A DNA stretch of 64,000 nucleotides, from positions 1-64,000 of the forward strand of contig CAMAYC010000008.1 of NCBI GenBank assembly GCA_945862125.1, read 5' to 3'. The position numbers and the translations under genes are program-made. The notes beneath the pieces are model-generated. The model had not been told where the DNA came from, made no database searches, and saw nothing but the letters and a program-made list of their open reading frames with translations. Positions within the stretch are counted from its first letter, which is position 1; every line of letters starts with the position of its first letter. Of the stretch, positions 1 through 64,000 are shown piece after piece. The stretch comes from Reyranella massiliensis 521 (GTDB taxonomy: Bacteria > Pseudomonadota > Alphaproteobacteria > Reyranellales > Reyranellaceae).

Positions 1-351
1 GCCGTTGGCGCGCGGCGAATCCTTGTCGGCGTGGATGATCATCAGCTCGGGCTTGCCCGGCTCGCTCGGCGCCGCGGGATGCGTGTGCAAGTCGCCGAAC
101 AGCCGGCCGAAGGCCAGATGCTGGTCCTGCGTGATGTGCTGATCGCGGACGAAGATGACGAGATTCTCCGCCAGCGCGCGGTGGATCTCGTCCTGCTGAC
201 GATTGCTGAGCGGCTTACTGAGATCGACGCCGGCGATCTCAGCGCCGATGATCGGCGTCAGCTTGTCGATCGTGATGGTCTCGTAGGGCGCGCTGTCGTC
301 GGCCACGTGCCGATAACGGGGCCCGGCATTGCCGCGCAGGGATCCTTGCAT
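1..351 (-). CDS. TauD/TfdA-family Fe(II)/2-oxoglutarate dioxygenase, 3' part outside window
   Basis: The minus frame from the ATG at 351 is open to the window edge and gives the first 117 residues. They match the N-terminal part of the taurine/2,4-D dioxygenase family: a segment reading PIIGAEIAGVDLSKPLS, then FVRDQHI and FGRLFGDLHTHP. The iron-binding HxD motif would come just after the cut, so catalytic residues cannot be checked. Family members hydroxylate sulfonates, sulfate esters, aryloxyacids or other carboxylates using 2-oxoglutarate and Fe(II). The gene follows the Bug receptor by 9 bp on the same strand and is probably co-transcribed with it. The substrate is not predictable; the sulfatase nearby makes an organosulfur compound plausible. 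Confidence 0.8.
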   Translation of the reverse strand, partial: MQGSLRGNAGPRYRHVADDSAPYETITIDKLTPIIGAEIAGVDLSKPLSNRQQDEIHRALAENLVIFVRDQHITQDQHLAFGRLFGDLHTHPAAPSEPGKPELMIIHADKDSPRANG

Positions 352-360
352 GGCTCTCTC

Positions 361-1329
361 CTATTCTACCTTGATATTGGCACGCCGGATGATCTTGCCC
401 CAGCGCTCCTTCTCCGACCGCGTGAAGGCGGCGAATTCTTCCGGGCTCATGAGCTTCGGCGTGACGCCCATGGAGTCCAACCGGGCCAACACCGCCGGCA
501 TGGCCGCGACTGCGCGGATATCTGCGTTGATCTTCTGCACGATCTCGCGCGGCGTGCCCTTGGGCGCGTAGTAGCCGGTCCAGGTCGTGAGCAGAACGTC
601 GGGCAGCCCCGCCTCGGCCGCCGTCGGCAGGTCGGGCAGCGGCGGATAGCGTTCGGCGTCGGTCAGCAGCAGGCCCTTGAGCGCACCGCGATCGATGGCG
701 ATCTTGGCGTTGACCGTGTCGATCATCATGAAGGTGAGCAGGCCGCTCTGCACATCGGGGATCGCCTGCGGGTTGCTCTTGTAGCCGACGTAAACGGCGT
801 CGACACCGGCCGCCATCTTGTAGAGTTCCGACGCCACCCGCGCGGGCAGCGCACCCGCGCCGTAGTTGTGCTTGCCGGGCTCGGCCTTGAGCTTGGCCGT
901 GAGTTCGGCCGCAGTCTTGATCGGGCTGTTCCGGTCGACCAGCAGCACGAAGGGCGACGTGCCCATGCGCGTGATGGCCTCGAAATCCCCAATCGGATTG
1001 TAGGCGAGCTTGTCGTAGATCGCGGGATTGACCGCCTGGGTCATGGCCGAGGTGGCGAAGATCGTGAGCCCATCGGGCTTGGCACGCGCCACCGACTCGG
1101 CGGCCGGAATGCCGTTGCCGCCGCCCTTGTTGTCGATCACGACCGGCTGGCCCCAGAGCCCGGACAGCCCCTCGGCATAAACGCGGGCACTGATGTCGGT
1201 GGCAGCACCTGCGGGAAACGGCACGACGATGGTGACACGTCCTGATGGGTATTTCTGTGCCCGGGCAATCGCCGGCGCCGCGAGAACCGCCGCGCCAAAG
1301 GCCATTCCAAAGTGCCGCCTGCCCAACAT
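361..1329 (-). CDS. Bug-family (TctC-like) periplasmic solute receptor
   Basis: A 322-residue tripartite tricarboxylate transporter receptor. It has an N-terminal export signal ending ARAQ, then the family hallmarks VPFPAGAATD, VVIDNKGGG and NYGAGALPA. The ATG at 1329 is preferred over the longer open frame because a GAGGAAG ribosome site lies just upstream and the signal peptide begins there. Bug receptors capture small carboxylates in the periplasm. No TctA/TctB membrane genes are in the window, which is common for this family; the receptor may work with a distant permease or as a sensor. It lies head-to-head with the IclR regulator and upstream of the dioxygenase. Confidence 0.9.
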   Translation of the reverse strand: MLGRRHFGMAFGAAVLAAPAIARAQKYPSGRVTIVVPFPAGAATDISARVYAEGLSGLWGQPVVIDNKGGGNGIPAAESVARAKPDGLTIFATSAMTQAVNPAIYDKLAYNPIGDFEAITRMGTSPFVLLVDRNSPIKTAAELTAKLKAEPGKHNYGAGALPARVASELYKMAAGVDAVYVGYKSNPQAIPDVQSGLLTFMMIDTVNAKIAIDRGALKGLLLTDAERYPPLPDLPTAAEAGLPDVLLTTWTGYYAPKGTPREIVQKINADIRAVAAMPAVLARLDSMGVTPKLMSPEEFAAFTRSEKERWGKIIRRANIKVE

Positions 1330-1404
1330 GCTTCCTCGCCTTTTCTTCTTGGGCGCGAGGATAGACCCATTCGCGCCGGGCCGCGGTGGCCTAAGTCGAC
1401 AGAA

Positions 1405-1417
1405 TCCGTAATACGGA
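1405..1417. promoter_or_regulatory. Palindromic putative IclR operator
   Basis: A perfect dyad TCCGTA-A-TACGGA lies in the 100 bp between the divergent Bug receptor and IclR genes, 13 bp before the regulator's ATG. IclR-family proteins bind short palindromes of this kind, and the position suits simultaneous control of both directions. Binding by this regulator is inferred. Confidence 0.55.
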
Positions 1418-1429
1418 ATAACGTCCGGC

Positions 1430-2158
1430 ATGGCCGCCATCGAGCCCGTCCGCCGTAGCTTCGTGATTCTCGAGGCCCTGAGCCGGCGCCCGCACGGGAC
1501 GATCGCGACGCTGGCCGACGAAACGGGCTTGCCGCGCCCGACCGTCGCGCGCCTGCTCAAGACGCTCGTCGAATTGGGCTATGCCACCCAGGTTTCCCGT
1601 CACATCGGCTATCGCCTGACCGACCGTGTGCTGGGCCTCGCCCAGGGCATCCGTTTCATCGACCATTTCGTCGATGCCGCCGCGCCCCACATGCAGCGGT
1701 TCACCCGCGAGCATGGCTGGCCGCTCTACCTCGCCGCGATGAGCCACCGCGCACTGATCATCCGCTACTCGACGGCGGCGGAGAGTCCGATGGCCTTCGA
1801 GCGCCTCGCGTTGCGGCGCCATAGCCCCATCCTGTCCGGTGCCGTCGGCCGCGCCTGGCTCGCCTTCTGCTCCGACGAGGAGCGGCGCGCAGCCTTGCGC
1901 GACCTCGACGTGCGCGACGATGCCCGCCTTGCCGCCGAGCTCGCGCGCATTCGCCGAGACGGCCATGCCTTCGCCATCACGGCGCGACCGGCTCGGCTGC
2001 AGGGACTGGCCGTTCCGATCCTGGGGGCTGACCGGATCCTCGGCTGCGTGTCGATGCGTTTCACGCGCTCGGCCATGAACGACGCCGAGGCGGCCGTGCG
2101 CTTCGGCGCGCCGCTGGCCGAGCTCGCCCGCGCCATCGCTGCCGCCACCGCCCGCTAG
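1430..2158 (+). CDS. IclR-family transcriptional regulator
   Basis: A 242-residue protein with an N-terminal winged helix-turn-helix (about residues 5-65; VRRSFVILEALSR, then LADETGLPRPTVARLLKTL) and the C-terminal IclR effector-binding domain (about 75-240). IclR proteins sense small acids or aromatics and control adjacent catabolic genes. It is divergent from the Bug receptor/dioxygenase pair and is followed after 60 bp by the sulfatase, so it probably controls both sides. A palindrome sits just upstream of its start. The ligand cannot be told from sequence. Confidence 0.9.
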   Translation: MAAIEPVRRSFVILEALSRRPHGTIATLADETGLPRPTVARLLKTLVELGYATQVSRHIGYRLTDRVLGLAQGIRFIDHFVDAAAPHMQRFTREHGWPLYLAAMSHRALIIRYSTAAESPMAFERLALRRHSPILSGAVGRAWLAFCSDEERRAALRDLDVRDDARLAAELARIRRDGHAFAITARPARLQGLAVPILGADRILGCVSMRFTRSAMNDAEAAVRFGAPLAELARAIAAATAR

Positions 2159-2218
2159 CGTCTCTTTTCCCGGTTCCTTCGACCAACTATAGCGTTGAGC
2201 AAGAACCAAGGGGGAAAC

Positions 2219-3748
2219 ATGCCGACATTCGATGCCATCGCCTCGCAGACCGTGCGCAAGGCCGACCATCTGGAACCCGGCTTCGTGCATCAGGCCGATG
2301 TCGAGATCGCGGCGCAGAAGCTGAAAGGGCGCAAGAAGCGGCCCAACATCCTGATCTTCCTGATGGACGATGTCGGCTGGGGCGACTTCGGCTGCTACGG
2401 CGGCGGCGTCGCCGTCGGCGCCCCCACGCCCCACTTCGACAAGCTCGCCCGCCACGGCCTGCAGCTCACCTCCTGTTATTCCGAGCCCTCCTGCTCGCCG
2501 TCGCGCGCCACCATGGCGACCGGCCGCGTGCCCAACCGCCACGGCCTGCATCGTCCGCCGATGTACGGCGAGCCTGGCGGCCTGCAGGGCGAGATCACCC
2601 TGCCGATGCTGCTGGGCGATGCCGGCTACACCACCCAGGCGGTGGGCAAGTGGCACCTCGGCGAGAATGTCGAATCGCAGCCGCAGAATGTCGGCTTCGA
2701 CGATTTCTACGGCTTCCTCTCGGTGTCGGACATGTACACCGAATGGCGCGACCCGCATTTCTTCCCCGAGATCGTCTATTCCGACGCCCGCACCGAGTGG
2801 GTGAAGAACATGCCGTTCAACCGCTGCTTCGTGCACGCGAAGAAAGGCCAGGAACTCACCAACGTCGAGGAGGTGACGATCCCCGTCCTCTCCGAGCTCG
2901 ACGAGAAATGGTGCAACTACTCCAGCGAGTTCATCAGGAAACAGGCCAAGAGCGACAGACCGTGGCTGCTCTACCACTGCACGCGTGGCGCCCACTTCGA
3001 CAACTACCCGCACGAAAAGTTCCTCGGCAAGTCGCCCGCGAAGCATCCGTACAAGGACACGCTGATCGAGCTCGACGACATCATGGGCCGCCTCGTCGAG
3101 ACGCTGCGTGAATCAGGACAGCTGGAAGACACGCTGATCTTCGTCACCTCCGACAACGGCCCGCACATGGAGACCTGGCCGGACGCCGCCTTCACGCCGT
3201 TCCGCTGCGCCAAGGGCTCGACCTGGGAAGGCGGCGTGCGCGTGCCCGGGCTGATGTTCTGGCCCGGCATGATCGACGCCGGCCGCGCGAGCGACGGGCT
3301 GTTCGACTTCAACGACGTGCTGCCGACCGCGCTCGGCCTCGCCGGCGCCTCGGAGCGGCTGCCGTCCGACCGCTATATCGACGGTGTCGACCAGTCGAGC
3401 TTCCTGCTGGCGCCCGACGGACTCTCCAACCGCAAGTATCACTACTACTGGCTGTCGCAGACCTTCTCCGGCATGCGCTGCGGCGAATACAAGATGATGC
3501 TGTCGGCCACCAGCGACAACGCGACCGACGCCTTCGGCACCGGCGGCTTCACCGGCGTGCTCGAACGCTTCGCCTATCCAAGGCTCTACAATCTCTATCT
3601 CGACCCCAAGGAGCAGCACAATTACCTGACGCGGAAGCTCGCCTACATAGAAGCCTTCCAGCTGGGCATGCGCAGCCACCTCGCCACCTTCAAGAAATTC
3701 CCGGCCAAGAAGGTCATGGGCATCAAGGTGGCGGACAAGCGCGAGTAG
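2219..3748 (+). CDS. Arylsulfatase-type sulfatase (formylglycine enzyme)
   Basis: A 509-residue alkaline-phosphatase-superfamily sulfatase. The formylglycine motif C-S-P-S-R begins at Cys92, metal-ligand Asp pair MDD is at 49-51, GKWHLG follows, and TSDNGPH supplies further metal ligands. It hydrolyses sulfate esters once Cys92 is converted to formylglycine. There is no obvious signal peptide, so it looks cytoplasmic. The ATG at 2219 with an AAGGGGG ribosome site beats the TTG at 2195. It stands 60 bp after the IclR gene; together with the dioxygenase it suggests use of an organosulfur compound. The exact substrate is unknown. Confidence 0.9.
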   Translation: MPTFDAIASQTVRKADHLEPGFVHQADVEIAAQKLKGRKKRPNILIFLMDDVGWGDFGCYGGGVAVGAPTPHFDKLARHGLQLTSCYSEPSCSPSRATMATGRVPNRHGLHRPPMYGEPGGLQGEITLPMLLGDAGYTTQAVGKWHLGENVESQPQNVGFDDFYGFLSVSDMYTEWRDPHFFPEIVYSDARTEWVKNMPFNRCFVHAKKGQELTNVEEVTIPVLSELDEKWCNYSSEFIRKQAKSDRPWLLYHCTRGAHFDNYPHEKFLGKSPAKHPYKDTLIELDDIMGRLVETLRESGQLEDTLIFVTSDNGPHMETWPDAAFTPFRCAKGSTWEGGVRVPGLMFWPGMIDAGRASDGLFDFNDVLPTALGLAGASERLPSDRYIDGVDQSSFLLAPDGLSNRKYHYYWLSQTFSGMRCGEYKMMLSATSDNATDAFGTGGFTGVLERFAYPRLYNLYLDPKEQHNYLTRKLAYIEAFQLGMRSHLATFKKFPAKKVMGIKVADKRE

Positions 3749-4184
3749 CGCCGGGTGGCGGGGTCACGCGGGCAAACTCCCTGCCCGCATCCCCGGCCAA
3801 GTCCCACATGGTTTTTCACGGCCTAGAAGGCCGCTCGATGCCGTGTTTTCACGGCTTTCTCGCATAATTTGTGGACGCCTGAATGTAACGCGTTCTGTCC
3901 GGAAACATGTCCGGAGCAGCGTCGCAAACCGGTCGCCCGGGACCGACGTTCGCCGTCGGCATTCATTTGCTCTTTGGGCCTCGTTGTTCAAGTCGGAAGC
4001 ATGGTCAGGACCATGCCAGGCGCAGCGCTCTCTGAAGAGCTTTGGGGGCGCACCGGAGGGAGTTCCGGTGGCACAGACGCCTTTTAGGATAGCGAAAACT
4101 TAGGCCGATTCCGGCTGAACCTGTGAATCGCGGATTGCAAATCAGCCTCGCGAATTTTGCCGAGCTGCTGTCACTGCTGTCACT
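3749..4184. other. 436-bp intergenic region rich in hairpins, no convincing gene
   Basis: This gap lies between the convergent ends of the sulfatase gene and the ABC transporter operon. Open frames in it have no recognisable protein features. It contains several perfect inverted repeats: 3768-3774 with 3782-3788 (7 bp), CCGACG/CGTCGG near 3941-3957, an 8-bp dyad at 3999-4016, GCTCT/AGAGC at 4027-4040, and CACCGGA/TCCGGTG at 4051-4070 followed by CTTTTAG. The first could end the sulfatase transcript. The later series could be a structured small RNA or stacked terminators. Confidence 0.5.
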
Positions 4185-4802
4185 TCACGGCGCGAGCGCC
4201 CCCAAATAGGCTCGAACATCGGCGTCAGAGACGATCCCACCGAAGTCGTCGAATGGACGGACCCGTCCTCCCCCGACGAAAAGATAGCGCTCGCAGATCT
4301 CGCGCAGCAGTTCGAGATGCAACGGTGCCGTCGGATGCAGGCAGACGAAGACGAGCCGCCGCTCGGCCTTCAGTCGACGAAAGAAATCCAGCATAAAACC
4401 AATATAGCCGTCCTGGGTGTTGAACTGCGGCTCGTCGAAGAGATGCACGACAGGATAGGCGCTGCCTGCCGGCTCCATCAGGAAGGACGGCCTGGTGCGC
4501 GAGAAGCGGCGCACCTGGTAGGACTGGTGATAGTGGATGGCGAGCCGGTCGCGCTCGCTGTAGCGCACGCGCTGAATGTCGCGCCCGGCCACCATCACCC
4601 GCCCCTGCGAGGGCACGTTGGAGCCCGCGATCATCTCGAACAGCGTGGTCTTGCCGGCGCCGTTAGGGCCCATGACACCGACGATGCCGGGTGCCTCCAG
4701 GCGACAATCGACATCGAGGCGGAAGGCCGGCGTGCGATCGAGCAGGCCGCGGCGATAAATCTTGCTCACGCCCTCCAGGACCAGCAGCGGAGCATCGCTC
4801 AT
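4185..4802 (-). CDS. Truncated third ABC-transporter ATPase lacking the signature motif
   Basis: A 205-residue ABC-type ATPase. Walker A (GPNGAGKT) is at 45-52, a Q-loop glutamine at about 92, Walker B (VVHLFDEP) at 117-124, and an H-loop histidine at about 155. Only about 25 residues separate the Q-loop from Walker B, where about 65 are usual, and no LSGGQ-like signature is present, so most of the helical subdomain is missing. It is the last gene of the branched-chain-type ABC operon, and its ATG overlaps the LivF stop by 4 bp, so it is translationally coupled. It may be a degenerate subunit or a specialised partner ATPase. Confidence 0.75.
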   Translation of the reverse strand: MSDAPLLVLEGVSKIYRRGLLDRTPAFRLDVDCRLEAPGIVGVMGPNGAGKTTLFEMIAGSNVPSQGRVMVAGRDIQRVRYSERDRLAIHYHQSYQVRRFSRTRPSFLMEPAGSAYPVVHLFDEPQFNTQDGYIGFMLDFFRRLKAERRLVFVCLHPTAPLHLELLREICERYLFVGGGRVRPFDDFGGIVSDADVRAYLGALAP

Positions 4803-5500
4803 TGTGCGCCTCCCAGCAGGGTCCGCTTGAGCACTGGATCGGCCGTCAGCACCGCGGCATCGCCCGCCCACGCCACGGTGCCGTGCGACAGCACGACCAC
4901 GCGGTCGGCGACCGACAAGGCCAGTTCGGCGTTCTGCTCGACGACAATGGCTGCGATGCCTTCGCCCTTGAGGCGCCGCACCACCGCCATCACGTCGTCG
5001 ACGACCTTGGGGGCGAGACCCTGGCTCGGCTCGTCGAACAGCACCAGGCCGGGCGAGCCCAGAAGTGCCCGGGCGATGGCCACCATCTGCATTTCGCCGC
5101 CCGACAGGGTCTCGGCTTCCCGCGACATCAGGTACTTCAAGGCCGAAAAGATGTCCGTGACATCCGACATCGACCACGGCCTGTAACGCGTGCGCTTGAT
5201 GCCGAGCGCCAGGTTCTTCGCCACGCTGAGCGTCGGGCAGATGCGCCGGTCGTCCGGCACCCAGCCGATGCCCGCCCGGGCGATCTCGTGCGTCTGCTTG
5301 CGGCCAAGCGGCTGCCCCTGGAACGAGATATCGCCCCGCCTCGGCCGAGTCAGGCCAAGGATCGAACGCAGCACCGTTGTCTTGCCGGCGCCGTTGGCAC
5401 CCAGCAGCGCCAGCACTTCGCCCTCCCCGACCGACAGCGAGACGTCGAACAGTGCCTGGGTCTCGCCGTAGAAGGTATCGATGGCCCGGATCTCGAGCAT
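4799..5500 (-). CDS. ABC transporter ATP-binding protein, LivF type
   Basis: A 233-residue cytoplasmic ATPase of the branched-chain amino acid (HAAT) transporter family, LivF branch. Walker A is GANGAGKT (about 34-41), the signature LSGGEMQMVAIARAL is intact, and Walker B is LVLFDEPSQGL with EQN following, as is typical for LivF. It pairs with the LivG-like subunit to power uptake. The ATG at 5500 shares one base with the preceding gene's TGA. The transported compound is not necessarily an amino acid; this family also imports amides, urea and aromatic acids. Confidence 0.9.
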   Translation of the reverse strand: MLEIRAIDTFYGETQALFDVSLSVGEGEVLALLGANGAGKTTVLRSILGLTRPRRGDISFQGQPLGRKQTHEIARAGIGWVPDDRRICPTLSVAKNLALGIKRTRYRPWSMSDVTDIFSALKYLMSREAETLSGGEMQMVAIARALLGSPGLVLFDEPSQGLAPKVVDDVMAVVRRLKGEGIAAIVVEQNAELALSVADRVVVLSHGTVAWAGDAAVLTADPVLKRTLLGGAQ

Positions 5501-6243
5501 CAGGCGAGCTTCCCGAGATTGGAATTCTTCACCCACGAGTTGGTCCGCAACTCGGCCGGGCTGCCGTGGGCGATGACCTGGCCCCAATGGATGACCGAGA
5601 TGTCGTCGGCGAGCTTGAACAGGAATTCCATGTCGTGCTCGATCATGACCAGGGTCACCTGGCCCTTCAGTCGGCGTATCAGCTCAGCCAGCCGTCCCCG
5701 GCCGTCGCTGCCCAGACCGGCGGTTGGCTCGTCGAGGAACAGGAGCTTGGGCCGGCACGCAAGGGCCACGGCAATCTCCAGAGCACGGCGCTCGCCGTAC
5801 GGCAGGGCCTTGGCGATGTCGTCGGCGCGTCCGGCGAGGCCGACGGTATCCAGTATCTCGCGCGCTTCGGAGACCAGCGCGGCGTCGGCGTAGGCATGTC
5901 CCAATGCATTGCGCCCACGCGCGCGCGTGGCCGGCAGTGCAATCGCCACGTTCTCGAAGACCGTGAATTCGTCGAACAGGTTCATGAGCTGGAAGGAACG
6001 CGCGATGCCCAGCCGCGCGATCGCCTGTGGCGAGCGGCCGGTGATGTCAGCGCCGTCGAACAGCACGCGGCCGCGGTCGGGCCTGTAGCGGCCGGTCAGC
6101 ACGTTGAAGCAGGTCGTCTTGCCGGCGCCGTTGGGGCCCATTATGCCGGAAAGCCTGCCCGCCTCGAACGACAGCGAGATATCCTCCAGCACAACCCTGT
6201 CGCCGAAGCGCAGGTGGAGTTCATGGGCCTCGAACAGCGCCAC
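5500..6243 (-). CDS. ABC transporter ATP-binding protein, LivG type
   Basis: A 247-residue ATPase of the LivG branch: Walker A GPNGAGKT (about 34-41), the LivG-typical signature LPYGERRALEIA in place of LSGGQ, Walker B LLFLDEPTAGLG, and IEHDMEF. The GTG at 6243 is chosen because GGAGG stands 9 bp upstream and the protein then aligns with the family N-terminus. It lies between the permease LivM and LivF in a tightly packed operon. Confidence 0.9.
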   Translation of the reverse strand: MALFEAHELHLRFGDRVVLEDISLSFEAGRLSGIMGPNGAGKTTCFNVLTGRYRPDRGRVLFDGADITGRSPQAIARLGIARSFQLMNLFDEFTVFENVAIALPATRARGRNALGHAYADAALVSEAREILDTVGLAGRADDIAKALPYGERRALEIAVALACRPKLLFLDEPTAGLGSDGRGRLAELIRRLKGQVTLVMIEHDMEFLFKLADDISVIHWGQVIAHGSPAELRTNSWVKNSNLGKLA

Positions 6244-6245
6244 GG

Positions 6246-7226
6246 CTATTTTGCCTCCGCGGGCTTCGTACGGACCCGCCGCAGGAACAGCCCGCCGAGA
6301 CCTTCGGGCTTGTACATGACCAGGGCCACGAACAAGAGGCCGAACCACAGCATCCAGCCGGTGGTGAACGCGCCGATCACGTCGCGCGCCAGCAGAAACA
6401 CCAGCGCTCCCAGCACGGGGCCCCAGAAAGTGACCAGTCCGCCGCCGACCAGGGTCATCATCACGATGTAGCCAGAGTAGTGGAGGCTCATCACGTCCGG
6501 GAACGCCGAGGCCTGCGCCATGGCAAACAGACCTCCTGCGAGACCGGAGAGCCCTGCCGAAAGCACGAGAACGGCCGCCTTGTAGCGCCACACCTCGTAG
6601 CCGACGAAGCGCGCCCGGGTCTCGTTCTGTTTGATCGCCTTCAGGATGCGGCCGAACGGCGAATGGACCAGACGCCACAGCAGCAACGTCACCGCCACGA
6701 ACACCACCAGCACGAAGTAGAAGAGCGAGACGTTGCCGGTGAGGTCGATGGTGGCGACACCCAAGTGGACCGGCAGGCGCGCGATCTTGAGCAACCCGTC
6801 CTCACCGCCGGTGATGGCGTGCGATTTGATGGCGATGAACCAGAAGACCTGGCCGAAGGCGATGGTCAGCAGCGAGTAATAGATGCCGCGGCGGTGAGAG
6901 ATGAAGGCCGCGACGATCGCGCCACCCGCCGACGCCACCACAACGGCGGCCCCCAGGCAGAACCACAGATCGGCCACGAGGTTGAGCTGCGCCAGCCCGA
7001 AGCCGTAAGCGCCGAGGCCGAAGAAGGCGCCGTGACCGAACGACGGCAGGCCGCTGTGGCCCAGCACGAGATTGTAGGCCATGGCATAGGTCGCGAAGAT
7101 CAGGATCTCGACGCCGAGATACTGATAGAGGCCCACGCGCTCGATCCAGAGCGGCACCGTGGCCAGCACCAGCCAGATGGCGATCATGACCGGCGTCAGG
7201 GTCGGGACGGATTTGCCGGCCTGCAT
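6246..7226 (-). CDS. ABC transporter permease, LivM type
   Basis: A 326-residue polytopic inner-membrane permease of the branched-chain amino acid family. It has many hydrophobic segments, the conserved stretch YNLVLGHSGLPSFGHGAFFG, and the C-terminal MYKPEGLGGL of LivM proteins. It forms the translocation channel together with LivH. The ATG at 7226 overlaps the LivH stop by one base and is followed by the family N-terminus; the longer open frame upstream is out of register with the family. Confidence 0.9.
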   Translation of the reverse strand: MQAGKSVPTLTPVMIAIWLVLATVPLWIERVGLYQYLGVEILIFATYAMAYNLVLGHSGLPSFGHGAFFGLGAYGFGLAQLNLVADLWFCLGAAVVVASAGGAIVAAFISHRRGIYYSLLTIAFGQVFWFIAIKSHAITGGEDGLLKIARLPVHLGVATIDLTGNVSLFYFVLVVFVAVTLLLWRLVHSPFGRILKAIKQNETRARFVGYEVWRYKAAVLVLSAGLSGLAGGLFAMAQASAFPDVMSLHYSGYIVMMTLVGGGLVTFWGPVLGALVFLLARDVIGAFTTGWMLWFGLLFVALVMYKPEGLGGLFLRRVRTKPAEAK

Positions 7227-8143
7227 CACGCCTCCAGAACGCTCTTCTTGCCGAACAGGCCACGCGAGCGAAACGTCACCACCAGGATCAGCAGCAGGTA
7301 CATCGAAAGCATCGACCACTCGGAGGCATAGGCGCCGGAAAGCCCAACCACCATGCCGACCAGAATGCCACCCAGCACGGCGCCCCAGAAACTGCCGACG
7401 CCTCCAAGCACGATGATGACGAAGGCCGGGATCACCGCATCGACGCCCATGTGGGGACGGATGCCCCAGACCGGCGCCAGGATGACGCCGGCGACGGCGG
7501 CCATCATCGTGCCCAGCACGAACACCCAGACGCGCAGCCGTTCGAGATCGTGGCCCAGCGCCTGCACGATCTCGCTGTCGTGCGCGCCGGCCTTCACCAG
7601 GGCGCCGAAGCGCGTCCGTTCGATCACCAGCCAGACGATGGCCATGGCAACGATCGCGAAGCCGGCCGCCCAGAAGCGATAGGTCGACCAGATGAGGTCG
7701 AGCATCATGAAGCCGCCAGAGATGCCGCGCGGCACCGGCAACGTGTAGTCGCGCGTCCCCCAGACGATGCGGATCAGTTCCTCGATCACCATGGCGACGC
7801 CGAAGGTGAGCAGCAGGCCGTAGAGCGGATCACGACCGTAAGTCCGTCGCATCAGCCGTTCCAGAACGACGCCAAAAGGCGCCACCAGAATTGGCGCCAG
7901 CAGCATCGCCGCGGTGAATCGCCAGCCAAGCGGCACCGCCGCCCACGACTGCAGCAAGTCGGGCGGCAGCGGCAGGCGGGGCGTTGCGATCGCATAGGCG
8001 AAGTAGGCACCCAGCGCGAACAGCGATCCGTGCGCGAGGTTGATCTGCTCCATCAACCCCAGGATCAGCATGAATCCCAAGGCAAGCAGCGCGAACAGCA
8101 GGCCGAGGGCGAAGCCGTTCACCAGATGGGGCAGCAGGCCCAC
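7226..8143 (-). CDS. ABC transporter permease, LivH type
   Basis: A 305-residue inner-membrane permease of the LivH branch. The hallmarks are FMLILGLMEQINLAHGS near the N-terminus and the internal VIIVLGGVGSFWGAVLGG. It starts with GTG at 8143 and follows the binding-protein gene by 27 bp, so the whole operon (binding protein, LivH, LivM, LivG, LivF, third ATPase) runs leftward as one unit. Confidence 0.9.
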   Translation of the reverse strand: MGLLPHLVNGFALGLLFALLALGFMLILGLMEQINLAHGSLFALGAYFAYAIATPRLPLPPDLLQSWAAVPLGWRFTAAMLLAPILVAPFGVVLERLMRRTYGRDPLYGLLLTFGVAMVIEELIRIVWGTRDYTLPVPRGISGGFMMLDLIWSTYRFWAAGFAIVAMAIVWLVIERTRFGALVKAGAHDSEIVQALGHDLERLRVWVFVLGTMMAAVAGVILAPVWGIRPHMGVDAVIPAFVIIVLGGVGSFWGAVLGGILVGMVVGLSGAYASEWSMLSMYLLLILVVTFRSRGLFGKKSVLEA

Positions 8144-8170
8144 GATCGATACTCTACGCTCGCCCGGTGT

Positions 8171-9463
8171 TTACTGTTCGTAGGTCGGGATATCGGCGTA
8201 CGGTTTGAGCTTGCACGTCGTGAGCGAGGCGGTATCGAATGCCACCTCGGGCGTCGTCCAGCTCAGGATCTCGAACAGGTCCGCCTTGTCCGCAGGCTTG
8301 GGGTTTCGCTTGGCCAGGTAGATCGTCTGCTGCACCTGGTGGGTGACCGGATCGATCCAGGCATCGTAGTTCTGCATGCGATCGACCGCGCTCATCTTGT
8401 GACCTTCCAGCGCCTTGATGATCGCGATGTTGTTCGTCGAGCCGGTCTGCTCGATGGCACGCAGCAGTTCGCGCGTCGCCATGTAGCCGTTGTAGGAGAC
8501 GTTGCCCGGCACCGGGATAGGCGACTGCGGGTAGGTCGTCTGCCAGCGCTTCACGAACTCTGCGACGCCGGGCAATTTCAGCATGTGATACCAGGTTGTA
8601 CCGAACACGCCGAACAGCGTCTCCGGCACGCCCCAGATGTCGGGCCAATCCTGCTGGTTGTTGATCCAGGCGGCCTTGTCCTCGAGCTTGAGTTCGGAGA
8701 TCTGCTGGCGCAGCGCCTTGATGTCGTCGCCGCCGATCGCCATGGCGATGACGTCGGGCTTAATCTGCTGGACCTTAAGCAGATAGGCGGTGAAGTCTCG
8801 GGTGTTCTGCGGCACCAGCAGATTGTCGATGATCTGGCCGCCCGCCTTCTCGACTTCCGCCTTGGTTGCGGCCGCCGTGGTGTGCCCCCAGACATAATCG
8901 TTGGTCAGCAGCAGCCACTTCTTGCCGATCTTCTGCACGGCGTTGGCGACCGCTGCCTTGGAGAAGTTGGTGCCGTTGCCGTCCCACACGAACTTGACGC
9001 GGCTGCAATTCTCGCCGGCCTCGCTGGGCGCCGAGGAGTTGGTGTTCATGTAGATGGTGCCGTACTTGTTGGCGACCTGGGTGATGGCGTTGGCCACGCC
9101 CGAATGAATTGCGCCGAGCAGGAAGCCGCACTGCTCCTGGGCGATGAAGCGCTCGGCGACACGCGTGCCGGTCGCCGGATTGGTCTCGGTATCCGCGGTG
9201 ATCCATTCGACCTTACGCCCGAGCACTCCGCCCTTGGCGTTGAATTCGTCGATGGCCAATCTCATGCCGCGCATGTCGTCCTGGCCGCTGTTACCGTACT
9301 GGCCACTGGCATCGCAGGTAAGGCCAAGCTTGATCGGCTTCTTGCCCTGTGCCCAGACCCGATTGTGTTTCCAGGGTCCGAAGAAACTCGCCGTGCCCGC
9401 GAGCGTGGCCGTCATCAAACTCGCCTTGAGCGCGCCGCGACGCGTGATGCGATGTCTCGTCAT
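8171..9463 (-). CDS. ABC transporter substrate-binding protein (Peripla_BP_6 type)
   Basis: A 430-residue periplasmic solute-binding protein of the branched-chain amino acid family. The N-terminus carries paired arginines (ITRRGALKAS) followed by a hydrophobic stretch and RVWAQ, which looks like a Tat signal. The mature part has GLTCDASGQYGNSGQD, FNAKGGVLGRKVEW and DTETNP, as in amide- and urea-type binding proteins. GGAGG precedes the ATG. It is the first gene of the ABC operon and is divergent from the RpiR regulator. The ligand is unknown. Confidence 0.88.
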   Translation of the reverse strand: MTRHRITRRGALKASLMTATLAGTASFFGPWKHNRVWAQGKKPIKLGLTCDASGQYGNSGQDDMRGMRLAIDEFNAKGGVLGRKVEWITADTETNPATGTRVAERFIAQEQCGFLLGAIHSGVANAITQVANKYGTIYMNTNSSAPSEAGENCSRVKFVWDGNGTNFSKAAVANAVQKIGKKWLLLTNDYVWGHTTAAATKAEVEKAGGQIIDNLLVPQNTRDFTAYLLKVQQIKPDVIAMAIGGDDIKALRQQISELKLEDKAAWINNQQDWPDIWGVPETLFGVFGTTWYHMLKLPGVAEFVKRWQTTYPQSPIPVPGNVSYNGYMATRELLRAIEQTGSTNNIAIIKALEGHKMSAVDRMQNYDAWIDPVTHQVQQTIYLAKRNPKPADKADLFEILSWTTPEVAFDTASLTTCKLKPYADIPTYEQ

Positions 9464-9513
9464 GGAATCTTCCTCCGGGTCTGTATGTCGACAATTTTCA
9501 TTGCTCTTGGTTC

Positions 9514-9531
9514 ATAGAATGGACATTCTAT
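9514..9531. promoter_or_regulatory. 18-bp palindrome, putative RpiR operator
   Basis: ATAGAATG-GA-CATTCTAT is a perfect inverted repeat with 8-bp arms in the 97 bp between the divergent ABC operon and the RpiR-family gene. A further half-site, TAGAATGGA, recurs at 9546-9554, 31 bp (about three helical turns) further on. The arrangement fits cooperative repression of the regulator and the transporter. Binding is inferred from position and symmetry. Confidence 0.65.
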
Positions 9532-9560
9532 TTTTGAATGTAAAGTAGAATGGATAAGTC

Positions 9561-10418
9561 ATGGCCAGGAGCACACCGCACAGCAAAGCCACCGGAAAAG
9601 GCGCGGAAGCTTACGAAAAGCTCCGAGCGGACATCGCCGCCCGCCATTCCACTCTGTCCGACCGGCTGCGGCACATCGCGGAATTCGCATTGGAAAATCC
9701 CACAGAAATGGCACTTGGAACCGTGGCCGAGGTTGCCAAGCGCGCCGCCGTGCAGCCTTCGGCTATCGTCCGCTTCGCCAGCGCGCTGGGTTACAGCGGC
9801 TTCACCGAGATGCAGCAGGTCTTCCGTCTGCGTTTAGTGGCGAGCCTGGCGCCGTCCTACAAGGACCGCATCGGGCGCCTCAAGCGTGACGGGCCTTGGC
9901 GTGGGAGCAACGAGCCGCAAGCGGTGCTGGGCCGCTTCGTGGCCGAAGGTATCGCTTCGCTTGAGACGCTGAACAGCGCCGCACGCGAGCAGGATCTGCG
10001 ACGCGCCATCGACCTGCTGGGCTCTGCCGAAACGATCTTCCTGCTCGGTCTGGGCGGCTCCTATCCAGTAGCCGCGCACCTTGCCTACGTTCTGCGCAAG
10101 CTGGGCCGGCGCACCGTGCTGCTCGATGCTCTGGGCGGCGGCCTGCGCGAGCAGGCCGTCGCCGCAACGCGTGCCGACGCGCTGCTGGCGATCAGCTTCA
10201 AGCAATACAATGCCGACACGGTGCGGCTTTTCGCCGAGCTCATCGCGCGCGGCGTACGCGCCGTGTCGATTACCGACAATCTGCTGAGCCCGATCGCGCG
10301 TGGAGCGGATGTCGTGTTCGAACTACACGACATGGCCGAGCCGGCGCTGCGCACACTTGTGGCACCCATGTCGCTGGCGCAGACCCTCGCGGTGGGCCTC
10401 GGCCTCGCCCAGGATTAA
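9561..10418 (+). CDS. RpiR/MurR-family transcriptional regulator with SIS domain
   Basis: A 285-residue protein with an N-terminal HTH_6 domain (about 20-95; VAEVAKRAAVQPSAIVRFASALGYSGF) and a C-terminal sugar-isomerase (SIS) domain (about 130-280; LLGLGGSYPVAAHLAYVL). RpiR regulators usually bind phosphosugars, but many alphaproteobacterial members sit beside branched-chain-type ABC transporters as here. It is divergent from that operon, with a clear palindrome in between. The ATG at 9561 is preferred over the ATG at 9550, which is in another frame. Confidence 0.9.
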   Translation: MARSTPHSKATGKGAEAYEKLRADIAARHSTLSDRLRHIAEFALENPTEMALGTVAEVAKRAAVQPSAIVRFASALGYSGFTEMQQVFRLRLVASLAPSYKDRIGRLKRDGPWRGSNEPQAVLGRFVAEGIASLETLNSAAREQDLRRAIDLLGSAETIFLLGLGGSYPVAAHLAYVLRKLGRRTVLLDALGGGLREQAVAATRADALLAISFKQYNADTVRLFAELIARGVRAVSITDNLLSPIARGADVVFELHDMAEPALRTLVAPMSLAQTLAVGLGLAQD

Positions 10419-10421
10419 CGC

Positions 10422-12056
10422 CTAGTTCCGGCCCTCGAGCAGCCCGCGACAGACGACCTGTGCCTGGATCTCGGCCGCGCCCTCGAAGATGTTGAGGATG
10501 CGTGCGTCGCAGAGCACGCGGCTGATGGGATATTCCATCGCATAGCCGTTGCCGCCGTGGATCTGCAGCGCGTTGTCGGCGTTGCTCCAGGCCACGCGCG
10601 CGGCCAGCAGCTTGGCCATGCCGGCCTCGATATCGCAGCGCCGATCCTGGTCCTTTTCGCGCGCGGCGAAGTAAGTCAGCTGGCGCGCGATCATGGTCTC
10701 GACCGCCATCCAGGCGATCTTGCCGGCGACGCGCGGGAAGGCATAGAGCGACTTGGCGAACTGGATGCGGTCCCTGGCATAGCGCAGGCCGAGTTCCAGG
10801 GCGTTCTGCGCCACGCCGACGGCGCGCGCCGCGGTCTGGATGCGGGCGCTCTCGAAGGTCGCCATGAGCTGCTTGAAGCCCTGGCCTTCCTTGCCGCCGA
10901 GAAGGTTCTCGGCTGGCACTTCGAAGCCGTCGAAACCGATCTCGTATTCCTTCATGCCGCGATAGCCCAGCACGCGGATCTCACCGCCGCTCATGCCTTT
11001 GACCGGGAACGGATTGCTCTCGTCGCCCCGGGGCTTCTCGGCCAGGAACATCGACAGGCCCTGGTAGCCGGGCTTCGACGCGTCGCTGCGCGCGAGAAGC
11101 GTCATGATGTCGGCGCGGGCGGCGTGGGTGATCCAGGTCTTGTTGCCGTTGATCTTGTAGGTGTCGCCGTCAAGGACCGCGCGGGTGCGCAGGCTCGCGA
11201 GGTCGGAGCCGGTGTTGGGCTCGGTGAACACCGCCGTCGGCAGCAACTCGCCCGAGGCAATGCGCGAGAGGTAGCGCTTCTTCTGGTCCTCGGTGCCGCC
11301 GGCGCGGATCAGCTCGGCCGCGATCTCAGAGCGCGTGCCGAGCGAGCCCACGCCAATGTAGCCGCGAGAAAGTTCCTCGGTGACGACGCACATGGCGAGC
11401 TTGCCCATGCCGAGCCCGCCCCATTCCTCGGGCACGGTGAGGCCGAAGACGCCGAGGTCGGCCATCTGCTGGACGACCGGCAGCGGGATCAGCTCGTCGC
11501 GCAGATGCCAGCCGTGGGCGTGCGGGCCCACTTCGGTATCGACGAAGCGGCGGAACTGGCGGCGGACCTCTTCCATCGCCTCGTCGCCCAGGCCCAGCGC
11601 GCCGAAGTCGCCGGTATCGAGTCCGTCGGCGATCAACTCGGCGATGCGCAGACGCGCGGCTGAGGTGTTGGCAGCGATGAGCTTGCCGACCGCAGGCGCG
11701 TCGAGCGCCGCGGGATCGGCGCCGAGATCGGCCGGCCGCACGATCTCGACCTGACTGATGGCGATGCCGCCCTTCAGTTGCGCGAGGTACTCGCCGAGCG
11801 CCACCTGAAGAATGAGCTGCTCGAGCTCGCCGCCGGCATTCGCCTCGGCCCAGCGCCGCATCTGGCGGATTGCCGCCACATAGGTCGCGATCCAGGCGAA
11901 GCCGTGGGCGGCGAACTGCTCGCGCTCCAGCAGCTTCGCATCGACCTTGCCCTGGGGCGCGATCAGCTTGCGCACGGCTTCGCGTGCGACAGTCTCGTAG
12001 CGATCGGCCGCGCTCTCGGCCTCGGCGCCGAGGCCGAGCAGATTGTCGAGGACCAT
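10422..12056 (-). CDS. mcd: (2S)-methylsuccinyl-CoA dehydrogenase
   Basis: A 544-residue acyl-CoA dehydrogenase-family flavoprotein with an N-terminal extension of roughly 140 residues, which distinguishes methylsuccinyl-CoA dehydrogenase from ordinary ~390-residue acyl-CoA dehydrogenases. Family motifs include FTEPNTGSDLASLRTRA, GNKTWITHAARAD and LQIHGGNGYAMEYP. It oxidises (2S)-methylsuccinyl-CoA to mesaconyl-CoA in the ethylmalonyl-CoA pathway. It lies 13 bp behind ccr, the pathway's defining enzyme, which strongly supports the call. The ATG at 12056 or the TTG immediately before it could be the start. Confidence 0.92.
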   Translation of the reverse strand: MVLDNLLGLGAEAESAADRYETVAREAVRKLIAPQGKVDAKLLEREQFAAHGFAWIATYVAAIRQMRRWAEANAGGELEQLILQVALGEYLAQLKGGIAISQVEIVRPADLGADPAALDAPAVGKLIAANTSAARLRIAELIADGLDTGDFGALGLGDEAMEEVRRQFRRFVDTEVGPHAHGWHLRDELIPLPVVQQMADLGVFGLTVPEEWGGLGMGKLAMCVVTEELSRGYIGVGSLGTRSEIAAELIRAGGTEDQKKRYLSRIASGELLPTAVFTEPNTGSDLASLRTRAVLDGDTYKINGNKTWITHAARADIMTLLARSDASKPGYQGLSMFLAEKPRGDESNPFPVKGMSGGEIRVLGYRGMKEYEIGFDGFEVPAENLLGGKEGQGFKQLMATFESARIQTAARAVGVAQNALELGLRYARDRIQFAKSLYAFPRVAGKIAWMAVETMIARQLTYFAAREKDQDRRCDIEAGMAKLLAARVAWSNADNALQIHGGNGYAMEYPISRVLCDARILNIFEGAAEIQAQVVCRGLLEGRN

Positions 12057-12069
12057 CAACCTTCAGCCA

Positions 12070-13359
12070 TCAATCTTCGAGAGCATCTTCGAGCGTACGC
12101 AGGCCGGGACGCTTGGCGGAGACAAGCACCGCCATGTTCCCGGGCTTGTGCTGGTTCTTCCACATCTTGGTGTGGGCCTTGGGAATGTCGGCCCAGTCGA
12201 AGACCTCGCTCATGCAGGGATCGATGCGGCGTTCGACCACCAGCTGGTTGGCCTGGCTGGCCTGCAGCAGATTGGCGAAGTGGCTGCCCTGGATGCGCTT
12301 CTGGCGCATCCACACGAAGCGCGCGTCCATGGTGAGGTTGAAGCCGGTGGTGCCGGCGCAGAAGACCACCATGCCGCCGCGCTTCACGATGTTGCACGAC
12401 ACCGGGAAGGTCTGCTCGCCGGGATGCTCGAAGACGAAGTCGACGTCGTTGCCCTTGCCGGTGATCTCCCAGATGGCGGCGCCGAACTTGCGCACCTTCT
12501 TCATGTACTCGGCATAGCCCTTCTGGTCGTCGACGTCGGGGAGCTGGCCCCAGCACTCGAAGTCGTTGCGGTTGATGACGCCCTTGGCACCGAGCGACAT
12601 CACGAACTCGGCCTTCGACGGATCGGAGATGACGCCGATGGCGTTGGCGCCGGCGGCGGCGATGAGCTGCACCGCCATCGAGCCGATGCCGCCGGCCGCC
12701 CCCCACACCAGCACGTTGTGGCCGGGCCGCAGGATGTGCGGGCGGTGGCCGAACAGCATTCGGTAGGCAGTGGCGAGCGTCAGCGTGTAGGAGGCGCTCT
12801 CCTCCCAGGTGAGATGCGGCGGCCGCTTCATGAGCTGGCGCGCCTGCACCTTGCAGAACTGCGCGAAGGAGCCGTCCGGCGTTTCGTAGCCCCAGATGCG
12901 CTGGCTGGTGGAGAACATCGGATCGCCGCCGTTGCACTCCTCGTCGTCGCCGTCGTCCTGGTTGCAATGGATCACGACCTCGTCGCCGACCTTCCAGCGC
13001 TTCACCTTGGCGCCGACCGCCCAGACGATGCCGGAGGCATCGGAGCCCGCGATGTGGAACGGCTGCTTGTGGACGTCGAACGGCGAGATTGGCAGGCCAA
13101 GTCCCGCCCAGACGCCGTTGTAGTTGACGCCGGCGGCCATCACGAGAACCAGCACCTCGTCCTCGCCGATCTGGTGCGTCGGCACGACCTCAAGCTGCAT
13201 CGACTGCTCGGGCGGACCGTGACGCTCGCGCCGGATGACCCAGGCGTACATGTTCTTCGGCACGTGACCGAGCGGCGGAATTTCGCCGACCTCGTAGAGA
13301 TCCTTCTGCGGCTGGTTGGCCGTCGGATGCGGGCGGGCCGCGAAAGCGACAACGGACAT
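12070..13359 (-). CDS. ccr: Crotonyl-CoA carboxylase/reductase
   Basis: A 429-residue zinc-less medium-chain reductase. It matches Ccr along its whole length: the N-terminal LYEVGEIPPLGHVPKNMYAW, VMAAGVNYNGVWAGLG, IHCNQDDGDDEECNGGDPM, the nucleotide-binding VWGAAGGIGSMAVQL, and FVFEHPGEQTF. It carboxylates and reduces crotonyl-CoA to ethylmalonyl-CoA with NADPH, the key step in acetyl-CoA assimilation without isocitrate lyase. GGAGG precedes the ATG at 13359. It is followed directly by mcd and is divergent from a luciferase-like monooxygenase. Confidence 0.95.
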   Translation of the reverse strand: MSVVAFAARPHPTANQPQKDLYEVGEIPPLGHVPKNMYAWVIRRERHGPPEQSMQLEVVPTHQIGEDEVLVLVMAAGVNYNGVWAGLGLPISPFDVHKQPFHIAGSDASGIVWAVGAKVKRWKVGDEVVIHCNQDDGDDEECNGGDPMFSTSQRIWGYETPDGSFAQFCKVQARQLMKRPPHLTWEESASYTLTLATAYRMLFGHRPHILRPGHNVLVWGAAGGIGSMAVQLIAAAGANAIGVISDPSKAEFVMSLGAKGVINRNDFECWGQLPDVDDQKGYAEYMKKVRKFGAAIWEITGKGNDVDFVFEHPGEQTFPVSCNIVKRGGMVVFCAGTTGFNLTMDARFVWMRQKRIQGSHFANLLQASQANQLVVERRIDPCMSEVFDWADIPKAHTKMWKNQHKPGNMAVLVSAKRPGLRTLEDALED

Positions 13360-13524
13360 GGCTAAGCCTCCTGCGTTGCAGCGAAACTATTGCTGCGCTC
13401 GCGAGAGTGCAATGCACAAAATTCGAATCGGAACGAATGACGCAGGGGAAAAACAATAATATTACCCGCGCCCCGCGGATATCCCCCATTGCATGGGCTT
13501 TTGACTCGGAGCAGGCTTGGCTAG

Positions 13525-13540
13525 GTAAACGCTCGTTTAC
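13525..13540. promoter_or_regulatory. TetR-type palindrome in the ccr divergent promoter region
   Basis: GTAAACG-CT-CGTTTAC is a perfect inverted repeat (7-bp arms, 2-bp centre), 45 bp before the monooxygenase ATG and about 165 bp upstream of ccr. Its shape is typical of TetR-family operators. A TetR-family activator of ccr, CcrR, is known from Methylobacterium extorquens; no TetR gene is in this window, so the binding protein would be encoded elsewhere. Confidence 0.5.
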
Positions 13541-13584
13541 TCAAAAAGGCCAAAGTTCGGGCTCGAGTTTAGGGAGAAGGCACC

Positions 13585-14859
13585 ATGAAGCTCATGTGGT
13601 TCCACTTGATGCCGTACACGGAGCTGCCGGCGGATTTCAACCAGAAGCATCCCAGCGTCTGGGTCGACATCCACTCCTCGCTGTTCGACCCCAAGCGCGC
13701 CCACCACATGTACAACGACTTCATGGACGAGCTCGAGTATGCGGCCGAGCTCGGCTACGACGCGATCTGCGTCAACGAACATCATTCCAACGGCTACGGG
13801 CTGATGCCCTCGCCCAACCTGATCGCGAGCTCGCTGGCACGCCGCACCACCGACACTGCGCTCTGCGTCATGGGCAACTCGCTGGCGCTCTACAATCCGC
13901 CGACGCGCGTCGCCGAAGAGTTCGCGATGATCGACTGCATCTCGGGTGGCCGCCTGATCGCGGGTTTCCCGGTCGGCTCGCCGATGGACACCTGCTACGC
14001 CTACGGCCAGAACCCCAGCCTGCTGCGCGAGCGCTATCTCGAGGCGCATGATCTCGTGAAGAAGGCATGGACCGAGAAGGACACCTTCGCCTTCAACGGC
14101 CGCTACAACCAGCAGCGCTACGTCAACATCTGGCCGCGACCGATCCAGGACGATCCACATCCGCCGATCTGGATTCCGGGCGGCGGCTCGGTCGAGACGT
14201 GGCGGTGGTGCGCGGAGATGGACTACGTCTACTGCTACCTCTCCTACTACGGCTACAAGGCCGGGCTCACGACCATGCAGGGCTTCTGGAACGAGATGGA
14301 GAAGCTCGGCAAGGACCGCAATCCGTACCGCGCCGGCTTCCTGCAGTTCGTCGGCGTCGCTGAAACCCGCCAGCAGGCGCTCGATCTCTATACCGAGCCG
14401 GCCGAATACTTTTATGGCCGGTGCCTGCATGTCGATGCGCGCTTCGCCACGCCGCCCGGCTACGTGACCGAGGCGACGCAGCGCTCCGGCATCCAGGGCA
14501 TGATGCAGAAGGCGGCCAATGTCGCCAGTCCCGCGACCAAGGCCGCGCTGAAAGCCACCAATATGAAGGACATCGTCGACGGCGGTTATGTCCTCATCGG
14601 CTCGCCCGACGAGGTGGTGGAACAGATCCGCCACGTCGCGACCAGCCTGAACGTCGGCCATCTCATGCTGCTGCTGCAGTACGGCAACATGAGCAAGGAC
14701 ACGACCAAGTACAACACGCGGCTGTTCGCCGAGAAGGTGATGCCGAAGGTGAAGGACCTGTTCGGCGACTGGGAGGACAAGTGGTGGCCCAAGCCGATGG
14801 CCAAGGGCCAGCGCGCGGCCGTGCCCGCTTTCCGTCCGCAGACCGTCGCCGCGGAGTAG
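13585..14859 (+). CDS. Luciferase-like flavin-dependent monooxygenase
   Basis: A 424-residue protein of the bacterial luciferase-like (LLM) flavin oxidoreductase superfamily, cytoplasmic and without a signal peptide. It shows NEHHSNGYGLMPSPN near the N-terminus, CISGGRLIAGFPVGSP, and IWIPGGGSVET, all typical of the TIM-barrel fold that uses reduced FMN or F420. AGGGAGAAGG precedes the ATG. A hydrolase gene follows after 4 bp. The substrate is unknown; such pairs often act in ring cleavage or ester turnover. Confidence 0.85.
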   Translation: MKLMWFHLMPYTELPADFNQKHPSVWVDIHSSLFDPKRAHHMYNDFMDELEYAAELGYDAICVNEHHSNGYGLMPSPNLIASSLARRTTDTALCVMGNSLALYNPPTRVAEEFAMIDCISGGRLIAGFPVGSPMDTCYAYGQNPSLLRERYLEAHDLVKKAWTEKDTFAFNGRYNQQRYVNIWPRPIQDDPHPPIWIPGGGSVETWRWCAEMDYVYCYLSYYGYKAGLTTMQGFWNEMEKLGKDRNPYRAGFLQFVGVAETRQQALDLYTEPAEYFYGRCLHVDARFATPPGYVTEATQRSGIQGMMQKAANVASPATKAALKATNMKDIVDGGYVLIGSPDEVVEQIRHVATSLNVGHLMLLLQYGNMSKDTTKYNTRLFAEKVMPKVKDLFGDWEDKWWPKPMAKGQRAAVPAFRPQTVAAE

Positions 14860-14863
14860 GCCT

Positions 14864-15643
14864 GTGTCCGAACTGAAGACGACGACCGTCGATGTGAACG
14901 GCTTTCCCTGCCGCGTATGGACCAAGGGCCAGGGACCCAAGCTCGGCTTCCTCGCCGGGCTGGGCGGGTTGCCGCGCTGGCTGCCCTTTCTCGACAGGCT
15001 GGCCGAGACGCGCCAGGTGATCGTGCCGTCGCTGCCGGGCTATCCCGGGGCGACCGGCCACACCGAACTCGACACGCATCTCGACTGGGTGCTGGCCGTG
15101 CGCCAGCTCATCGACAAGTCCGGCCTCGCCGGCGCCGATCTGGTGGGTGCCTCGGTGGGCGGCGCGTTTGCCGCCGAAATGGCCGCGGTCTTTCCCGGAC
15201 ATGTTCGCCGGCTGGCCCTGATCGGTCCGTTCGGCCTGTTCGACGGCGCCGATCCGGCCGCCGACCCCTGGGCCCAGCGCAAGGATGCCGTGCCTGGGCT
15301 GATGTGCGCGGACGGTGAAAAATGGAACGAGCTGATGGCGCCGCCCGAGGGCGCCAATTCGCTCGAATGGCCGATCGAGATGACCCGCGCCGCCGAGGCC
15401 GCGGCCCGCGCCTTCTGGCCGCTCGGCAACACCGGCCTTGAAAAGCGGCTCGGGCTGATTGCCGCCCCGACCCTGATCCTGTGGGGCGAACGGGACGCCG
15501 TCCTGCCCCCCAGCTATGCGCGCAAGTTCGCAGCTGGGATCAACGGCAAATCGAGGGTGGAAATCGTGTCCGGCGCCGGCCATCTGGCCTATCTCGACCG
15601 GCCCGATGCCGTCGCGGGCGCCGTCCTCGGTCATTTCGGCTGA
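14864..15643 (+). CDS. Alpha/beta hydrolase
   Basis: A 259-residue alpha/beta-hydrolase-fold protein. The nucleophile elbow is GASVGG, the acid sits in WGERDAV, and the histidine in GAGHLAYLD, giving a complete Ser-Asp-His triad. It starts with GTG 4 bp after the stop of the luciferase-like monooxygenase and is probably co-transcribed with it. It could hydrolyse an ester or a ring-opened product of the monooxygenase; no specific substrate can be read. Confidence 0.85.
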   Translation: MSELKTTTVDVNGFPCRVWTKGQGPKLGFLAGLGGLPRWLPFLDRLAETRQVIVPSLPGYPGATGHTELDTHLDWVLAVRQLIDKSGLAGADLVGASVGGAFAAEMAAVFPGHVRRLALIGPFGLFDGADPAADPWAQRKDAVPGLMCADGEKWNELMAPPEGANSLEWPIEMTRAAEAAARAFWPLGNTGLEKRLGLIAAPTLILWGERDAVLPPSYARKFAAGINGKSRVEIVSGAGHLAYLDRPDAVAGAVLGHFG

Positions 15644-15749
15644 AACCGGCGCCGCTTCGCGCTATGGCTTCCCCTGCGGCTTCCTAGTTGCGCGCCCGTT
15701 TCGGATCGCTATTGTCCGGCGCGTTAAGGGTTTTGAGAGGTACACGCCG

Positions 15750-16340
15750 ATGATTATCCGTTCGATCAATTGGGCTGCGGGTTTGTCCACGTTTGCCGCG
15801 GTGCTGGCCGTCGGGATCGGCCTGCCCATGCAAGCGTCGGCCCAGGTCCAGGCCGTGCCGCGCGAGGGCGTCTCCTTCAACGACACCGTGACGGCGCGCG
15901 TGACGGTCGAGACGGTCGACGAAGATAGCCGTACCGTCGCCATCACCCTGCCGTCCGGCCGGACAGTGGTCATGCCGGTCGCGGCCGGGGTGACCAACCT
16001 CTCCAAGATCGATGACGGCTCGCTCGCGACCGTGACCTATACGGAAGTGGTGACCATGCTGAACCTGCGCCAGAAGGGTCCGGGCTCGCAGGAAGCGCGC
16101 CGCGACCAGATGAGCGCGAAGCCCGATCCCCTGGACGTGGCGACCGGGCGTTTCACGCTCACTGTCGTCGGCGTCGACCTCGCCAGGAACACCGTCTCGG
16201 TGATCAGCGGCGTCGGCGGTGCGGTCCGCACCTACGCGGCGACCTCCGTCGCCAAGCAGGACATGCTGAAGAAGATCAAGGTTGGTGACGTGGTGATCGG
16301 CATGACGACGCCGCTCACGATCACGTCGATCACGAAGTAA
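15750..16340 (+). CDS. Secreted protein of unknown function
   Basis: A 196-residue protein with a clear signal peptide ending ASAQ (cleavage near residue 32). The mature part is beta-rich and holds two similar halves, each with a strand pattern around short Gly-Asp turns (for example VDEDSRTVAITLPSG and VDLARNTVSVISGVGG). I do not recognise a named family. It resembles the Tat-exported protein encoded at 51182-51820 in layout and several short motifs, so the two may be paralogues. It is followed by a strong 13-bp-stem hairpin. Confidence 0.7.
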   Translation: MIIRSINWAAGLSTFAAVLAVGIGLPMQASAQVQAVPREGVSFNDTVTARVTVETVDEDSRTVAITLPSGRTVVMPVAAGVTNLSKIDDGSLATVTYTEVVTMLNLRQKGPGSQEARRDQMSAKPDPLDVATGRFTLTVVGVDLARNTVSVISGVGGAVRTYAATSVAKQDMLKKIKVGDVVIGMTTPLTITSITK

Positions 16341-16373
16341 GCCGGGATCACCAAGTAGACCGAATTCAGTTTC

Positions 16374-16405
16374 TGAGGGCGCGCCATTCCGGTGGCGCGC
16401 CCTCA
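16374..16405. terminator. Strong hairpin between convergent genes
   Basis: A perfect 13-bp stem (16374-16386 with 16393-16405; arms begin TGAGGGCGCG) with a 6-base loop lies between the convergent stops of the secreted-protein gene and the DUF427 gene. Flanking T-runs are short on both strands. It probably terminates or protects both transcripts. Confidence 0.6.
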
Positions 16406-16406
16406 A

Positions 16407-16688
16407 CTATTTGATCTCGACGTCTTCCCAGAAGCCCATCCAGTGATCGACGGGCTTCATCTTCGGCTGCGGCGCCTCGTACGACCAGGCCGCCCGCGCG
16501 CTGCGCCTGTCGCCTTCGACGACATCGTAGAACTGTACGCCGTGCGGACATTCGAGATCGCGGGCCGTCTTGGGTGCGGCCTCGAGCAGGTCCATGCGCA
16601 CCGTCTCGCGCGGAAAATAGCGATAGCCGCCGACGTCGAGCGTGGCATCGCTTTCCGCGAGGATCGTGCCGTGCCAGAGCGCCTTCAT
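16407..16688 (-). CDS. DUF427-family protein
   Basis: A 93-residue protein matching the DUF427 family: it begins MKALWHGTILAES, continues GGYRYFPRETV, and has the conserved YDVV and aromatic-rich tail (WSYEAPQP, VDHWMGFWEDVE). The ATG at 16688 overlaps the upstream SRPBCC stop by 4 bp. DUF427 has no established enzymatic role. It is the last gene of the ArsR-led operon. Confidence 0.8.
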   Translation of the reverse strand: MKALWHGTILAESDATLDVGGYRYFPRETVRMDLLEAAPKTARDLECPHGVQFYDVVEGDRRSARAAWSYEAPQPKMKPVDHWMGFWEDVEIK

Positions 16689-17170
16689 GCCAAGCCTCCT
16701 TCGATTGCCAGCATTGCCTCGAGCTTGTCGAACGAACCCGTCCAACCACGGTTGTGATTGTCGACACCGGTGCGGTCGCGGAACGCGCCGTGGGTCAGGG
16801 TCATTTCCGTGCGGTCGCCGACCGACTTGAAGATCAGGGTCAGCACCGTCTCGTGCTCGCGCGGGGCTGCGAAGTCGCCGCTCTCGTGCCAGGCCCAGGT
16901 GAAGGCCAGCCGCTCAGGCGGCGTCACTTCGAGATACTTTCCCGACACGGCCTGCAGGGGCTGGCCCTGCCTGCCGCCGGAAAGGCGCCAGGCTCCGCCG
17001 ACCCGCACGTCAAGCTCGCAGGACGTGACCGAAACATCCGGCGGCCCGAACCAGGCGGCCATCTGCCGGGAGTCCGTCCAGGCCGCGAACAGCCGCTCGC
17101 GCGGCGCCTTGAAGAGCCGGACGATGCGCAGCGTCGTGATGCGGTCGTCGGCGGGATAAGGAGCAATCAT
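16685..17170 (-). CDS. SRPBCC (AHSA1-like) domain protein
   Basis: A 161-residue protein of the START/Bet v 1-like SRPBCC fold, AHSA1 subgroup. It has VRLFKAPRERLFAAWTD, the WFGPP motif, DVRVGGAWR, and NHNRGWTGSFDKLEAML at the C-terminus. Such proteins bind hydrophobic ligands and commonly travel with ArsR regulators. It resembles the other SRPBCC protein of this operon (17912-18373) through its whole length, so the pair likely arose by duplication. Confidence 0.85.
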   Translation of the reverse strand: MIAPYPADDRITTLRIVRLFKAPRERLFAAWTDSRQMAAWFGPPDVSVTSCELDVRVGGAWRLSGGRQGQPLQAVSGKYLEVTPPERLAFTWAWHESGDFAAPREHETVLTLIFKSVGDRTEMTLTHGAFRDRTGVDNHNRGWTGSFDKLEAMLAIEGGLA

Positions 17171-17219
17171 CGCCCAACGATGTGGTGCCGAGCGGGGCCG
17201 GGTCAAGTCATCGGGCAAG

Positions 17220-17915
17220 TCAGTAGCGGTCGTGCCGCTTCACCCAGGCCATCGGATAGGGCAACTCGCTCTCGTCGCGGCCCTTCGAGGTGATGTCGAG
17301 CAGCTGGTAGGTACCGTTCAGCATGTCGATGCCGCGGCCGTAGGTCGAATAGGTATGGTAGATCGCGCCATCGTCGCCGCGGCGAAAAGCGCTGATGCCA
17401 GGCATCTCCTCGCCGCCGACCTTCATCGACCCGTAATTGTAGTTCGGCCCAGCGGCGTCGCTGCCCTTGACGAAGGACACGCCGAAATCGAAGTTGAAGT
17501 CGGAGCCAGCCGACGAGACCCAGCGGAACGTCCAGCCCAGACGCTTTTTGTACGCCTCGAGCCTGTCGAGCGGCCCTCGCGAGACCAGGACGAACGCCGT
17601 GTCGCGGGCGGCAAGATGGCCGTCGATGCCGTTGTAGTTGTCGGACCAGAACGAACAGCTCGGGCAACCTTCGTTCCAGTCCGGCCCGAACATGAAATGC
17701 TGGACGATGAGCTGGCCATGCTTGCCGAACAGGTCGCCCAGGGTCAGCGGACCTTCGATCCCTTCGAAGGAATAGGCCTTGTCGATTCGCACCCACGGCA
17801 GCTCACGCCGCTCACGCGCGAGATCCTCGCGGGCTTTGGTGAATGCCTTCTCCTTTTCGAGAAAGGCCTTGCGCGCCTTGAGCCATTCCTCGTGCGAAAC
17901 GATCTGGTGAGTCAT
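17220..17915 (-). CDS. DUF899-family thioredoxin-like protein
   Basis: A 231-residue DUF899 protein. It shows the family's N-terminal helix-rich part (VSHEEWLKARKAFLEKEKAF), then LPWVRIDKAYSFEG, a thioredoxin-fold core with GCPSCSFW (a CPSC pair), and the C-terminal HTYSTYGRG. Its redox role is not established. Its ATG overlaps the stop of the upstream SRPBCC gene by 4 bp, so the two are translationally coupled. Confidence 0.85.
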   Translation of the reverse strand: MTHQIVSHEEWLKARKAFLEKEKAFTKAREDLARERRELPWVRIDKAYSFEGIEGPLTLGDLFGKHGQLIVQHFMFGPDWNEGCPSCSFWSDNYNGIDGHLAARDTAFVLVSRGPLDRLEAYKKRLGWTFRWVSSAGSDFNFDFGVSFVKGSDAAGPNYNYGSMKVGGEEMPGISAFRRGDDGAIYHTYSTYGRGIDMLNGTYQLLDITSKGRDESELPYPMAWVKRHDRY

Positions 17916-18373
17916 GCCGCCCTCCTGAGAAATGCCTCGAGCTTGTCGAAGGAGCCGTCCCAGCCGCGATTATGCTCGGCATAGCCATCCGTGAAGGCGC
18001 CATGCACCAGGGTCATCTCGGTTCTGTTTCCCATGGCGCGGAATTCGATACGCACCACCGTCTCGTGACTACGCGGCTTGGCGAAGTCGCCGTCGGCGTG
18101 ATGCGCCCAGGTAAAGGAGAGTCGCTCCGCTCGCTTGACCTCGAGGTACTTGCCCGACGAGGCGAAGACGCGATCGCCGCCGTGACGGCCGCCCACGCGC
18201 CAGGCACCGCCCGGCCGCACGTCGATCTCGCATGTCGTCACTTCCACCCCGGGCGGACACATCCACTGCACGAAATGGTCCTGCCTGACCCAGGCGTCGA
18301 ACACGCGTTCGCGCGTGGCATCGAAGACCCGGCTCATGTGCAGGGTATTGGGATCACGGCTTGCGTCGGGCAT
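17912..18373 (-). CDS. SRPBCC (AHSA1-like) domain protein
   Basis: A 153-residue SRPBCC protein with VFDATRERVFDAWV, QWMCPPG, DVRPGGAWR and EHNRGWDGSFDKLEAFL. It follows the ArsR gene with a 20-bp overlap, the usual ArsR-SRPBCC pairing in bacteria. It is closely similar to the second SRPBCC protein in the operon. Ligand and function are unknown. Confidence 0.85.
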   Translation of the reverse strand: MPDASRDPNTLHMSRVFDATRERVFDAWVRQDHFVQWMCPPGVEVTTCEIDVRPGGAWRVGGRHGGDRVFASSGKYLEVKRAERLSFTWAHHADGDFAKPRSHETVVRIEFRAMGNRTEMTLVHGAFTDGYAEHNRGWDGSFDKLEAFLRRAA

Positions 18374-18710
18374 TGCGCTTTCCTTTCGAAGGCTTGGGAT
18401 CGGTGCGCTTGAGAAAGGCGTCGAGCTGGTCGAACTGCTGCTCCCAGAACCGGCGGTAGATCTCCATCCAGGCGGCGGCGGCGCGAAAACCCTCGCCGCG
18501 CAGGCTGCAGCGCCGCCACTGTGCCTCGGTCGAGCGCCCGATCAGGCCGGCCTCGGTCAGGACTTTCAGATGCCGCGACACCGCCGGCAGCGACATGTCG
18601 AACGGTTCGGCGAGATCGCCCACCGTGGCAGCCCCTGTGGCGAGGCGCGCGAGGATCGCGCGACGGGTGGGGTCGGCCAGGGCCGAGAAGGTTTGGGAAA
18701 GCTGATCCAT
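18354..18710 (-). CDS. ArsR-family transcriptional regulator
   Basis: A 118-residue winged-helix regulator: FSALADPTRRAILARLA, then the recognition helix MSLPAVSRHLKVLTEAGLI, as in ArsR/SmtB proteins. It lacks the metal-binding cysteine pairs of arsenic or zinc sensors and belongs with the ArsR type found beside SRPBCC genes. It leads the operon ending with DUF427. An 8-bp-arm palindrome begins on its start codon, which points to autoregulation. Confidence 0.9.
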   Translation of the reverse strand: MDQLSQTFSALADPTRRAILARLATGAATVGDLAEPFDMSLPAVSRHLKVLTEAGLIGRSTEAQWRRCSLRGEGFRAAAAWMEIYRRFWEQQFDQLDAFLKRTDPKPSKGKRNARRKP

Positions 18711-18731
18711 ATTTAACGACTATGTTAAATA
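18710..18731. promoter_or_regulatory. Putative ArsR operator overlapping the start codon
   Basis: TATTTAAC-N6-GTTAAATA is a perfect 22-bp dyad in otherwise GC-rich DNA. One arm begins on the last base of the ArsR gene's ATG (minus strand), and the other lies toward the divergent thioesterase start at 18764. The composition and position are typical of an ArsR-type autoregulatory site. No Shine-Dalgarno sequence fits between it and the ATG. Confidence 0.65.
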
Positions 18732-18763
18732 CAAATTCACCCGTCAAGTGCTATGAAGGGTGA

Positions 18764-19537
18764 ATGGAAGCGATTTACAGCGTCGACGGCCCCACCGCAG
18801 AGACCAGCGCCTACGCAGGCGGCCCCTGGGATCCCAAGCTGCAACATGGCGCCGCCCCCTCCTCGCTCATCTGCTGGGCGGTCGAGAACCTGCCGTCTCC
18901 CGTGCCGACGCGCGTGGCCCGGCTCACCGTCGACCTGATGCGGCCAGTGCCGGTGGCGCCGCTCACCGTCGCGACCGAGGTGCTGCGCGAGGGTCGCAAG
19001 ATCCAGCTCGTCTCCGTGCGCCTGCTGGCCGGAACCACGGAAGTGGTGCGGGCGACCGCGCTCCGCATCCGCATCGATCGGCAGGAGATGCCGACGATCG
19101 CCAATGGACCTGCCGTCGAGTTGCCGCTGCCCGAACTCTGCAGCGCTCCTGACTTTTTCGCCACCGAAACGCCGTTCCTAAAAGGACTCGAAATGCGTGT
19201 CGCCAAGGGAGGCTTCCGCATCCCCGGACCGGCCGCTGTCTGGTATCGCGCGACCCGGCCGATCGTCGCGGGTGCGGCGCTCTCGCCGCTGATGCGCGCC
19301 GTCATCGCCGCCGATTTCTGCAACGGCACGTCATCTGTGTTCGACATGAGCGACTGGACCTTCATCAACGCCGACCTCAGCGTCAGCCTTGGCCGCGAGC
19401 CGGTCGGCGAGTGGATCCTGCTCGACGCCGAGACCTGGGTCGGCCCTGACTCGGTCGGCATCGCCGCCGCACGCCTGGCCGACACCAGGGGCTACTTCGG
19501 CCGGGCCGTACAGAGCGTCATCTTCGAGAAGCGCTGA
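18764..19537 (+). CDS. Thioesterase-superfamily (acyl-CoA thioesterase-like) protein
   Basis: A 257-residue protein of the double-hotdog thioesterase type. The N-terminal half shows GGPWDPKLQHGAAPSSLICWAVE and TVDLMRPVPVAPL, and the C-terminal half WTFINADLSVSLGREPVGEWILLDAETWV, both usual for TesB-like proteins. It probably hydrolyses an acyl-CoA. It is divergent from the ArsR operon and shares its palindromic promoter region. Confidence 0.75.
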   Translation: MEAIYSVDGPTAETSAYAGGPWDPKLQHGAAPSSLICWAVENLPSPVPTRVARLTVDLMRPVPVAPLTVATEVLREGRKIQLVSVRLLAGTTEVVRATALRIRIDRQEMPTIANGPAVELPLPELCSAPDFFATETPFLKGLEMRVAKGGFRIPGPAAVWYRATRPIVAGAALSPLMRAVIAADFCNGTSSVFDMSDWTFINADLSVSLGREPVGEWILLDAETWVGPDSVGIAAARLADTRGYFGRAVQSVIFEKR

Positions 19538-19570
19538 CCCCTCCGTCGTCGTAAGACGCGGGCGGAGGTG

Positions 19571-20902
<1,332 letters not shown>

Positions 20903-21079
20903 GGTCCCTACTCCCCGATCAAGTTTGTGCGAAAGCCTGGCGCGCCTCGACGGGCGCGGGCTTCACTTACATCGCGCGGTATGGGCGCCGGGGAATAGAA
21001 AAAACGACATGCTTTCAGTTTATCCGATGCGTTCTTTCTGTGCAAACAGGGCGATATGGAAGCGTTTTCCAGGGTGCCT

Positions 21080-21304
21080 TCAGGCCGGCTGGCCCCGAAG
21101 CCGGACCTCAGCCTTCGTCGGCCCGATCAGCGGCAGCAGCTTCGCCGCAGGCTCGGCCAGCACCGCCAGCCAGAAAGCCTCGCCCGGATCGTCGGCCAGC
21201 CGCGTGCGCACCGCCTCGTACGGCAGGATGTGAAGGGTCCGCGCTTTCAATTGCGTGAGCAACCCGGTGGGGCTCGGCGCGAAACGGACGATTGGGGCAA
21301 CCAT
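21080..21304 (-). pseudogene. gltX: Internally deleted remnant of a glutamyl-tRNA synthetase gene
   Basis: A 74-codon open frame begins like GluRS (MVAPIVRFAPSPTG) but passes directly to LKARTLHILPYEAV and DPGEAFWLAV, which resemble a segment from the later part of alphaproteobacterial GluRS. The HIGH motif, the whole Rossmann core and KMSKS are missing, so it cannot be an active synthetase. It stands upstream of cysS. A full-length gltX would have to exist elsewhere. A real short protein is possible, but a decayed duplicate is simpler. Confidence 0.6.
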
Positions 21305-21383
21305 GCGGCCCGACTTGCGGCGCGAGGTCGTTGGCGGGTCAAGCCGGCTCCGCTAGTGTCCATGGCAATAACGGAGGAAACAA

Positions 21384-22358
21384 ATGAACCGACGCAAACT
21401 CCTGGCCGTGGGCGCGGGCGCGCTCGTCGCACCATCTATCGTTCGAGCACAAGCGAAATACCCCGAGCGGCCGATTCGTCTGGTGATCCCCTTCCCGCCG
21501 GCTGGCCCGACCGACATCATCGGCCGCCAGACGGCGGAGAAGCTGACGGCGATCCTTGGCCAGAACGTCGTGGTCGAGAACAAGGCGGGCGCCGCCGGCT
21601 CGATTGGCGCCGTCGAGGTCAAGAACGCCAAGCCGGACGGCTACACATTCCTGTTCGCCACGTCATCGACGCATGCCATCAACCCGACGGCCTTCACCAA
21701 GCCGCCGTACGATCCACTCAAGGATTTCACGCCGGTCTCGTCGATCTGCGTCAATCCGCTGATTTTGGTCGCCCATCCCTCGATGCCCGACACGCTGATG
21801 GGCATGGTCGAGCTGATGAAGAAGAATCCCGGCAAGTATTCCTATGGATCCTCGGGTGCTGGCGGCATCACCCACCTGGCCGGCGAATACCTCAAGTCCT
21901 CGGTGGGCGGCTTGAACGTCGAGCACGTGCCCTACCGCGGCTCGATGCCGGCGCTGCAGGACATGATGGCCGGCAATGTCGTCTGGATGTTCGAGACGAT
22001 GAGCACGTCGCTGCAGCTCCATCGCGCCGGCCGTGTCCGCATCCTGGGCTTCGCGCACAACGCGCGGACACCGGCCGCCCCGGACATTCCCACGATCATC
22101 GAGGCGGGCGTCCCGGGCTTCGAAGCCTATACTTTCAACCTGATCCTGGGACCGGCCGGTACGCCACCGGCCGCTGTCGAGGCGGTCGATGCCGCGACAC
22201 GCAAGCTCATGACCGACAAGGCCTTCGTCGAGGCGCTGGAAAAGATCGCCGCCGTGCCGACCGCCGATACGACGCCTCAGCGGACCGAGAAGTTCATCAA
22301 GGACGAACTCGCCAAATGGGCGCCCATCATCAAGGCCTCAGGCGTCAAGATCGAGTAG
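21384..22358 (+). CDS. Bug-family (TctC-like) periplasmic solute receptor
   Basis: A 324-residue tripartite tricarboxylate receptor. The export signal (NRRKLLAVGAGALVAPSIVRAQ) has paired arginines and suits Tat or Sec. Family motifs are VIPFPPAGPTDIIGR, VVVENKAGAAGSIG and YGSSGAGG. CGGAGGAAACAA precedes the ATG. It stands alone, without TctA/TctB, and is only distantly similar to the Bug receptor at the left edge. Confidence 0.92.
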   Translation: MNRRKLLAVGAGALVAPSIVRAQAKYPERPIRLVIPFPPAGPTDIIGRQTAEKLTAILGQNVVVENKAGAAGSIGAVEVKNAKPDGYTFLFATSSTHAINPTAFTKPPYDPLKDFTPVSSICVNPLILVAHPSMPDTLMGMVELMKKNPGKYSYGSSGAGGITHLAGEYLKSSVGGLNVEHVPYRGSMPALQDMMAGNVVWMFETMSTSLQLHRAGRVRILGFAHNARTPAAPDIPTIIEAGVPGFEAYTFNLILGPAGTPPAAVEAVDAATRKLMTDKAFVEALEKIAAVPTADTTPQRTEKFIKDELAKWAPIIKASGVKIE

Positions 22359-22367
22359 CGGTCGCGC

Positions 22368-22808
22368 TCAGCGATAGCCCGGCGGCGGTGCCACGTTGCC
22401 GGGCGTCGGTGTGATCGGCGCCTGCTGCGGCATGGTGGCTGGCGTCGGCAGGGTGTTGTTCATGATGCTGCCGGGGCCACTCCCGGATCCGGCGCCGCCG
22501 CTCGGCGTCGCCACGCTGCCGGGCGCTTTCTCGCCGATGTTGCTGATCCAGTAACCGGCAACCGCGTTGGACTTGTCGCCCGCCGTCTTGGCCTGGACAT
22601 CGACCATGCCGATGCGCTCGCCCCGCTTGTTGACGCGATAGCCCTGGCTGTCGAGCTGATAGCCCTCGTTGTCGACGCGCACGCCGTCCGCCTCGGTGCG
22701 GAAGGCAGCTGGCGGCGTATATTCCGTGTAGAGGGGCTTGGGCAGCGGATCGCAACCGGCGAGCGCCACCCCCGCCACCATCGCGGCTAACAACATTCTC
22801 GCGGCCAT
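22368..22808 (-). CDS. Putative lipoprotein of unknown function
   Basis: A 146-residue protein with a lipoprotein signal peptide: MAARMLLAAMVAGVALAGC, with Cys19 as the acylated residue. The mature part holds a Gly/Asp-turn repeat (VDNEGYQLDSQGYRVNKRGE) and ends in a Pro/Gly/Thr-rich, probably disordered tail. The ATG at 22808 places the signal at the N-terminus; the longer frame upstream is rejected. No known family is recognised. Confidence 0.65.
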   Translation of the reverse strand: MAARMLLAAMVAGVALAGCDPLPKPLYTEYTPPAAFRTEADGVRVDNEGYQLDSQGYRVNKRGERIGMVDVQAKTAGDKSNAVAGYWISNIGEKAPGSVATPSGGAGSGSGPGSIMNNTLPTPATMPQQAPITPTPGNVAPPPGYR

Positions 22809-22879
22809 CGGCTTTCCCCAAAGTTCGAACAGCATCATAGCGGAAACCGCCGGCAAGCCGGAAGGCCCGAACGAGCCAC

Positions 22880-22909
22880 AAAAAGGGCCCATCCTTGCGG
22901 ATGGGCCCT
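22880..22909 (-). terminator. Rho-independent terminator of the phasin gene
   Basis: On the minus strand a perfect 10-bp GC-rich stem (22885-22894 with 22899-22908, loop of 4) is followed by TTTTT. It lies 20 bp after the phasin stop and before the lipoprotein gene. Confidence 0.85.
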
Positions 22910-22928
22910 ATTGCCGAACGACGGCCGA

Positions 22929-23366
22929 TTAGGCCGCGATCTTGGTGAACTTCTCGATGCGCTCCTGGACCGGGCGAACGGCGTCGTCCGTGGTCTTGCG
23001 CACGAAGGCGCCGAGGTCCTGGACCTGGGCGATACGGGTCTCCAGACGACCGCGCCAGTACTTGGCCGAGACGTCGAACGCCTCGATCGGCGACTTGGCG
23101 GCAAACAGCGCGTTCAGCGCGGCGAAGCCGGCGTCGGTGTCTTCCTTGGCGACCTCGAGCAGCTTGAGGCTGGCCTTGGTGGCGCCCTCGCGGGCCTGAT
23201 TGAGCTGGCTGTTCAGCTCTTCCGACGCGGTCTGCGCGGCCTTGCTGATCTGCTCGAAGCCCTCGGTCGCCTTGCGGACGCCGATCTGGGCAAACTCACG
23301 CACGCGCTCGCCGGCGGCCTTGGTGGTCTCGGTGGCGTGCTCGATCACGGTGTCGGTGGTGGTCAT
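22929..23366 (-). CDS. Phasin-family protein
   Basis: A 145-residue, almost entirely helical protein rich in Ala, Glu and Lys with a phasin-2-type pattern (EGFEQISKAAQTASEELNSQ, then FDVSAKYWRGRLE). Phasins coat polyhydroxyalkanoate granules. It is followed by a strong terminator. A GTTGCAAC palindrome lies about 60 bp upstream of its ATG. The neighbouring wax ester synthase and second phasin support a storage role. Confidence 0.85.
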   Translation of the reverse strand: MTTTDTVIEHATETTKAAGERVREFAQIGVRKATEGFEQISKAAQTASEELNSQLNQAREGATKASLKLLEVAKEDTDAGFAALNALFAAKSPIEAFDVSAKYWRGRLETRIAQVQDLGAFVRKTTDDAVRPVQERIEKFTKIAA

Positions 23367-23584
23367 CGTGAAATCCTGTAGTTGGGTTGACGATTGGCCG
23401 TATATGGGATCGCCATTGTGCGTTGCAACATGAATTTGTGCGACGCGAGAGAGAAAATTGATAATCCTTTAATTTCAATGTCTTACAGGCATACTAGGCA
23501 GGCTATCCGAGCTGAGGCCTTGCCTCGACGTGGCCGGCGGGGGGACAAACCGGACAACGAGAAGACGTCTACCGGGAGAACGCC

Positions 23585-25039
23585 ATGGAGCAGCAGCAGC
23601 TTTCGGGCATCGATGCGTCGTTCCTTTATCTTGAGACGCCCGAAACGCCCATGCATGTGGCGGGGCTGACCTATTTCGAGTTGCCCCCGGGCTTTGAGGG
23701 CAGCTTCTACCAGCACTTCCGCCGGTTCTTCGAGAGCCGCCTTCACACCATCCCGATCTTCTCCAAACGGCTGGCACCCTCGCTCTACGATCTCGACCAT
23801 CCCGGCTGGGTCGATGAGGAGCAGATCGACCTCGACTATCATCTGCGCGAGACGACGCTGCCGGCCCCGGGCTCGGAGGCTCAGCTCGAGGAAGTGATCT
23901 CCCGTCTCCACGCCAACACGCTCGATCGCAGCCGGCCGCTCTGGCAGTTCTACATCATCACGGGCCTCGCCAACGGCCAGGGGGTTCTCTACTCCAAGGT
24001 CCATCACGCGGCCGTCGATGGCGGTGCCGGCATGGCGATCAACAAGGCGCTCTACGACGTGACCGCGGTGCCGCGCGAGGTAGCGCCGCCACCGCCCAAG
24101 GCGGTCGCCGGCAAGGCGGCCCCCAGCGCACCGATCGCCGTCGACCCGGTGAAAGGCCTGGCCGACATCATGGGCAACATGATGCGCCAGCAGCTCAAGA
24201 TGTGGGAGGCGGCGCCGCAGATCCTCAATGCGATGACCGGCGCCTTCCTCGCCAAGCCTGGCGAAATGCCCAAGGCACTCGGCACTTTGCAGAGCCTGAT
24301 CAGCCAGATCCCGACCCTGAATGCGCCCAAGACTCCCTTCAACGCCACCATCACGCGCGAACGCAGCTATGCCGCGCGCACCATCTCTCTGACCGATGCC
24401 AAGGCAGTCGCCAAGGCAAGCGGCGCCAAGCTGAACGATGTCGTGCTGGCGATCTGCGGCGGTGCATTGCGCCGCTATCTCGCGGAGAAGGGTCAGTTGC
24501 CGGACAAGCCGCTGATCGCCGGCGTCCCCATCAGCCTGCGCGAGCCCGGTGACACACGGCAAAACAACCAGGTCTCGGGCATGCTCTGCCAGATCGCGAC
24601 CGATGTCGCCGACCCCGCCGAACGGTTGAAAGCGATCCTGAAATCCTCATCGGAGGCCAAGCAGATCGCCGGCACCTTTCGCGACGCCGTCCCGCAGGAC
24701 TTCGCCTTCGTCGGCGCGCCGATCCTGTTGCAGCTCATGATGCTGGTCTACGGCCGCAGCGGACTCGCGGACAAACTGCCGATGCCGATGAATGTCACCA
24801 TCTCCAATGTGCCCGGTCCGCCGATGCCGCTCTATTGTGCCGGCGCCAAGGTGACGGCCCTGCATCCCGTATCGATCCCGGCGCACGGCGCGGCGCTCAA
24901 CATCACCGTCCAGAGCTACATGGATGCGCTCAATTTTGGCCTCACCGCCGACCGTCGCGCGGTGCCCGACGTTGGCCTGCTCGGCGACTATCTGGTCGAG
25001 GCTGCCGCCGAGTTGACGCAGGCTGTCGCAACCTCTTGA
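23585..25039 (+). CDS. Wax ester synthase/acyl-CoA:diacylglycerol acyltransferase (WS/DGAT)
   Basis: A 484-residue bifunctional acyltransferase. The catalytic HHxxxDG motif reads HHAAVDG at 140-146, the N-terminus LSGIDASFLYLETPETPMHVA is typical, and the C-terminal domain has NVTISNVPGPPMPLYCAGA. It forms wax esters or triacylglycerols from acyl-CoA and an alcohol or diacylglycerol, at the inner membrane or lipid droplets. It sits between two phasin genes and 57 bp before a hydrolase gene on the same strand. Confidence 0.92.
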   Translation: MEQQQLSGIDASFLYLETPETPMHVAGLTYFELPPGFEGSFYQHFRRFFESRLHTIPIFSKRLAPSLYDLDHPGWVDEEQIDLDYHLRETTLPAPGSEAQLEEVISRLHANTLDRSRPLWQFYIITGLANGQGVLYSKVHHAAVDGGAGMAINKALYDVTAVPREVAPPPPKAVAGKAAPSAPIAVDPVKGLADIMGNMMRQQLKMWEAAPQILNAMTGAFLAKPGEMPKALGTLQSLISQIPTLNAPKTPFNATITRERSYAARTISLTDAKAVAKASGAKLNDVVLAICGGALRRYLAEKGQLPDKPLIAGVPISLREPGDTRQNNQVSGMLCQIATDVADPAERLKAILKSSSEAKQIAGTFRDAVPQDFAFVGAPILLQLMMLVYGRSGLADKLPMPMNVTISNVPGPPMPLYCAGAKVTALHPVSIPAHGAALNITVQSYMDALNFGLTADRRAVPDVGLLGDYLVEAAAELTQAVATS

Positions 25040-25096
25040 TGCCCTTCCGCGTTGTCTCCATCTGTGAGACGCTGGCCATAACAACAAGGAGGCCAC

Positions 25097-25873
25097 ATGT
25101 CGGCTGCTGTTGAAGCGTTACGCCCCCCCTCGCGTACGCTCCTTTTGCTTGAAGGCCGGGCCGTGCAGGAACTCGGCGCGTTCTGGATGCTGCGGCCGTG
25201 GCTTGCTGCCGCGCCGCGCGGCGACGGCCATCCGGTCCTGGTGCTGCCGGGCCTGTTGGCCAGCGATCTTTCCACGCAGCCGCTCCGCAGTTTCCTGAAA
25301 TCCCATGGCTATGCCGTGCACGGTTGGAACCAGGGCCGCAATCTCGGCCTGCGTTCAGGTGTCGAGCAGAGCATGCTTGACCGGGTCGAAGAGCTTTATG
25401 ATCGTCACGGTGGCCGCAAGATCAGCCTGGTCGGCTGGAGCCTGGGCGGCATCTACGCCCGCCAGCTTGCCAAGCGCGTGCCCGACAAGGTGCGCTCGGT
25501 AATCAGCCTCGGCAGCCCCTTCACCGGCAGCCCCAAGGCGACCAATGCCTGGCGAGTCTACGAATTCGCTTCCGGCCATCGCGTCGACGAAAGCGACAAG
25601 CACATAGCCGGGCCGCTCTCCGAGTCGCCGCCAGTGCCGACAACTTCGATCTTCAGCCGTTCGGACGGCATCTGCGCCTGGCAGACCTGCCTCAATGAAG
25701 AGAATGAACAGGTCGAGAATATTGAAGTGTTTGGCAGCCACTGTGGGCTCGGCCATCACCCGGCGGCGGTCTATGCCGTCGCCGACCGCCTGGCCCAACC
25801 CGAGGGCCAGTGGAAGAAGTTCGACCGATCGGGCTGGAAGAGCCTGATCTTCCCCGACTGGAAGCGCGCCTAG
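25097..25873 (+). CDS. Alpha/beta hydrolase (lipase/esterase-like)
   Basis: A 258-residue alpha/beta hydrolase. The nucleophile elbow is GWSLGG with Ser115, preceded by VLVLPGLLASD and GWNQGRNLG; Asp and His lie in SDGICAW and CGLGHHPAA. The fold type is that of lipases and acylglycerol esterases. It follows WS/DGAT by 57 bp and probably turns over stored neutral lipid. Its stop overlaps the convergent phasin stop by 4 bp. Confidence 0.85.
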   Translation: MSAAVEALRPPSRTLLLLEGRAVQELGAFWMLRPWLAAAPRGDGHPVLVLPGLLASDLSTQPLRSFLKSHGYAVHGWNQGRNLGLRSGVEQSMLDRVEELYDRHGGRKISLVGWSLGGIYARQLAKRVPDKVRSVISLGSPFTGSPKATNAWRVYEFASGHRVDESDKHIAGPLSESPPVPTTSIFSRSDGICAWQTCLNEENEQVENIEVFGSHCGLGHHPAAVYAVADRLAQPEGQWKKFDRSGWKSLIFPDWKRA

Positions 25874-26295
25874 GACTTCTTGTCGACCGTGGCCCGGATC
25901 TCCTCGTAGGATTCCTTCATCCGGTCCTGCACGATCTTGAAGGCCTCGGTGCTCGACTTCTGGACCAATTCGGCAATGTCGCGAGTATTGGCGATCGCGG
26001 CTTCCATCGCTTTCTTGGCGAACTCGGCCTGCTTGGCCATTGCCTCCTGCGGCGAACCACCCGGCTTATAGGCCTGCGCCATCTCAGCCATGTCCTTCAT
26101 TGCCGCCTCGAAGATGACCCGCTGCTTCTGGGCAATCTCGCTGGCGCCGCCGGCCACGGCCTGCCACGACTTGGTCATGGCCTCCAGGTTCTTCTGCTGG
26201 TGCTCCATGATCTTCGTCATGTCGAAGGACGGGACCTTGAGCTGCTCGCCGAATTTCTTGAACATATCCGTGAAGTTCTGTCCTGCGTCGGCCAT
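25870..26295 (-). CDS. Phasin-family protein
   Basis: A 141-residue helical protein with the classic phasin-2 pattern FDMTKIMEHQQKNLEAMTKSWQAV and VQKSSTEAFKIVQDRMKESYEEI. It probably coats PHA or lipid granules. It is distinct in sequence from the phasin at 22929-23366. GGAGG precedes the ATG. It ends tail-to-tail with the hydrolase gene. Confidence 0.9.
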   Translation of the reverse strand: MADAGQNFTDMFKKFGEQLKVPSFDMTKIMEHQQKNLEAMTKSWQAVAGGASEIAQKQRVIFEAAMKDMAEMAQAYKPGGSPQEAMAKQAEFAKKAMEAAIANTRDIAELVQKSSTEAFKIVQDRMKESYEEIRATVDKKS

Positions 26296-26311
26296 ATGAA
26301 CCTCCTGTCGG

Positions 26312-27598
26312 TTACAGGTACAGCTTCAACCCCTGCTCCAGCGCGTGCAAGGCCAATCCGGCCAGCCCGCCGATCATGGCACCATTGAAGCGGATGTATT
26401 GCAGGTCGCGCCCGACTGTGAGCTCGATGCGGCCGATCAGCACATCGATGTCCCACGACTTCACCTGATCGGCGATGAAACGGCCGACGCCGCTCTTCTG
26501 GCTCTGCACGAAATCCGCCAGCACCCGCACCAAGCCGCGATTGATCTCGGCGCGGATCGCCGGATCGTGAGTGAGTTGGCCGCCGACATCGACCAGCATT
26601 ACCTCGAGTTGTCGACGGACCTGGCTGTCCGAGCCGCGCGCGTCCTGTTCCAGGAAACTGCGCAGGCTCTCCCAGGCGCCTTCCGCGATGGCCGTGATCT
26701 CCGGGCGCGCCAGCAGGTCCCGCTTCAGTCCTTCGGCGCGGCGCGCAAACGATTTGGACGTGCGCAAACGATCGACAAAATTTGTCACAAAACCGTCGAA
26801 CTCCCGACGCAGCGGATGCTTTGGATCGACGCGCGCTTCCTGGATGAAAGCGCTGGTCGATGCCACGATCTTGCGCAGCAGATAGGCGTCGGCCCGGTAG
26901 AGGTTGAACAACGCCGGAAGTTCCTTGCGGATCTTCTCGCGCAATGACGCCAGTGTCTCCTCGTTGGCCAACACCTTCTCAAGGGCGCTCAGGAGCTCGT
27001 CGAGCAGGCGCTGGTGCCGGCCCTTCTCCGTGACCGCGCTCAGCAGGCCCGCAGCGAGTGGCGCCAGTTCCACCCGCTCCAGCTCGGTCATGATGCGCTT
27101 GCCGATGAAACCGCGGAGGCCGGACTGGTCGATGGCCGCCAGGGTCTGCGGCAGGAGTTGCAGGACGAATCGTGCGAGAGCTGCACTGCGTTCGCGGTCG
27201 GACAGCCACTCGGCGACCAGCGCGGCGAAATCGACCTCCCGCAACCGCGCCTCGACCGGCTCCGGCGCCAGGAAATTGGTCTCGATGAAGCCGCCAAGCG
27301 TATCGGCGATGCGCTGGTGGTTGCGCGAAATGATGGCGGTATGCGGGATCGGCAGGCCGAGTGGCCGGCGGAACAGGGCGACCACGGCGTACCAGTCGGC
27401 GAGACCGCCTACGGTCGCGGCGGCTGCGAAGGCCGCAACGTAGCCCCACGCCCAGTGCAGGGGCTCATAGTATCGAGCGACGCCGAACAGGGCCGCCGTG
27501 AAGACCAGCAGGAGTGTCGCCGAGAGCTTGATACGGCGAAGGTCGCGGGCGCGCGCCAGATCGCGCGGATCGACATCGCGGGTCAGCTGCTCGCCCAC
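26312..27598 (-). CDS. DUF445-family membrane protein
   Basis: A 428-residue protein of the DUF445 family (YjiN-like). Two hydrophobic segments near the N-terminus frame GGLADWYAVVALFRRPLG, a family hallmark. A long helical middle follows, then a final hydrophobic segment FNGAMIGGLAGLALHAL. The GTG at 27598 is chosen; it overlaps the P450 gene's end by 16 bp. Family function is unknown. Confidence 0.8.
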   Translation of the reverse strand: MGEQLTRDVDPRDLARARDLRRIKLSATLLLVFTAALFGVARYYEPLHWAWGYVAAFAAAATVGGLADWYAVVALFRRPLGLPIPHTAIISRNHQRIADTLGGFIETNFLAPEPVEARLREVDFAALVAEWLSDRERSAALARFVLQLLPQTLAAIDQSGLRGFIGKRIMTELERVELAPLAAGLLSAVTEKGRHQRLLDELLSALEKVLANEETLASLREKIRKELPALFNLYRADAYLLRKIVASTSAFIQEARVDPKHPLRREFDGFVTNFVDRLRTSKSFARRAEGLKRDLLARPEITAIAEGAWESLRSFLEQDARGSDSQVRRQLEVMLVDVGGQLTHDPAIRAEINRGLVRVLADFVQSQKSGVGRFIADQVKSWDIDVLIGRIELTVGRDLQYIRFNGAMIGGLAGLALHALEQGLKLYL

Positions 27599-30500
27599 AC
27601 GTCCAGCACGTAGCGTCCGTCGGCCGCCAGCTTGACCATCCAGGCCTCGCCCGCCGCCTCGTCGTCGCCCGTCCTGTCGCGATACATCTTCACCAGCGCC
27701 CTTTTCACGTCGGGTTCCATGCGCCCACCGTCGCCGCAAACATAAACGATTGCACCCTTCTCGATCAGCGGCCAAAGCGTCGTGGCCTGTTCCTTCAGGA
27801 GATCCTGCACGTAGGTCTTCTTTCCGTCGTGGCGCGAGAAAGCGACGTGCAGGTCAACGATGCCGGCAGCGGCGTGTTCCTTCAGCTCGTCGGCATAGAT
27901 GAAATCCTGATCGGGGTGGCGGCAGCCGAAGAACAGCATCGCCGGGCCGAGCCGCCGTCCCTGCGCCTTGAGCGCCATCCTTTCGCGCAGGAAGCCACGG
28001 AAGGGGGCGAGCCCCGTTCCCGGGCCGATCATGACGATGGGCGCCGCTGGATCGACAGGCAGCCGGAAGCCCACCTTGGTTTCCTTCACAAACGCCTGCA
28101 CCGTGCTACCGGCGGACTGTCGCGACAGGTGGCTGGAGCAGACGCCATGATAGACGCCACTGCCCGACCGTGCCGGGCCCTCGACGACTGCGACCGTGAC
28201 CGAGCAGCGCGTGCCGTCGGCGATGGGCGACGACGAGATCGAGTAGTAGCGCGGAGTCATCAGCGGCATCATCTCGATGAAGGCCGCGAAGGGCAGCTCA
28301 CAGGCGGGATACTCTTCGAGCAGGTCGAGGACCGACTTGCGCCTGCCCAGGATCTCGCCGCGGAAGTGATCCTCCTCCAGCAGTAACTCCAGCTTCGGCC
28401 GCGTAAAGGGGCAGCGTGTGTTCTGCGCCATCGTCTGGAGCTGCTTGCGCGTCGCGGGGAGCTGCAGCTCGAGATAGTCCGACAACAGGCGATGGACCGA
28501 GATCGCCTCGCCCACCGGCAGCGCGGCGCGACGGCCTTCCGGCGCCGTCAGCAGGACATGCGCGCCGGGCGCGAAGCCGAAACGACGCACCGCGCGCTCG
28601 ACCAGCGCCGCGCCGTTCTGCGGCACGATGCTGAGATGGTCGCCAGCGCGGTAGCTCACGCCGTCGGGCAGCAGCACCTCGATGTGCCGCGTGCTGCGGC
28701 CCGACGTCGCCGTATTCTGCAACTCGCGGTTGGCCAGGACCTGCATCGGCAGCGCGCCATGCCCGCCGATGATCGGGTTGGTCGGCGGCTTGTCGACAGA
28801 CTGGACATGGTAGAGCGGCTCCTGCGCGGCGGCCGTCTCCAGATTGAGCTTGATGCCAAGCTTGTCCGCCACAGCCGGCAGCATCGGCTCGTACCAGGCC
28901 TGGAAATTGCCATCGAGGTCTTCGCGCGCATCACCCTCGCCACGCGCATGAATGCGCTCGGCGCCTCGCGAAGCCATCAGCTCCTCGATCTGGCGCGGGA
29001 TCGACTGGTAGGTCGAGGCCCAGTCGCGGTTGCCGCAACCAAAGACCGTAAAGCGGACGCCCTTCAGCGCGTCAGCCGGCGCCTGCTGCAACGCCTTGAT
29101 GAACTGGCCGGCATTGTCCGGCGGCCCGCCATTGTAGGACGCGCAGACGATGGCGACGGCGCCCTCAGTTGGCAACTTGCCCGCCATGTCATCGAGGCTC
29201 GAGAGCGTGGTGGCGAATCCCGCCGCCTCGGCATCCTCCGCAATCGAGCGCGCAAGTTCCTCGGCCGTGCCCATGTTCGAGCCGAACAGGACGGCGAGCC
29301 TGCCGCCGTGGCTGGCACCCGCCTTCTTTGGCGCCTTGCGGGGCGCAGGCTTTGCCGTCACGACCGACACGCCGCTGCCGCGCACCACGTCGGGCCGAAG
29401 CCGGACGCGCATCACGAGCCCTTCCGGCTTGATGGTGAGCGACTCCTTGATCTTGAGCTGGTAGCGCGTGTGATCGATCAGACGGAAGCGCTGCAGGATC
29501 ATGCCGATGACCAGCGTCGCCTCGGTCATGGCGAACTGGCGGCCGATACAGGCGCGCTGGCCGTTGCCGAACGGCTTGTAGGCGTGCGGCGGCATCTTGG
29601 CCTCGCGCTCGGGCGCGAAGTTGTCGGGATTGAACACCTCGGCCTGCGGTCCCCACACCGACTTGTCGCGATGGAGCATGGCCGTCAATACGGTGACGAA
29701 GGTGCGCTTCCTGAGCTTGTATTTCTCGCCGATCGTTTCGTTCTGGTAGGGGTAGAGGCCGAATGCCGGCGCGGTCGGCCACAGCCGCAGCGACTCCTTC
29801 AGTATCTGGCCGATATAGACGAGCTGGTTGACCTGTTGCGCGGTGGGCTTGGCGTTGACGTCGCGGCCCAGCACGCGGTCGACCTCCTCGTAGGCCTTCT
29901 GCAGCACATGGGGGTTGTTGAGCAGGAAGTAGACGGCGAAGGACAACATGCCGCTCGTGGTCTCATGACCGGCGATCAGGAAGGTGTTCATCTGATAGCG
30001 GATATTGACGTCGTCCAGGCGCTCGCCACTCTGCTTGTCGATGCCCGCCAGCATGAAGCCCAGCAGGTCGGGCTTGGCTTCGTCATCCGCGGGAATCTCG
30101 CGCCGCTCCTTGATGATGCGGTCGGCGATGCCGTTCATGAAGCCGACATCCTCCACGAGCTTCTTGCGGCTCTTGCGCTGGGTGATGTCCTCCAGCGGCA
30201 GGCCGCGCATCTTCATTACCGCTTCGAGCGCGCGGACCAGCGACTCGACATAGGGATGGTTGTCGCTGCGATAGAACGAGTTGAAGCGGTAGTTGAAACC
30301 GCACAGGCCGATCGTGTCGAGCGTGAGCGCGGTCATGTCGCGCACCACGTCGATCTCCTCGTCGGCGTTCAGCCGTTCCCATTTGGTGACGAGCTGATCG
30401 GCGATGTCGAGCATGCCCTCGTGATAGGTCTGCATCATGCGATGCGCGAAAGTCGGCAGCAGGATGTTGTGCGCCTTCTGCCAGTTGGGCTCCTGCGTCT

Positions 30501-30780
30501 CGGCGGTGAAAAGCGCATCGCCGCCCAGCATGCGCACGCGGCGGAGCGAGCCGCGGACCGCCTTGTCGAAGCGCTTCTCGTCGCAGAGCTCGGCGACCAG
30601 GTCGGCACCGGACACGACGACGAGCGGCGTGCCCATCATGTCGAGCCAGAAGATCGGCCCCTGCTCGCGCGCGATCCGCATCAGATCCTGAACCGGCGCG
30701 CCGCCATCGACGGTGAGCATGTTGCCGAGCAGCGGAGTGCGCGGCGGATGTGGAATCGGGTGCAGTTTATTGCGCGCCAT
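27583..30780 (-). CDS. Self-sufficient cytochrome P450:NADPH-P450 reductase fusion, CYP102 type
   Basis: A 1065-residue fusion close to P450 BM3 (CYP102A1) in domain order. The P450 domain (1 to about 470) has AGHETTSG at 270-277, ExxR at 329-332, Phe91 (BM3 Phe87) and the haem ligand Cys411 in FGNGQRACIG. The reductase has FMN motif FGSNMGTAEE near 500, FAD motif RYYSISSSP and NADPH motif GPGTGLAPFRGF. It hydroxylates or epoxidises long-chain substrates. BM3's carboxylate anchors Arg47 and Tyr51 align with Thr51 and Val55, so a fatty-acid carboxylate may not be the ligand. It is followed with overlap by DUF445. Confidence 0.95.
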   Translation of the reverse strand: MARNKLHPIPHPPRTPLLGNMLTVDGGAPVQDLMRIAREQGPIFWLDMMGTPLVVVSGADLVAELCDEKRFDKAVRGSLRRVRMLGGDALFTAETQEPNWQKAHNILLPTFAHRMMQTYHEGMLDIADQLVTKWERLNADEEIDVVRDMTALTLDTIGLCGFNYRFNSFYRSDNHPYVESLVRALEAVMKMRGLPLEDITQRKSRKKLVEDVGFMNGIADRIIKERREIPADDEAKPDLLGFMLAGIDKQSGERLDDVNIRYQMNTFLIAGHETTSGMLSFAVYFLLNNPHVLQKAYEEVDRVLGRDVNAKPTAQQVNQLVYIGQILKESLRLWPTAPAFGLYPYQNETIGEKYKLRKRTFVTVLTAMLHRDKSVWGPQAEVFNPDNFAPEREAKMPPHAYKPFGNGQRACIGRQFAMTEATLVIGMILQRFRLIDHTRYQLKIKESLTIKPEGLVMRVRLRPDVVRGSGVSVVTAKPAPRKAPKKAGASHGGRLAVLFGSNMGTAEELARSIAEDAEAAGFATTLSSLDDMAGKLPTEGAVAIVCASYNGGPPDNAGQFIKALQQAPADALKGVRFTVFGCGNRDWASTYQSIPRQIEELMASRGAERIHARGEGDAREDLDGNFQAWYEPMLPAVADKLGIKLNLETAAAQEPLYHVQSVDKPPTNPIIGGHGALPMQVLANRELQNTATSGRSTRHIEVLLPDGVSYRAGDHLSIVPQNGAALVERAVRRFGFAPGAHVLLTAPEGRRAALPVGEAISVHRLLSDYLELQLPATRKQLQTMAQNTRCPFTRPKLELLLEEDHFRGEILGRRKSVLDLLEEYPACELPFAAFIEMMPLMTPRYYSISSSPIADGTRCSVTVAVVEGPARSGSGVYHGVCSSHLSRQSAGSTVQAFVKETKVGFRLPVDPAAPIVMIGPGTGLAPFRGFLRERMALKAQGRRLGPAMLFFGCRHPDQDFIYADELKEHAAAGIVDLHVAFSRHDGKKTYVQDLLKEQATTLWPLIEKGAIVYVCGDGGRMEPDVKRALVKMYRDRTGDDEAAGEAWMVKLAADGRYVLDVWASS

Positions 30781-30834
30781 GAACCGGCCGTCCTCCCTGT
30801 CTTGCCTCCTTATAGCAGGGGCTTCAGCGACAGG

Positions 30835-31491
30835 TCAGCGGGCCGCCCGAGCGGCGCGGGCGCGGCCCGTCGAGGCCGATCCGGGGCCTTTGTTGAGGCG
30901 CGCGAACATGCCGGCAAACGCGATGTCGTCGGCCTCGAGGGTCGGAAAAGCTGTCAGCATCTTCTTGGGCTCGGCGCCCCGGGCCAGGAGCGCTCCAACC
31001 AGTCGCACCCGGATCGCCGAGTCCTTGAACAGCATGTCGCCCGCCGGGCCGCCGGTGTCGCTCTCGATCCGCTCGCGTCCGCGCACGAAGACCCTCAGAC
31101 GCTCGATTGCGTCGCGCTCGGCGGCGCCAACATCAAGACTCACCATGCCCTTGGAAATAGTGTCGCCCTTGCGGGTCCAGCCCTCGGCGCCAGGCCAGCC
31201 CTCGGCCAGCATGCGCGACAGGGCATTGCGGTCCTTGGGGGTGAGCTGGACCGGCAGCAGGCGAATCAGGCGAAGGTAGATGACGCCGCGCGCGCTGATC
31301 GCCACCCTCGACCTGTCATCCAGTTCGACGCGAAAAAGGTCGACATAGATTTCGTTGCGTACGGTCTTGTCGGCGATGTCGGCAATGGCTGCCGCTTCCT
31401 TGATCGAAAAGGTCTCGTCCTCGAGGCCGTGCGGCAGTCGCCGGCGGCGGGGTTCCTTCGACTGTCCCTTGGGTTTCTTCTTCGCCATCAT
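30835..31491 (-). CDS. Protein with HTH-like N-terminus and DUF433-like C-terminus
   Basis: A 218-residue protein. The N-terminal part (FSIKEAAAIADIADKTVRNEI) looks like a MerR-type helix-turn-helix, and the C-terminal part (IRVRLVGALLARGAEPKKML, then FPTLEADDI) matches the DUF433/VapB45 antitoxin pattern. DUF433 antitoxins usually have a PIN or similar toxin next to them; none is visible here. It may be a regulator or a solitary antitoxin-like protein. Confidence 0.55.
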   Translation of the reverse strand: MMAKKKPKGQSKEPRRRRLPHGLEDETFSIKEAAAIADIADKTVRNEIYVDLFRVELDDRSRVAISARGVIYLRLIRLLPVQLTPKDRNALSRMLAEGWPGAEGWTRKGDTISKGMVSLDVGAAERDAIERLRVFVRGRERIESDTGGPAGDMLFKDSAIRVRLVGALLARGAEPKKMLTAFPTLEADDIAFAGMFARLNKGPGSASTGRARAARAAR

Positions 31492-31574
31492 TCGTCATGC
31501 CTTCCGCTCCGCAACACTAGCCGCCGGCCTTTTTGCCGTATAGTGGGCCCACACACTCTCCTGGGGAGGAAACG

Positions 31575-32465
31575 ATGAAGGTCGGGTATATCGGCGTCGG
31601 CAACATGGGAGGCCCCATGTGCCGCAATATCATCAAGAAGAGCAATCACGCCGTGACCGTGTTCGACCTGAACCCGGCCGCGGTGAAGACCTGCACAGAT
31701 CTGGGAGCCACGGCGGCCAAGTCGGTGGCCGAGGCGACCAAGGGCGCCGACATCGTGATGACGTCGCTGCCCATGCCGAAGGACGTCGAGGCGGTGGCTC
31801 TCGGCGACAGCGGCATCCTGGCCAACATCGGCAAGGGCCAGACCTACATCGACCTCAGCACCAACGCGCCCTCGATGGTCAAGAAGCTGGGCGCCGCCTT
31901 CGCGGCCAAGGGCATCGCCATGCTCGACGCCCCGGTGAGCGGCGGCACCACCGGCGCGGAGGCTGCCACCATCGCCATCATGGTGGGCGGCGACAAGAAG
32001 GTATTCGACGATGCGCTGCCGGTGCTGCAATCGTTCAGCGCCAAGGTGATCCACATGGGACCGCTCGGCAGCGGCACGGTGGCCAAGCTCTGCAACAACA
32101 TGTTGTCATTCTGCAACATGGCGGCCCTCTGCGAGAGCATGATGCTCGGCGCCACCTATGGCCTCGACCCCGAGAAGCTGCTGCATGTCATCGAGAATTC
32201 GAGCGGCAACTCCAACGCCATCAAGAACTTCACGGCGCGCGCGCTGGTCGGTCACTATTCTCCGCCTTCGTTCGCCCTCGACCTCGCCTACAAGGACCTG
32301 CACCTGGCGCTCGAGCTGGGCGACGAACTCGGCGTGCCGCTGCAGCAAGGTGCCGCGACGCACAATCTGCAGCGCCTCGCCAAGGGCATGGGTTGGGGAC
32401 CGGACGACAGCTCCTCCGTGCTCCGTGTCTACGAGACGATGCTGCGCCGCAAGGTCAAGCCGTGA
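31575..32465 (+). CDS. NAD(P)-dependent beta-hydroxyacid dehydrogenase (3-hydroxyisobutyrate dehydrogenase family)
   Basis: A 296-residue beta-hydroxyacid dehydrogenase. The Rossmann motif is GYIGVGNMGGPM at the N-terminus, the substrate-binding motif is DAPVSGGTTGAE, and the catalytic lysine region is GSGTVAKLCNNM. Members reduce tartronate semialdehyde or oxidise 3-hydroxyisobutyrate and related acids; the exact one cannot be chosen. GGGGAGGAAACG precedes the ATG at 31575, which is preferred to the longer frame. Confidence 0.88.
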   Translation: MKVGYIGVGNMGGPMCRNIIKKSNHAVTVFDLNPAAVKTCTDLGATAAKSVAEATKGADIVMTSLPMPKDVEAVALGDSGILANIGKGQTYIDLSTNAPSMVKKLGAAFAAKGIAMLDAPVSGGTTGAEAATIAIMVGGDKKVFDDALPVLQSFSAKVIHMGPLGSGTVAKLCNNMLSFCNMAALCESMMLGATYGLDPEKLLHVIENSSGNSNAIKNFTARALVGHYSPPSFALDLAYKDLHLALELGDELGVPLQQGAATHNLQRLAKGMGWGPDDSSSVLRVYETMLRRKVKP

Positions 32466-32469
32466 CCCC

Positions 32470-33033
32470 ATGACAACCCGGCGCGCGATCGTCACCTCGC
32501 TGGCGGGCCTTCTGCTCGCCGGCGACGGTCGCGCCCAAGCGGGACCTTGGGCCGGCCTGCGCGCGCCTGGACATTTCGCCCTGATCCGTCATGCGCTGGC
32601 ACCGGGCACCTACGATCCGCCGGGCTACCGGCTCGACGATTGCTCGACCCAGCGCAATCTCTCGGATGAAGGCCGCGCGCAGGCGGTTCGCATCGGCGAT
32701 CTCTTTCGAGCCAACGGCATCGCGACGGCCCGAGTCTATTCCAGCCAGTGGTGCCGCTGTCTCGAGACCGCGTCCTTGCTGAAGCTGGGCAATGTCAGCC
32801 CTCAGCCGCTGCTGAACTCCTTTGCCCAGGACCGCGAGCGGGCGGTTCAGCAAACCGCGGCGGTGCGGCCGTGGATTGCCCAATTGGACCTCACCGGGCC
32901 GACGGTGATGGTGACTCACCAGGTGGTGATCACCGCGTTGAGCGAGATCTTTCCCGGCAGCGGCGAGATCGTGGTCATGCGCCGCGAAGCCGACGGCCGC
33001 CTCACGGTCACGGGCCGTCTACCGACGGCCTGA
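32470..33033 (+). CDS. Exported histidine phosphatase-family protein
   Basis: A 187-residue histidine phosphatase (phosphoglycerate mutase-like). A signal peptide of about 24 residues ends GRAQA. The catalytic motif is LIRHA, the second histidine is in MVTHQ, and the middle has SDEGRAQAVRIGDLF and YSSQWCRCLETA. It probably dephosphorylates a periplasmic substrate. It begins 4 bp after the dehydrogenase stop. Confidence 0.85.
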   Translation: MTTRRAIVTSLAGLLLAGDGRAQAGPWAGLRAPGHFALIRHALAPGTYDPPGYRLDDCSTQRNLSDEGRAQAVRIGDLFRANGIATARVYSSQWCRCLETASLLKLGNVSPQPLLNSFAQDRERAVQQTAAVRPWIAQLDLTGPTVMVTHQVVITALSEIFPGSGEIVVMRREADGRLTVTGRLPTA

Positions 33034-33630
33034 TCCGGCGAGATGCGACGCGATCAGCGCCGCGACTTGATCCGGATGAGTGGCCGCGACGTCATGATCG
33101 CCGCCGGGCACGATTTCGAGATCGGCGTTCGGGATCCGCGCTTCGAGATGCCGGCCGACCGCGACCGGACTGATGGGATCGGCATCGCCCCAGATCAGGA
33201 GCGTTGGCGCCGCGATCTTCTCGACGGGTAAAGGCGGCGAGGCGGTGCCGGCGGTGATCCAGGACGCTGCATTCGGAAACGACTTACGATAATCCGCACG
33301 CCAGTCGGCGGCGCCGAGGCCGGCCATGTCGACGCCACCTGATGTGACGCAGAGCACCAGCCGGCGGACGAGATCCGGCCGGGCAAGCGCGACACGCACG
33401 GCGATGACGCCGCCCATGGACTGCGCCACCAGATCGACCGGGCCATCGATCCGCGCCGTGACCAATTGCACGAGGTCGTCGATGCCCTTGATCGCAGGGT
33501 CGTGCAGTTGATCGCCGAGGCCCGGCCAACCGAAGTAATGTTTCGACCACGCGGCCGGCAGTCGATCGCCGGCCGGCTTCCAGAAACCGGACGAGCCGCC
33601 AGCGCCGGGCAGGAACAGGAGTTTCGCCAT
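33019..33630 (-). CDS. Alpha/beta hydrolase
   Basis: A 203-residue alpha/beta hydrolase: oxyanion region FLPGAGGSSGFW, nucleophile elbow AQSMGG, acid in WGDADPISP, histidine in PGGDHDVAA. It overlaps the convergent phosphatase gene by 15 bp at its 3' end. It follows the GST gene by 2 bp and is probably co-transcribed with it. The substrate is unknown. Confidence 0.85.
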   Translation of the reverse strand: MAKLLFLPGAGGSSGFWKPAGDRLPAAWSKHYFGWPGLGDQLHDPAIKGIDDLVQLVTARIDGPVDLVAQSMGGVIAVRVALARPDLVRRLVLCVTSGGVDMAGLGAADWRADYRKSFPNAASWITAGTASPPLPVEKIAAPTLLIWGDADPISPVAVGRHLEARIPNADLEIVPGGDHDVAATHPDQVAALIASHLAGSGRR

Positions 33631-33632
33631 GG

Positions 33633-34292
33633 TCAGGCGCTGATCCTTTCCAGGAACGGTGGCAGCTTGCGGCCGATCGACAGGAGATAGCGGCCCATGG
33701 CGCCCGCGACCTGGCGGACCGGCGGACGCACGCCCATGCGCTCGCGCCATTTCTGCAGGTTGGGATGGGCATCGGTCATCGGCGTGCCCATGCGCTCGCC
33801 GAAAAGCTGCGCCATGTAGAAGGCGATATCGGCGTAGGAATAGCCGCCGCCGAGCCACTCCCTGTTGCCCAGGGTGCGTTCCATCTCGTCGTAGAAGCGC
33901 GCCGTGGCCTCGTGGGCGCCCGGTGCCTTGGGGTCGCTCATCAGGCGGACGACGTGCGGGAAATAGACCTCGTCGGACTTGTGCTCGAGCAGTCGCGCGC
34001 GGGCGCGCGCTTTCGGATCGGCAGGCCACAGCGCAGGCTCGGGCTTCAGGCTTTCGACGTACTCGAAGATCTGGGTCGAATCGAAGAGTTCGAGGTCACC
34101 CCCGGGGCCATCATCGACGAGCACCGGCACCTGGCGCTTGGGATTGATGCGCACGACCTCGGGATGCTTGGGCTCGTACAGCACCTTCATCTCGAAAGGC
34201 ACCATCTCGAGATCGAAGGCGATGCCCTTCTCGCGAAGGGCAATCTCGGCCTTGGCGCCGAACATGCTGAGCGGTCCGGAATAGAGTTTCAT
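33633..34292 (-). CDS. Glutathione S-transferase family protein
   Basis: A 219-residue GST. The N-terminal thioredoxin fold has MKLYSGPLSMFGAKAEIAL, NPKRQVPVLVDD and the gamma-Glu-binding LFDSTQIFEYV; the C-terminal helical domain has YSYADIAFYMAQ. It probably conjugates glutathione to an electrophile. It lies 9 bp after the NRAMP gene and directly before a hydrolase gene. Confidence 0.88.
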   Translation of the reverse strand: MKLYSGPLSMFGAKAEIALREKGIAFDLEMVPFEMKVLYEPKHPEVVRINPKRQVPVLVDDGPGGDLELFDSTQIFEYVESLKPEPALWPADPKARARARLLEHKSDEVYFPHVVRLMSDPKAPGAHEATARFYDEMERTLGNREWLGGGYSYADIAFYMAQLFGERMGTPMTDAHPNLQKWRERMGVRPPVRQVAGAMGRYLLSIGRKLPPFLERISA

Positions 34293-34301
34293 CGGGCCAT
34301 C

Positions 34302-35654
34302 CTACATCATCACGAACATGGCGACTGCCGCCGCCGCCATCACCGCCGTCGTCAGCCATCCCAGGATCAACTGCCAAGGCCTGGCGGTGAAGGCGCCCAT
34401 CTCGCTCGGCCGCGACGCCACGATCAGCATCGCCGCCATGATGGGCACGGTGATGATCCCGTTCAGCACCGCGCTCCAGAACAGCGCCTTGATGGGATCG
34501 AGCGGCGAGAAATCGACGGCGACGCCCAGCACGATGGCGAGGCCGATGATGGCGTAGAACGGCATCGCCTCGCGCGGCGTTCGTTCGAGCCCGATCCTCC
34601 AGCCCCTCGCCTCGCCCACGGCATAGGCCGCCGAGCCCGCCAGCACGGGCACCGCGAGCAGGCCGGTGCCGATGATGCCGAGGCTGAACAGGAGGAACGC
34701 CCATTCGCCGGCGATCGGTTTCAGCGCCGCCGCCGCCTGGCTCGACGTCTTGATGTCGGTCTCGCCGGCCACGTTCAGGGTCACGGCCGTGGTCAGCACG
34801 ATGAAGAAGGCGACCAGGCTGCAGAAGCCCATACCGGCCCACGTTTCCCACACGATCCGGCCGAGCTCGCGCGGGGCCTGTTCCGGATGCTCGAGCAGCG
34901 GTCCGGCCTCGGGGTCGGCCTCCTCGTCCTCGACCTCCTGCGAACTCTGCCAGAAGAACAGGTAGGGGCTGATGGTGGTGCCGAAGATGGCGAGGATCAT
35001 GGTGAGCGATTCCCCCGACAGGGCAAAGCGTGGCACGACCGAGCCGATCGCCACCTCGCGCCAGTCGATCTGCACGGTGAAGACCACGCCGACATAGGCG
35101 AACAGCGAGAAGGTCAGCCACTTCAGGAAGCCGACATAGCGGTGATAGGGCACGAACACGACCGCGAGCAGCGAGAAGATGGCGAAGCCGATCGTATAGA
35201 CGTGCGCGCCGCCGCCCGCGACCAGATGCGCCGCCGCGCCCATGGCGGCGAGGTCGGCACCGATATTGACCGTGTTGGCGACGAACAGGAGCGCCACCAG
35301 GATCCCGACGACGGGCCTGGGGAAGACGCGCGACATGTTGGCGGCAAGCCCGTGCCCGGTGACACGGCCGATGCGGGCGCTGACCGACTGCACGGCGACG
35401 ACCAGCGGCAGGATCAGCACGACGGTCCACATCAGCCCGACGCCGAACTGCGCGCCCGCCTGTGAATGGGTGGCAATGCCGCTCGGATCGTCGTCGGCCG
35501 CGCCGGTGACGATCCCCGGCCCCAGCCGCTTGAACAGCTGCCTCAACAGCAGCCTGTCGGCGAGGCCGCTCAACGGAGCGGCCGCGGTCCGTCGCAGTTC
35601 CCGGCGTAGCTCAGATGCGCGATCAGCATGACTGTCCCTCCTTGAGGTGGCCAT
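34302..35654 (-). CDS. Divergent NRAMP-family divalent metal transporter
   Basis: A 450-residue polytopic membrane protein of the NRAMP (SLC11) family. The TM1 metal site DPGN is replaced by DPSG (Asp56-Gly59), and the TM6 MPH element reads SPY, so the conserved metal-binding methionine is missing. That change is seen in NRAMP-related magnesium transporters, so Mg2+ or another hard cation may be carried rather than Mn2+/Fe2+. The ATG at 35654 overlaps the preceding gene by 32 bp; a later start is possible. A GST gene follows. Confidence 0.8.
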   Translation of the reverse strand: MATSRRDSHADRASELRRELRRTAAAPLSGLADRLLLRQLFKRLGPGIVTGAADDDPSGIATHSQAGAQFGVGLMWTVVLILPLVVAVQSVSARIGRVTGHGLAANMSRVFPRPVVGILVALLFVANTVNIGADLAAMGAAAHLVAGGGAHVYTIGFAIFSLLAVVFVPYHRYVGFLKWLTFSLFAYVGVVFTVQIDWREVAIGSVVPRFALSGESLTMILAIFGTTISPYLFFWQSSQEVEDEEADPEAGPLLEHPEQAPRELGRIVWETWAGMGFCSLVAFFIVLTTAVTLNVAGETDIKTSSQAAAALKPIAGEWAFLLFSLGIIGTGLLAVPVLAGSAAYAVGEARGWRIGLERTPREAMPFYAIIGLAIVLGVAVDFSPLDPIKALFWSAVLNGIITVPIMAAMLIVASRPSEMGAFTARPWQLILGWLTTAVMAAAAVAMFVMM

Positions 35655-36015
35655 CCTTGAGGTGAAACGGCAGCGCCGCCAGTTCGGGCGCCACGTCCTT
35701 GATGTCGGCGAAGAAGATGATGAAGTGCCGCGCCACCAGCCGCTGCAGCTCGGGATCGGGCTGGTTGTCGTTGTCCGAGGTCGTCATCTCCATCCCCTCC
35801 CGGGTCCGCACCCACAGGAGCGGATGCCGCGGCCCGCCCGGCAGGCCTTCGAACCCGAGCAGCCCGAAGGCCACGGCCGCGCGCTTCCTGGCATGCCGCG
35901 CCAGCGCGTTCTCCCGGGCGAGATCGCAGAGCGCGAACGCCAGTTTGCCCGTCGAGCCGCCCGGCAGCGTGACCTCGTATTCGCGCGTCGCCAGACGGCC
36001 GATATCGTCGTTCAT
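35623..36015 (-). CDS. Hypothetical protein
   Basis: A 130-residue cytoplasmic protein with no family I recognise. It contains GGSTGKLAFALCDLARENALARH and a C-terminal HFIIFFADIKDVAPELAALPFHLKDG. It overlaps and precedes the NRAMP gene, so the two form one transcription unit. A cluster of four TGTSACA boxes lies immediately upstream of its ATG. Confidence 0.65.
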   Translation of the reverse strand: MNDDIGRLATREYEVTLPGGSTGKLAFALCDLARENALARHARKRAAVAFGLLGFEGLPGGPRHPLLWVRTREGMEMTTSDNDNQPDPELQRLVARHFIIFFADIKDVAPELAALPFHLKDGHLKEGQSC

Positions 36016-36023
36016 GTTTCACC

Positions 36024-36094
36024 TGTCACACCCGAAGGTGTCACACCAAGTTGAGACAAATGTTGTGACACAGGCTGAGCGCCCACCTGTGACA
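36024..36094. promoter_or_regulatory. Cluster of four TGTSACA boxes upstream of the NRAMP unit
   Basis: TGTCACA occurs at 36024-36030 and 36039-36045, and TGTGACA at 36064-36070 and 36088-36094. The first pair is direct, the second pair direct on the other strand. The second box sits in the palindrome GGTGTCACACC. They begin 9 bp upstream of the hypothetical gene's ATG. The regulator is unknown; a metal-responsive one would fit the transporter. Confidence 0.5.
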
Positions 36095-36869
36095 TAGCGG
36101 AAATCCCGACCCTGCGGACCCACCCCTGACAAGCGTGGGGCGCGGCCGCAGATGACCGTCGAACGGCAGTCCTCGGACGCGTTGATCGCGCCTCGGTCCA
36201 CCCCACCTGCCGGACGGATCGTCGGCGGGGACAGCCTTTGCTTGCTACTCACGGTTCAGTGCCCGGTACTGGGCAAAGGCCGAGGGACCTCCCCTCATCC
36301 TCCAGGGATCGTACCCGGCGGGCGCGCCGGGCGGGGCATGGTCAAATATCGTCTCGGTCTGCCCTCCCGACCCGCCGCCCAGGACCCCCAGCGTGACGGG
36401 TCACGTGGATCAAGTGCTGCGAAAGGGACGCATTCCGTCACGACAAGGAGCCGTCCCGGAAAGCAACCGGGCGGCTCGGCCTTTGAAGACAGGCCTCGTG
36501 CGACGATAGCAAATTTATAGGACGAATCCGTCCAAACTTGCAAATATCTTATTTCAATCCTGCCATGCACTTCTCGCCGGGCTGCTGGCACTGCCAGCAC
36601 CATGCACGGGATAGGCGATCCGATGCTTTGCCAAGATGCCTCGTTGATATGATCGCGCGATCCAGAGAGCGTTTCCAGGGCAACCTCCAGGCAGTCGTCA
36701 TGTGCGTCGTGGCGCACTGCCCTCATCCGAGACCAGTTTCTCCAGGCATGCACGACGGAGGCCGGCGGCAGCTTGGCCGCGTGGATATCGTATACGCCGA
36801 AGCCGATCTCGTTGGGGTATCCTCGCTTGCAGGACTGCCGCCTCGGCTGTCCAACGTGAAGAGAAGATA
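36095..36869. other. Long intergenic region, no convincing gene
   Basis: Open frames here have atypical composition and no family features. A minus frame ending at 36245 is open for about 50 codons and looks protein-like near its end (FAQYRALNRE) but has no start beyond a stop. A hairpin with arms GAGCCG/CGGCTC and CCCGG/CCGGG lies at 36448-36477. The stretch around 36500-36560 is AT-rich and may hold a promoter. No B12 box was seen before cbiZ. Confidence 0.5.
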
Positions 36870-37583
36870 ATGCGACCGGACACGGCTCTCGAGGCACGCT
36901 CAGATCCTTTCGACATGCCCTTCGTCATTGAGTGCGCGCCGCCGTTTCTGACGGCGCGCTTTGCCGCGCCTCAGCGTACGCTGGGCTGGTCGCTGCTTCA
37001 CCCCGGCTTTGCCGTCGTGACCGATGTCGTCTGGGTAGAAGTCCGCAACAGCGATCTCGGGCTCTCGATCGATCCGCGTGCTTTTCTGAAGGCGCGGCTG
37101 GCAGACTCGGGGTTGCCGCATGCGCTGGCCTTCATGACGTCCCGCGATATCCGCCACCATCACTTCTGCGAGCGGCGCGTCGATGCCGTCGCGGCGACCT
37201 GCCTGACCACGGTCGGCCTCTCGAATGGCGAGCGCGTCGGGTCTCGCAAGGCCTCAGCGCGTCCCCACGTCGGCACGATCAACACACTGCTGCATGTTTC
37301 TGAGCCGCTGACCGACGGCGCCATGATCGAAGCGCTTTCCATCGTCGCCCAGGCGAGAACGGCCGCCATCATCGACTCGTGGCGGGCGGAGCGTGGAACC
37401 GCCGTCACCGGGACGGGGACCGACTGCATCGTGGTGGCGTCTCCCTGTCGGCGCGAGCCTCTCGCCTTCGCCGGTCTCCACACCCCAGTCGGCGAGGCGA
37501 TCGGTGGCGCCGTCTACGACGCCACGCGGAGCGGTGCCGAACAATGGGATCGGGATTTCCCGCACGCGGCGCCGGGCGATTGA
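36870..37583 (+). CDS. cbiZ: Adenosylcobinamide amidohydrolase CbiZ
   Basis: A 237-residue cytoplasmic protein matching CbiZ: HVGTINTLLHVSEPLTDGAM, QARTAAIIDSW, TGTGTDCIVVASP and LHTPVGEAIGGAVYDA. CbiZ cleaves the amide link between the corrin ring and the aminopropanol arm, so that cobinamide or pseudo-B12 can be rebuilt through cobyric acid. GAAGAGAAG precedes the ATG at 36870. It stands upstream of a riboswitch-led B12 uptake operon on the same strand, which matches a corrinoid-remodelling role. Confidence 0.92.
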   Translation: MRPDTALEARSDPFDMPFVIECAPPFLTARFAAPQRTLGWSLLHPGFAVVTDVVWVEVRNSDLGLSIDPRAFLKARLADSGLPHALAFMTSRDIRHHHFCERRVDAVAATCLTTVGLSNGERVGSRKASARPHVGTINTLLHVSEPLTDGAMIEALSIVAQARTAAIIDSWRAERGTAVTGTGTDCIVVASPCRREPLAFAGLHTPVGEAIGGAVYDATRSGAEQWDRDFPHAAPGD

Positions 37584-37641
37584 CGGCAACCGTTGTGTTT
37601 TGCACTGTAGCTCCCATCGCGTCCAATCATTGAGCATCTTC

Positions 37642-38556
37642 ATGCTTCGCTCGCTCCTTCTCGATCACATACACGACCCTGAAGCGAGCTGGAGTTGCGG
37701 ACGGTTCGGCGCCATCGCGGAATTCCATCGCGATCCCGACGAGCAGGTCGAGATCTCGATCGAACCGTCGATTACGGCGGCGACCAGCCGGGGCGCGATC
37801 CGCCTGGACGTGCTGCCTGACGTGCGGCCTGTCGCCTACGAGACGATCACCTCGTGCATCGAGACCTGGGGCCAGGGCGTGGTGCTCTGCCTGCCGCAAG
37901 AGACGGCGGCGATGAGCGGCCGCACGGTCGTGACCGAACTCGGGCCCGACCGCGACGCCGTTCGGCCGCAGGATCGCGACGCCATCCTGTTCGACGTCGG
38001 CCTCGGCGGCACGCAAGCCGACATCTGCGTGCGCTCGGACGATCCCGAGACTATCGCCCTGCTGCGGGCCGCCTGCGGCCAGCCGATGATGCAGAATGTT
38101 GCCTTGGCGCATCGGTTGCCCGCGCTCAGCCCCCATCGCGTCTTCTGCAGCCGCATGGGCCGTGTCGAGGTCTACCAGCCGATCCCCGCCCCCGACGGCA
38201 AATCGCCGGAAGGACCGCACACGCACGTGCTGCCGCGTCTGCTGGCGCACGGAAGGCTCAATGCCGCGACCGTGCCGGTGCCCGATGGCTGGCTCGCCGG
38301 CATGTCGCTGTTTCCGGCGCATCCGCTGATGCGGTCCGACGGCGAGCGAACGTCGTTCGACGCCGCGCGCTATCGGGCCTTTCAGGCACTCATGGACCGC
38401 TTCGGCGATCCGGCGCTGGTCGCCGGCAAGCAGGCGGCTTTCGCCGGGTCTCATGAAGATATTGCCGATAGTGACGAGCGCCGTCACGCCATCGGCTTTC
38501 GTATCGGCCAGCGCCAGCAGCCGTGGCTCCGGAGCGCGATTGCGGCAGATTCTTGA
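37642..38556 (+). CDS. Uncharacterised protein of the corrinoid locus
   Basis: A 304-residue cytoplasmic protein I cannot assign to a named family. It has several short motifs with Cys and His (FCSRMGRVEVYQP, GPHTHVLPRLLAHGRLN, VPVPDGWLAGMSLFPAHP). It follows cbiZ by 58 bp and ends just before the cobalamin promoter and riboswitch. The ATG at 37642 or the in-frame TTG at 37630 could be the start. Its place suggests a role in corrinoid use, which is inference only. Confidence 0.7.
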   Translation: MLRSLLLDHIHDPEASWSCGRFGAIAEFHRDPDEQVEISIEPSITAATSRGAIRLDVLPDVRPVAYETITSCIETWGQGVVLCLPQETAAMSGRTVVTELGPDRDAVRPQDRDAILFDVGLGGTQADICVRSDDPETIALLRAACGQPMMQNVALAHRLPALSPHRVFCSRMGRVEVYQPIPAPDGKSPEGPHTHVLPRLLAHGRLNAATVPVPDGWLAGMSLFPAHPLMRSDGERTSFDAARYRAFQALMDRFGDPALVAGKQAAFAGSHEDIADSDERRHAIGFRIGQRQQPWLRSAIAADS

Positions 38557-38580
38557 CGCCAAAACCTGATGAGCTACATT
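38553..38580 (+). promoter_or_regulatory. Sigma-70-like promoter of the B12 uptake operon
   Basis: TTGACG (38553-38558) and TACATT (38575-38580) are separated by 16 bp. The site overlaps the end of the preceding gene and sits right before the riboswitch, where the operon's promoter must be. Confidence 0.55.
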
Positions 38581-38589
38581 AGCTGCTAT

Positions 38590-38760
38590 CGACGGTCTTC
38601 CTTAACCGGAAGCTAAGAGGGAACGCCGTGCTGTCCTTAGGGACTAATCGGCGGCTGTACCCGCAGCTGTAAGCGGAGAGCTGTTGCCCACACGTCACTG
38701 GACCTCGGTCTGGGAAGACGGGCAGGAGCTGGGACCCGCGAGCCAGAAGACCTGCCGGCG
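38590..38760 (+). promoter_or_regulatory. Cobalamin (AdoCbl) riboswitch
   Basis: The leader contains the B12-riboswitch landmarks in order: a 5' stem near 38592, AGAGGGAA near 38615, the CTGTACCCGCAGCTGTAAGCGG-type core (38655-38676), CACTG, TGGGAAGACGG (38711-38721), and a near-perfect B12 box GCCAGAAGACCTGCC (38742-38756). Cobalamin binding should reduce expression of the btuB operon that follows. End points are approximate. Confidence 0.95.
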
Positions 38761-38855
38761 ATAGCGTCGCTCTTCCGATGGACGGGACAATCCAACGGGA
38801 CGGTCAACCGAGCGGTGACGCGCCTTGTGCGTGTGCTGTTCTGGAGGACCGTCTC

Positions 38856-40769
38856 ATGACGCCGTTCTGTCGATTTCTGTTCGTCCTGCTCCTTCTCGTG
38901 CCCGGCGCGGCATTTGGCCAGACCGAACCGGCCATAATGGTGCCCGACCTGGTCGTCACCGCCGACCGCTTCCCGACTGATCCCAACAAGGTCACCTCGA
39001 GCTACACCGTTGTCATGCAGGAAGAGATGCAGCGCCGTCAGCTCAGGACCGCGGGCGAAGTCCTGAAGACGGTGCCGGGCGTGTCGGTGCAGCAGTCGGG
39101 CGGACCGGGCACGCAGACCTCGGTTTTCATCCGAGGCTCGAACTCGAACCATGTGCTGGTGCTGATCGATGGCATCACCGCCAACGATCCATCGAGCGCC
39201 AATGGCGCCGCTGACTTTGCCAATTTCCTCACCGAGAATCTCGACCGCATCGAGATTGTGCGCGGCCCCATGAGCACGATGTACGGCAGCCAGGCGATCG
39301 GCGGTGTCGTCAGCATGGTGACCAAGGCCGGCAAGGGGCCGATGAATGGTGCTGCCTTCACCGAGCTCGGCACCCGTCTGTGGAGCAACAGCGGTGCCTT
39401 CGTGCGCGGCAGCGAGGGTCGCTTCAACTACAACCTTTCCTTCGCCGGCACCTTCTCGCCCAACGACACGCCCGTGCCGGCGCGTTTCACGCCTCCCGGC
39501 GGTTACGTCGACATCGATCCCTACCGCAACATCACAGTGGCGTCACGGCTGGGCTTCGAGATCAACGACAACACGCAGTTCAACTGGTACACGCGCTACA
39601 TCGACTCCAAGCTCAACTATGACCAGATCGGCGCGGAGGACCCCAACGCCAACGGGTACTCCTCGCAGTTCTACACGCGTGGCGAACTCGAAGGATCTTA
39701 CTTCGACGGCCGCTGGAAGCCAGTCATCGGCGTCAATTACAGCACGATCACCCGGCACGATATGGACTATCCGAGCGTGCAGAACCTGACGCCGTTCAAT
39801 ACCGATTCCTGGTTCAACGGCCGCCGCCTGCAGGCGGATTTCAAGAACCTTGTGACCGTCACCGATTGGGTCGATGTCATTGCCGGCGTCGATTACGACC
39901 GGCAGTGGGCCTACACCAACACGGTGGGTTCGTTCACGCCCTATACGCAGGGATGGGGGGCGATGACACAGACCGGCCTCTACGGTCAGCTCCGCCTCAA
40001 TCCCTTCGAGGGCTTCAATCTCAATGTCGGCGGGCGCTCCGACTTCAACGACACCTTCGGTACCGTCGGTACGTGGCGTGCCGGGGCATCCTACCTATGG
40101 GCGCCAACCGATACCAAGTTCAAGGGATCGTACGGCACGGCGTTCAAGGCGCCGTCGCTGTTCGAGCTCTATGGTCCCGGCGCCTTCTGCGGCGGCAATC
40201 GCAACCTTCAGCCGGAGTACAGCCGCGGCTATGAATTCGGCGTCGAGCAGGGAATCTTCGACCGTAAGGTCAAGGCCGGCATTACCTACTTCTTCAATAC
40301 CTACTCGAACCTGATCCAGTGTCCGCCACCCTTCCTCGCGCTCCAGAACGTCGCCAATGCGCAGAGCGAGGGGTTCGAGGCGACCGTCCAGGTTAGCCCG
40401 GTAAAGTGGTTCGACTTCTACTTCGACTACACCCACACCTTCGCGCGCAACGTCGACACCAACGTGGTACTGGTGCGCCGCCCGCAGGATGTCTTCAATA
40501 TCCGGGCCGAAGTGCGGCCGTGGACGGACACTCTGTTCGGCATCGGCATCCTGCAGGTCAGCAACCGCACCGATTTCAACGCCACGACCGGCGTCATCAT
40601 GAACCCGTCGCCCTATACGCTGGTGCGCATCACAGCGCAGTACGATGTCGTCAAGAACGTCCAGCTGTTTGCCCGCGCGGAGAACGTGCTCAACCGGGTC
40701 TATGAGGAGCCGGAAGGCTTCCAGGCGCCGTACTTCCAGGCCTTCTTCGGCATCAAGGCGAAGTTTTGA
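38856..40769 (+). CDS. btuB: TonB-dependent vitamin B12 receptor BtuB
   Basis: A 637-residue outer-membrane receptor. A signal peptide ends AFGQ; a TonB box PDLVVTA follows as in known BtuB; the plug domain has GEVLKTVPGVSVQQSGGPG, VFIRGSNSNHVLVLIDG and RIEIVRGPMSTMYGS; the rest is a 22-strand-type barrel ending in Phe. It imports cobalamins and cobinamides using TonB energy. GGAGG precedes the ATG at 38856, about 100 bp after the riboswitch's B12 box. It is the first gene of the operon. Confidence 0.95.
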   Translation: MTPFCRFLFVLLLLVPGAAFGQTEPAIMVPDLVVTADRFPTDPNKVTSSYTVVMQEEMQRRQLRTAGEVLKTVPGVSVQQSGGPGTQTSVFIRGSNSNHVLVLIDGITANDPSSANGAADFANFLTENLDRIEIVRGPMSTMYGSQAIGGVVSMVTKAGKGPMNGAAFTELGTRLWSNSGAFVRGSEGRFNYNLSFAGTFSPNDTPVPARFTPPGGYVDIDPYRNITVASRLGFEINDNTQFNWYTRYIDSKLNYDQIGAEDPNANGYSSQFYTRGELEGSYFDGRWKPVIGVNYSTITRHDMDYPSVQNLTPFNTDSWFNGRRLQADFKNLVTVTDWVDVIAGVDYDRQWAYTNTVGSFTPYTQGWGAMTQTGLYGQLRLNPFEGFNLNVGGRSDFNDTFGTVGTWRAGASYLWAPTDTKFKGSYGTAFKAPSLFELYGPGAFCGGNRNLQPEYSRGYEFGVEQGIFDRKVKAGITYFFNTYSNLIQCPPPFLALQNVANAQSEGFEATVQVSPVKWFDFYFDYTHTFARNVDTNVVLVRRPQDVFNIRAEVRPWTDTLFGIGILQVSNRTDFNATTGVIMNPSPYTLVRITAQYDVVKNVQLFARAENVLNRVYEEPEGFQAPYFQAFFGIKAKF

Positions 40770-41599
40770 GGAAAACCGGCCGGCGTGACTTGCTGACGGC
40801 GGCGCTGAGTGGGGTAAGCTTCCCTACCGTGGGACCCGCAAAGGCAGACATGCCGGCGACCGTGGCGCTGCTTCATCTGGCGCCACGGCCCGGCGAGATC
40901 GAGCACAACCAGCGTCTGGTCGCGGCAGCCGTGAAGCGCGCCGCCAGCCTCGGCGCGCGCTTCGTCGTCAGTCCCGAACTGGTGCTGAGCGGCTACGGAT
41001 TTCGCGACATCATCGGCACCGACTGGATCGCCGAGGACCAGGCGGCGCGCACTGCCTGGGCGCAGGACCTTGCCCGGCAGGCATCGGTGTTCCTGCTGCT
41101 GGGCACGCCCGAGGCTGACGGGCGCCTGTTCAACAGCCTGATCCTGTTCGGTCCCGACGGCACGAGGATTGGCCACCATCGCAAGATCATGGTCCTGAAA
41201 GTCGGCTCGGAATCGTGGTCCACGGCCGGCGGCCAGCCGACGGTGATGACCGTGGACGGCATCGGCCGCGTCGGGCTGTTCGTCTGCGCCGACATGTATT
41301 CCAGGCGGCTGGTCGACGAGACCGCCGCCGCAGGAGTCGATCTTATGGTCTCGTCGGCCGCCTGGGCGCCTGGCCATCACGGCCCCAACGGCGAATGGGA
41401 AAGGGCGTCGCTGGAGGTCGAGCGGCCCGTCCTGGTCTGCAATCGCACCGGCGTCGATGCGATGGATTTTACGGGATCTCGGTCGGTCGCCGCGATCAAC
41501 GGTACGATCGCCTTCACCCACAGCTCACCCGACTCCGCGACCATCCTGGTCGAGTGGAACCGAACGGCGCGGTCCCTGGCGAACTGGCGCGTGGTCTGA
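40766..41599 (+). CDS. Tat-exported nitrilase-superfamily amidohydrolase in the B12 operon
   Basis: A 277-residue carbon-nitrogen hydrolase. The catalytic triad is complete: Glu71 (SPELVLSGY), Lys140 (HRKIMVL) and Cys174 (LFVCADMY). The N-terminus TGRRDLLTAALSG with a later AKAD looks like a Tat signal, so it acts in the periplasm. It starts with TTG overlapping the btuB stop and is followed 5 bp later by btuF, inside the riboswitch-controlled unit. Family members hydrolyse amides, and corrinoids carry several, so a corrinoid amide is an attractive but unproved substrate. Confidence 0.85.
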   Translation: MRKTGRRDLLTAALSGVSFPTVGPAKADMPATVALLHLAPRPGEIEHNQRLVAAAVKRAASLGARFVVSPELVLSGYGFRDIIGTDWIAEDQAARTAWAQDLARQASVFLLLGTPEADGRLFNSLILFGPDGTRIGHHRKIMVLKVGSESWSTAGGQPTVMTVDGIGRVGLFVCADMYSRRLVDETAAAGVDLMVSSAAWAPGHHGPNGEWERASLEVERPVLVCNRTGVDAMDFTGSRSVAAINGTIAFTHSSPDSATILVEWNRTARSLANWRVV

Positions 41600-41604
41600 C
41601 GGCC

Positions 41605-42420
41605 ATGTGGAAGTGGATCCTGTCCGTGCTCGCCTGCCTGACGATCGGAGCGCCTGTCAACGCACAGGCACCGCAGCGGGTCGTCACGGTCAACCTCTGC
41701 CTCGACCAGATCGCGCTCCGTCTTGCAGCACCAGGCCAGCTCGTCGGCGTCAGCCATCTGGCGCACGATCCCCGCATTTCCGTTCTGTCCGACCGTGCGC
41801 GGGCCGTCGCCCCCGTGCGCGCCACGGTCGAGTCGATCCTCACCTTGCGTCCGGACCTCGCGATCATGGACGATAGCAGCCATCTCAACCTGAAACGCCT
41901 GTTGCGTGGCGCCGGTGTTGCCATCCTCGAAGTGCCGTGGGCGGCCTCGCTCGACGAGGCGGAAGCGCTGATTGCCCGAATGGCTTCGGCGATGGGGCGG
42001 GACGAGGCAGGCCGCGCCCTGATCGCCGACATGCAGGCGGAGAGAGGCCAGATCATGCCGCCGGGGCCGCCGTTCGCCCGGGCCGCTGTGCTGCAGGCCA
42101 ATCGCGGCACGACCGGCAAGGGCAGCCTGATGGACGAGCTGTTGCGGCTCGCCGGTCTGCGCAACTACGCCGCCGAGCTCGGCATACCGGCCTACGGCCG
42201 ATGGTCGCTTGAAACGGTCCTGTCGGGCCAGCCTGACGTGCTTGTCGTCGATGGCATGGCCAACGCCAACCCGGCGCGGGCGACCGAGTTCGTCGACCAC
42301 CACGCGCTCCGCAGCCTCGCGGGACGGGCGCGCGTCATATCGGTGCCGCTCAGATATTCGATCTGCGCCGGCCCCGAGAATCTCGAGGTTGTCCGGTTGC
42401 TGGCGCCGGCGCGGCCATGA
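41605..42420 (+). CDS. btuF: Periplasmic cobalamin-binding protein BtuF
   Basis: A 271-residue class III periplasmic binding protein. A signal peptide ends VNAQ; the mature part starts RVVTVNLCLDQIALRLA, with the helical-backbone layout of BtuF/FhuD proteins and DLAIMDDSS, YGRWSLETVL and PDVLVVDG. It takes corrinoids from BtuB to BtuCD. It lies between the exported amidase and btuC, overlapping btuC by 4 bp. Confidence 0.88.
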   Translation: MWKWILSVLACLTIGAPVNAQAPQRVVTVNLCLDQIALRLAAPGQLVGVSHLAHDPRISVLSDRARAVAPVRATVESILTLRPDLAIMDDSSHLNLKRLLRGAGVAILEVPWAASLDEAEALIARMASAMGRDEAGRALIADMQAERGQIMPPGPPFARAAVLQANRGTTGKGSLMDELLRLAGLRNYAAELGIPAYGRWSLETVLSGQPDVLVVDGMANANPARATEFVDHHALRSLAGRARVISVPLRYSICAGPENLEVVRLLAPARP

Positions 42421-43373
42421 AGCGATGGCTCCTCCTGGTGGTGATCGCGCTCTTCCTGCTGTCGCTCGCGGTCGGCCCGGCGTGGTGGCCGTGGCGGCTG
42501 GGCAACGAAGTCGGCTGGGCCATCGTCTGGGAGCTGCGCGTGCCGCGCGCGACGCTCGGCCTGCTGATCGGCGGTGTCCTGGGATTGAGCGGTGCGGTGC
42601 TGCAGGGCTGGCTGCGCAATCCCCTGGCCGAACCCGGCGTGATCGGCGTTTCCGCGTGTGCGGGCTTTGCGGCCGTGTGCGCTTTCTACAGCGGCCTCGC
42701 GGCGGTTTTTTCTCTCGCCTTGCCCCTGGCGGGCGTTGCCGGCGCCGCCATTGCCGTAGCGTTGCTGATGGCGGCCGTTCGCTCGGGCGCCGGCACGGTA
42801 TCGCTTCTGCTGATGGGCGTTGCGATCAACGCCATCGCCGCGGCGCTGATCTCGCTGGTCCTGGCGCTTTCACCCAATCCGTTCGCCTACCAGGAGATCT
42901 CGCTCTGGCTCGCCGGCTCGATCGTCGACCGTGACCTCCGCTACCTCGCGATCGCCGCGCCCTTCATGATCCTGGGCGCCGCCATCGTGCTGGGCGCTGG
43001 CCGCTGGCTCGATGCTTTGTCGCTGGGAGAGGATACAGCGCGCAGCCTCGGCGCCGATACGAAGTCGCTCGGGCTGCGCCTGACACTCGGCGTCGGGATG
43101 ATGGTGGGCGCGGCGACGTCGGTCGCCGGCATCATCGGCTTCGTGGGCCTGATCGCTCCTCACCTGATCCGTTCGCGCGTCGGCTTCCGGCCCGGCGCGA
43201 CGTTGGTGCCCTCCATGCTGGTCGGTGCCGCCCTGGTGCTGGCGGCCGACATCGCTGTGCGCCTGCTGCCGACGTCGTACGAGCTGCAGCTCGGCGTCGT
43301 CACGTCACTGGTGGGCGCGCCGTTCCTCGTGCGCGCCGTGCGCAAGGCCCGTGCCGCGTGGCTGGCCGCATGA
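42417..43373 (+). CDS. btuC: Cobalamin ABC transporter permease BtuC
   Basis: A 318-residue FecCD-family permease with about ten hydrophobic segments. Family motifs are LRVPRATLGLLIGGVLGLSGAVLQGWLRNPLAEPGVIG, shown here only as landmarks at residues 38-76, and GFVGLIAPHLIR near the C-terminus. It forms the inner-membrane corrinoid channel with BtuD. Overlaps of 4 bp on both sides show translational coupling. Confidence 0.92.
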   Translation: MKRWLLLVVIALFLLSLAVGPAWWPWRLGNEVGWAIVWELRVPRATLGLLIGGVLGLSGAVLQGWLRNPLAEPGVIGVSACAGFAAVCAFYSGLAAVFSLALPLAGVAGAAIAVALLMAAVRSGAGTVSLLLMGVAINAIAAALISLVLALSPNPFAYQEISLWLAGSIVDRDLRYLAIAAPFMILGAAIVLGAGRWLDALSLGEDTARSLGADTKSLGLRLTLGVGMMVGAATSVAGIIGFVGLIAPHLIRSRVGFRPGATLVPSMLVGAALVLAADIAVRLLPTSYELQLGVVTSLVGAPFLVRAVRKARAAWLAA

Positions 43374-44146
43374 CCGTGCTCGCCGCCCGCGGCCTGGTCT
43401 GCCGCCGAGACGACAAGCTCGTCCTCGACGGCATCGACCTCGACCTCACCGCCGGAAAGCTCACCGCCATCGTCGGACCCAACGGCGCCGGTAAGACGAC
43501 CCTGCTGCGTCTCCTTGCCGGACTCGACATGCCGGAGGTGGGTCGTCTCGAATTGGATGGCGAGCCATTGGCGTCAATTCCCGCCAGGCTTCGAGCAGTG
43601 CGCGTTGCGTACCTGGCGCAAGCCGCCAACGCCTACTGGCCGTTGAGTGGACACGATCTGGTGGCCCTTGGCCGCCTGCCGCACGGCGCGGATCTCAGCC
43701 GGCCGTTGAAGCCAGTTGATGCACAAGCGGTGCGCCGGGCCCTGGATCGCGTCCGTGGCCTCATGTTGGCTGATCGCACCATCGATACGCTGTCACAAGG
43801 CGAGCGCGCGCGATTGATGCTGGCGCGATCACTGGCCACCGAGGCGCCGGTGCTGTTGGTCGACGAACCGGTCGCCAGCCTCGACCCCGCCTATGCGCTC
43901 GAAGCCATGGCGTTGTTGCGCGACGAGGCGGCGGCGGGCGTCTGCGTCGTGGTTGTCCTGCACGACCTTGGGCTTGCAGCACGGTTCGCCGACCGTGTCG
44001 TCGTGGTCGACGAGGGTAAGATCGTGGCCGATGGCCTTCCAGAAATTGCTCTTGCAGCAGAAGTGATCGATGCCGCCTACGGCGTCGCGTTCAGGCATGT
44101 CCGCGTCGAGGGCGTCACATTGCCGATCGCATGGCTGCAAAAGTGA
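43370..44146 (+). CDS. btuD: Cobalamin ABC transporter ATPase BtuD
   Basis: A 258-residue ABC ATPase of the FecE/BtuD type: Walker A GPNGAGKT, signature LSQGERARLMLARSL, Walker B VLLVDEPVASLDP and VVLHDLGLAARFAD. It powers corrinoid uptake with BtuC. The ATG at 43370 overlaps the btuC stop by 4 bp. It is the last gene of the riboswitch-led operon. Confidence 0.92.
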   Translation: MTVLAARGLVCRRDDKLVLDGIDLDLTAGKLTAIVGPNGAGKTTLLRLLAGLDMPEVGRLELDGEPLASIPARLRAVRVAYLAQAANAYWPLSGHDLVALGRLPHGADLSRPLKPVDAQAVRRALDRVRGLMLADRTIDTLSQGERARLMLARSLATEAPVLLVDEPVASLDPAYALEAMALLRDEAAAGVCVVVVLHDLGLAARFADRVVVVDEGKIVADGLPEIALAAEVIDAAYGVAFRHVRVEGVTLPIAWLQK

Positions 44147-44215
44147 CCGGCTTCTGACGAAGTCGACTCGATTTTGCCATTCCCTTCCGCGTCCCGCCTC
44201 TGCACTCTGCCGCCC

Positions 44216-45034
44216 ATGACAAATCAAGCGACACTCGCCCACGACAACTGGGGCTGGCGGGCCCGGATCGGCATGTTCATCGTCGGCAGCGAGGCTGTGC
44301 CGGAAGCCGAATGGGGAGCGATGGTTCCCCCGGGGGTCTCGGTGCACGCCGCCCGCGTGACGGCGAAGACGCCCTGGGCGGCTTGGCGCGACGGCAAGAC
44401 CGAGGTCGATCTCGCTGAGGACCTGGCGCGCGGCGCGAAGCAGTTCGCGGCCATGCGGCTCACCGCGGTCGTGCTCGGTCATACGTCCAGCAGCGTGGTC
44501 GGCGGCAAGGGCTGGGACGAGGCCACCGCGTCGAGCCTCGCCGCGATCGTGGGCGCGGGAGCGCTGGCAAAGGGCGCGAAGGTCACGACCAACGGTCTCG
44601 ACACGATGGCGGCGCTTCGCGCCTCTGGCGTGAAGCGGCCGTTCCTGGTGCTGCCGCCGTGGTTTCCCGACGACACGGCGAAGGCCGCTGTCCGCTACTA
44701 CACCGATCACGGGTTCGCGCCGGCCGGCCATCACCGCATGGACCCGGGCCGCAAGTGGCGCGACGTGCCGCCGGGCGATCTCTACGGGCTGGGCATGGGC
44801 TTCGAGCAGGAGGTCGAGCCGCTCTATGCCCAGATCCGCGCCGCCTGCCCGGCCGAGGCCGACGGCGTGCTGATCGGGGGCACCGGCTTTCGCTGCGTGG
44901 CGATCCTCGAGACTCTGGAGCAGGACCTCAAGCGGCCGGTGATCTCGGCCAACCAGGCGAGCCTCTGGCATTGCCTCAGGCTCTCGGGCGTGAACACGCC
45001 GGTCCAGGGCTACGGCAACCTGCTCAGGCTGTGA
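44216..45034 (+). CDS. Asp/Glu racemase-superfamily protein (maleate isomerase/arylmalonate decarboxylase-like)
   Basis: A 272-residue cytoplasmic protein resembling maleate isomerase and arylmalonate decarboxylase. It has IGMFIVGSEAVPEAEW at the N-terminus, VVLGHTSSS in the position of the first catalytic loop, and GGTGFRCVAILE with a catalytic-type cysteine near the C-terminus. These enzymes use one or two cysteines to isomerise or decarboxylate small diacids. The substrate is unknown. The next gene starts within its stop codon. Confidence 0.75.
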   Translation: MTNQATLAHDNWGWRARIGMFIVGSEAVPEAEWGAMVPPGVSVHAARVTAKTPWAAWRDGKTEVDLAEDLARGAKQFAAMRLTAVVLGHTSSSVVGGKGWDEATASSLAAIVGAGALAKGAKVTTNGLDTMAALRASGVKRPFLVLPPWFPDDTAKAAVRYYTDHGFAPAGHHRMDPGRKWRDVPPGDLYGLGMGFEQEVEPLYAQIRAACPAEADGVLIGGTGFRCVAILETLEQDLKRPVISANQASLWHCLRLSGVNTPVQGYGNLLRL

Positions 45035-45510
45035 CGACGCTCTACCTCCTGTGCGGCAAGATCGGCGCCGGCAAATCCACGCTCGCCAGGCAACTGGCGG
45101 CGCGGCCGGCCACGGTCCTCATCAGCGAGGACCATTGGAACGCGACCCTGTTCCCCGACGAACTCAAGAGCATCGACGACTACAGGCGCTATTCGGCGCG
45201 CGTCCGCGCCGTCCTGGGCCCGCATGTCGTGGCGCTGCTGAAGGCCGGCCTGTCGGTGGTGCTCGATTTTCAGGCCAACACCCAGGCCGTTCGCCGCTGG
45301 ATGCGGACGCTGATCGACGATTCCGGCGCCGCCCATGAGCTGCACTTCCTCGATATCCCGGACGAGATCTGCCTGCAGCGCCTGCGCGCGCGCAACGCCG
45401 CCGGCGCACATCCCTATCAGGCCACCGACGCCGATTTTGCCCTCTTCACGCGCTATTTCGTGCCGCCGGCGCCCGAGGAAGGGTTCACCATCGTCATCCA
45501 TGTTGAATGA
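45031..45510 (+). CDS. P-loop NTPase, kinase-like (AAA_33/zeta-toxin type)
   Basis: A 159-residue protein with an N-terminal Walker A GKIGAGKST and the short-kinase pattern ISEDHWNATLFPDE, VVLDFQANT and LQRLRARNAAGAHPYQ. It probably phosphorylates a small molecule. GTG at 45031 overlaps the previous gene's TGA, so the two are coupled. No partner antitoxin is seen, so a toxin role is unlikely. Confidence 0.75.
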   Translation: MTTLYLLCGKIGAGKSTLARQLAARPATVLISEDHWNATLFPDELKSIDDYRRYSARVRAVLGPHVVALLKAGLSVVLDFQANTQAVRRWMRTLIDDSGAAHELHFLDIPDEICLQRLRARNAAGAHPYQATDADFALFTRYFVPPAPEEGFTIVIHVE

Positions 45511-45623
45511 ACGAGTCAGGCTGCTCCCGATGTGATAAACTGGTCGAAAGCCGACCGATCGACCGGCAACCCCTTCTGGTCGCGAGTCGTTAAGTACGGG
45601 CCCGTAGAAGGCCGAGGTGTGCG

Positions 45624-45896
45624 ATGTCCGAGACCCTGGAGCGCGTGAAGCGCATCGTCGACGAGCATCTGGGCTCGGCGGGCGGTCCCATCACCGAACA
45701 GTCACGCTTCGTCGACGACCTGGGCGCCGACAGTCTCGACACGGTCGAACTCGCCATGGCGTTCGAGGACGCCTTCCACGTCGAGATTTCCGATGCGAAG
45801 GCCAAGGAACTGCTGACCGTGGGCGAGGCCGTGGCCTATATCGACAGCCTGCCCAGGATCTCCAAGAAAATGCCGCGGCTGCGCCGTCGGGCGTGA
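45624..45896 (+). CDS. Acyl carrier protein
   Basis: A 90-residue acyl carrier protein. The phosphopantetheine serine is Ser37 in GADSLDTVELAMAFE. The C-terminus carries an unusual basic tail (RISKKMPRLRRRA). It is alone, without fatty-acid or polyketide genes, so it may be an auxiliary carrier rather than the main AcpP. Confidence 0.88.
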   Translation: MSETLERVKRIVDEHLGSAGGPITEQSRFVDDLGADSLDTVELAMAFEDAFHVEISDAKAKELLTVGEAVAYIDSLPRISKKMPRLRRRA

Positions 45897-45960
45897 AAGA
45901 TCCCTCACTTCGTTCGGGATGACAAAATTGGTGTCATCCCGAGCGTAGCGAGGGATCCTT
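45896..45960. repeat. Long inverted repeat between convergent genes
   Basis: Two imperfect arms of about 27 bp (45896-45922 and 45933-45960) contain GATCCCTC..GGGATGAC and GTCATCCCGAG..GAGGGATC. The sequence type (GTCATCCCGAGCG.. with GAGGGATC) is a repeat seen often between genes of alphaproteobacteria. Only one copy is in this window. Lying between the convergent acp and nadE ends, it could act as a bidirectional terminator. Confidence 0.7.
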
Positions 45961-45961
45961 A

Positions 45962-47590
45962 TCATCCTCTGAACCCATTCACGATCGGGTAGCGGCGCTC
46001 GCGGCTGATCAGGCGTGAGGTGATCTTCACCCCGGGCGGCGCCTGGCGGCGCTTGTATTCGGCGCCCTCGAGCAGGCGCCAGACGCGATTGACGGTGGCG
46101 AGGTCGTGGCCTTCGGCGGCGAGTGCCGCGGCGTCGAGGTCGCGTTCGATCAGGCCCTTCAGGATGGCGTCGAGGATTGGATACGGCGGCAGCGAATCCT
46201 CGTCCTTCTGGTCGGGCCGCAGTTCGGCCGACGGCGGCTTGGTGAGGATGCGTTCGGGGATCACCCTGCCCTGCCCGTTCCGCCACTTGCAGAGCTCGAA
46301 CACCGTCGTCTTGTAGACGTCCTTCAGGACGTTGTAGCCGCCGTTCATGTCGCCGTAGAGCGTGGCGTAGCCCATCGCCATTTCCGACTTGTTGCCGGTC
46401 GTCAGCACCATGCCGCCCAGCTTATTCGACACCGCCATCAAGGTGACGCCGCGGGCGCGGCTCTGGATATTCTCCTCGGTGACGTCCTCGGGCCGGTTGC
46501 CGAACAGCGGTTTCAGCATGTCGCGGAAGGCATTCATCGCGGGCTCGATGCTCACGATGTCGTATTTTATGCCGATCGCTTTCGCGCAGGCCTCGGCATC
46601 CTCCAGCGACTCCCGGCTGGTGTAGGGCGACGGCATCATGATGGCGTGCACCCGTTCCGGGCCCAGCGCATCGGCCGCCACCGCCGCCGTCAGCGCCGAA
46701 TCGACGCCGCCCGAGAGGCCGATCACCACCGAGGGGAAGCCGGTCTTGTTCACATAGTCGCCGAGGCCCAGCACCATCGCCTGGTAGATCGATTCGATCT
46801 GCTCCAGTTCCGGCGCGATCGGTCCAGGCAGGCACTCCCAGCCTTTTCCATCGCGGCGGAATTCGACGGTCGTCACCTGCTCGCGGAACGAGGCGAGCTT
46901 GGCCTTCAGCTTGCGGTCGGCGCCCAGCACGAAGGAGGCGCCGTCGTAGACCACCTCGTCCTGCCCGCCGACCTGGTTGAGATAGACGAACGGCAGGCCG
47001 CTCTCGACCACGCGCTGCACGCCGAGGTTTTCGCGGACGTCGGTCTTGCCGATCTCATAGGGCGAGGCGTTGGGCACCAGCAGGATCTCGCCGCCGGTCT
47101 CGGAAATGCACTCGACGACGTCGGGCGTCCACACGTCCTCGCAGATCGGCACGCCGATGCGCACGCCCTTGAAGACCAGCGGCCCCGGCATCGGGCCGGC
47201 TGCAAACACGCGCTTGTCGTCGAACACGCCATAGTTCGGCAGGTCGACCTTGTAGCGCTTGCCGATGATCTCGCCCTTATCGAGGGCGATCATGGCGTTG
47301 TAGAGCTTGCCGTCCTCCTGCCAGGGTGTGGCCACAAACAGCGCAGGGCCGCCGTCGCGCGTGTCGGCACGCAGCGCCTCGACCGCCTCGTGGCAGGCCT
47401 TCTGGAAAGCGGGCTTCAGCATAAGATCCTCGGGGAAGTATCCGGCGAGGACGAGCTCCGTCGTCAGCACGAGGTCGGCGCCTTGCCTGGCCGCCTCAGC
47501 GCGCGCCGCCCGCACCTTGGCGAGGTTGCCGGCGACGTCGCCGACCTTGGGATTGAGCTGGGCGAGGCCGACTTTGAGGGAGTCTGTCAT
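45962..47590 (-). CDS. nadE: Glutamine-dependent NAD+ synthetase
   Basis: A 542-residue two-domain enzyme. The N-terminal nitrilase-type glutaminase has Glu in TTELVLAGYFPED, Lys in GKRYKVDLP and Cys in PICEDVW. The C-terminal synthetase has the P-loop GLSGGVDSAL, LTTGNKSEMAMGYATLYGD and KDEDSLPPY. It amidates nicotinate adenine dinucleotide to NAD+. The ATG at 47590 starts at MTDSLKVGLAQLNP, the usual N-terminus. Confidence 0.96.
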   Translation of the reverse strand: MTDSLKVGLAQLNPKVGDVAGNLAKVRAARAEAARQGADLVLTTELVLAGYFPEDLMLKPAFQKACHEAVEALRADTRDGGPALFVATPWQEDGKLYNAMIALDKGEIIGKRYKVDLPNYGVFDDKRVFAAGPMPGPLVFKGVRIGVPICEDVWTPDVVECISETGGEILLVPNASPYEIGKTDVRENLGVQRVVESGLPFVYLNQVGGQDEVVYDGASFVLGADRKLKAKLASFREQVTTVEFRRDGKGWECLPGPIAPELEQIESIYQAMVLGLGDYVNKTGFPSVVIGLSGGVDSALTAAVAADALGPERVHAIMMPSPYTSRESLEDAEACAKAIGIKYDIVSIEPAMNAFRDMLKPLFGNRPEDVTEENIQSRARGVTLMAVSNKLGGMVLTTGNKSEMAMGYATLYGDMNGGYNVLKDVYKTTVFELCKWRNGQGRVIPERILTKPPSAELRPDQKDEDSLPPYPILDAILKGLIERDLDAAALAAEGHDLATVNRVWRLLEGAEYKRRQAPPGVKITSRLISRERRYPIVNGFRG

Positions 47591-47639
47591 TTGGAGTCTA
47601 TCATTTGTGGGCGAGTGTGCCGGTTTTCGTAGGCCTTGT

Positions 47640-48878
47640 TCAGGGCGAATGTTGTCCATCATCGCCGGCCGCCGGCACGAGGGTCCAGGCGACGAGCGCC
47701 GCCAGCGCCGATGCGAGGGCCGCGACGGCGAAGGTGAGCGGCGCGGAATGCACGATGAGGATGCCGCCGATGGCCGATCCCACCGGCAGTCCGGACATGT
47801 TGAAGCTCATCGACACGGCGAGCACGCGGCCGAGCCAGGCCGGATCGGTCCGACGCTGCCGCAAGGACAGAACACCGACATCGACCGGGCCTTCCAGGAA
47901 CCCCACGAGGACGAGGCCCACCGCCAGGCCTGCCAGGCCGAAGCTCGCGCTCACCGGATAGATGGCGACGGCCGTAGCCAAAGTGCCGACCGCGATGAAC
48001 TGCCGCTCGCGGCCGATCGTGCGGAGATGGCCCACGTAGAGGGCGCCGAGACCGCCGGCCAGGCCGGCCACGGCCCACAGAACGCCGACGACGGAGTCCG
48101 CGAGCGCGCCGGCACCAAGTTCCCGCACCACGACGACGGGCACGGCCACGACGAGAACGCCCCAGCTCGCCTGAAACAGGGCATAGGAGATGGCGAGGCT
48201 TCGCAGCGACACATGGCGCAGGACGTAGACGACGCCCGCCCAGGCATCGCGGACGAGCGACTTTCCCGCAGTCCCGAGCGCGCTTGAAGTGCGGCGCACC
48301 AGCGGCACGAGGCTAATGCTCGCCGCCGCATAGAGCAGCACGATCAGCAGCATCGTCGCCTGAGCCCCGGCAAAGCCGAACAGCACGCCGGCCACGGCAG
48401 GGCCGGCCACGTTGATGAGCGCGTAGCTGCTGGTATCCAGCGCGTTGGCGAGATCCAGCGACTCCTTCGGCACGAGACGCGGGATCAGGACACGGATGCC
48501 GGCGGTTCCGAGCGGACTGGTCAACGAATAGAGCGCCACGAAGCCCAGCAGCAGCGGCGCCGTGACGAGGCCCGCGATATCGGCGGCGGCGAGTGCCAGC
48601 AACAGCAGCGTGCTCGCGGCCATGTCGAGGGCGATCGCCTTCGCCGCGCCGAGGCGATCGAGCAGCGCGCCGGCCAGCGGACTGACCAAAAGGCCCGGCA
48701 TCATCGAGGCGAAGGCCACCCATCCCGCGAGCACGGGCGAGTCGAAGCGATCCAGAACGTAGAGGACGATGACGAGCACGAACATGCGGCTCGCCAGGCG
48801 CGAGAGACACGCCGCCAGGAACAGCTGCGGCATGCCGTCCAGCCGCAGCAGCCGCCGATAAGAGAGGGGAGCCGTCAA
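47640..48878 (-). CDS. Major facilitator superfamily transporter
   Basis: A 412-residue inner-membrane MFS protein with about 12 hydrophobic segments and LAGALLDRLGAAKAIA as the loop 2-3 motif. It resembles drug- or enterobactin-type exporters (MFS_3). The only in-frame starts are TTG at 48878 and ATG at 48833 (second is 15 residues later); neither has a good ribosome site. It lies 49 bp before nadE on the same strand. The substrate is unknown. Confidence 0.85.
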   Translation of the reverse strand: MTAPLSYRRLLRLDGMPQLFLAACLSRLASRMFVLVIVLYVLDRFDSPVLAGWVAFASMMPGLLVSPLAGALLDRLGAAKAIALDMAASTLLLLALAAADIAGLVTAPLLLGFVALYSLTSPLGTAGIRVLIPRLVPKESLDLANALDTSSYALINVAGPAVAGVLFGFAGAQATMLLIVLLYAAASISLVPLVRRTSSALGTAGKSLVRDAWAGVVYVLRHVSLRSLAISYALFQASWGVLVVAVPVVVVRELGAGALADSVVGVLWAVAGLAGGLGALYVGHLRTIGRERQFIAVGTLATAVAIYPVSASFGLAGLAVGLVLVGFLEGPVDVGVLSLRQRRTDPAWLGRVLAVSMSFNMSGLPVGSAIGGILIVHSAPLTFAVAALASALAALVAWTLVPAAGDDGQHSP

Positions 48879-48946
48879 AGCGTATTGCCGCCGGCTAGAC
48901 GCTTGTGTCTGATTTCAAACACCAAGACTTCAGATGACGTTTCAGC

Positions 48947-49579
48947 TCAGGACGTGATCGGCCGCCCGGCGTCGGCCAGCACCTTGCCGCCGAGGCCGAT
49001 GAAGCAGACGCCGGCCGCGCGCTCGATCCAGTGCCGGGCCCGCTGGAAGCGGCGCATCACCGGGCCGGAGGACATGAAGAGGCTGACGCAGGAATACCAG
49101 GTGAGCGACGACGCCGTGACGAGGCCGATCATCACGCCCATCAGCCACGTGGGCGTGGACGCGGTGACGGCCGTGGCGAAGACGCTGGCGAAGAGGACGA
49201 TCGCCTTGGGGTTGGTCAGGGTGACGAGGAAGCCGAACAGGATCGCACGATGCCGCGCCGGCGGGTTGGCCTGGTCGAGGTCGATTTCCTGCGGCCTGGC
49301 GCGCAACAGCTTGATGCCGAGGAAGATGAGGTAGGCACCGCCCAGCAGGCGCACCGCCCAGGTGAGCCACTGGTATTTCACCAGGATAGCCGACAGGCCA
49401 AGCAGGCTGAGGGTTGCATATAGGCAAAGGCCCAGCGAGACGCCGAGCGTCGTCAGGAGACCGGCGCGTGTGCCGTAGGTCATCGACGAGCGGACGACGG
49501 CCACGAAATCCGGCCCCGGCAGGATGAGGGCCGGGATGAAGACCGCGAAAACACCGATAAGGACAAGAGCGTGTTCCAT
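48947..49579 (-). CDS. LysE/RhtB-family amino acid exporter
   Basis: A 210-residue membrane protein of the LysE family: it begins with VFAVFIPALILPGPDFVAVVRSS, continues YGTRAGLLTTLGVSLG, and has FGFLVTLTNPKAIVLFASVFAT. It probably exports an amino acid such as threonine or a homoserine lactone. The ATG at 49579 places the family N-terminus correctly. Confidence 0.9.
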   Translation of the reverse strand: MEHALVLIGVFAVFIPALILPGPDFVAVVRSSMTYGTRAGLLTTLGVSLGLCLYATLSLLGLSAILVKYQWLTWAVRLLGGAYLIFLGIKLLRARPQEIDLDQANPPARHRAILFGFLVTLTNPKAIVLFASVFATAVTASTPTWLMGVMIGLVTASSLTWYSCVSLFMSSGPVMRRFQRARHWIERAAGVCFIGLGGKVLADAGRPITS

Positions 49580-49642
49580 GAGAATCGAAGTGCCATGCCC
49601 CCCACCCGACTGCAAGAGGGCCCGGCTGCAAGGCCGCGAGGT

Positions 49643-50308
49643 CTATTCGCCGAGGCGCTTCGCCCGCCAGTCCCACGGCGCCTCGAACGCGCCGGCCCAC
49701 AGGCCACGCAGGTTCGTCCGCGCGTCCTCTTCCTCGACCGCGTAATCGGTGCCGTGCCGCATCAGCACCAGCGCCCAGCCGGCGCGGACCATCTCGGCGC
49801 CGAGGTCCATGGTGCCCGCCCGGCAGAGAGCGGCGACGCGGCCGTACTGATCGCTGGCGCGCGCCTCGCAGACGACCTGGGCGGCCGCGGAATCGAGGGT
49901 CCTGTCGCCGGTCGGGATGGCGGGCGTGAGGAGCGAGCGGAGATAGGCGGCGGCGGCGCGACCGCAGGCGTAGTTCAGGCCGTCGCGCTCGCAGGCCTGG
50001 ACGAGTTCGGGCGCGTCGATGCCCCAGAGCCTGAACGTCCGGCCATCGACGCGGAGCGTGTCGCCGTCGACGACGCGCGCCATCCCCGCGACGCCCTGCG
50101 ACTGGCTGTCGGCTTCCGACGGCGCGCCAGCGCGGGGCGCCGGTGCCTTGTCGGGGGGTGCGGGTGTTGCGGACGGCTGCAGCGGCGCTCGAATATTGGG
50201 CACCGGCGCGCGTCCGGTCGCGGTTTGCGGCGCCTGGGCCCATGCCGTCGACGCGACGAGGGGCACGGGCAGCAGGCCCAGCAACAGAAGGAGCGCCGCG
50301 CGCGTCAC
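49643..50308 (-). CDS. Exported thermonuclease-like (SNase) nuclease
   Basis: A 221-residue protein with a signal peptide ending AWAQ, a Pro/Ala-rich linker to about residue 70, and a staphylococcal-nuclease domain. VVDGDTLRVDG, Arg/Glu in RLWGIDAPEL and Arg in DQYGR supply the catalytic arginines and glutamate. It probably degrades DNA or RNA in the periplasm or outside the cell. Confidence 0.9.
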   Translation of the reverse strand: MTRAALLLLLGLLPVPLVASTAWAQAPQTATGRAPVPNIRAPLQPSATPAPPDKAPAPRAGAPSEADSQSQGVAGMARVVDGDTLRVDGRTFRLWGIDAPELVQACERDGLNYACGRAAAAYLRSLLTPAIPTGDRTLDSAAAQVVCEARASDQYGRVAALCRAGTMDLGAEMVRAGWALVLMRHGTDYAVEEEDARTNLRGLWAGAFEAPWDWRAKRLGE

Positions 50309-50315
50309 CTTCGTC

Positions 50316-51065
50316 CTACGCGGGCTGATTGGCTTTCAGGAACGTCCCGATGTGCCGCACCGCCAGGGGTATCTTCTCCTTCGTGTCCTTCCACGGATAC
50401 ATGCTCACCTGAGCATTGGGCGCGAGCATCGCCGACTCCATCGCCACCGCGTAGGGATGCGGCGGGACATCGTCGGGCAATACCAGCAGCGGCGTCTTGC
50501 AGGCGCGCGCGAAGTCGCGGTTCACGGTGAACACGAAGTCGGGGTTGGCGCGGTACATTCTGGCAAGGAAGGCGCTCACCATTTCCATCGTGATCTCGGG
50601 CCGCCGCGCGACGAGCGCCGGTCCCCAGCCCTTCATGTTGTTCTCGTAGAACTGGTCGGGCAGCTCGGGCCGGTGGCCGGAGGGCTGCGTGAGCACGGCG
50701 GCGACAACGCGGTCGGGCGCGCGCTTCAGCAGGTTCCAGATGAAGGGACCGCCGATGCAGTAGCCCAGGACCATGAACTGTTTGATGCCGAGGTGGTCCA
50801 TCAGGCCGAGCTGGTCGTCGGTATGGGAGTCCCACGGCCGGTCGACCTCGAGCGGACCGGAGGACTGGCCACCATTCGCATTGCGCAGGTCCGACGCGAT
50901 GCAGCGGTAGCGGTCCTTGAATTCCTTGATCGCGCTGAACGGATGCGTGGTGTCGAGGCCGGCGATCGTCGAATTCAGCCCGCCGCCGGGAATGATCAGG
51001 AGCGGAAAGCCCTTGCCCGCCTCCTCGTAATGGATGCGGACAGCGCCTCTTTCGTAGAACGGCAT
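50316..51065 (-). CDS. Alpha/beta hydrolase with a cysteine nucleophile
   Basis: A 249-residue alpha/beta hydrolase. The nucleophile elbow reads GYCIGG with Cys103 in place of serine, as in dienelactone hydrolases, though the overall layout (LLIIPGGGLNSTIAG, DLRNANGGQS) is that of the larger hydrolase family. The acid lies in LPDDVPPHPYAV. The cysteine would change the preferred substrate type toward lactones or thioesters. The ATG at 51065 follows GGGAGGAATTGCC. Confidence 0.85.
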   Translation of the reverse strand: MPFYERGAVRIHYEEAGKGFPLLIIPGGGLNSTIAGLDTTHPFSAIKEFKDRYRCIASDLRNANGGQSSGPLEVDRPWDSHTDDQLGLMDHLGIKQFMVLGYCIGGPFIWNLLKRAPDRVVAAVLTQPSGHRPELPDQFYENNMKGWGPALVARRPEITMEMVSAFLARMYRANPDFVFTVNRDFARACKTPLLVLPDDVPPHPYAVAMESAMLAPNAQVSMYPWKDTKEKIPLAVRHIGTFLKANQPA

Positions 51066-51132
51066 GGCAATTCCTCCCTGGCTGGCAGGGTGGCGCGCTC
51101 CCGTCGTGGCCTCAACCAACCACCAAACGAAA

Positions 51133-51164
51133 TGGGCTCCGGAACCTCGCGGTCCCGGAGCCCA
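51133..51164 (-). terminator. Hairpin terminator of the Tat-exported protein gene
   Basis: A perfect 10-bp GC-rich stem (51133-51142 with 51155-51164), followed on the minus strand by TTTCGTTT, lies 18 bp after the stop at 51182. Confidence 0.65.
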
Positions 51165-51181
51165 CTCGACAGTCGGTATCG

Positions 51182-51820
51182 CTAGCGGATGATCGTGACC
51201 CTGATGGCGGTCTGCCGGCTCCACACGGTGACGAGCTGCTCGCCCGGACCGATCGACGCCAACGCCGCCTTGCCCTGCGCCGTGACGACCGGCGGCATCT
51301 GGATGACCTCGCCGCTGTCGGGCGAGGGCTTGTCGGGCTCGCCGCCGGAGGCGTTGATCAGGAAGATGGTGTTGGTCGCCTTGTCGACCTTGGTGGTCAT
51401 GCCGTCCATCTGCCACAGGATGATCCGCTCCTGGGCGCCAGGAATGCCCTCGAGACGCGCATTCTGTTTCTTCATCTCGGCAGCCCGGGCCGAGGTCGCG
51501 GGCGTCTTCTTGGCAATCAGGAAGTCCATGTAGTCGTACCAATGGACGTCGACGATCTGGCCGACCTTGAGCGAGCCCCAGTTGGTGACGAGGTCGGCAG
51601 CCTTCATCTTCACCCGGCCGAGATCCTCCCAGATGATGGTGAAGCTGCGCTGCTCGGGATGCATGCTGTGGATCGTGCCACGCTTGAAATTCTGCAAGCT
51701 GTTGGGCACCACGAGATCGGTCTGGGCGGCCGCCTGATGAGACAGGACAGGCAGAGCGCCAGCCGTGAGCGCAGCGCCGCCCAGCAACTTCAGTGTGGTA
51801 CGGCGATTGGTATTCATCAT
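51182..51820 (-). CDS. Tat-exported protein of unknown function
   Basis: A 212-residue protein with a twin-arginine signal (NRRTTLKLLGGAAL, ending QAAAQ). The mature part is beta-rich with HPEQRSFTIIWEDLGRVK, VTNWGSLKVGQIVDVHWYD and KATNTIFLINASGG. I recognise no family. It shares layout and several short motifs with the secreted protein at 15750-16340. AAGGGAG stands before the ATG at 51820. Confidence 0.7.
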   Translation of the reverse strand: MMNTNRRTTLKLLGGAALTAGALPVLSHQAAAQTDLVVPNSLQNFKRGTIHSMHPEQRSFTIIWEDLGRVKMKAADLVTNWGSLKVGQIVDVHWYDYMDFLIAKKTPATSARAAEMKKQNARLEGIPGAQERIILWQMDGMTTKVDKATNTIFLINASGGEPDKPSPDSGEVIQMPPVVTAQGKAALASIGPGEQLVTVWSRQTAIRVTIIR

Positions 51821-51876
51821 GATATCTCCCTTCTCATTGCAAGAACGAAGCCTCCCATACGGCCTCGTCTGAGAGC

Positions 51877-51903
51877 AAAAAAAACGGCCCCCCAGCCGGC
51901 CGT
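51877..51903 (-). terminator. Rho-independent terminator of the tandem RidA genes
   Basis: On the minus strand a 6-bp stem (51884-51889 with 51898-51903, ACGGCC/GGCCGT) is followed by eight T. It lies 108 bp after the last RidA-type gene. Confidence 0.7.
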
Positions 51904-52010
51904 CCATCGGATGACCGATGGCATGACTCTAGCCGGGAAAAGCGGACGCTGACAAATCCATCCGCTGCCCATCTTCGGCGATAAATTTCAGCGCCTCCGC
52001 AGGAAAGGCG

Positions 52011-52397
52011 CTACTTCGCGGCGACGACCTCGACCTCGACCAGCATGGCCGGATCGGCGAGGCCGGCCACGATCAGGAGGGTCGAGGCAGGATAGGGCGC
52101 GTCTTTGATGAACTGGTCGCGCACCGTGCGGTACGGACCGACGAAGCGGCTGTCGGTCAGGAAGACCGTGACCTTGACGATGTTCTTGTAGCTCATGCCG
52201 CCGCTCTTCAGGACCTGGGCGATGTTCTTCCAGACCTGCGCCGCCTGCTTCTCGAACGTCGGCTGCAGTTTGCCGCGCGAATCGACGCCGACCTGACCCG
52301 ACACGTAGAGCATCCGCGCGCCCTCCGGCACTTCGGCGCCGAGGCTGTACTTGCCCGAGAACGACACGCTCGCGGGATTGTGGAACTTGATCGCCAT
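52011..52397 (-). CDS. RidA/YjgF-family protein (first of a tandem pair)
   Basis: A 128-residue RidA-family protein: [35 protein letters not shown] and [10 protein letters not shown]. Where RidA has the catalytic arginine (PARS), it has PAST, with Ser105. It therefore probably lacks enamine/imine deaminase activity and may bind or process another ligand. It follows its close paralogue by 59 bp. The ATG at 52397 is chosen. Confidence 0.88.
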
Positions 52398-52456
52398 TGA
52401 CGTCTCTCCCCTTCCGGAAACCTCCACGGTTTCAGGTCGGGGAGCGCGACGTCAAG

Positions 52457-52840
52457 CTACTTCGCCGCCACCACCTCGACCTCGACGAACATGCCGGGAT
52501 CGGCGAGACCCGAGACGACGATCAGGGTCGCGGCCGGATAGGGGCTCTTCAGGAACTTGGCGCGGGCGTCGCGGTAGGGCGCAATGAAGCGCGAATCGGT
52601 GATGAAGCCGGTGACCCGCACGATGTTGCCATAACCCATGCCGGCGCTCTTCAGGATCTGGCCGATGTTCTTCCAGGTGAGGTCGCACTGCTTCTCGAAG
52701 CTGGGCGCCAGCTTGCCCTTGGAATCGTAGCCGACCTGGCCCGCCAGGAAGAGCAGCCGCGCATCGGCGGGCACCTCGACGCCCAGGCTGTACTTGCCGG
52801 TGAGCGCGACGGACTTGGGATTGTGGAACTTGATCGCCAT
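52457..52840 (-). CDS. RidA/YjgF-family protein (second of a tandem pair)
   Basis: A 127-residue RidA-family protein that is very similar to its neighbour, both beginning MAIKFHNP and both ending [10 protein letters not shown] or [10 protein letters not shown]. The catalytic arginine is replaced by Ala104 (PAAT). The pair is a tandem duplication. It is divergent from trmFO, 48 bp apart. Confidence 0.88.
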
Positions 52841-52888
52841 GACGGTATCTCCCATGTAAGGAGGCGCACGGTATTCAGGTCGGAGAGC

Positions 52889-54226
52889 ATGGCGTCAAGC
52901 ATCAAGCACGTGCACATCGTGGGCGGCGGCCTCGCGGGCAGCGAAGCCGCGTGGCAGCTTGCCGAGGCGGGCGTACCGGTGGTGCTGCACGAGATGCGAC
53001 CCGTGCGCGGCACCGAAGCACATCTCACCGAAAATCTCGCCGAGCTCGTCTGCTCCAACTCCTTCCGCTCCGACGATGCGCAGAACAACGCCGTCGGTCT
53101 CCTGCACGAGGAGATGCGGCGCGCCGGCTCGCTGATCATGCGCGCGGCCGATGCCCACAAGCTGCCGGCGGGTGGCGCGCTTGCCGTCGACCGTCACGGC
53201 TTCTCGGCGGCGGTGCAGGAAACGCTGCTCACCCATCCGCTGGTGACGCTGGAGCGCGCCGAAGTGGCGGGCCTGCCGCCCGAAGACTGGGACAGCGTGA
53301 TCGTGGCCACCGGCCCCCTCACCTCGCCCGCTCTCGCCGAGGCGCTGGCAAAACTGACGGGCGAGGAGTCGCTCGCCTTCTTCGACGCCATCGCGCCGAT
53401 CGTGCATCACGACAGCATCGATCTCTCGGTGGCGTGGAAGCAGTCGCGCTACGACAAGGGCGGACCCGGCGGTGACGGCGCCGACTATCTCAACTGCCCG
53501 ATGGAGAAACCGCAGTACGAGGCGTTTGTCGCGGCACTCCTCGCCGGCGACAAGACCGAGTTCAAGGAGTGGGAAGCCAACACCCCCTACTTCAACGGCT
53601 GCCAGCCGATCGAGGTGATCGCGGCCACCGGCCCGCAGACCCTGCGCTTCGGGCCGATGAAGCCGGTCGGCCTGCGCGATCCGCGCACCGATCGTCGTCC
53701 GTGGGCCGTCGTGCAGCTTCGCCAGGACAATGCGCTGGGCACGCTGTGGAACATCGTGGGCTTCCAGACCAAGCTGAAGCACGGCGAGCAGGCCCGGATC
53801 TTCCGCACCATCCCCGGCCTCGAGAAGGCGGAGTTTGCGCGGCTCGGGGGCTTGCATCGCAACACCTTCCTCAACAGTCCGCGCCTGCTCGATGCCACCT
53901 TGCGCCTCAAGGCGATGCCGCGTCTGCGGTTCGCGGGCCAGATCACCGGCTGCGAGGGCTATGTCGAGAGCGCCGCCGTCGGCCTGATGACGGGCCGCTT
54001 TGCGGCGGCCGAGCGGCTGGGCCGCACGCAGCCGCCGCCACCGCCGACCACGGCGATGGGTGCCCTGCTGGGCCACATCACCGGCGGCGCGGACGCCACC
54101 ACCTTCCAGCCGATGAACGTCAACTTTGGCCTGTTCCCGCCGATTGACGGCGCCTTCAAGGGCAAGGAGCGCAAGCAGGCGATGAGCGCACGCGCGCTCC
54201 AGGACTTCGATCGCTGGGTAGCGTAG
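52889..54226 (+). CDS. trmFO: Folate- and FAD-dependent tRNA (uracil-54-C5)-methyltransferase TrmFO
   Basis: A 445-residue flavoprotein. The FAD motif [11 protein letters not shown] is near the N-terminus, the TrmFO cysteine motif CSNSFRSD at about residue 51 and [14 protein letters not shown] provides the second. [12 protein letters not shown] completes the family set. It makes ribothymidine at position 54 of tRNAs using methylenetetrahydrofolate. CGGAGAGC precedes the ATG. Confidence 0.95.
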
Positions 54227-54251
54227 CCGGAAACAATCCGTAACGATCGGC

Positions 54252-54272
54252 AACGTTGGGTAACCAAACGTT
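54252..54272. promoter_or_regulatory. Dyad upstream of the second acyl carrier protein gene
   Basis: Two AACGTT sites (54252-54257 and 54267-54272) flank GGTAACC, making a nearly perfect 21-bp inverted repeat 57 bp before the acyl carrier protein ATG. It could be an operator; no regulator is known. Confidence 0.4.
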
Positions 54273-54329
54273 ATTTCACAGGCGCCGGCGAATGAGGTGA
54301 CATGGTCTCACCCTTCGACGGAGAGAGCC

Positions 54330-54614
54330 ATGCTCGCCACACAGGAACGGGTCGCCGATGTCGGCCCCGATAGCGGCCACATCGTGATGCAGGAGATCTT
54401 CCGCCTGCTGTCGCCCTATCAGGTCGGCAGCAAGGGCATCACGCCGCAGACCGTGATCTCGACCGGCCTCACGGTCGATTCGCTCACGATCATGGATGTG
54501 ATCATGGAACTGGAAGACCGCTTCGACGTCACCATCCCGCTCAACACCGTGGCCGAGATCGACACGATCGACCAATTGGCCGAAACCGTCATGCGGCTGC
54601 GTGCCGGGCGTTGA
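54330..54614 (+). CDS. Acyl carrier protein-like protein
   Basis: A 94-residue carrier protein. The attachment serine is Ser51 in TVDSLTIMDVIMELEDRFDV. It has a longer N-terminus than AcpP. It stands alone, so it may serve a specialised acyl transfer. GGAGAGAGCC precedes the ATG. It differs clearly from the acyl carrier protein at 45624. Confidence 0.8.
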   Translation: MLATQERVADVGPDSGHIVMQEIFRLLSPYQVGSKGITPQTVISTGLTVDSLTIMDVIMELEDRFDVTIPLNTVAEIDTIDQLAETVMRLRAGR

Positions 54615-54671
54615 TACCCTCATGAGATAAGTTCGCGAGCGCCGGGCGCGGCGCGTGCTAACTAGTCCGCA

Positions 54672-56024
54672 ATGACCCCCGCAGAACGCCGGCAGATGAT
54701 GCTGGCCGGGCCGATCGTGCCCACCATCCTGGCCCTGGCCACCCCCAATGTGCTGAACGTGGCCATGCAGAGCCTGGTCAGCATTGGCGACGGCTTCTTC
54801 GTCGGCCAGCTCGGCAGCACCACCGCGCTGGCGGCGCTGGCCCTCGTATTTCCGGCGCAGATGACCTTAGGCATGATGTCGGCCGGCGCCATGGGCGGCG
54901 GCATTTCCTCCTCGGTGGCGCGCGCGCTGGGCTCGGGCAACAAGGCGGCGGCGGAAGCGGCAGCGGCGCATGCGCTGGTCATCGCGCTCGGCATGGCCGC
55001 CCTGTTCGCCGTCGTCTTCGTGGGCTTCGGCCGGCTGATCTTCGGCGCGTTGGGCGGTAGCGGCGGCGCACTCGACGGCGCCGAGGCCTTCGCCACCATC
55101 CTCTTCCTGGGCTGCATCGTGCATTGGGTCGCCAACTCCATGGCCTCGGTGTTGCGCGGCACCGGCGACATGAAGACGCCGGGCTACGCCCTCGTGGCGA
55201 GTGCGGCGCTGCAGATCCCGCTGACCGGCGCCTTGACGCTCGGCTGGTTCGGCCTGCCGGCTCTGGGCATTCGCGGGCCGGCGTTGGCGGCCGTGATCTC
55301 CTTCGCCTTCGCCGCGGTCTGGATGCTGTCGCGCCTCATCGGCGAGAAGGCCACGATCCGGCTGCGCTGGCCGGTCGACGGCTTCCGCTGGCGCGCCTTC
55401 CGCGACATTTTGAAGGTGGGCGCAGTGGCCTGCCTGGTCGTGATCCTGACCAACGGCACGGTGCTGATCGTGACCGGTCTCATCGGACGCCAGGGCGATG
55501 CCGCCATCGCGGGCTACGGCATCGGCTCGCGGCTTGAATACATGCTGATCCCGATCAGCTTCGGCATCGGCGCCACGCTCACGGCGCTGGTCGGCACCAA
55601 CATCGGCGCCAAACAGTATGCCCGCGCCCAGCGCCTGGCCTGGACCGGCGCGCTGATGGCGGGCTGCGTCGCCACCCTCATCGGCATCGTCGTGGCGATC
55701 TGGCCCGACCTCTGGCTCGGCATGTTCACCAGCGATCCCGGCGCGCTCGCCTCGGGCCGCCACTACCTCCGCATCGTGGGTCCCGTCTACGGCTTCTTCG
55801 GCGTCGCCATGGCGCTCTACTTCGCCTCGCAGGGCACCGGCGAGATGATCTGGCCGATCGGCGCCAACATCACGCGCATCACCATCGCCGCCGGCGGCAG
55901 CCTCCTCGCCCTCGACACGTTCGGCTGGGGCGTCTCGGGCCTCTATGCCGCGGTCGCCGCCGGTATCGTGGCCTTCTCCCTGGTGCTGGCCTTCTCGACC
56001 ACGCGCCGCGCGTGGACCGGCTAG
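54672..56024 (+). CDS. MATE-family multidrug/toxin efflux transporter
   Basis: A 450-residue inner-membrane protein with about 12 hydrophobic segments in two six-helix halves. N-terminal LATPNVLNVAMQSLVSIGDGFFVGQLG, ARALGSGNK and LRGTGDMKTP are MATE hallmarks. It exports cationic compounds with Na+ or H+. It starts 57 bp after the carrier protein. Confidence 0.92.
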   Translation: MTPAERRQMMLAGPIVPTILALATPNVLNVAMQSLVSIGDGFFVGQLGSTTALAALALVFPAQMTLGMMSAGAMGGGISSSVARALGSGNKAAAEAAAAHALVIALGMAALFAVVFVGFGRLIFGALGGSGGALDGAEAFATILFLGCIVHWVANSMASVLRGTGDMKTPGYALVASAALQIPLTGALTLGWFGLPALGIRGPALAAVISFAFAAVWMLSRLIGEKATIRLRWPVDGFRWRAFRDILKVGAVACLVVILTNGTVLIVTGLIGRQGDAAIAGYGIGSRLEYMLIPISFGIGATLTALVGTNIGAKQYARAQRLAWTGALMAGCVATLIGIVVAIWPDLWLGMFTSDPGALASGRHYLRIVGPVYGFFGVAMALYFASQGTGEMIWPIGANITRITIAAGGSLLALDTFGWGVSGLYAAVAAGIVAFSLVLAFSTTRRAWTG

Positions 56025-56036
56025 ATTAGACCGGCG

Positions 56037-56498
56037 CTACTTCCAGGGCGTCGGCGGCGGGATCGGGCACGGGCCCTCGACATCGACCGTGGTGAAATCG
56101 GCCGGGCCCACGATCTCGAGATATTCCATGTCGGCCGAGTAATCGAACAGGTAGTGCCGGATGCCCGGGCGCTGGTGGACGCAGTCGCCCGCCTTCACCA
56201 GGGTCTCCTCGGTCTCGTACATGAAGCGTGCCCAACCTTTGAGCATGATGACGATGTGGAATTTGGCCTCGTGATAGTGCCAGCCGGTGCCCTCCTCGGG
56301 CGGCAGGTTGGCCTTCACGAGCTGGGCGATCACCTGGCCGCCCGTCGCCTCGACGATCCCGAGGTCGCGATAAAGGAAGAAATCGCGCAATCCGCCCGAT
56401 TTATACTCAGTGTCGCCCTGGGCAATATGCGAGAAGGCAGTGGCAATCAGGGCCGCAGTGGCGGCACTTTGAGGCTTGGCAAGGGTGTCGACGGTCAT
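56037..56498 (-). CDS. Cupin-domain protein
   Basis: A 153-residue single-domain cupin. Motif 1 is GWHYHEAKFHIVIMLKG and motif 2 is GDCVHQRPGIRHYLFDYSADMEYLEI, with the metal-binding histidines and glutamate present. Such proteins may be dioxygenases or isomerases, or may only bind ligands. CAGGAGG precedes the ATG at 56498. It is divergent from cobF. Confidence 0.85.
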   Translation of the reverse strand: MTVDTLAKPQSAATAALIATAFSHIAQGDTEYKSGGLRDFFLYRDLGIVEATGGQVIAQLVKANLPPEEGTGWHYHEAKFHIVIMLKGWARFMYETEETLVKAGDCVHQRPGIRHYLFDYSADMEYLEIVGPADFTTVDVEGPCPIPPPTPWK

Positions 56499-56574
56499 GG
56501 CAACCTCCTGCTGGGGTGCCGGATACCGAGCAAATTTTGTGCCGCGAAAACGAGGCGACCGTGAAGAGGCGAGC

Positions 56575-57333
56575 GTGAAGAAGATCCTCATCATCGGGAT
56601 CGGGGCCGGAGACCCGGACTACATCACCGTGCAGGCCGTAAAAGCCCTGAACCGGGCCGACCTGTTCTTCCTGATGGACAAGGGTCCGGCCAAGACGAAG
56701 CTCCGGGCGCTGCGCGAGGAGATCTGCCGCCGCCACATCGCCCCGGGCCATCCGCACCGTTTCGTCGAGGCGCCGAGCCCGTCGCGCGATACCGCCCCAG
56801 CCGACTACCGCGCCAGCGTCGATGAGCTGAACGAGGCCAAGCAGGCCGTGTTCGAGGCGATGATCCGGGACGAGATGAACGACGGCGAGACCGCCGGCAT
56901 CCTCGTCTGGGGCGACCCCATGCTCTACGACAGCACCATCCGCAACATCGAGGCGATCGCGGCCTCGGGACGTCAGTCGATCAGCTACGAAGTCATCCCG
57001 GGCATCACAGCGGTCCAGGCGCTGGCGGCGCGGCACGGAATCCCGCTCAACCGCATCGCCGAGCCGGTGCTGCTGACCACGGGGCGAAAGCTCGCCGAGG
57101 GATTTCCCGACGGCATCGACAGCGCGGCCGTGTTGCTCGATGGCGAGGACACCTATCGCCGCTTCGCCGATCAGGATGTCGAGATCTACTGGGGCGCCTA
57201 TCTCGGCACGCCCGACGAAATCCTGATCTCTGGAAGGCTCAAGGATGTCGCCGACGAAATCCACCGCCGCCGCGCCGAAGCGCGGCAGAAGAACGGCTGG
57301 ATCATGGATACGTATTTGCTGAGGCGCAGATAA
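56575..57333 (+). CDS. cobF: Precorrin-6A synthase (deacetylating) CobF
   Basis: A 252-residue SAM-dependent methyltransferase of the aerobic B12 pathway. GIGAGDPDYITVQAVKAL is the N-terminal SAM motif, WGDPMLYDSTIRNIE the central one, and YEVIPGITAVQALAARHGIPLN the third, all in CobF form. It methylates C1 of precorrin-5 and releases acetate. It starts with GTG after GAAGAGGCGAGC. No other cob genes are near, so it is an orphan member of the pathway. Confidence 0.92.
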   Translation: MKKILIIGIGAGDPDYITVQAVKALNRADLFFLMDKGPAKTKLRALREEICRRHIAPGHPHRFVEAPSPSRDTAPADYRASVDELNEAKQAVFEAMIRDEMNDGETAGILVWGDPMLYDSTIRNIEAIAASGRQSISYEVIPGITAVQALAARHGIPLNRIAEPVLLTTGRKLAEGFPDGIDSAAVLLDGEDTYRRFADQDVEIYWGAYLGTPDEILISGRLKDVADEIHRRRAEARQKNGWIMDTYLLRRR

Positions 57334-57358
57334 CGTCTGGACCTTGGCGCTTCAACGG

Positions 57359-58282
57359 TCACACGTAGCGCTTGAGCAGCGGCAGTGCGTGCTGAACGCA
57401 GTGTCGGCCTTCGGCGATCGCTTGCCGCGCCTTGGTAAACTCCATCAGGCCAATGTTCGCCAACCGCGGGACGAGCAGCACATCGGGCGGTTCGCCCGCA
57501 AGACGGGTGCGGGTGATGTGGTCCTGCATGATGTTGAGGGAGTTGGCGAGGACGTCGAGATAGCCCGGCGCCGACGACACCTGAGGCAGCAGGTCCGGGG
57601 CAATCTCCACCGCCTGCTCAGGGCGAGCGCCCGGCAGTTGGCCCAGCATCCGCCTGAAGAGTTCCGTCGTCACGCGCGACGGTGCGGCCGCAGGCGGCGG
57701 TGTCCGCGCCTTGTCGAAGCGCCGTCCGACCAGATCGCCGTTGAGATTGACCGCAATGATTACTTCCGCGCCGAGGGCCCGGCACACAGAGATGGGAACC
57801 GGATTGGTAAGGCCGCCATCGACCAGCCATTTGCCGTCGATCTCCACCGGGCTGACGATTCCCGGCAGGGCGATCGAGGCGCGCACGGCCTCGTGGATCG
57901 GTCCGGTCTGCAGCCAGACCTCGCGGCCGCTCGCCAGATCGGTGGCGACGGCGGCATAGCGCTTGGCGTAGCTCTCGATCGGCGCATCAATGCCGAGCCT
58001 GCGCAGAAGGGCCACCACCTGCTTGCCGTCGATCAACCCGCCGCCCATCAGCCGGACATCCATCAGCCGAACGACCTGGCGCCAGGTCGCCGTCTCCGCC
58101 CAGTGTCGCAGGCCGGCCAGTTTGCCCGCAACATAGGCCGCGCCGACCAGCGCGCCGATCGAGGTCCCGCAGACGACGTCGGGCTCGATACCGGCCTCGA
58201 TCAACGCGTCGAGCACGCCGATGTGCGACAGGCCGCGCGCCGAGCCGCTGCCGAGCGCGAGGCCAATGCGGGGATGTGTCAT
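57359..58282 (-). CDS. Patatin-like phospholipase
   Basis: A 307-residue patatin-domain lipase. The oxyanion loop is GSGSARG, the catalytic serine is in GTSIG and the aspartate in DGGL. It hydrolyses phospholipid or other acyl esters; family members also occur with PHA granules. The ATG at 58282 has AGGA 8 bp upstream; the ATG at 58291 is an alternative. Confidence 0.88.
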   Translation of the reverse strand: MTHPRIGLALGSGSARGLSHIGVLDALIEAGIEPDVVCGTSIGALVGAAYVAGKLAGLRHWAETATWRQVVRLMDVRLMGGGLIDGKQVVALLRRLGIDAPIESYAKRYAAVATDLASGREVWLQTGPIHEAVRASIALPGIVSPVEIDGKWLVDGGLTNPVPISVCRALGAEVIIAVNLNGDLVGRRFDKARTPPPAAAPSRVTTELFRRMLGQLPGARPEQAVEIAPDLLPQVSSAPGYLDVLANSLNIMQDHITRTRLAGEPPDVLLVPRLANIGLMEFTKARQAIAEGRHCVQHALPLLKRYV

Positions 58283-58382
58283 GCCAGGCATCCTACAAAG
58301 ATCGCGGCTGTTCGTCCCCGCTTGTTCATCATGGCGGCGCTTGGCATAAGCGGCCCAGCAAACAAACACCGGGAGAGAGCGC

Positions 58383-59525
58383 ATGAGCGACACCAGCAAG
58401 ATTTCGGGACTGCAGCTGCGCTCCCTGATCAGCAAGGACGGCACGCTCGAACTGTCGCTGACCAAGGTTGACGTGCCCGAGCCCGGTCCCGACCAGGTCG
58501 TGGTCAGAGTCGAGGCGAGCCCGATCAATCCGTCGGACCTCGGCCTGTTGCTGGGGCCGGCCGACATGGCGACGTTCAAGACGAGCGGCAGCGGCGAGAG
58601 CGTCAAGGTGACGGCCAAGGTGCCCGCCGCGTCGCTCCCCTTCCTCGCGACGCGCCTGGGCGAATCCATGCCGGTCGGCAACGAGGGCGCCGGCACGGTG
58701 ATCAAGGCGGGCTCCTCGGAGGCCGCCCAGGCGCTCAAGAGCAAGACCGTGTCGATGGTCGGCGGCTCGATGTATGCGCAGTACCGGCTGCTGAACGCGC
58801 GTGACTGCCAGCCGCTGCCGGCCGGCACGACCGCCGCCGAGGGCGCCTCGTGGTTCGTCAATCCGCTGACCGCCCTCGGCATGACCGAGACCATGAAACG
58901 CGAGGGCCACAAGGCGCTGGTGCATACCGCGGCGGCCTCCAACCTCGGCCAGATGCTGAACAAGATCTGCAACGAGGACGGAATCGGCCTCGTCAACATC
59001 GTGCGCAGCGCAGAGCAGGCCAAGCTGCTGAAAGGCATCGGCGCCAAGCATGTGGTCGATTCGAGTGCGGCGAGCTTCACCGACGATCTCACCCAGGCGC
59101 TGGTCGAGACCGGCGCCACGATCGCCTTCGACGCTATCGGCGGCGGGAAGCTCGCGAGCCAGATCCTCACCTGCATGGAGATCGCCATCAACAAGACGGC
59201 GACGACCTACAATCGCTACGGCTCCTCGGTGCACAAGCAGGTCTATATCTACGGCAGCCTCAACACCGGCGCGGTCGAGCTCACCCGCAACTACGGCATG
59301 GCCTGGGGCGTCGGCGGCTGGCTGCTGACGCCGTTCCTGCAGAAGATCGGCCGGCCCGACCAGCAGCGCCTGCGCGAGCGCGTGGTCAATTCGCTGAAGA
59401 CGACCTTCGCCAGCCACTACACCAAGGTCGTATCGCTGCCCGAGGTGCTCGACCTCAAGAACATCGCCAGCTACGCCAAACGCGCAACCGGCGAGAAGTT
59501 CCTGATCAATCCGAACAAAGGCTGA
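58383..59525 (+). CDS. Medium-chain (MDR) zinc-independent oxidoreductase
   Basis: A 380-residue medium-chain dehydrogenase/reductase. It has EASPINPSDLGLL, VGNEGAGTVI, then HTAAASNLGQMLNKIC in the nucleotide-binding domain and FDAIGGGKLASQIL. The catalytic zinc cysteines are absent, so it is probably an enoyl or quinone reductase. CGGGAGAGAGC precedes the ATG. A hydrolase gene follows after 36 bp. Confidence 0.85.
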   Translation: MSDTSKISGLQLRSLISKDGTLELSLTKVDVPEPGPDQVVVRVEASPINPSDLGLLLGPADMATFKTSGSGESVKVTAKVPAASLPFLATRLGESMPVGNEGAGTVIKAGSSEAAQALKSKTVSMVGGSMYAQYRLLNARDCQPLPAGTTAAEGASWFVNPLTALGMTETMKREGHKALVHTAAASNLGQMLNKICNEDGIGLVNIVRSAEQAKLLKGIGAKHVVDSSAASFTDDLTQALVETGATIAFDAIGGGKLASQILTCMEIAINKTATTYNRYGSSVHKQVYIYGSLNTGAVELTRNYGMAWGVGGWLLTPFLQKIGRPDQQRLRERVVNSLKTTFASHYTKVVSLPEVLDLKNIASYAKRATGEKFLINPNKG

Positions 59526-59561
59526 CGCCAAGTGAGCGGAGGTCCGAAGGGCGGCGTTGCC

Positions 59562-60338
59562 ATGGCGTCTCTCCGTGCCGCCCTGTTCGCTGTCCTTTGG
59601 TCTCTTCTGGGCACCTTCCTGCCCTCGTCGGCGTTCGCCAAGCCCGAGGACTTCCGCGACTTCGTCCTCTGGTCCCTTCCGCCCGGCGGCCAGAAAGTGC
59701 CCGTCGTGATCCTCATCGAGGGCAACGGCGGCACGCGTCCGAACGCCCGCAGCCCATGGGTCGACTGGTTCAACGCGCGCGGCGTCGCCGTCGCCCAGGT
59801 CCGCAGCGCTGCCTCGCGCAATCGCCAGGACTGGAGCGGCACCAGTTGCGGCCTGCAATACAGCGGCGACGCCCGCGACGTCATCGACCTCGCCCGCACG
59901 GACCAGCCGAGGATCGATACGTCCCGCTTTGCGGTGATGGGATTCTCGCGCGGCGGGACTGAAGCCCTCAACTCGGCGAAAAGCTTCCGCGGCGCCACGG
60001 CGCAGCCCACCGCAGTCTTCTCGTTCTACCCAGGCTGCGAAGGCTGGTGCTCCACGGACTATGCCAAGGATGGCGCCACGGCCGTTCACATCCTCTATGG
60101 CGACATCGACGAGTGGGGAAAATACCGCGACACCTACGGGCAGTGCCGTCGCCTGGCCGGCGGCCGGATCGTCTTCCACAACATTCCCGGCGCGCACCAC
60201 GGGTTTGACAACCGTTCCAGCGGAACCTTCCGCGCGTCGAATCAGTCCTTCCGCTACGAACCCAATGCGCAGGCACTCGAGATGGCCCGTGCCATTGTCT
60301 GGCAGACCCTCGCACCGGCATGGGGCCTGCCGAACTAG
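59562..60338 (+). CDS. Exported alpha/beta hydrolase (dienelactone hydrolase-like)
   Basis: A 258-residue protein with a signal peptide ending AFAK. The hydrolase fold has the nucleophile elbow GFSRGG, an acid in YGDIDEWG and a histidine in GAHHGFD. It is of the dienelactone hydrolase type. The ATG at 59562 places the signal peptide at the N-terminus; the GTG at 59532 is less likely. Confidence 0.8.
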   Translation: MASLRAALFAVLWSLLGTFLPSSAFAKPEDFRDFVLWSLPPGGQKVPVVILIEGNGGTRPNARSPWVDWFNARGVAVAQVRSAASRNRQDWSGTSCGLQYSGDARDVIDLARTDQPRIDTSRFAVMGFSRGGTEALNSAKSFRGATAQPTAVFSFYPGCEGWCSTDYAKDGATAVHILYGDIDEWGKYRDTYGQCRRLAGGRIVFHNIPGAHHGFDNRSSGTFRASNQSFRYEPNAQALEMARAIVWQTLAPAWGLPN

Positions 60339-60356
60339 CGTCAGACGATGCGAGGC

Positions 60357-61913
60357 TTACGCCAGCTTCCCGTCGAGCACCCTCTCCCAGACGGCATCGC
60401 CATCATCACAGTCGTGGCCGCGCCACGCGACGTGGGTGTCGGGACGCACCAGCACCAGCTTCGCGCCGTAGATTGGAGCAAGCCGGGATTCGGCGACGTT
60501 GACGATCTCGAGCGGCACCGGCGCCGCATCGATCAGCGGTGACGGATCTGCATCGCCGAAGCGCAGCAGGGTGAACCAAGGCCCGAGATGGTCGTAGAGC
60601 GCACTGCCGTCGGCCAGGAAGACGCTGGGCAGGCGCGCGCCGGGCGCGGTCGTGGGTTGGTATCTCAGCGGATCGCCCTCGACGCCGTCATAGCGGTAGC
60701 CGAACTCGATGCCCCAGCTTTCGTTCTCGGCGTTGCCGAGGGCGGCGATAGCGCGGCCCCGCGCATCGGGGTCGCGCTCGCTCTGGTAGAGCTCGGCGAT
60801 CTTCAGGCGCACGCCGGTGTGACGTTCCGAGGCGAGGCGGTTGCGATAGCCGACGGGCCGGCGCTCGCTCTCGTAGGACGCGAGCAGGCCCGGCGCGGCA
60901 AAGCCCTTTACGGCGGTGGCGAGTTTCCAGCCGAGGTCGACCGCATCGCCGATGCCGGTGTTCATGCCGTAGCCGCCGGTCGGGATGTATTGGTGGGCGG
61001 CGTCGCCCGCCAGAAAGACACGGGCAGCCTGGTAGCGCTCGGCCAGCAGCAAATGCGTGAACCAGGGATTGGCCACCAGGATCTCGCGCGGAAAGCGGCG
61101 GCCGGCCCAGGCATCAAGGATCGCATTCGGATCGATGTCGTTCGGATCGACGCCGGCCGGTGGACGTGTCTGCAGGGTCCAGGTGTCTTTGTCGTCCTGC
61201 GCGATCAGCGTGCCCTTGTCGGTCTGGTAATGCCAGGCGACGCCGAAGGCTTGCAGCAACTCGCGTGCCCCGGAGCGGAAATGGATCATGTAGCGGTGTG
61301 CCACGGCGGCGCGGCCTTCGAGCGCTATGCCCAGTCGCTCGCGCACGCGGCTGGTACCGCCGTCGCAGCCGGCGAGGAAATCGCATCGCACCCGCTCGGT
61401 AGCGCCGGTCTCCTCGCTGCGCAACGTGACCGTGACGCCCGCCTCGTCCTGCTCGAAATCCTCCAGGGCGACGCTCCAGCGTGCGTCGACCAGCGGATGA
61501 TCCACGATGGCGTCGCGCAATACCGGCTCAATCATCACCTGGCTCACACGCATGGCGGGCTCGCGTGGCTGGGTGCCGTCGTTGCAGGCAAGGATTTCGG
61601 CGCGCTTCTCTGCCACGCTGGGATAGCGGAAGCGGTGGAGTTCGCGGCCTCCTGCTTCCCGTGCGAGCGACGTGATCCAGGAGATGTCGAAGTTGTTCTC
61701 CTCCGGCACGGCCACGGCGCGCAGCCTGTCGGCGACGCCAAGACGGCGGAACAGCTCCATGGAGCGGCCGTTGGTGATGTCCATCTTAGGGTGCCGCGTC
61801 GTCGCGGGATGACGCTCGACCAGCAGGGAACGCACGCCGAAAGAAGCCAGCGTGCGAGCCACGGTCATGCCCACCGGCCCGCCTCCCACGATCAGGACGG
61901 GAACGTGCTTCAC
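60357..61913 (-). CDS. FAD-dependent aromatic hydroxylase (PheA/TfdB family)
   Basis: A 518-residue flavoprotein monooxygenase. FAD motif VGGGPVGMTVARTLASFG is at the N-terminus, DG-type CDFLAGCDGGTSRVRERLG in the middle, and GDAAHQYIPTGGYGMNTGIGDA binds the FAD. These enzymes hydroxylate phenols or similar aromatics with NAD(P)H. GTG at 61913 starts one base after the stop of the preceding flavin oxygenase, so they are one operon. Confidence 0.9.
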   Translation of the reverse strand: MKHVPVLIVGGGPVGMTVARTLASFGVRSLLVERHPATTRHPKMDITNGRSMELFRRLGVADRLRAVAVPEENNFDISWITSLAREAGGRELHRFRYPSVAEKRAEILACNDGTQPREPAMRVSQVMIEPVLRDAIVDHPLVDARWSVALEDFEQDEAGVTVTLRSEETGATERVRCDFLAGCDGGTSRVRERLGIALEGRAAVAHRYMIHFRSGARELLQAFGVAWHYQTDKGTLIAQDDKDTWTLQTRPPAGVDPNDIDPNAILDAWAGRRFPREILVANPWFTHLLLAERYQAARVFLAGDAAHQYIPTGGYGMNTGIGDAVDLGWKLATAVKGFAAPGLLASYESERRPVGYRNRLASERHTGVRLKIAELYQSERDPDARGRAIAALGNAENESWGIEFGYRYDGVEGDPLRYQPTTAPGARLPSVFLADGSALYDHLGPWFTLLRFGDADPSPLIDAAPVPLEIVNVAESRLAPIYGAKLVLVRPDTHVAWRGHDCDDGDAVWERVLDGKLA

Positions 61914-61914
61914 G

Positions 61915-63147
61915 TCAGGCGCGTTTGGCCGCGGCTTCCTTCTCGGCCATCTTCTGCTTCAGCTGCTCGGGCGTGAGGCGGACGATGTGTTCGTTCTGGT
62001 GGCTGAAGATGCCGTACTTGGCGACATCGAGGTCCTCGAGCACGATCTCGCGGTCGAGCACCTTCTGTTTCCAGGCCGCGTGCTCGGCCTCGGCGGCATG
62101 GAATTCCGGCATCACTTCCTTAGCGAACAGCTCGAGCGACTCGCAGATATCCCGGTGGCTGGTCTTGCCGGCCTGGTTGAGCAGGATCACCTGGTCGACG
62201 CGGCTCGCCTGGAATTGGCGGAGCTTTTTCGCGATCGTCGCAGGCGAGCCGATCAGGCCCGACTCCAGCGCCTTCTTCTCCTCCGGCCCGCCCCGCCACG
62301 CCTGGTACTCGTCCCACAGGTTCGACGTGCCGGGTGCGTCGACACCTTTGCGGCCGTAGTAGCTCAGCGCAAAGATGAAGAAGGTCCAGCCGGCGGCCTT
62401 GGCCTGGGCTTCCTCGTCGGTGGCTGCGCACATGAAGCCCGAGACCATCGCGACGTTGGGATTGCTCGGATAGTCGGCGAGCTTCTTCGAATTGTTGAGG
62501 AGGTTGTTATAATACTTGTGTACCCAGGCGCGCGCGGCTTCGGGCGTCACGAAGGTGAAGCCCAAGGCACCCATGCCCCATTCACCGGCCTTGCCGATGG
62601 TGGCGATGTTCGAGCAGGCGACCCAGAGCGGCGGGTGCGGCTTCTGCAGCGGTTTGGGAACGACGTTGCGCGCGGGGAAGTCGTAATACTCGCCGTGGAA
62701 CTCCCAGCTTTCCTTGGTGAACATCGGGACGATGGCCTTCACCGCCTCCTCCCAACGCTCGCGCTTGTCGCGCACCTTTATGCCGAACGGATGCAGCTCG
62801 GCCGGCCCGGCCGCCTCGCCCATGCCGAGTTCGACGCGGCCGCCTGACAGGAGATCGAGCGTCGCCACCTTCTCGGCGACGCGGTGCGGGTTGTTGGTGG
62901 TCAGCTGGATCACGCCGTGGCCGAGGCGGATGCGCTTGGTGCGCTGGCTGGCGGCGCCGAGGAACACTTCGGGCGCCGAGGAGTGGGAGTATTCCTCGAG
63001 GAAGTGATGCTCGACCTCCCAAGCGTAGTCGTAGCCCAGCCTGTCGGCGAGCTCGATCTGCGTCAGCGAATCCTGCAGGAGCTGGTACTCGCTCTTCGGG
63101 CCCCACGGGCGCGGCAGCTGGTGTTCGTAGAAGATGCCGAATTTCAT
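61915..63147 (-). CDS. Luciferase-like flavin-dependent monooxygenase
   Basis: A 410-residue LLM-family oxidoreductase: MKFGIFYEHQLPRPW, VEHHFLEEYSHSSAPEVFLGA, LDLLSGGRVELGMGEAAG and PPLWVACSN. It needs reduced FMN from a reductase. It lies between a hydrolase and an FAD hydroxylase in one operon, so an aromatic or cyclic compound is a likely substrate. It is not close to the LLM protein at 13585. Confidence 0.88.
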   Translation of the reverse strand: MKFGIFYEHQLPRPWGPKSEYQLLQDSLTQIELADRLGYDYAWEVEHHFLEEYSHSSAPEVFLGAASQRTKRIRLGHGVIQLTTNNPHRVAEKVATLDLLSGGRVELGMGEAAGPAELHPFGIKVRDKRERWEEAVKAIVPMFTKESWEFHGEYYDFPARNVVPKPLQKPHPPLWVACSNIATIGKAGEWGMGALGFTFVTPEAARAWVHKYYNNLLNNSKKLADYPSNPNVAMVSGFMCAATDEEAQAKAAGWTFFIFALSYYGRKGVDAPGTSNLWDEYQAWRGGPEEKKALESGLIGSPATIAKKLRQFQASRVDQVILLNQAGKTSHRDICESLELFAKEVMPEFHAAEAEHAAWKQKVLDREIVLEDLDVAKYGIFSHQNEHIVRLTPEQLKQKMAEKEAAAKRA

Positions 63148-63157
63148 GGCGTGGTCC

Positions 63158-64000
63158 TCACGCGGCTTTGCAGAAGGTGGCGATGCGGTCGACGATGGCG
63201 GGGACAAGCTGCGGCGGGAAATCGTGGCCCCAGCCAGGAATGGTCTGGAGCTCGGCGCCCGGCACCAGCCGGGCCACGTCGCGGCCGCACTCGACCGGCA
63301 GCAGCGGGTCTTCTTCGCCATGCATGACGAGCGTCGGTACCTTGACCGTCTTCAGCATCTCGACGCGGTCGCCCGAGGCCATCACCGAGAGATACTGCCG
63401 GGCCGCCCCTTCGGGATACCAGCGGCGATCGACGTTTTTCTCGACCAGGGCCCGCAACTCGCCTTCCGGGGTCGGATAGGCGGGACTGCCGATGGTCTGG
63501 CGCAGCTTCATGCCGTACGTCACGCGTTGTTCGCGCGCCGGCCCTTCCGGCTGTGCCGTCAGCATCGCCAACGCCTCGGGCTTGCCCGGCGGCAGGCCCG
63601 GGCGGCCGCTCGTCGAATAGATCGACACCATCGACCGCGTACGCGCCGCGTGTTGCGCCGCCACGATCTGCACGATCATGCCGCCCATCGAAGCGCCGAC
63701 CATGTGCGCACGGTCGATGCCCAGCGCGTCGAGCAAGCCGATCGCATCGGCCGCCATGTCGGACAGGACGTACGGCGCGTCGAGCTTCTCGCCCTTCATC
63801 GCCTTCATGAAGGCGGCCGGGATGTTGGGCACGCCCCATGATCCGAAGTTGCTCGACAGGCCAGTGTCGCGATTGTCGTAGCGGATGACATGGAAACCTC
63901 GATCCGCCAGGCCCTTGAACAGGGAATCGGGCCAGATGGTGAGCTGGGCGCCAAGCCCCATGACCAGCAACAGCGCCGGATCGGCCTTGCTGCCGACCGC
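63158..64000 (-). CDS. Alpha/beta hydrolase, 5' part outside window
   Basis: The minus frame is open from the right edge to the stop at 63158 (280 residues seen). The segment ALLLVMGLGAQ lies at the edge, upstream of any good start, so the N-terminus is outside. The triad is Ser in GASMGG, Asp in GEEDPLLP and His in GWGHDFPP. It is the first visible gene of the operon with the two oxygenases and probably hydrolyses an ester or ring-opened product. Confidence 0.85.
   Translation of the reverse strand, partial: AVGSKADPALLLVMGLGAQLTIWPDSLFKGLADRGFHVIRYDNRDTGLSSNFGSWGVPNIPAAFMKAMKGEKLDAPYVLSDMAADAIGLLDALGIDRAHMVGASMGGMIVQIVAAQHAARTRSMVSIYSTSGRPGLPPGKPEALAMLTAQPEGPAREQRVTYGMKLRQTIGSPAYPTPEGELRALVEKNVDRRWYPEGAARQYLSVMASGDRVEMLKTVKVPTLVMHGEEDPLLPVECGRDVARLVPGAELQTIPGWGHDFPPQLVPAIVDRIATFCKAA

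Follow-up and report, generated by a model that had tools for sequence, protein, structure and literature searches.

The window, a stretch of 64,000 nucleotides, was found to carry a corrinoid uptake operon led by a cobalamin riboswitch, in which a predicted nitrilase-superfamily amidase (here NIT) is situated between btuB and btuF. Established here at the level of sequence are its fold and catalytic triad, the operon with its riboswitch, the inheritance of NIT along with btuC, and export signals that vary. There is about an even chance that NIT is dedicated to corrinoid salvage, as an amidase whose target bond differs from the aminopropanol link that CbiZ cuts. A little-studied amidase which lies among the B12 uptake genes of two unrelated bacterial groups and is switched by a riboswitch probably serves to trim an amide of B12-like molecules that the cell scavenges.

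Organization of the riboswitch-led btu operon

The features of the region are as follows.

36870..37583, + strand: cbiZ, adenosylcobinamide amidohydrolase (PF01955, E 1.7e-46), upstream of the riboswitch
37642..38556, + strand: DUF6925 gene (PF21973, 370.9 bits)
38576..38773, + strand: cobalamin riboswitch RF00174 (130.8 bits, E 1.3e-32)
38856..40769, + strand: btuB, TonB-dependent corrinoid receptor (PF00593 and PF07715; Plug, TonB_dep_Rec)
40766..41599, + strand: NIT, predicted nitrilase-superfamily (CN hydrolase) amidase (PF00795, 83.2 bits; triad E71-K140-C174)
40766..40849, + strand: Tat-like signal region of NIT, LRKTGRRDLLTAALSGVSFPTVGPAKAD, recognized from sequence and removed if the ATG at 40850 is the start
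41605..42420, + strand: btuF, periplasmic corrinoid-binding protein (PF01497, Peripla_BP_2)
42417..43373, + strand: btuC, permease (PF01032, FecCD; BtuC is the best NCBIfam match)
43370..44146, + strand: btuD, ATPase (PF00005, ABC_tran)
45962-47662: NadE, a gene separate from NIT

The gene order in the window annotation is cobalamin riboswitch, btuB, NIT, btuF, btuC and btuD. The initial annotation had placed NIT in a riboswitch-led btu operon between btuB and btuF, and the RF00174 match, the coordinates and the Pfam assignments all agree with it. The start codon of NIT is a TTG which overlaps the btuB TGA by 4 nt, and btuF begins 5 nt past the NIT stop, in agreement with the overlap and the 5-bp spacing described earlier. 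An RF00174 aptamer lies upstream in the same orientation and the operon has no gap up to NIT, which places the gene in the cobalamin-riboswitch regulon. Among NCBIfam models, the B12 receptor family TIGR01779 gave the top match for BtuB at 285 bits, under the equivalog cut-off. An additional in-frame ATG for btuB is present at 38778. Two upstream genes had been overlooked earlier, namely cbiZ, 3.2 kb upstream of NIT, and the DUF6925 gene just upstream of the riboswitch, which recurs next to this locus in other Reyranella genomes.

Fold, active site and export signal of NIT

NIT matched the CN_hydrolase family PF00795 far above its cut-off of 23.2 bits, and this was the only Pfam domain found; the PF01955 domain of CbiZ is absent. 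Its AlphaFold2 model has a mean pLDDT of 84.8 and the alpha-beta-beta-alpha fold of CN hydrolases, and all the Foldseek matches listed were CN hydrolases (E down to 6e-19). The Glu71-Lys140-Cys174 triad, reported as intact in the initial annotation, proved invariant in 24 Reyranella orthologs as well as among 21 sequences from several phyla, and it aligns with the catalytic residues of PH0642/6ypa. From these features we infer that NIT has amidase activity. It passed the cut-off of no named NCBIfam nitrilase equivalog (NadE, archaeal nitrilase, AguB, Nit6803), the best being 65 bits vs 479, and pantetheinase was a weak profile match. The btu-linked Nitrospira clade is without the second active-site-region glutamate (E149), hinting that its substrate may differ.

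The N-terminus of NIT in the window (GRRDLL...PAKA) is Tat-like, with a twin-arginine and an AxA-type site (AKA), and the internal ATG at 40850 (residue 29) is where the signal-less orthologs start. The RRxLL Tat motif is kept in 17 of the 25 Reyranella orthologs and no signal peptide is found in 8 of them, nor in any btu-linked Nitrospira/Nitrospirota ortholog. The NIT tree requires at least 6 changes of the Tat motif and at least 4 of btu adjacency, and such repeated changes fit a substrate present in both compartments. In one clade the Tat region showed a coding-like pN/pS of 0.42, a value drawn from few sites with low synonymous variation, and other comparisons were uninformative. As judged from the ortholog N-termini, export of NIT is not conserved, and a universal periplasmic enzyme is ruled out. 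The earlier description of NIT as an exported protein is favored by the Tat-like N-terminus in the window and weakened by the TTG start, the internal ATG and the orthologs without signal; the window copy is plausibly Tat-exported. The further claim of a periplasmic step before BtuF finds no support as a general statement: a signal is missing from 8 of the 25 orthologs in Reyranella and from every btu-linked one in Nitrospirota. These orthologs are predicted to be cytoplasmic, a location which the initial annotation had itself set against its proposal.

Co-inheritance with corrinoid uptake and candidate substrates

The source genome of the window groups with Reyranella. Among the 65 genomes of the genus Reyranella surveyed, NIT is present in 25, this btuC in 25 and both in 24, giving the table [[24,1],[1,39]], a statistic which ignores shared ancestry and which a single operon moving as a unit would reproduce identically. 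In 22 of 24 relatives, NIT lies immediately upstream of btuFCD. In four Reyranella genomes (L054, L055, L056 and L060) the riboswitch is followed directly by NIT, with no btuB between, and in G049 NIT lies outside the btu operon yet still downstream of a cobalamin riboswitch. In Nitrospira, which belongs to a different phylum, the arrangement is btuF-btuC-btuD-NIT-riboswitch-btuB, with nucleotide-loop genes and cbiZ coming next; these clusters hold cbiB, cobU, cobS and cobT, and also carry cobB and cobQ. The earlier reading of NIT as part of a corrinoid-uptake system under riboswitch control is supported, its membership appearing dedicated, and the proposed survey of btu operons in other genomes revealed a conserved association in Reyranella and Nitrospira. 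A chance neighbor is ruled out by the 22/24 synteny, the 24/25 co-occurrence and the second phylum.

Away from btu genes lie 33 of the 65 Nitrospirales copies, in genomes which have btuC elsewhere; the group A Nitrospira copies are stand-alone. A separate paralog beside a btu-linked copy was rejected for group A, as each of 35 tested genomes has one close copy (35/35), G079 having an extra weak match (E 5e-26). In G012, btuB and btuF are 33 bp apart with no NIT between. NIT is dispensable for uptake, given corrinoid import without it in G012 and in other genera, and a role as essential transport component is ruled out.

In the preferred explanation, scarcity of cobalamin would act through the riboswitch so that NIT and the BtuB-BtuFCD importer are made jointly. 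The Cys-Glu-Lys site of NIT would most likely hydrolyze an amide on the incoming corrinoid or on a corrinoid-derived fragment, probably one on a side chain and not the aminopropanol link that is the target of CbiZ. CbiZ, CobQ or further enzymes of salvage would then take over the product inside the cell. Because the substrate crosses both compartments, NIT could act in the periplasm or in the cytoplasm, and in this organism it is probably Tat-exported. Counting against this explanation, small amides (glutaramide, glutamine) are the substrates of the nearest relatives of solved structure, the 33 Nitrospirales copies are not btu-adjacent, and importers without NIT exist in G012 and other genera. 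A search of the open literature for a B12-linked nitrilase returned nothing relevant.

NIT may instead act on a non-corrinoid amide important under B12 scarcity, perhaps one of methionine, nitrogen or cofactor metabolism, its tie to uptake being co-regulation only; this is possible though on the unlikely side. Riboswitch regulons include non-uptake genes, and a riboswitch-led acyl-AMP ligase-like gene, for which no conserved downstream partner was common to all loci examined, lies beside the btu operon in L040, L061 and L190 and upstream of NIT in L051. The stand-alone group A copies and the small-amide substrates of solved relatives also suit such a role, whereas the position of NIT among importer genes in two phyla with differing orders, the near-perfect co-occurrence with btuC in Reyranella and the repeated gain or loss of export signals argue against it.

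A specific form of the corrinoid-salvage explanation, rather unlikely as it stands, is that NIT hydrolyzes a peripheral corrin amide, possibly a substituted one, after which the free acid is re-amidated by CobQ within the cell, making altered corrinoids usable. Full-length CobQ occurs in 8 of 9 NIT-containing genomes without CobJ and CbiB, and in none of the comparison set of 9 genomes of the family without CobJ, CbiB and NIT. The retained CobQ shows 84-94% conservation and its Cys/His site is intact, and the cobB and cobQ of the Nitrospira NIT clusters point the same way. A published Nitrospira with btuBDCF and without the full pathway likewise retains CobQ (PMC12542776). Against this, 7 of the 8 CobQ-keeping genomes are one clade, G029 and G049 have NIT without CobQ, plain removal and re-addition of an amide would be futile with no substituted corrin amide identified here, and CobQ alone may simply repair chemically damaged corrinoids. 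In the auxotroph clade, CobQ was not found beside a riboswitch or a cob cluster. That NIT and CobQ together constitute a corrin side-chain editing route is doubtful. In such a route the nitrilase, located in either the periplasm or the cytoplasm, would remove or trim amides at the periphery of scavenged corrinoids, and the cobyric acid synthase that these bacteria have kept would re-amidate them. If true, bacteria without ring synthesis and CbiB could repair or standardize corrinoids which others cannot use, a cobamide remodeling distinct from lower-ligand exchange.

It is improbable that NIT cleaves the amide joining aminopropanol to the f side chain of the corrin and so yields cobyric acid for rebuilding with a preferred lower ligand. 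The amidase fold, the location in uptake and salvage clusters as seen for CbiZ and CbiR, and the rebuilding genes cbiB, cobU, cobS and cobT of Nitrospira would allow it but NIT accompanies CbiZ rather than replacing it and CbiB is absent from 9 of 25 NIT-containing Reyranella genomes, including G025, G052 and G066 at 98-99% completeness. CbiB is needed for rebuilding the aminopropanol arm; without it cobyric acid would be a dead end in those genomes, which makes this amide, implied as a target in the initial annotation, an unlikely one. The NIT by CbiZ tables, in which ancestry is ignored, are [[64,1],[29,53]] for Nitrospirales, with cbiZ in 64 of 65 NIT-containing genomes, and [[10,15],[1,39]] for Reyranella. 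On this co-occurrence and the CbiB loss, NIT was rejected as a replacement of CbiZ, and a second CbiZ is unlikely. The statement that no enzyme of this kind had been described does not hold either, CbiZ being already known and encoded in the same window.

Comparison with known systems

Most cobamide-requiring bacteria scavenge cobamides, and to our knowledge only a few remodeling enzymes are known, namely CbiZ, CbiR and CobS. Which microbes are able to sustain one another depends on what is done to a foreign corrinoid as it is taken up. Reyranella and Nitrospira are both common in soil and water, and an enzyme of nitrilase fold inherited along with the importer in these two groups would bring a further step and another bond chemistry to remodeling. 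It would also provide a testable reason for the retention of CobQ in some auxotrophs that lack the remaining pathway.

NIT, a predicted amidase, shares its genetic coupling to corrinoid uptake and salvage with a known amide hydrolase, the adenosylcobinamide/pseudo-B12 amidohydrolase CbiZ (PF01955); unlike NIT, CbiZ belongs to another protein family, is cytoplasmic and hydrolyzes the corrinoid-aminopropanol amide (PMC3541065, PMC7733943). CbiR, the cobamide-remodeling hydrolase of Akkermansia, is also a non-CbiZ hydrolase found through its location beside corrinoid genes, and part of its family adjoins transporters (PMC7733943), but it is a member of the AP endonuclease 2 superfamily and the bond it breaks is the phosphoribosyl one in the nucleotide loop rather than an amide. 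The DUF71-B12 proteins are similarly an uncharacterized family with a B12 salvage role predicted from the btuCDF neighborhood (PMC3541065); they have a PP-loop ATPase fold and are a proposed CbiZ replacement, whereas NIT co-occurs with CbiZ. The archaeal nitrilase/glutaramide amidase PH0642 (1j31, 6ypa) is the closest solved structure by profile (E 1.6e-24) and shares triad and fold, but is ~20-25% identical, is without the W(A/G)PGxHGPNGEWE signature and has no B12 tie seen. The glutaminase domain of the NAD+ synthetase NadE gave the best NCBIfam resemblance, although NIT stays far under the cut-off and has no synthetase domain. Biotinidase and pantetheinase (vanin) are exported nitrilase-superfamily amidases which salvage vitamins; they differ from NIT in being animal proteins with an extra domain and in acting on other vitamins.

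Operon organization and the NIT family

The nitrilase-superfamily gene of the window (NIT) belongs to a gene family that is real and conserved, is under riboswitch control and is linked to the uptake of corrinoids. Directly behind the cobalamin riboswitch, the only one in the window, come btuB, NIT, btuF, btuC and btuD in an unbroken row, with Plug/TonB receptor, CN_hydrolase, Peripla_BP_2, FecCD and ABC_tran as Pfam domains. The TTG start codon of NIT overlaps the btuB stop and 5 nt separate its own stop from btuF, confirming the operon, overlap and spacing described in the initial annotation.

Features of the window around the operon
36870-37583, +, cbiZ, 5' of the riboswitch on the operon strand
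37642-38556, +, DUF6925 (PF21973) gene, 5' of the riboswitch on the operon strand
38576-38773, +, cobalamin riboswitch RF00174, 130.8 bits
40766-41599, +, NIT
44174-45034, arylmalonate decarboxylase/EutA-like protein, 3' of btuD
45624-45896, free-standing acyl carrier protein, 3' of btuD
45962-47662, -, NAD+ synthetase of the glutamine-dependent type that itself carries a CN_hydrolase domain; distantly related to NIT and only 4 kb from it

The DUF6925 gene recurs near the btu locus (L038, L040, L041, L047, L053, L054, L057, L058, L059, L061 and L191), either 5' of the riboswitch or 3' of btuD, and is possibly another corrinoid-linked gene.

No named NCBIfam nitrilase family reached cut-off for the window NIT. 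Its predicted structure is that of a CN hydrolase, with PH0642 as the closest solved relative by profile. The 75 genomes of the family possess 25 NIT genes, all within the genus Reyranella. The predicted triad (E71, K140, C174), earlier described as intact, is retained in 24 aligned orthologs and in more distant relatives. The latter, found by scanning the GTDB collection, are about 40-47% identical and come mostly from Nitrospira, with one from Acidobacterium and a few from Desulfuromonadales; they share the triad and the signature W(A/G)PGxHGPxGEWE ... VCNR(T/S)G. NIT has the anatomy of an amidase. In the btu-linked Nitrospira proteins (L122, L124, L126, L127, L135, L141), one residue behind the catalytic Lys is deleted and Glu149 is missing (SESW to SLSW), so their active site may not be the same as in the Reyranella type.

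Association with btu genes and location of the protein

A survey of genomes supported the association. NIT lies directly 5' of btuFCD in 22 of 24 Reyranella relatives; at L054, L055, L056 and L060 the riboswitch immediately precedes it with no btuB between. In G049, NIT is on a different contig from btuBFCD and still 3' of a cobalamin riboswitch, behind an AMP-binding enzyme gene. Among 65 genomes of the genus, 24 have both NIT and a close btuC and 39 neither, as raw counts ignoring ancestry; one has NIT only (G046, where the contig edge cuts off in btuF) and one btuC only (G012). Uptake does not need NIT, since in G012 btuB and btuF are 33 bp apart without it.

In three genomes, the gene of an AMP-binding enzyme (fatty-acyl-AMP ligase-like) adjoins the btu operon and is led by a second cobalamin riboswitch of its own. 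One would not expect B12 to repress an acyl ligase.

Riboswitch-led AMP-binding enzymes
L040, 13006-15080, adjoins btu operon
L061, 12607-14681, adjoins btu operon
L190, 2196-4271, adjoins btu operon
L051, 6830-8937, NIT directly after

One Nitrospira clade shows the order btuF-btuC-btuD-NIT-btuB, two riboswitches and then salvage genes, which at L122 and L127 are cobB, cobO, a nitroreductase-family gene (bluB by resemblance), adenosyltransferase, cobU, cobT, cobS, cbiB and cbiZ; in G180, cobQ was identified by sequence in such a cluster. NIT is divergent from btuFCD at L109 and L120. In other Nitrospira, NIT stands by itself, one close copy per genome, and btuC and cbiZ lie elsewhere. Overall, NIT adjoins btuC in 31 of 65 NIT-containing Nitrospirales, and the NIT protein tree requires at least 4 changes of btu adjacency. 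CbiZ is present in 64/65 NIT-containing Nitrospirales vs 29/82 of those without NIT; in Reyranella the figures are 10/25 and 1/40.

Export, also proposed earlier, held only in part. The window NIT has an N-terminal region ahead of the catalytic domain (LRKTGRRDLLTAALSGVSFPTVGPAKAD), and a twin-arginine region of this kind occurs in 17 of 25 Reyranella copies. It is absent from the other 8 and from btu-linked Nitrospira copies, which start at the catalytic domain; some Nitrospira copies not linked to btu have RRQFLQ-type signals. At least 6 changes of signal state are required on the tree, and in the window an alternative start, ATG 40850 (residue 29), would leave the signal out. A periplasmic step before BtuF is thus plausible for the window NIT and, as predicted from these N-termini, not the general arrangement. 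In one clade, pS of the Tat region (40766-40849 and orthologous N-termini) is 0.11 against 0.34 in the gene body, about one third, and this low synonymous variation suggests extra nucleotide-level constraint near the NIT start.

Possible substrate and relation to known enzymes

A role of NIT in corrinoid salvage, broadly understood, is highly probable; whether a corrinoid or corrinoid fragment is its putative substrate stands at about even chances. Profiles of CobJ, CbiB and CobB/CobQ were searched across the genomes of the family. Nine NIT-containing genomes (G025, G027, G029, G036, G044, G052, G058, G066, G067) lack both CobJ and CbiB, the latter needed for rebuilding the aminopropanol arm. 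Freed cobyric acid would therefore be of no use to them, which argues against a CbiZ-like role. A CobQ-type enzyme is kept in 8 of these 9, 7 of them from one clade, and in 0 of 9 genomes of the family without CobJ, CbiB and NIT by profile search, several genomes behind these counts being incomplete assemblies; CobQ is absent from G029 and G049. This CobQ has kept its full length and its catalytic motif, shows 84-94% identity within one clade and is encoded away from riboswitches; in G017 and G021 it occurs as a second copy. This pattern suggests salvage through corrinoids having free side-chain acids. On it rests the hypothesis of side-chain editing: NIT may hydrolyse a peripheral corrin amide, and CobQ would re-amidate the resulting acid once inside. 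CobQ is also kept by a published Nitrospira that has btuBDCF but lacks the full pathway (PMC12542776).

Highly conserved stand-alone CobQ in Reyranella species without CobJ, CobB and CbiB
L193, 8310-9812
L194, 7263-8780
L195-L201, equivalents

A nitrilase described in B12 uptake was not found in the open-access full-text literature. The wider claim that no enzyme of this kind is known had overlooked CbiZ, a corrinoid amidohydrolase whose gene itself lies upstream in the window. The bond that CbiZ cleaves is the aminopropanol amide, that cleaved by CbiR the phosphoribosyl one (PMC7733943); DUF71-B12 proteins are CbiZ alternatives predicted by neighbourhood (PMC3541065).
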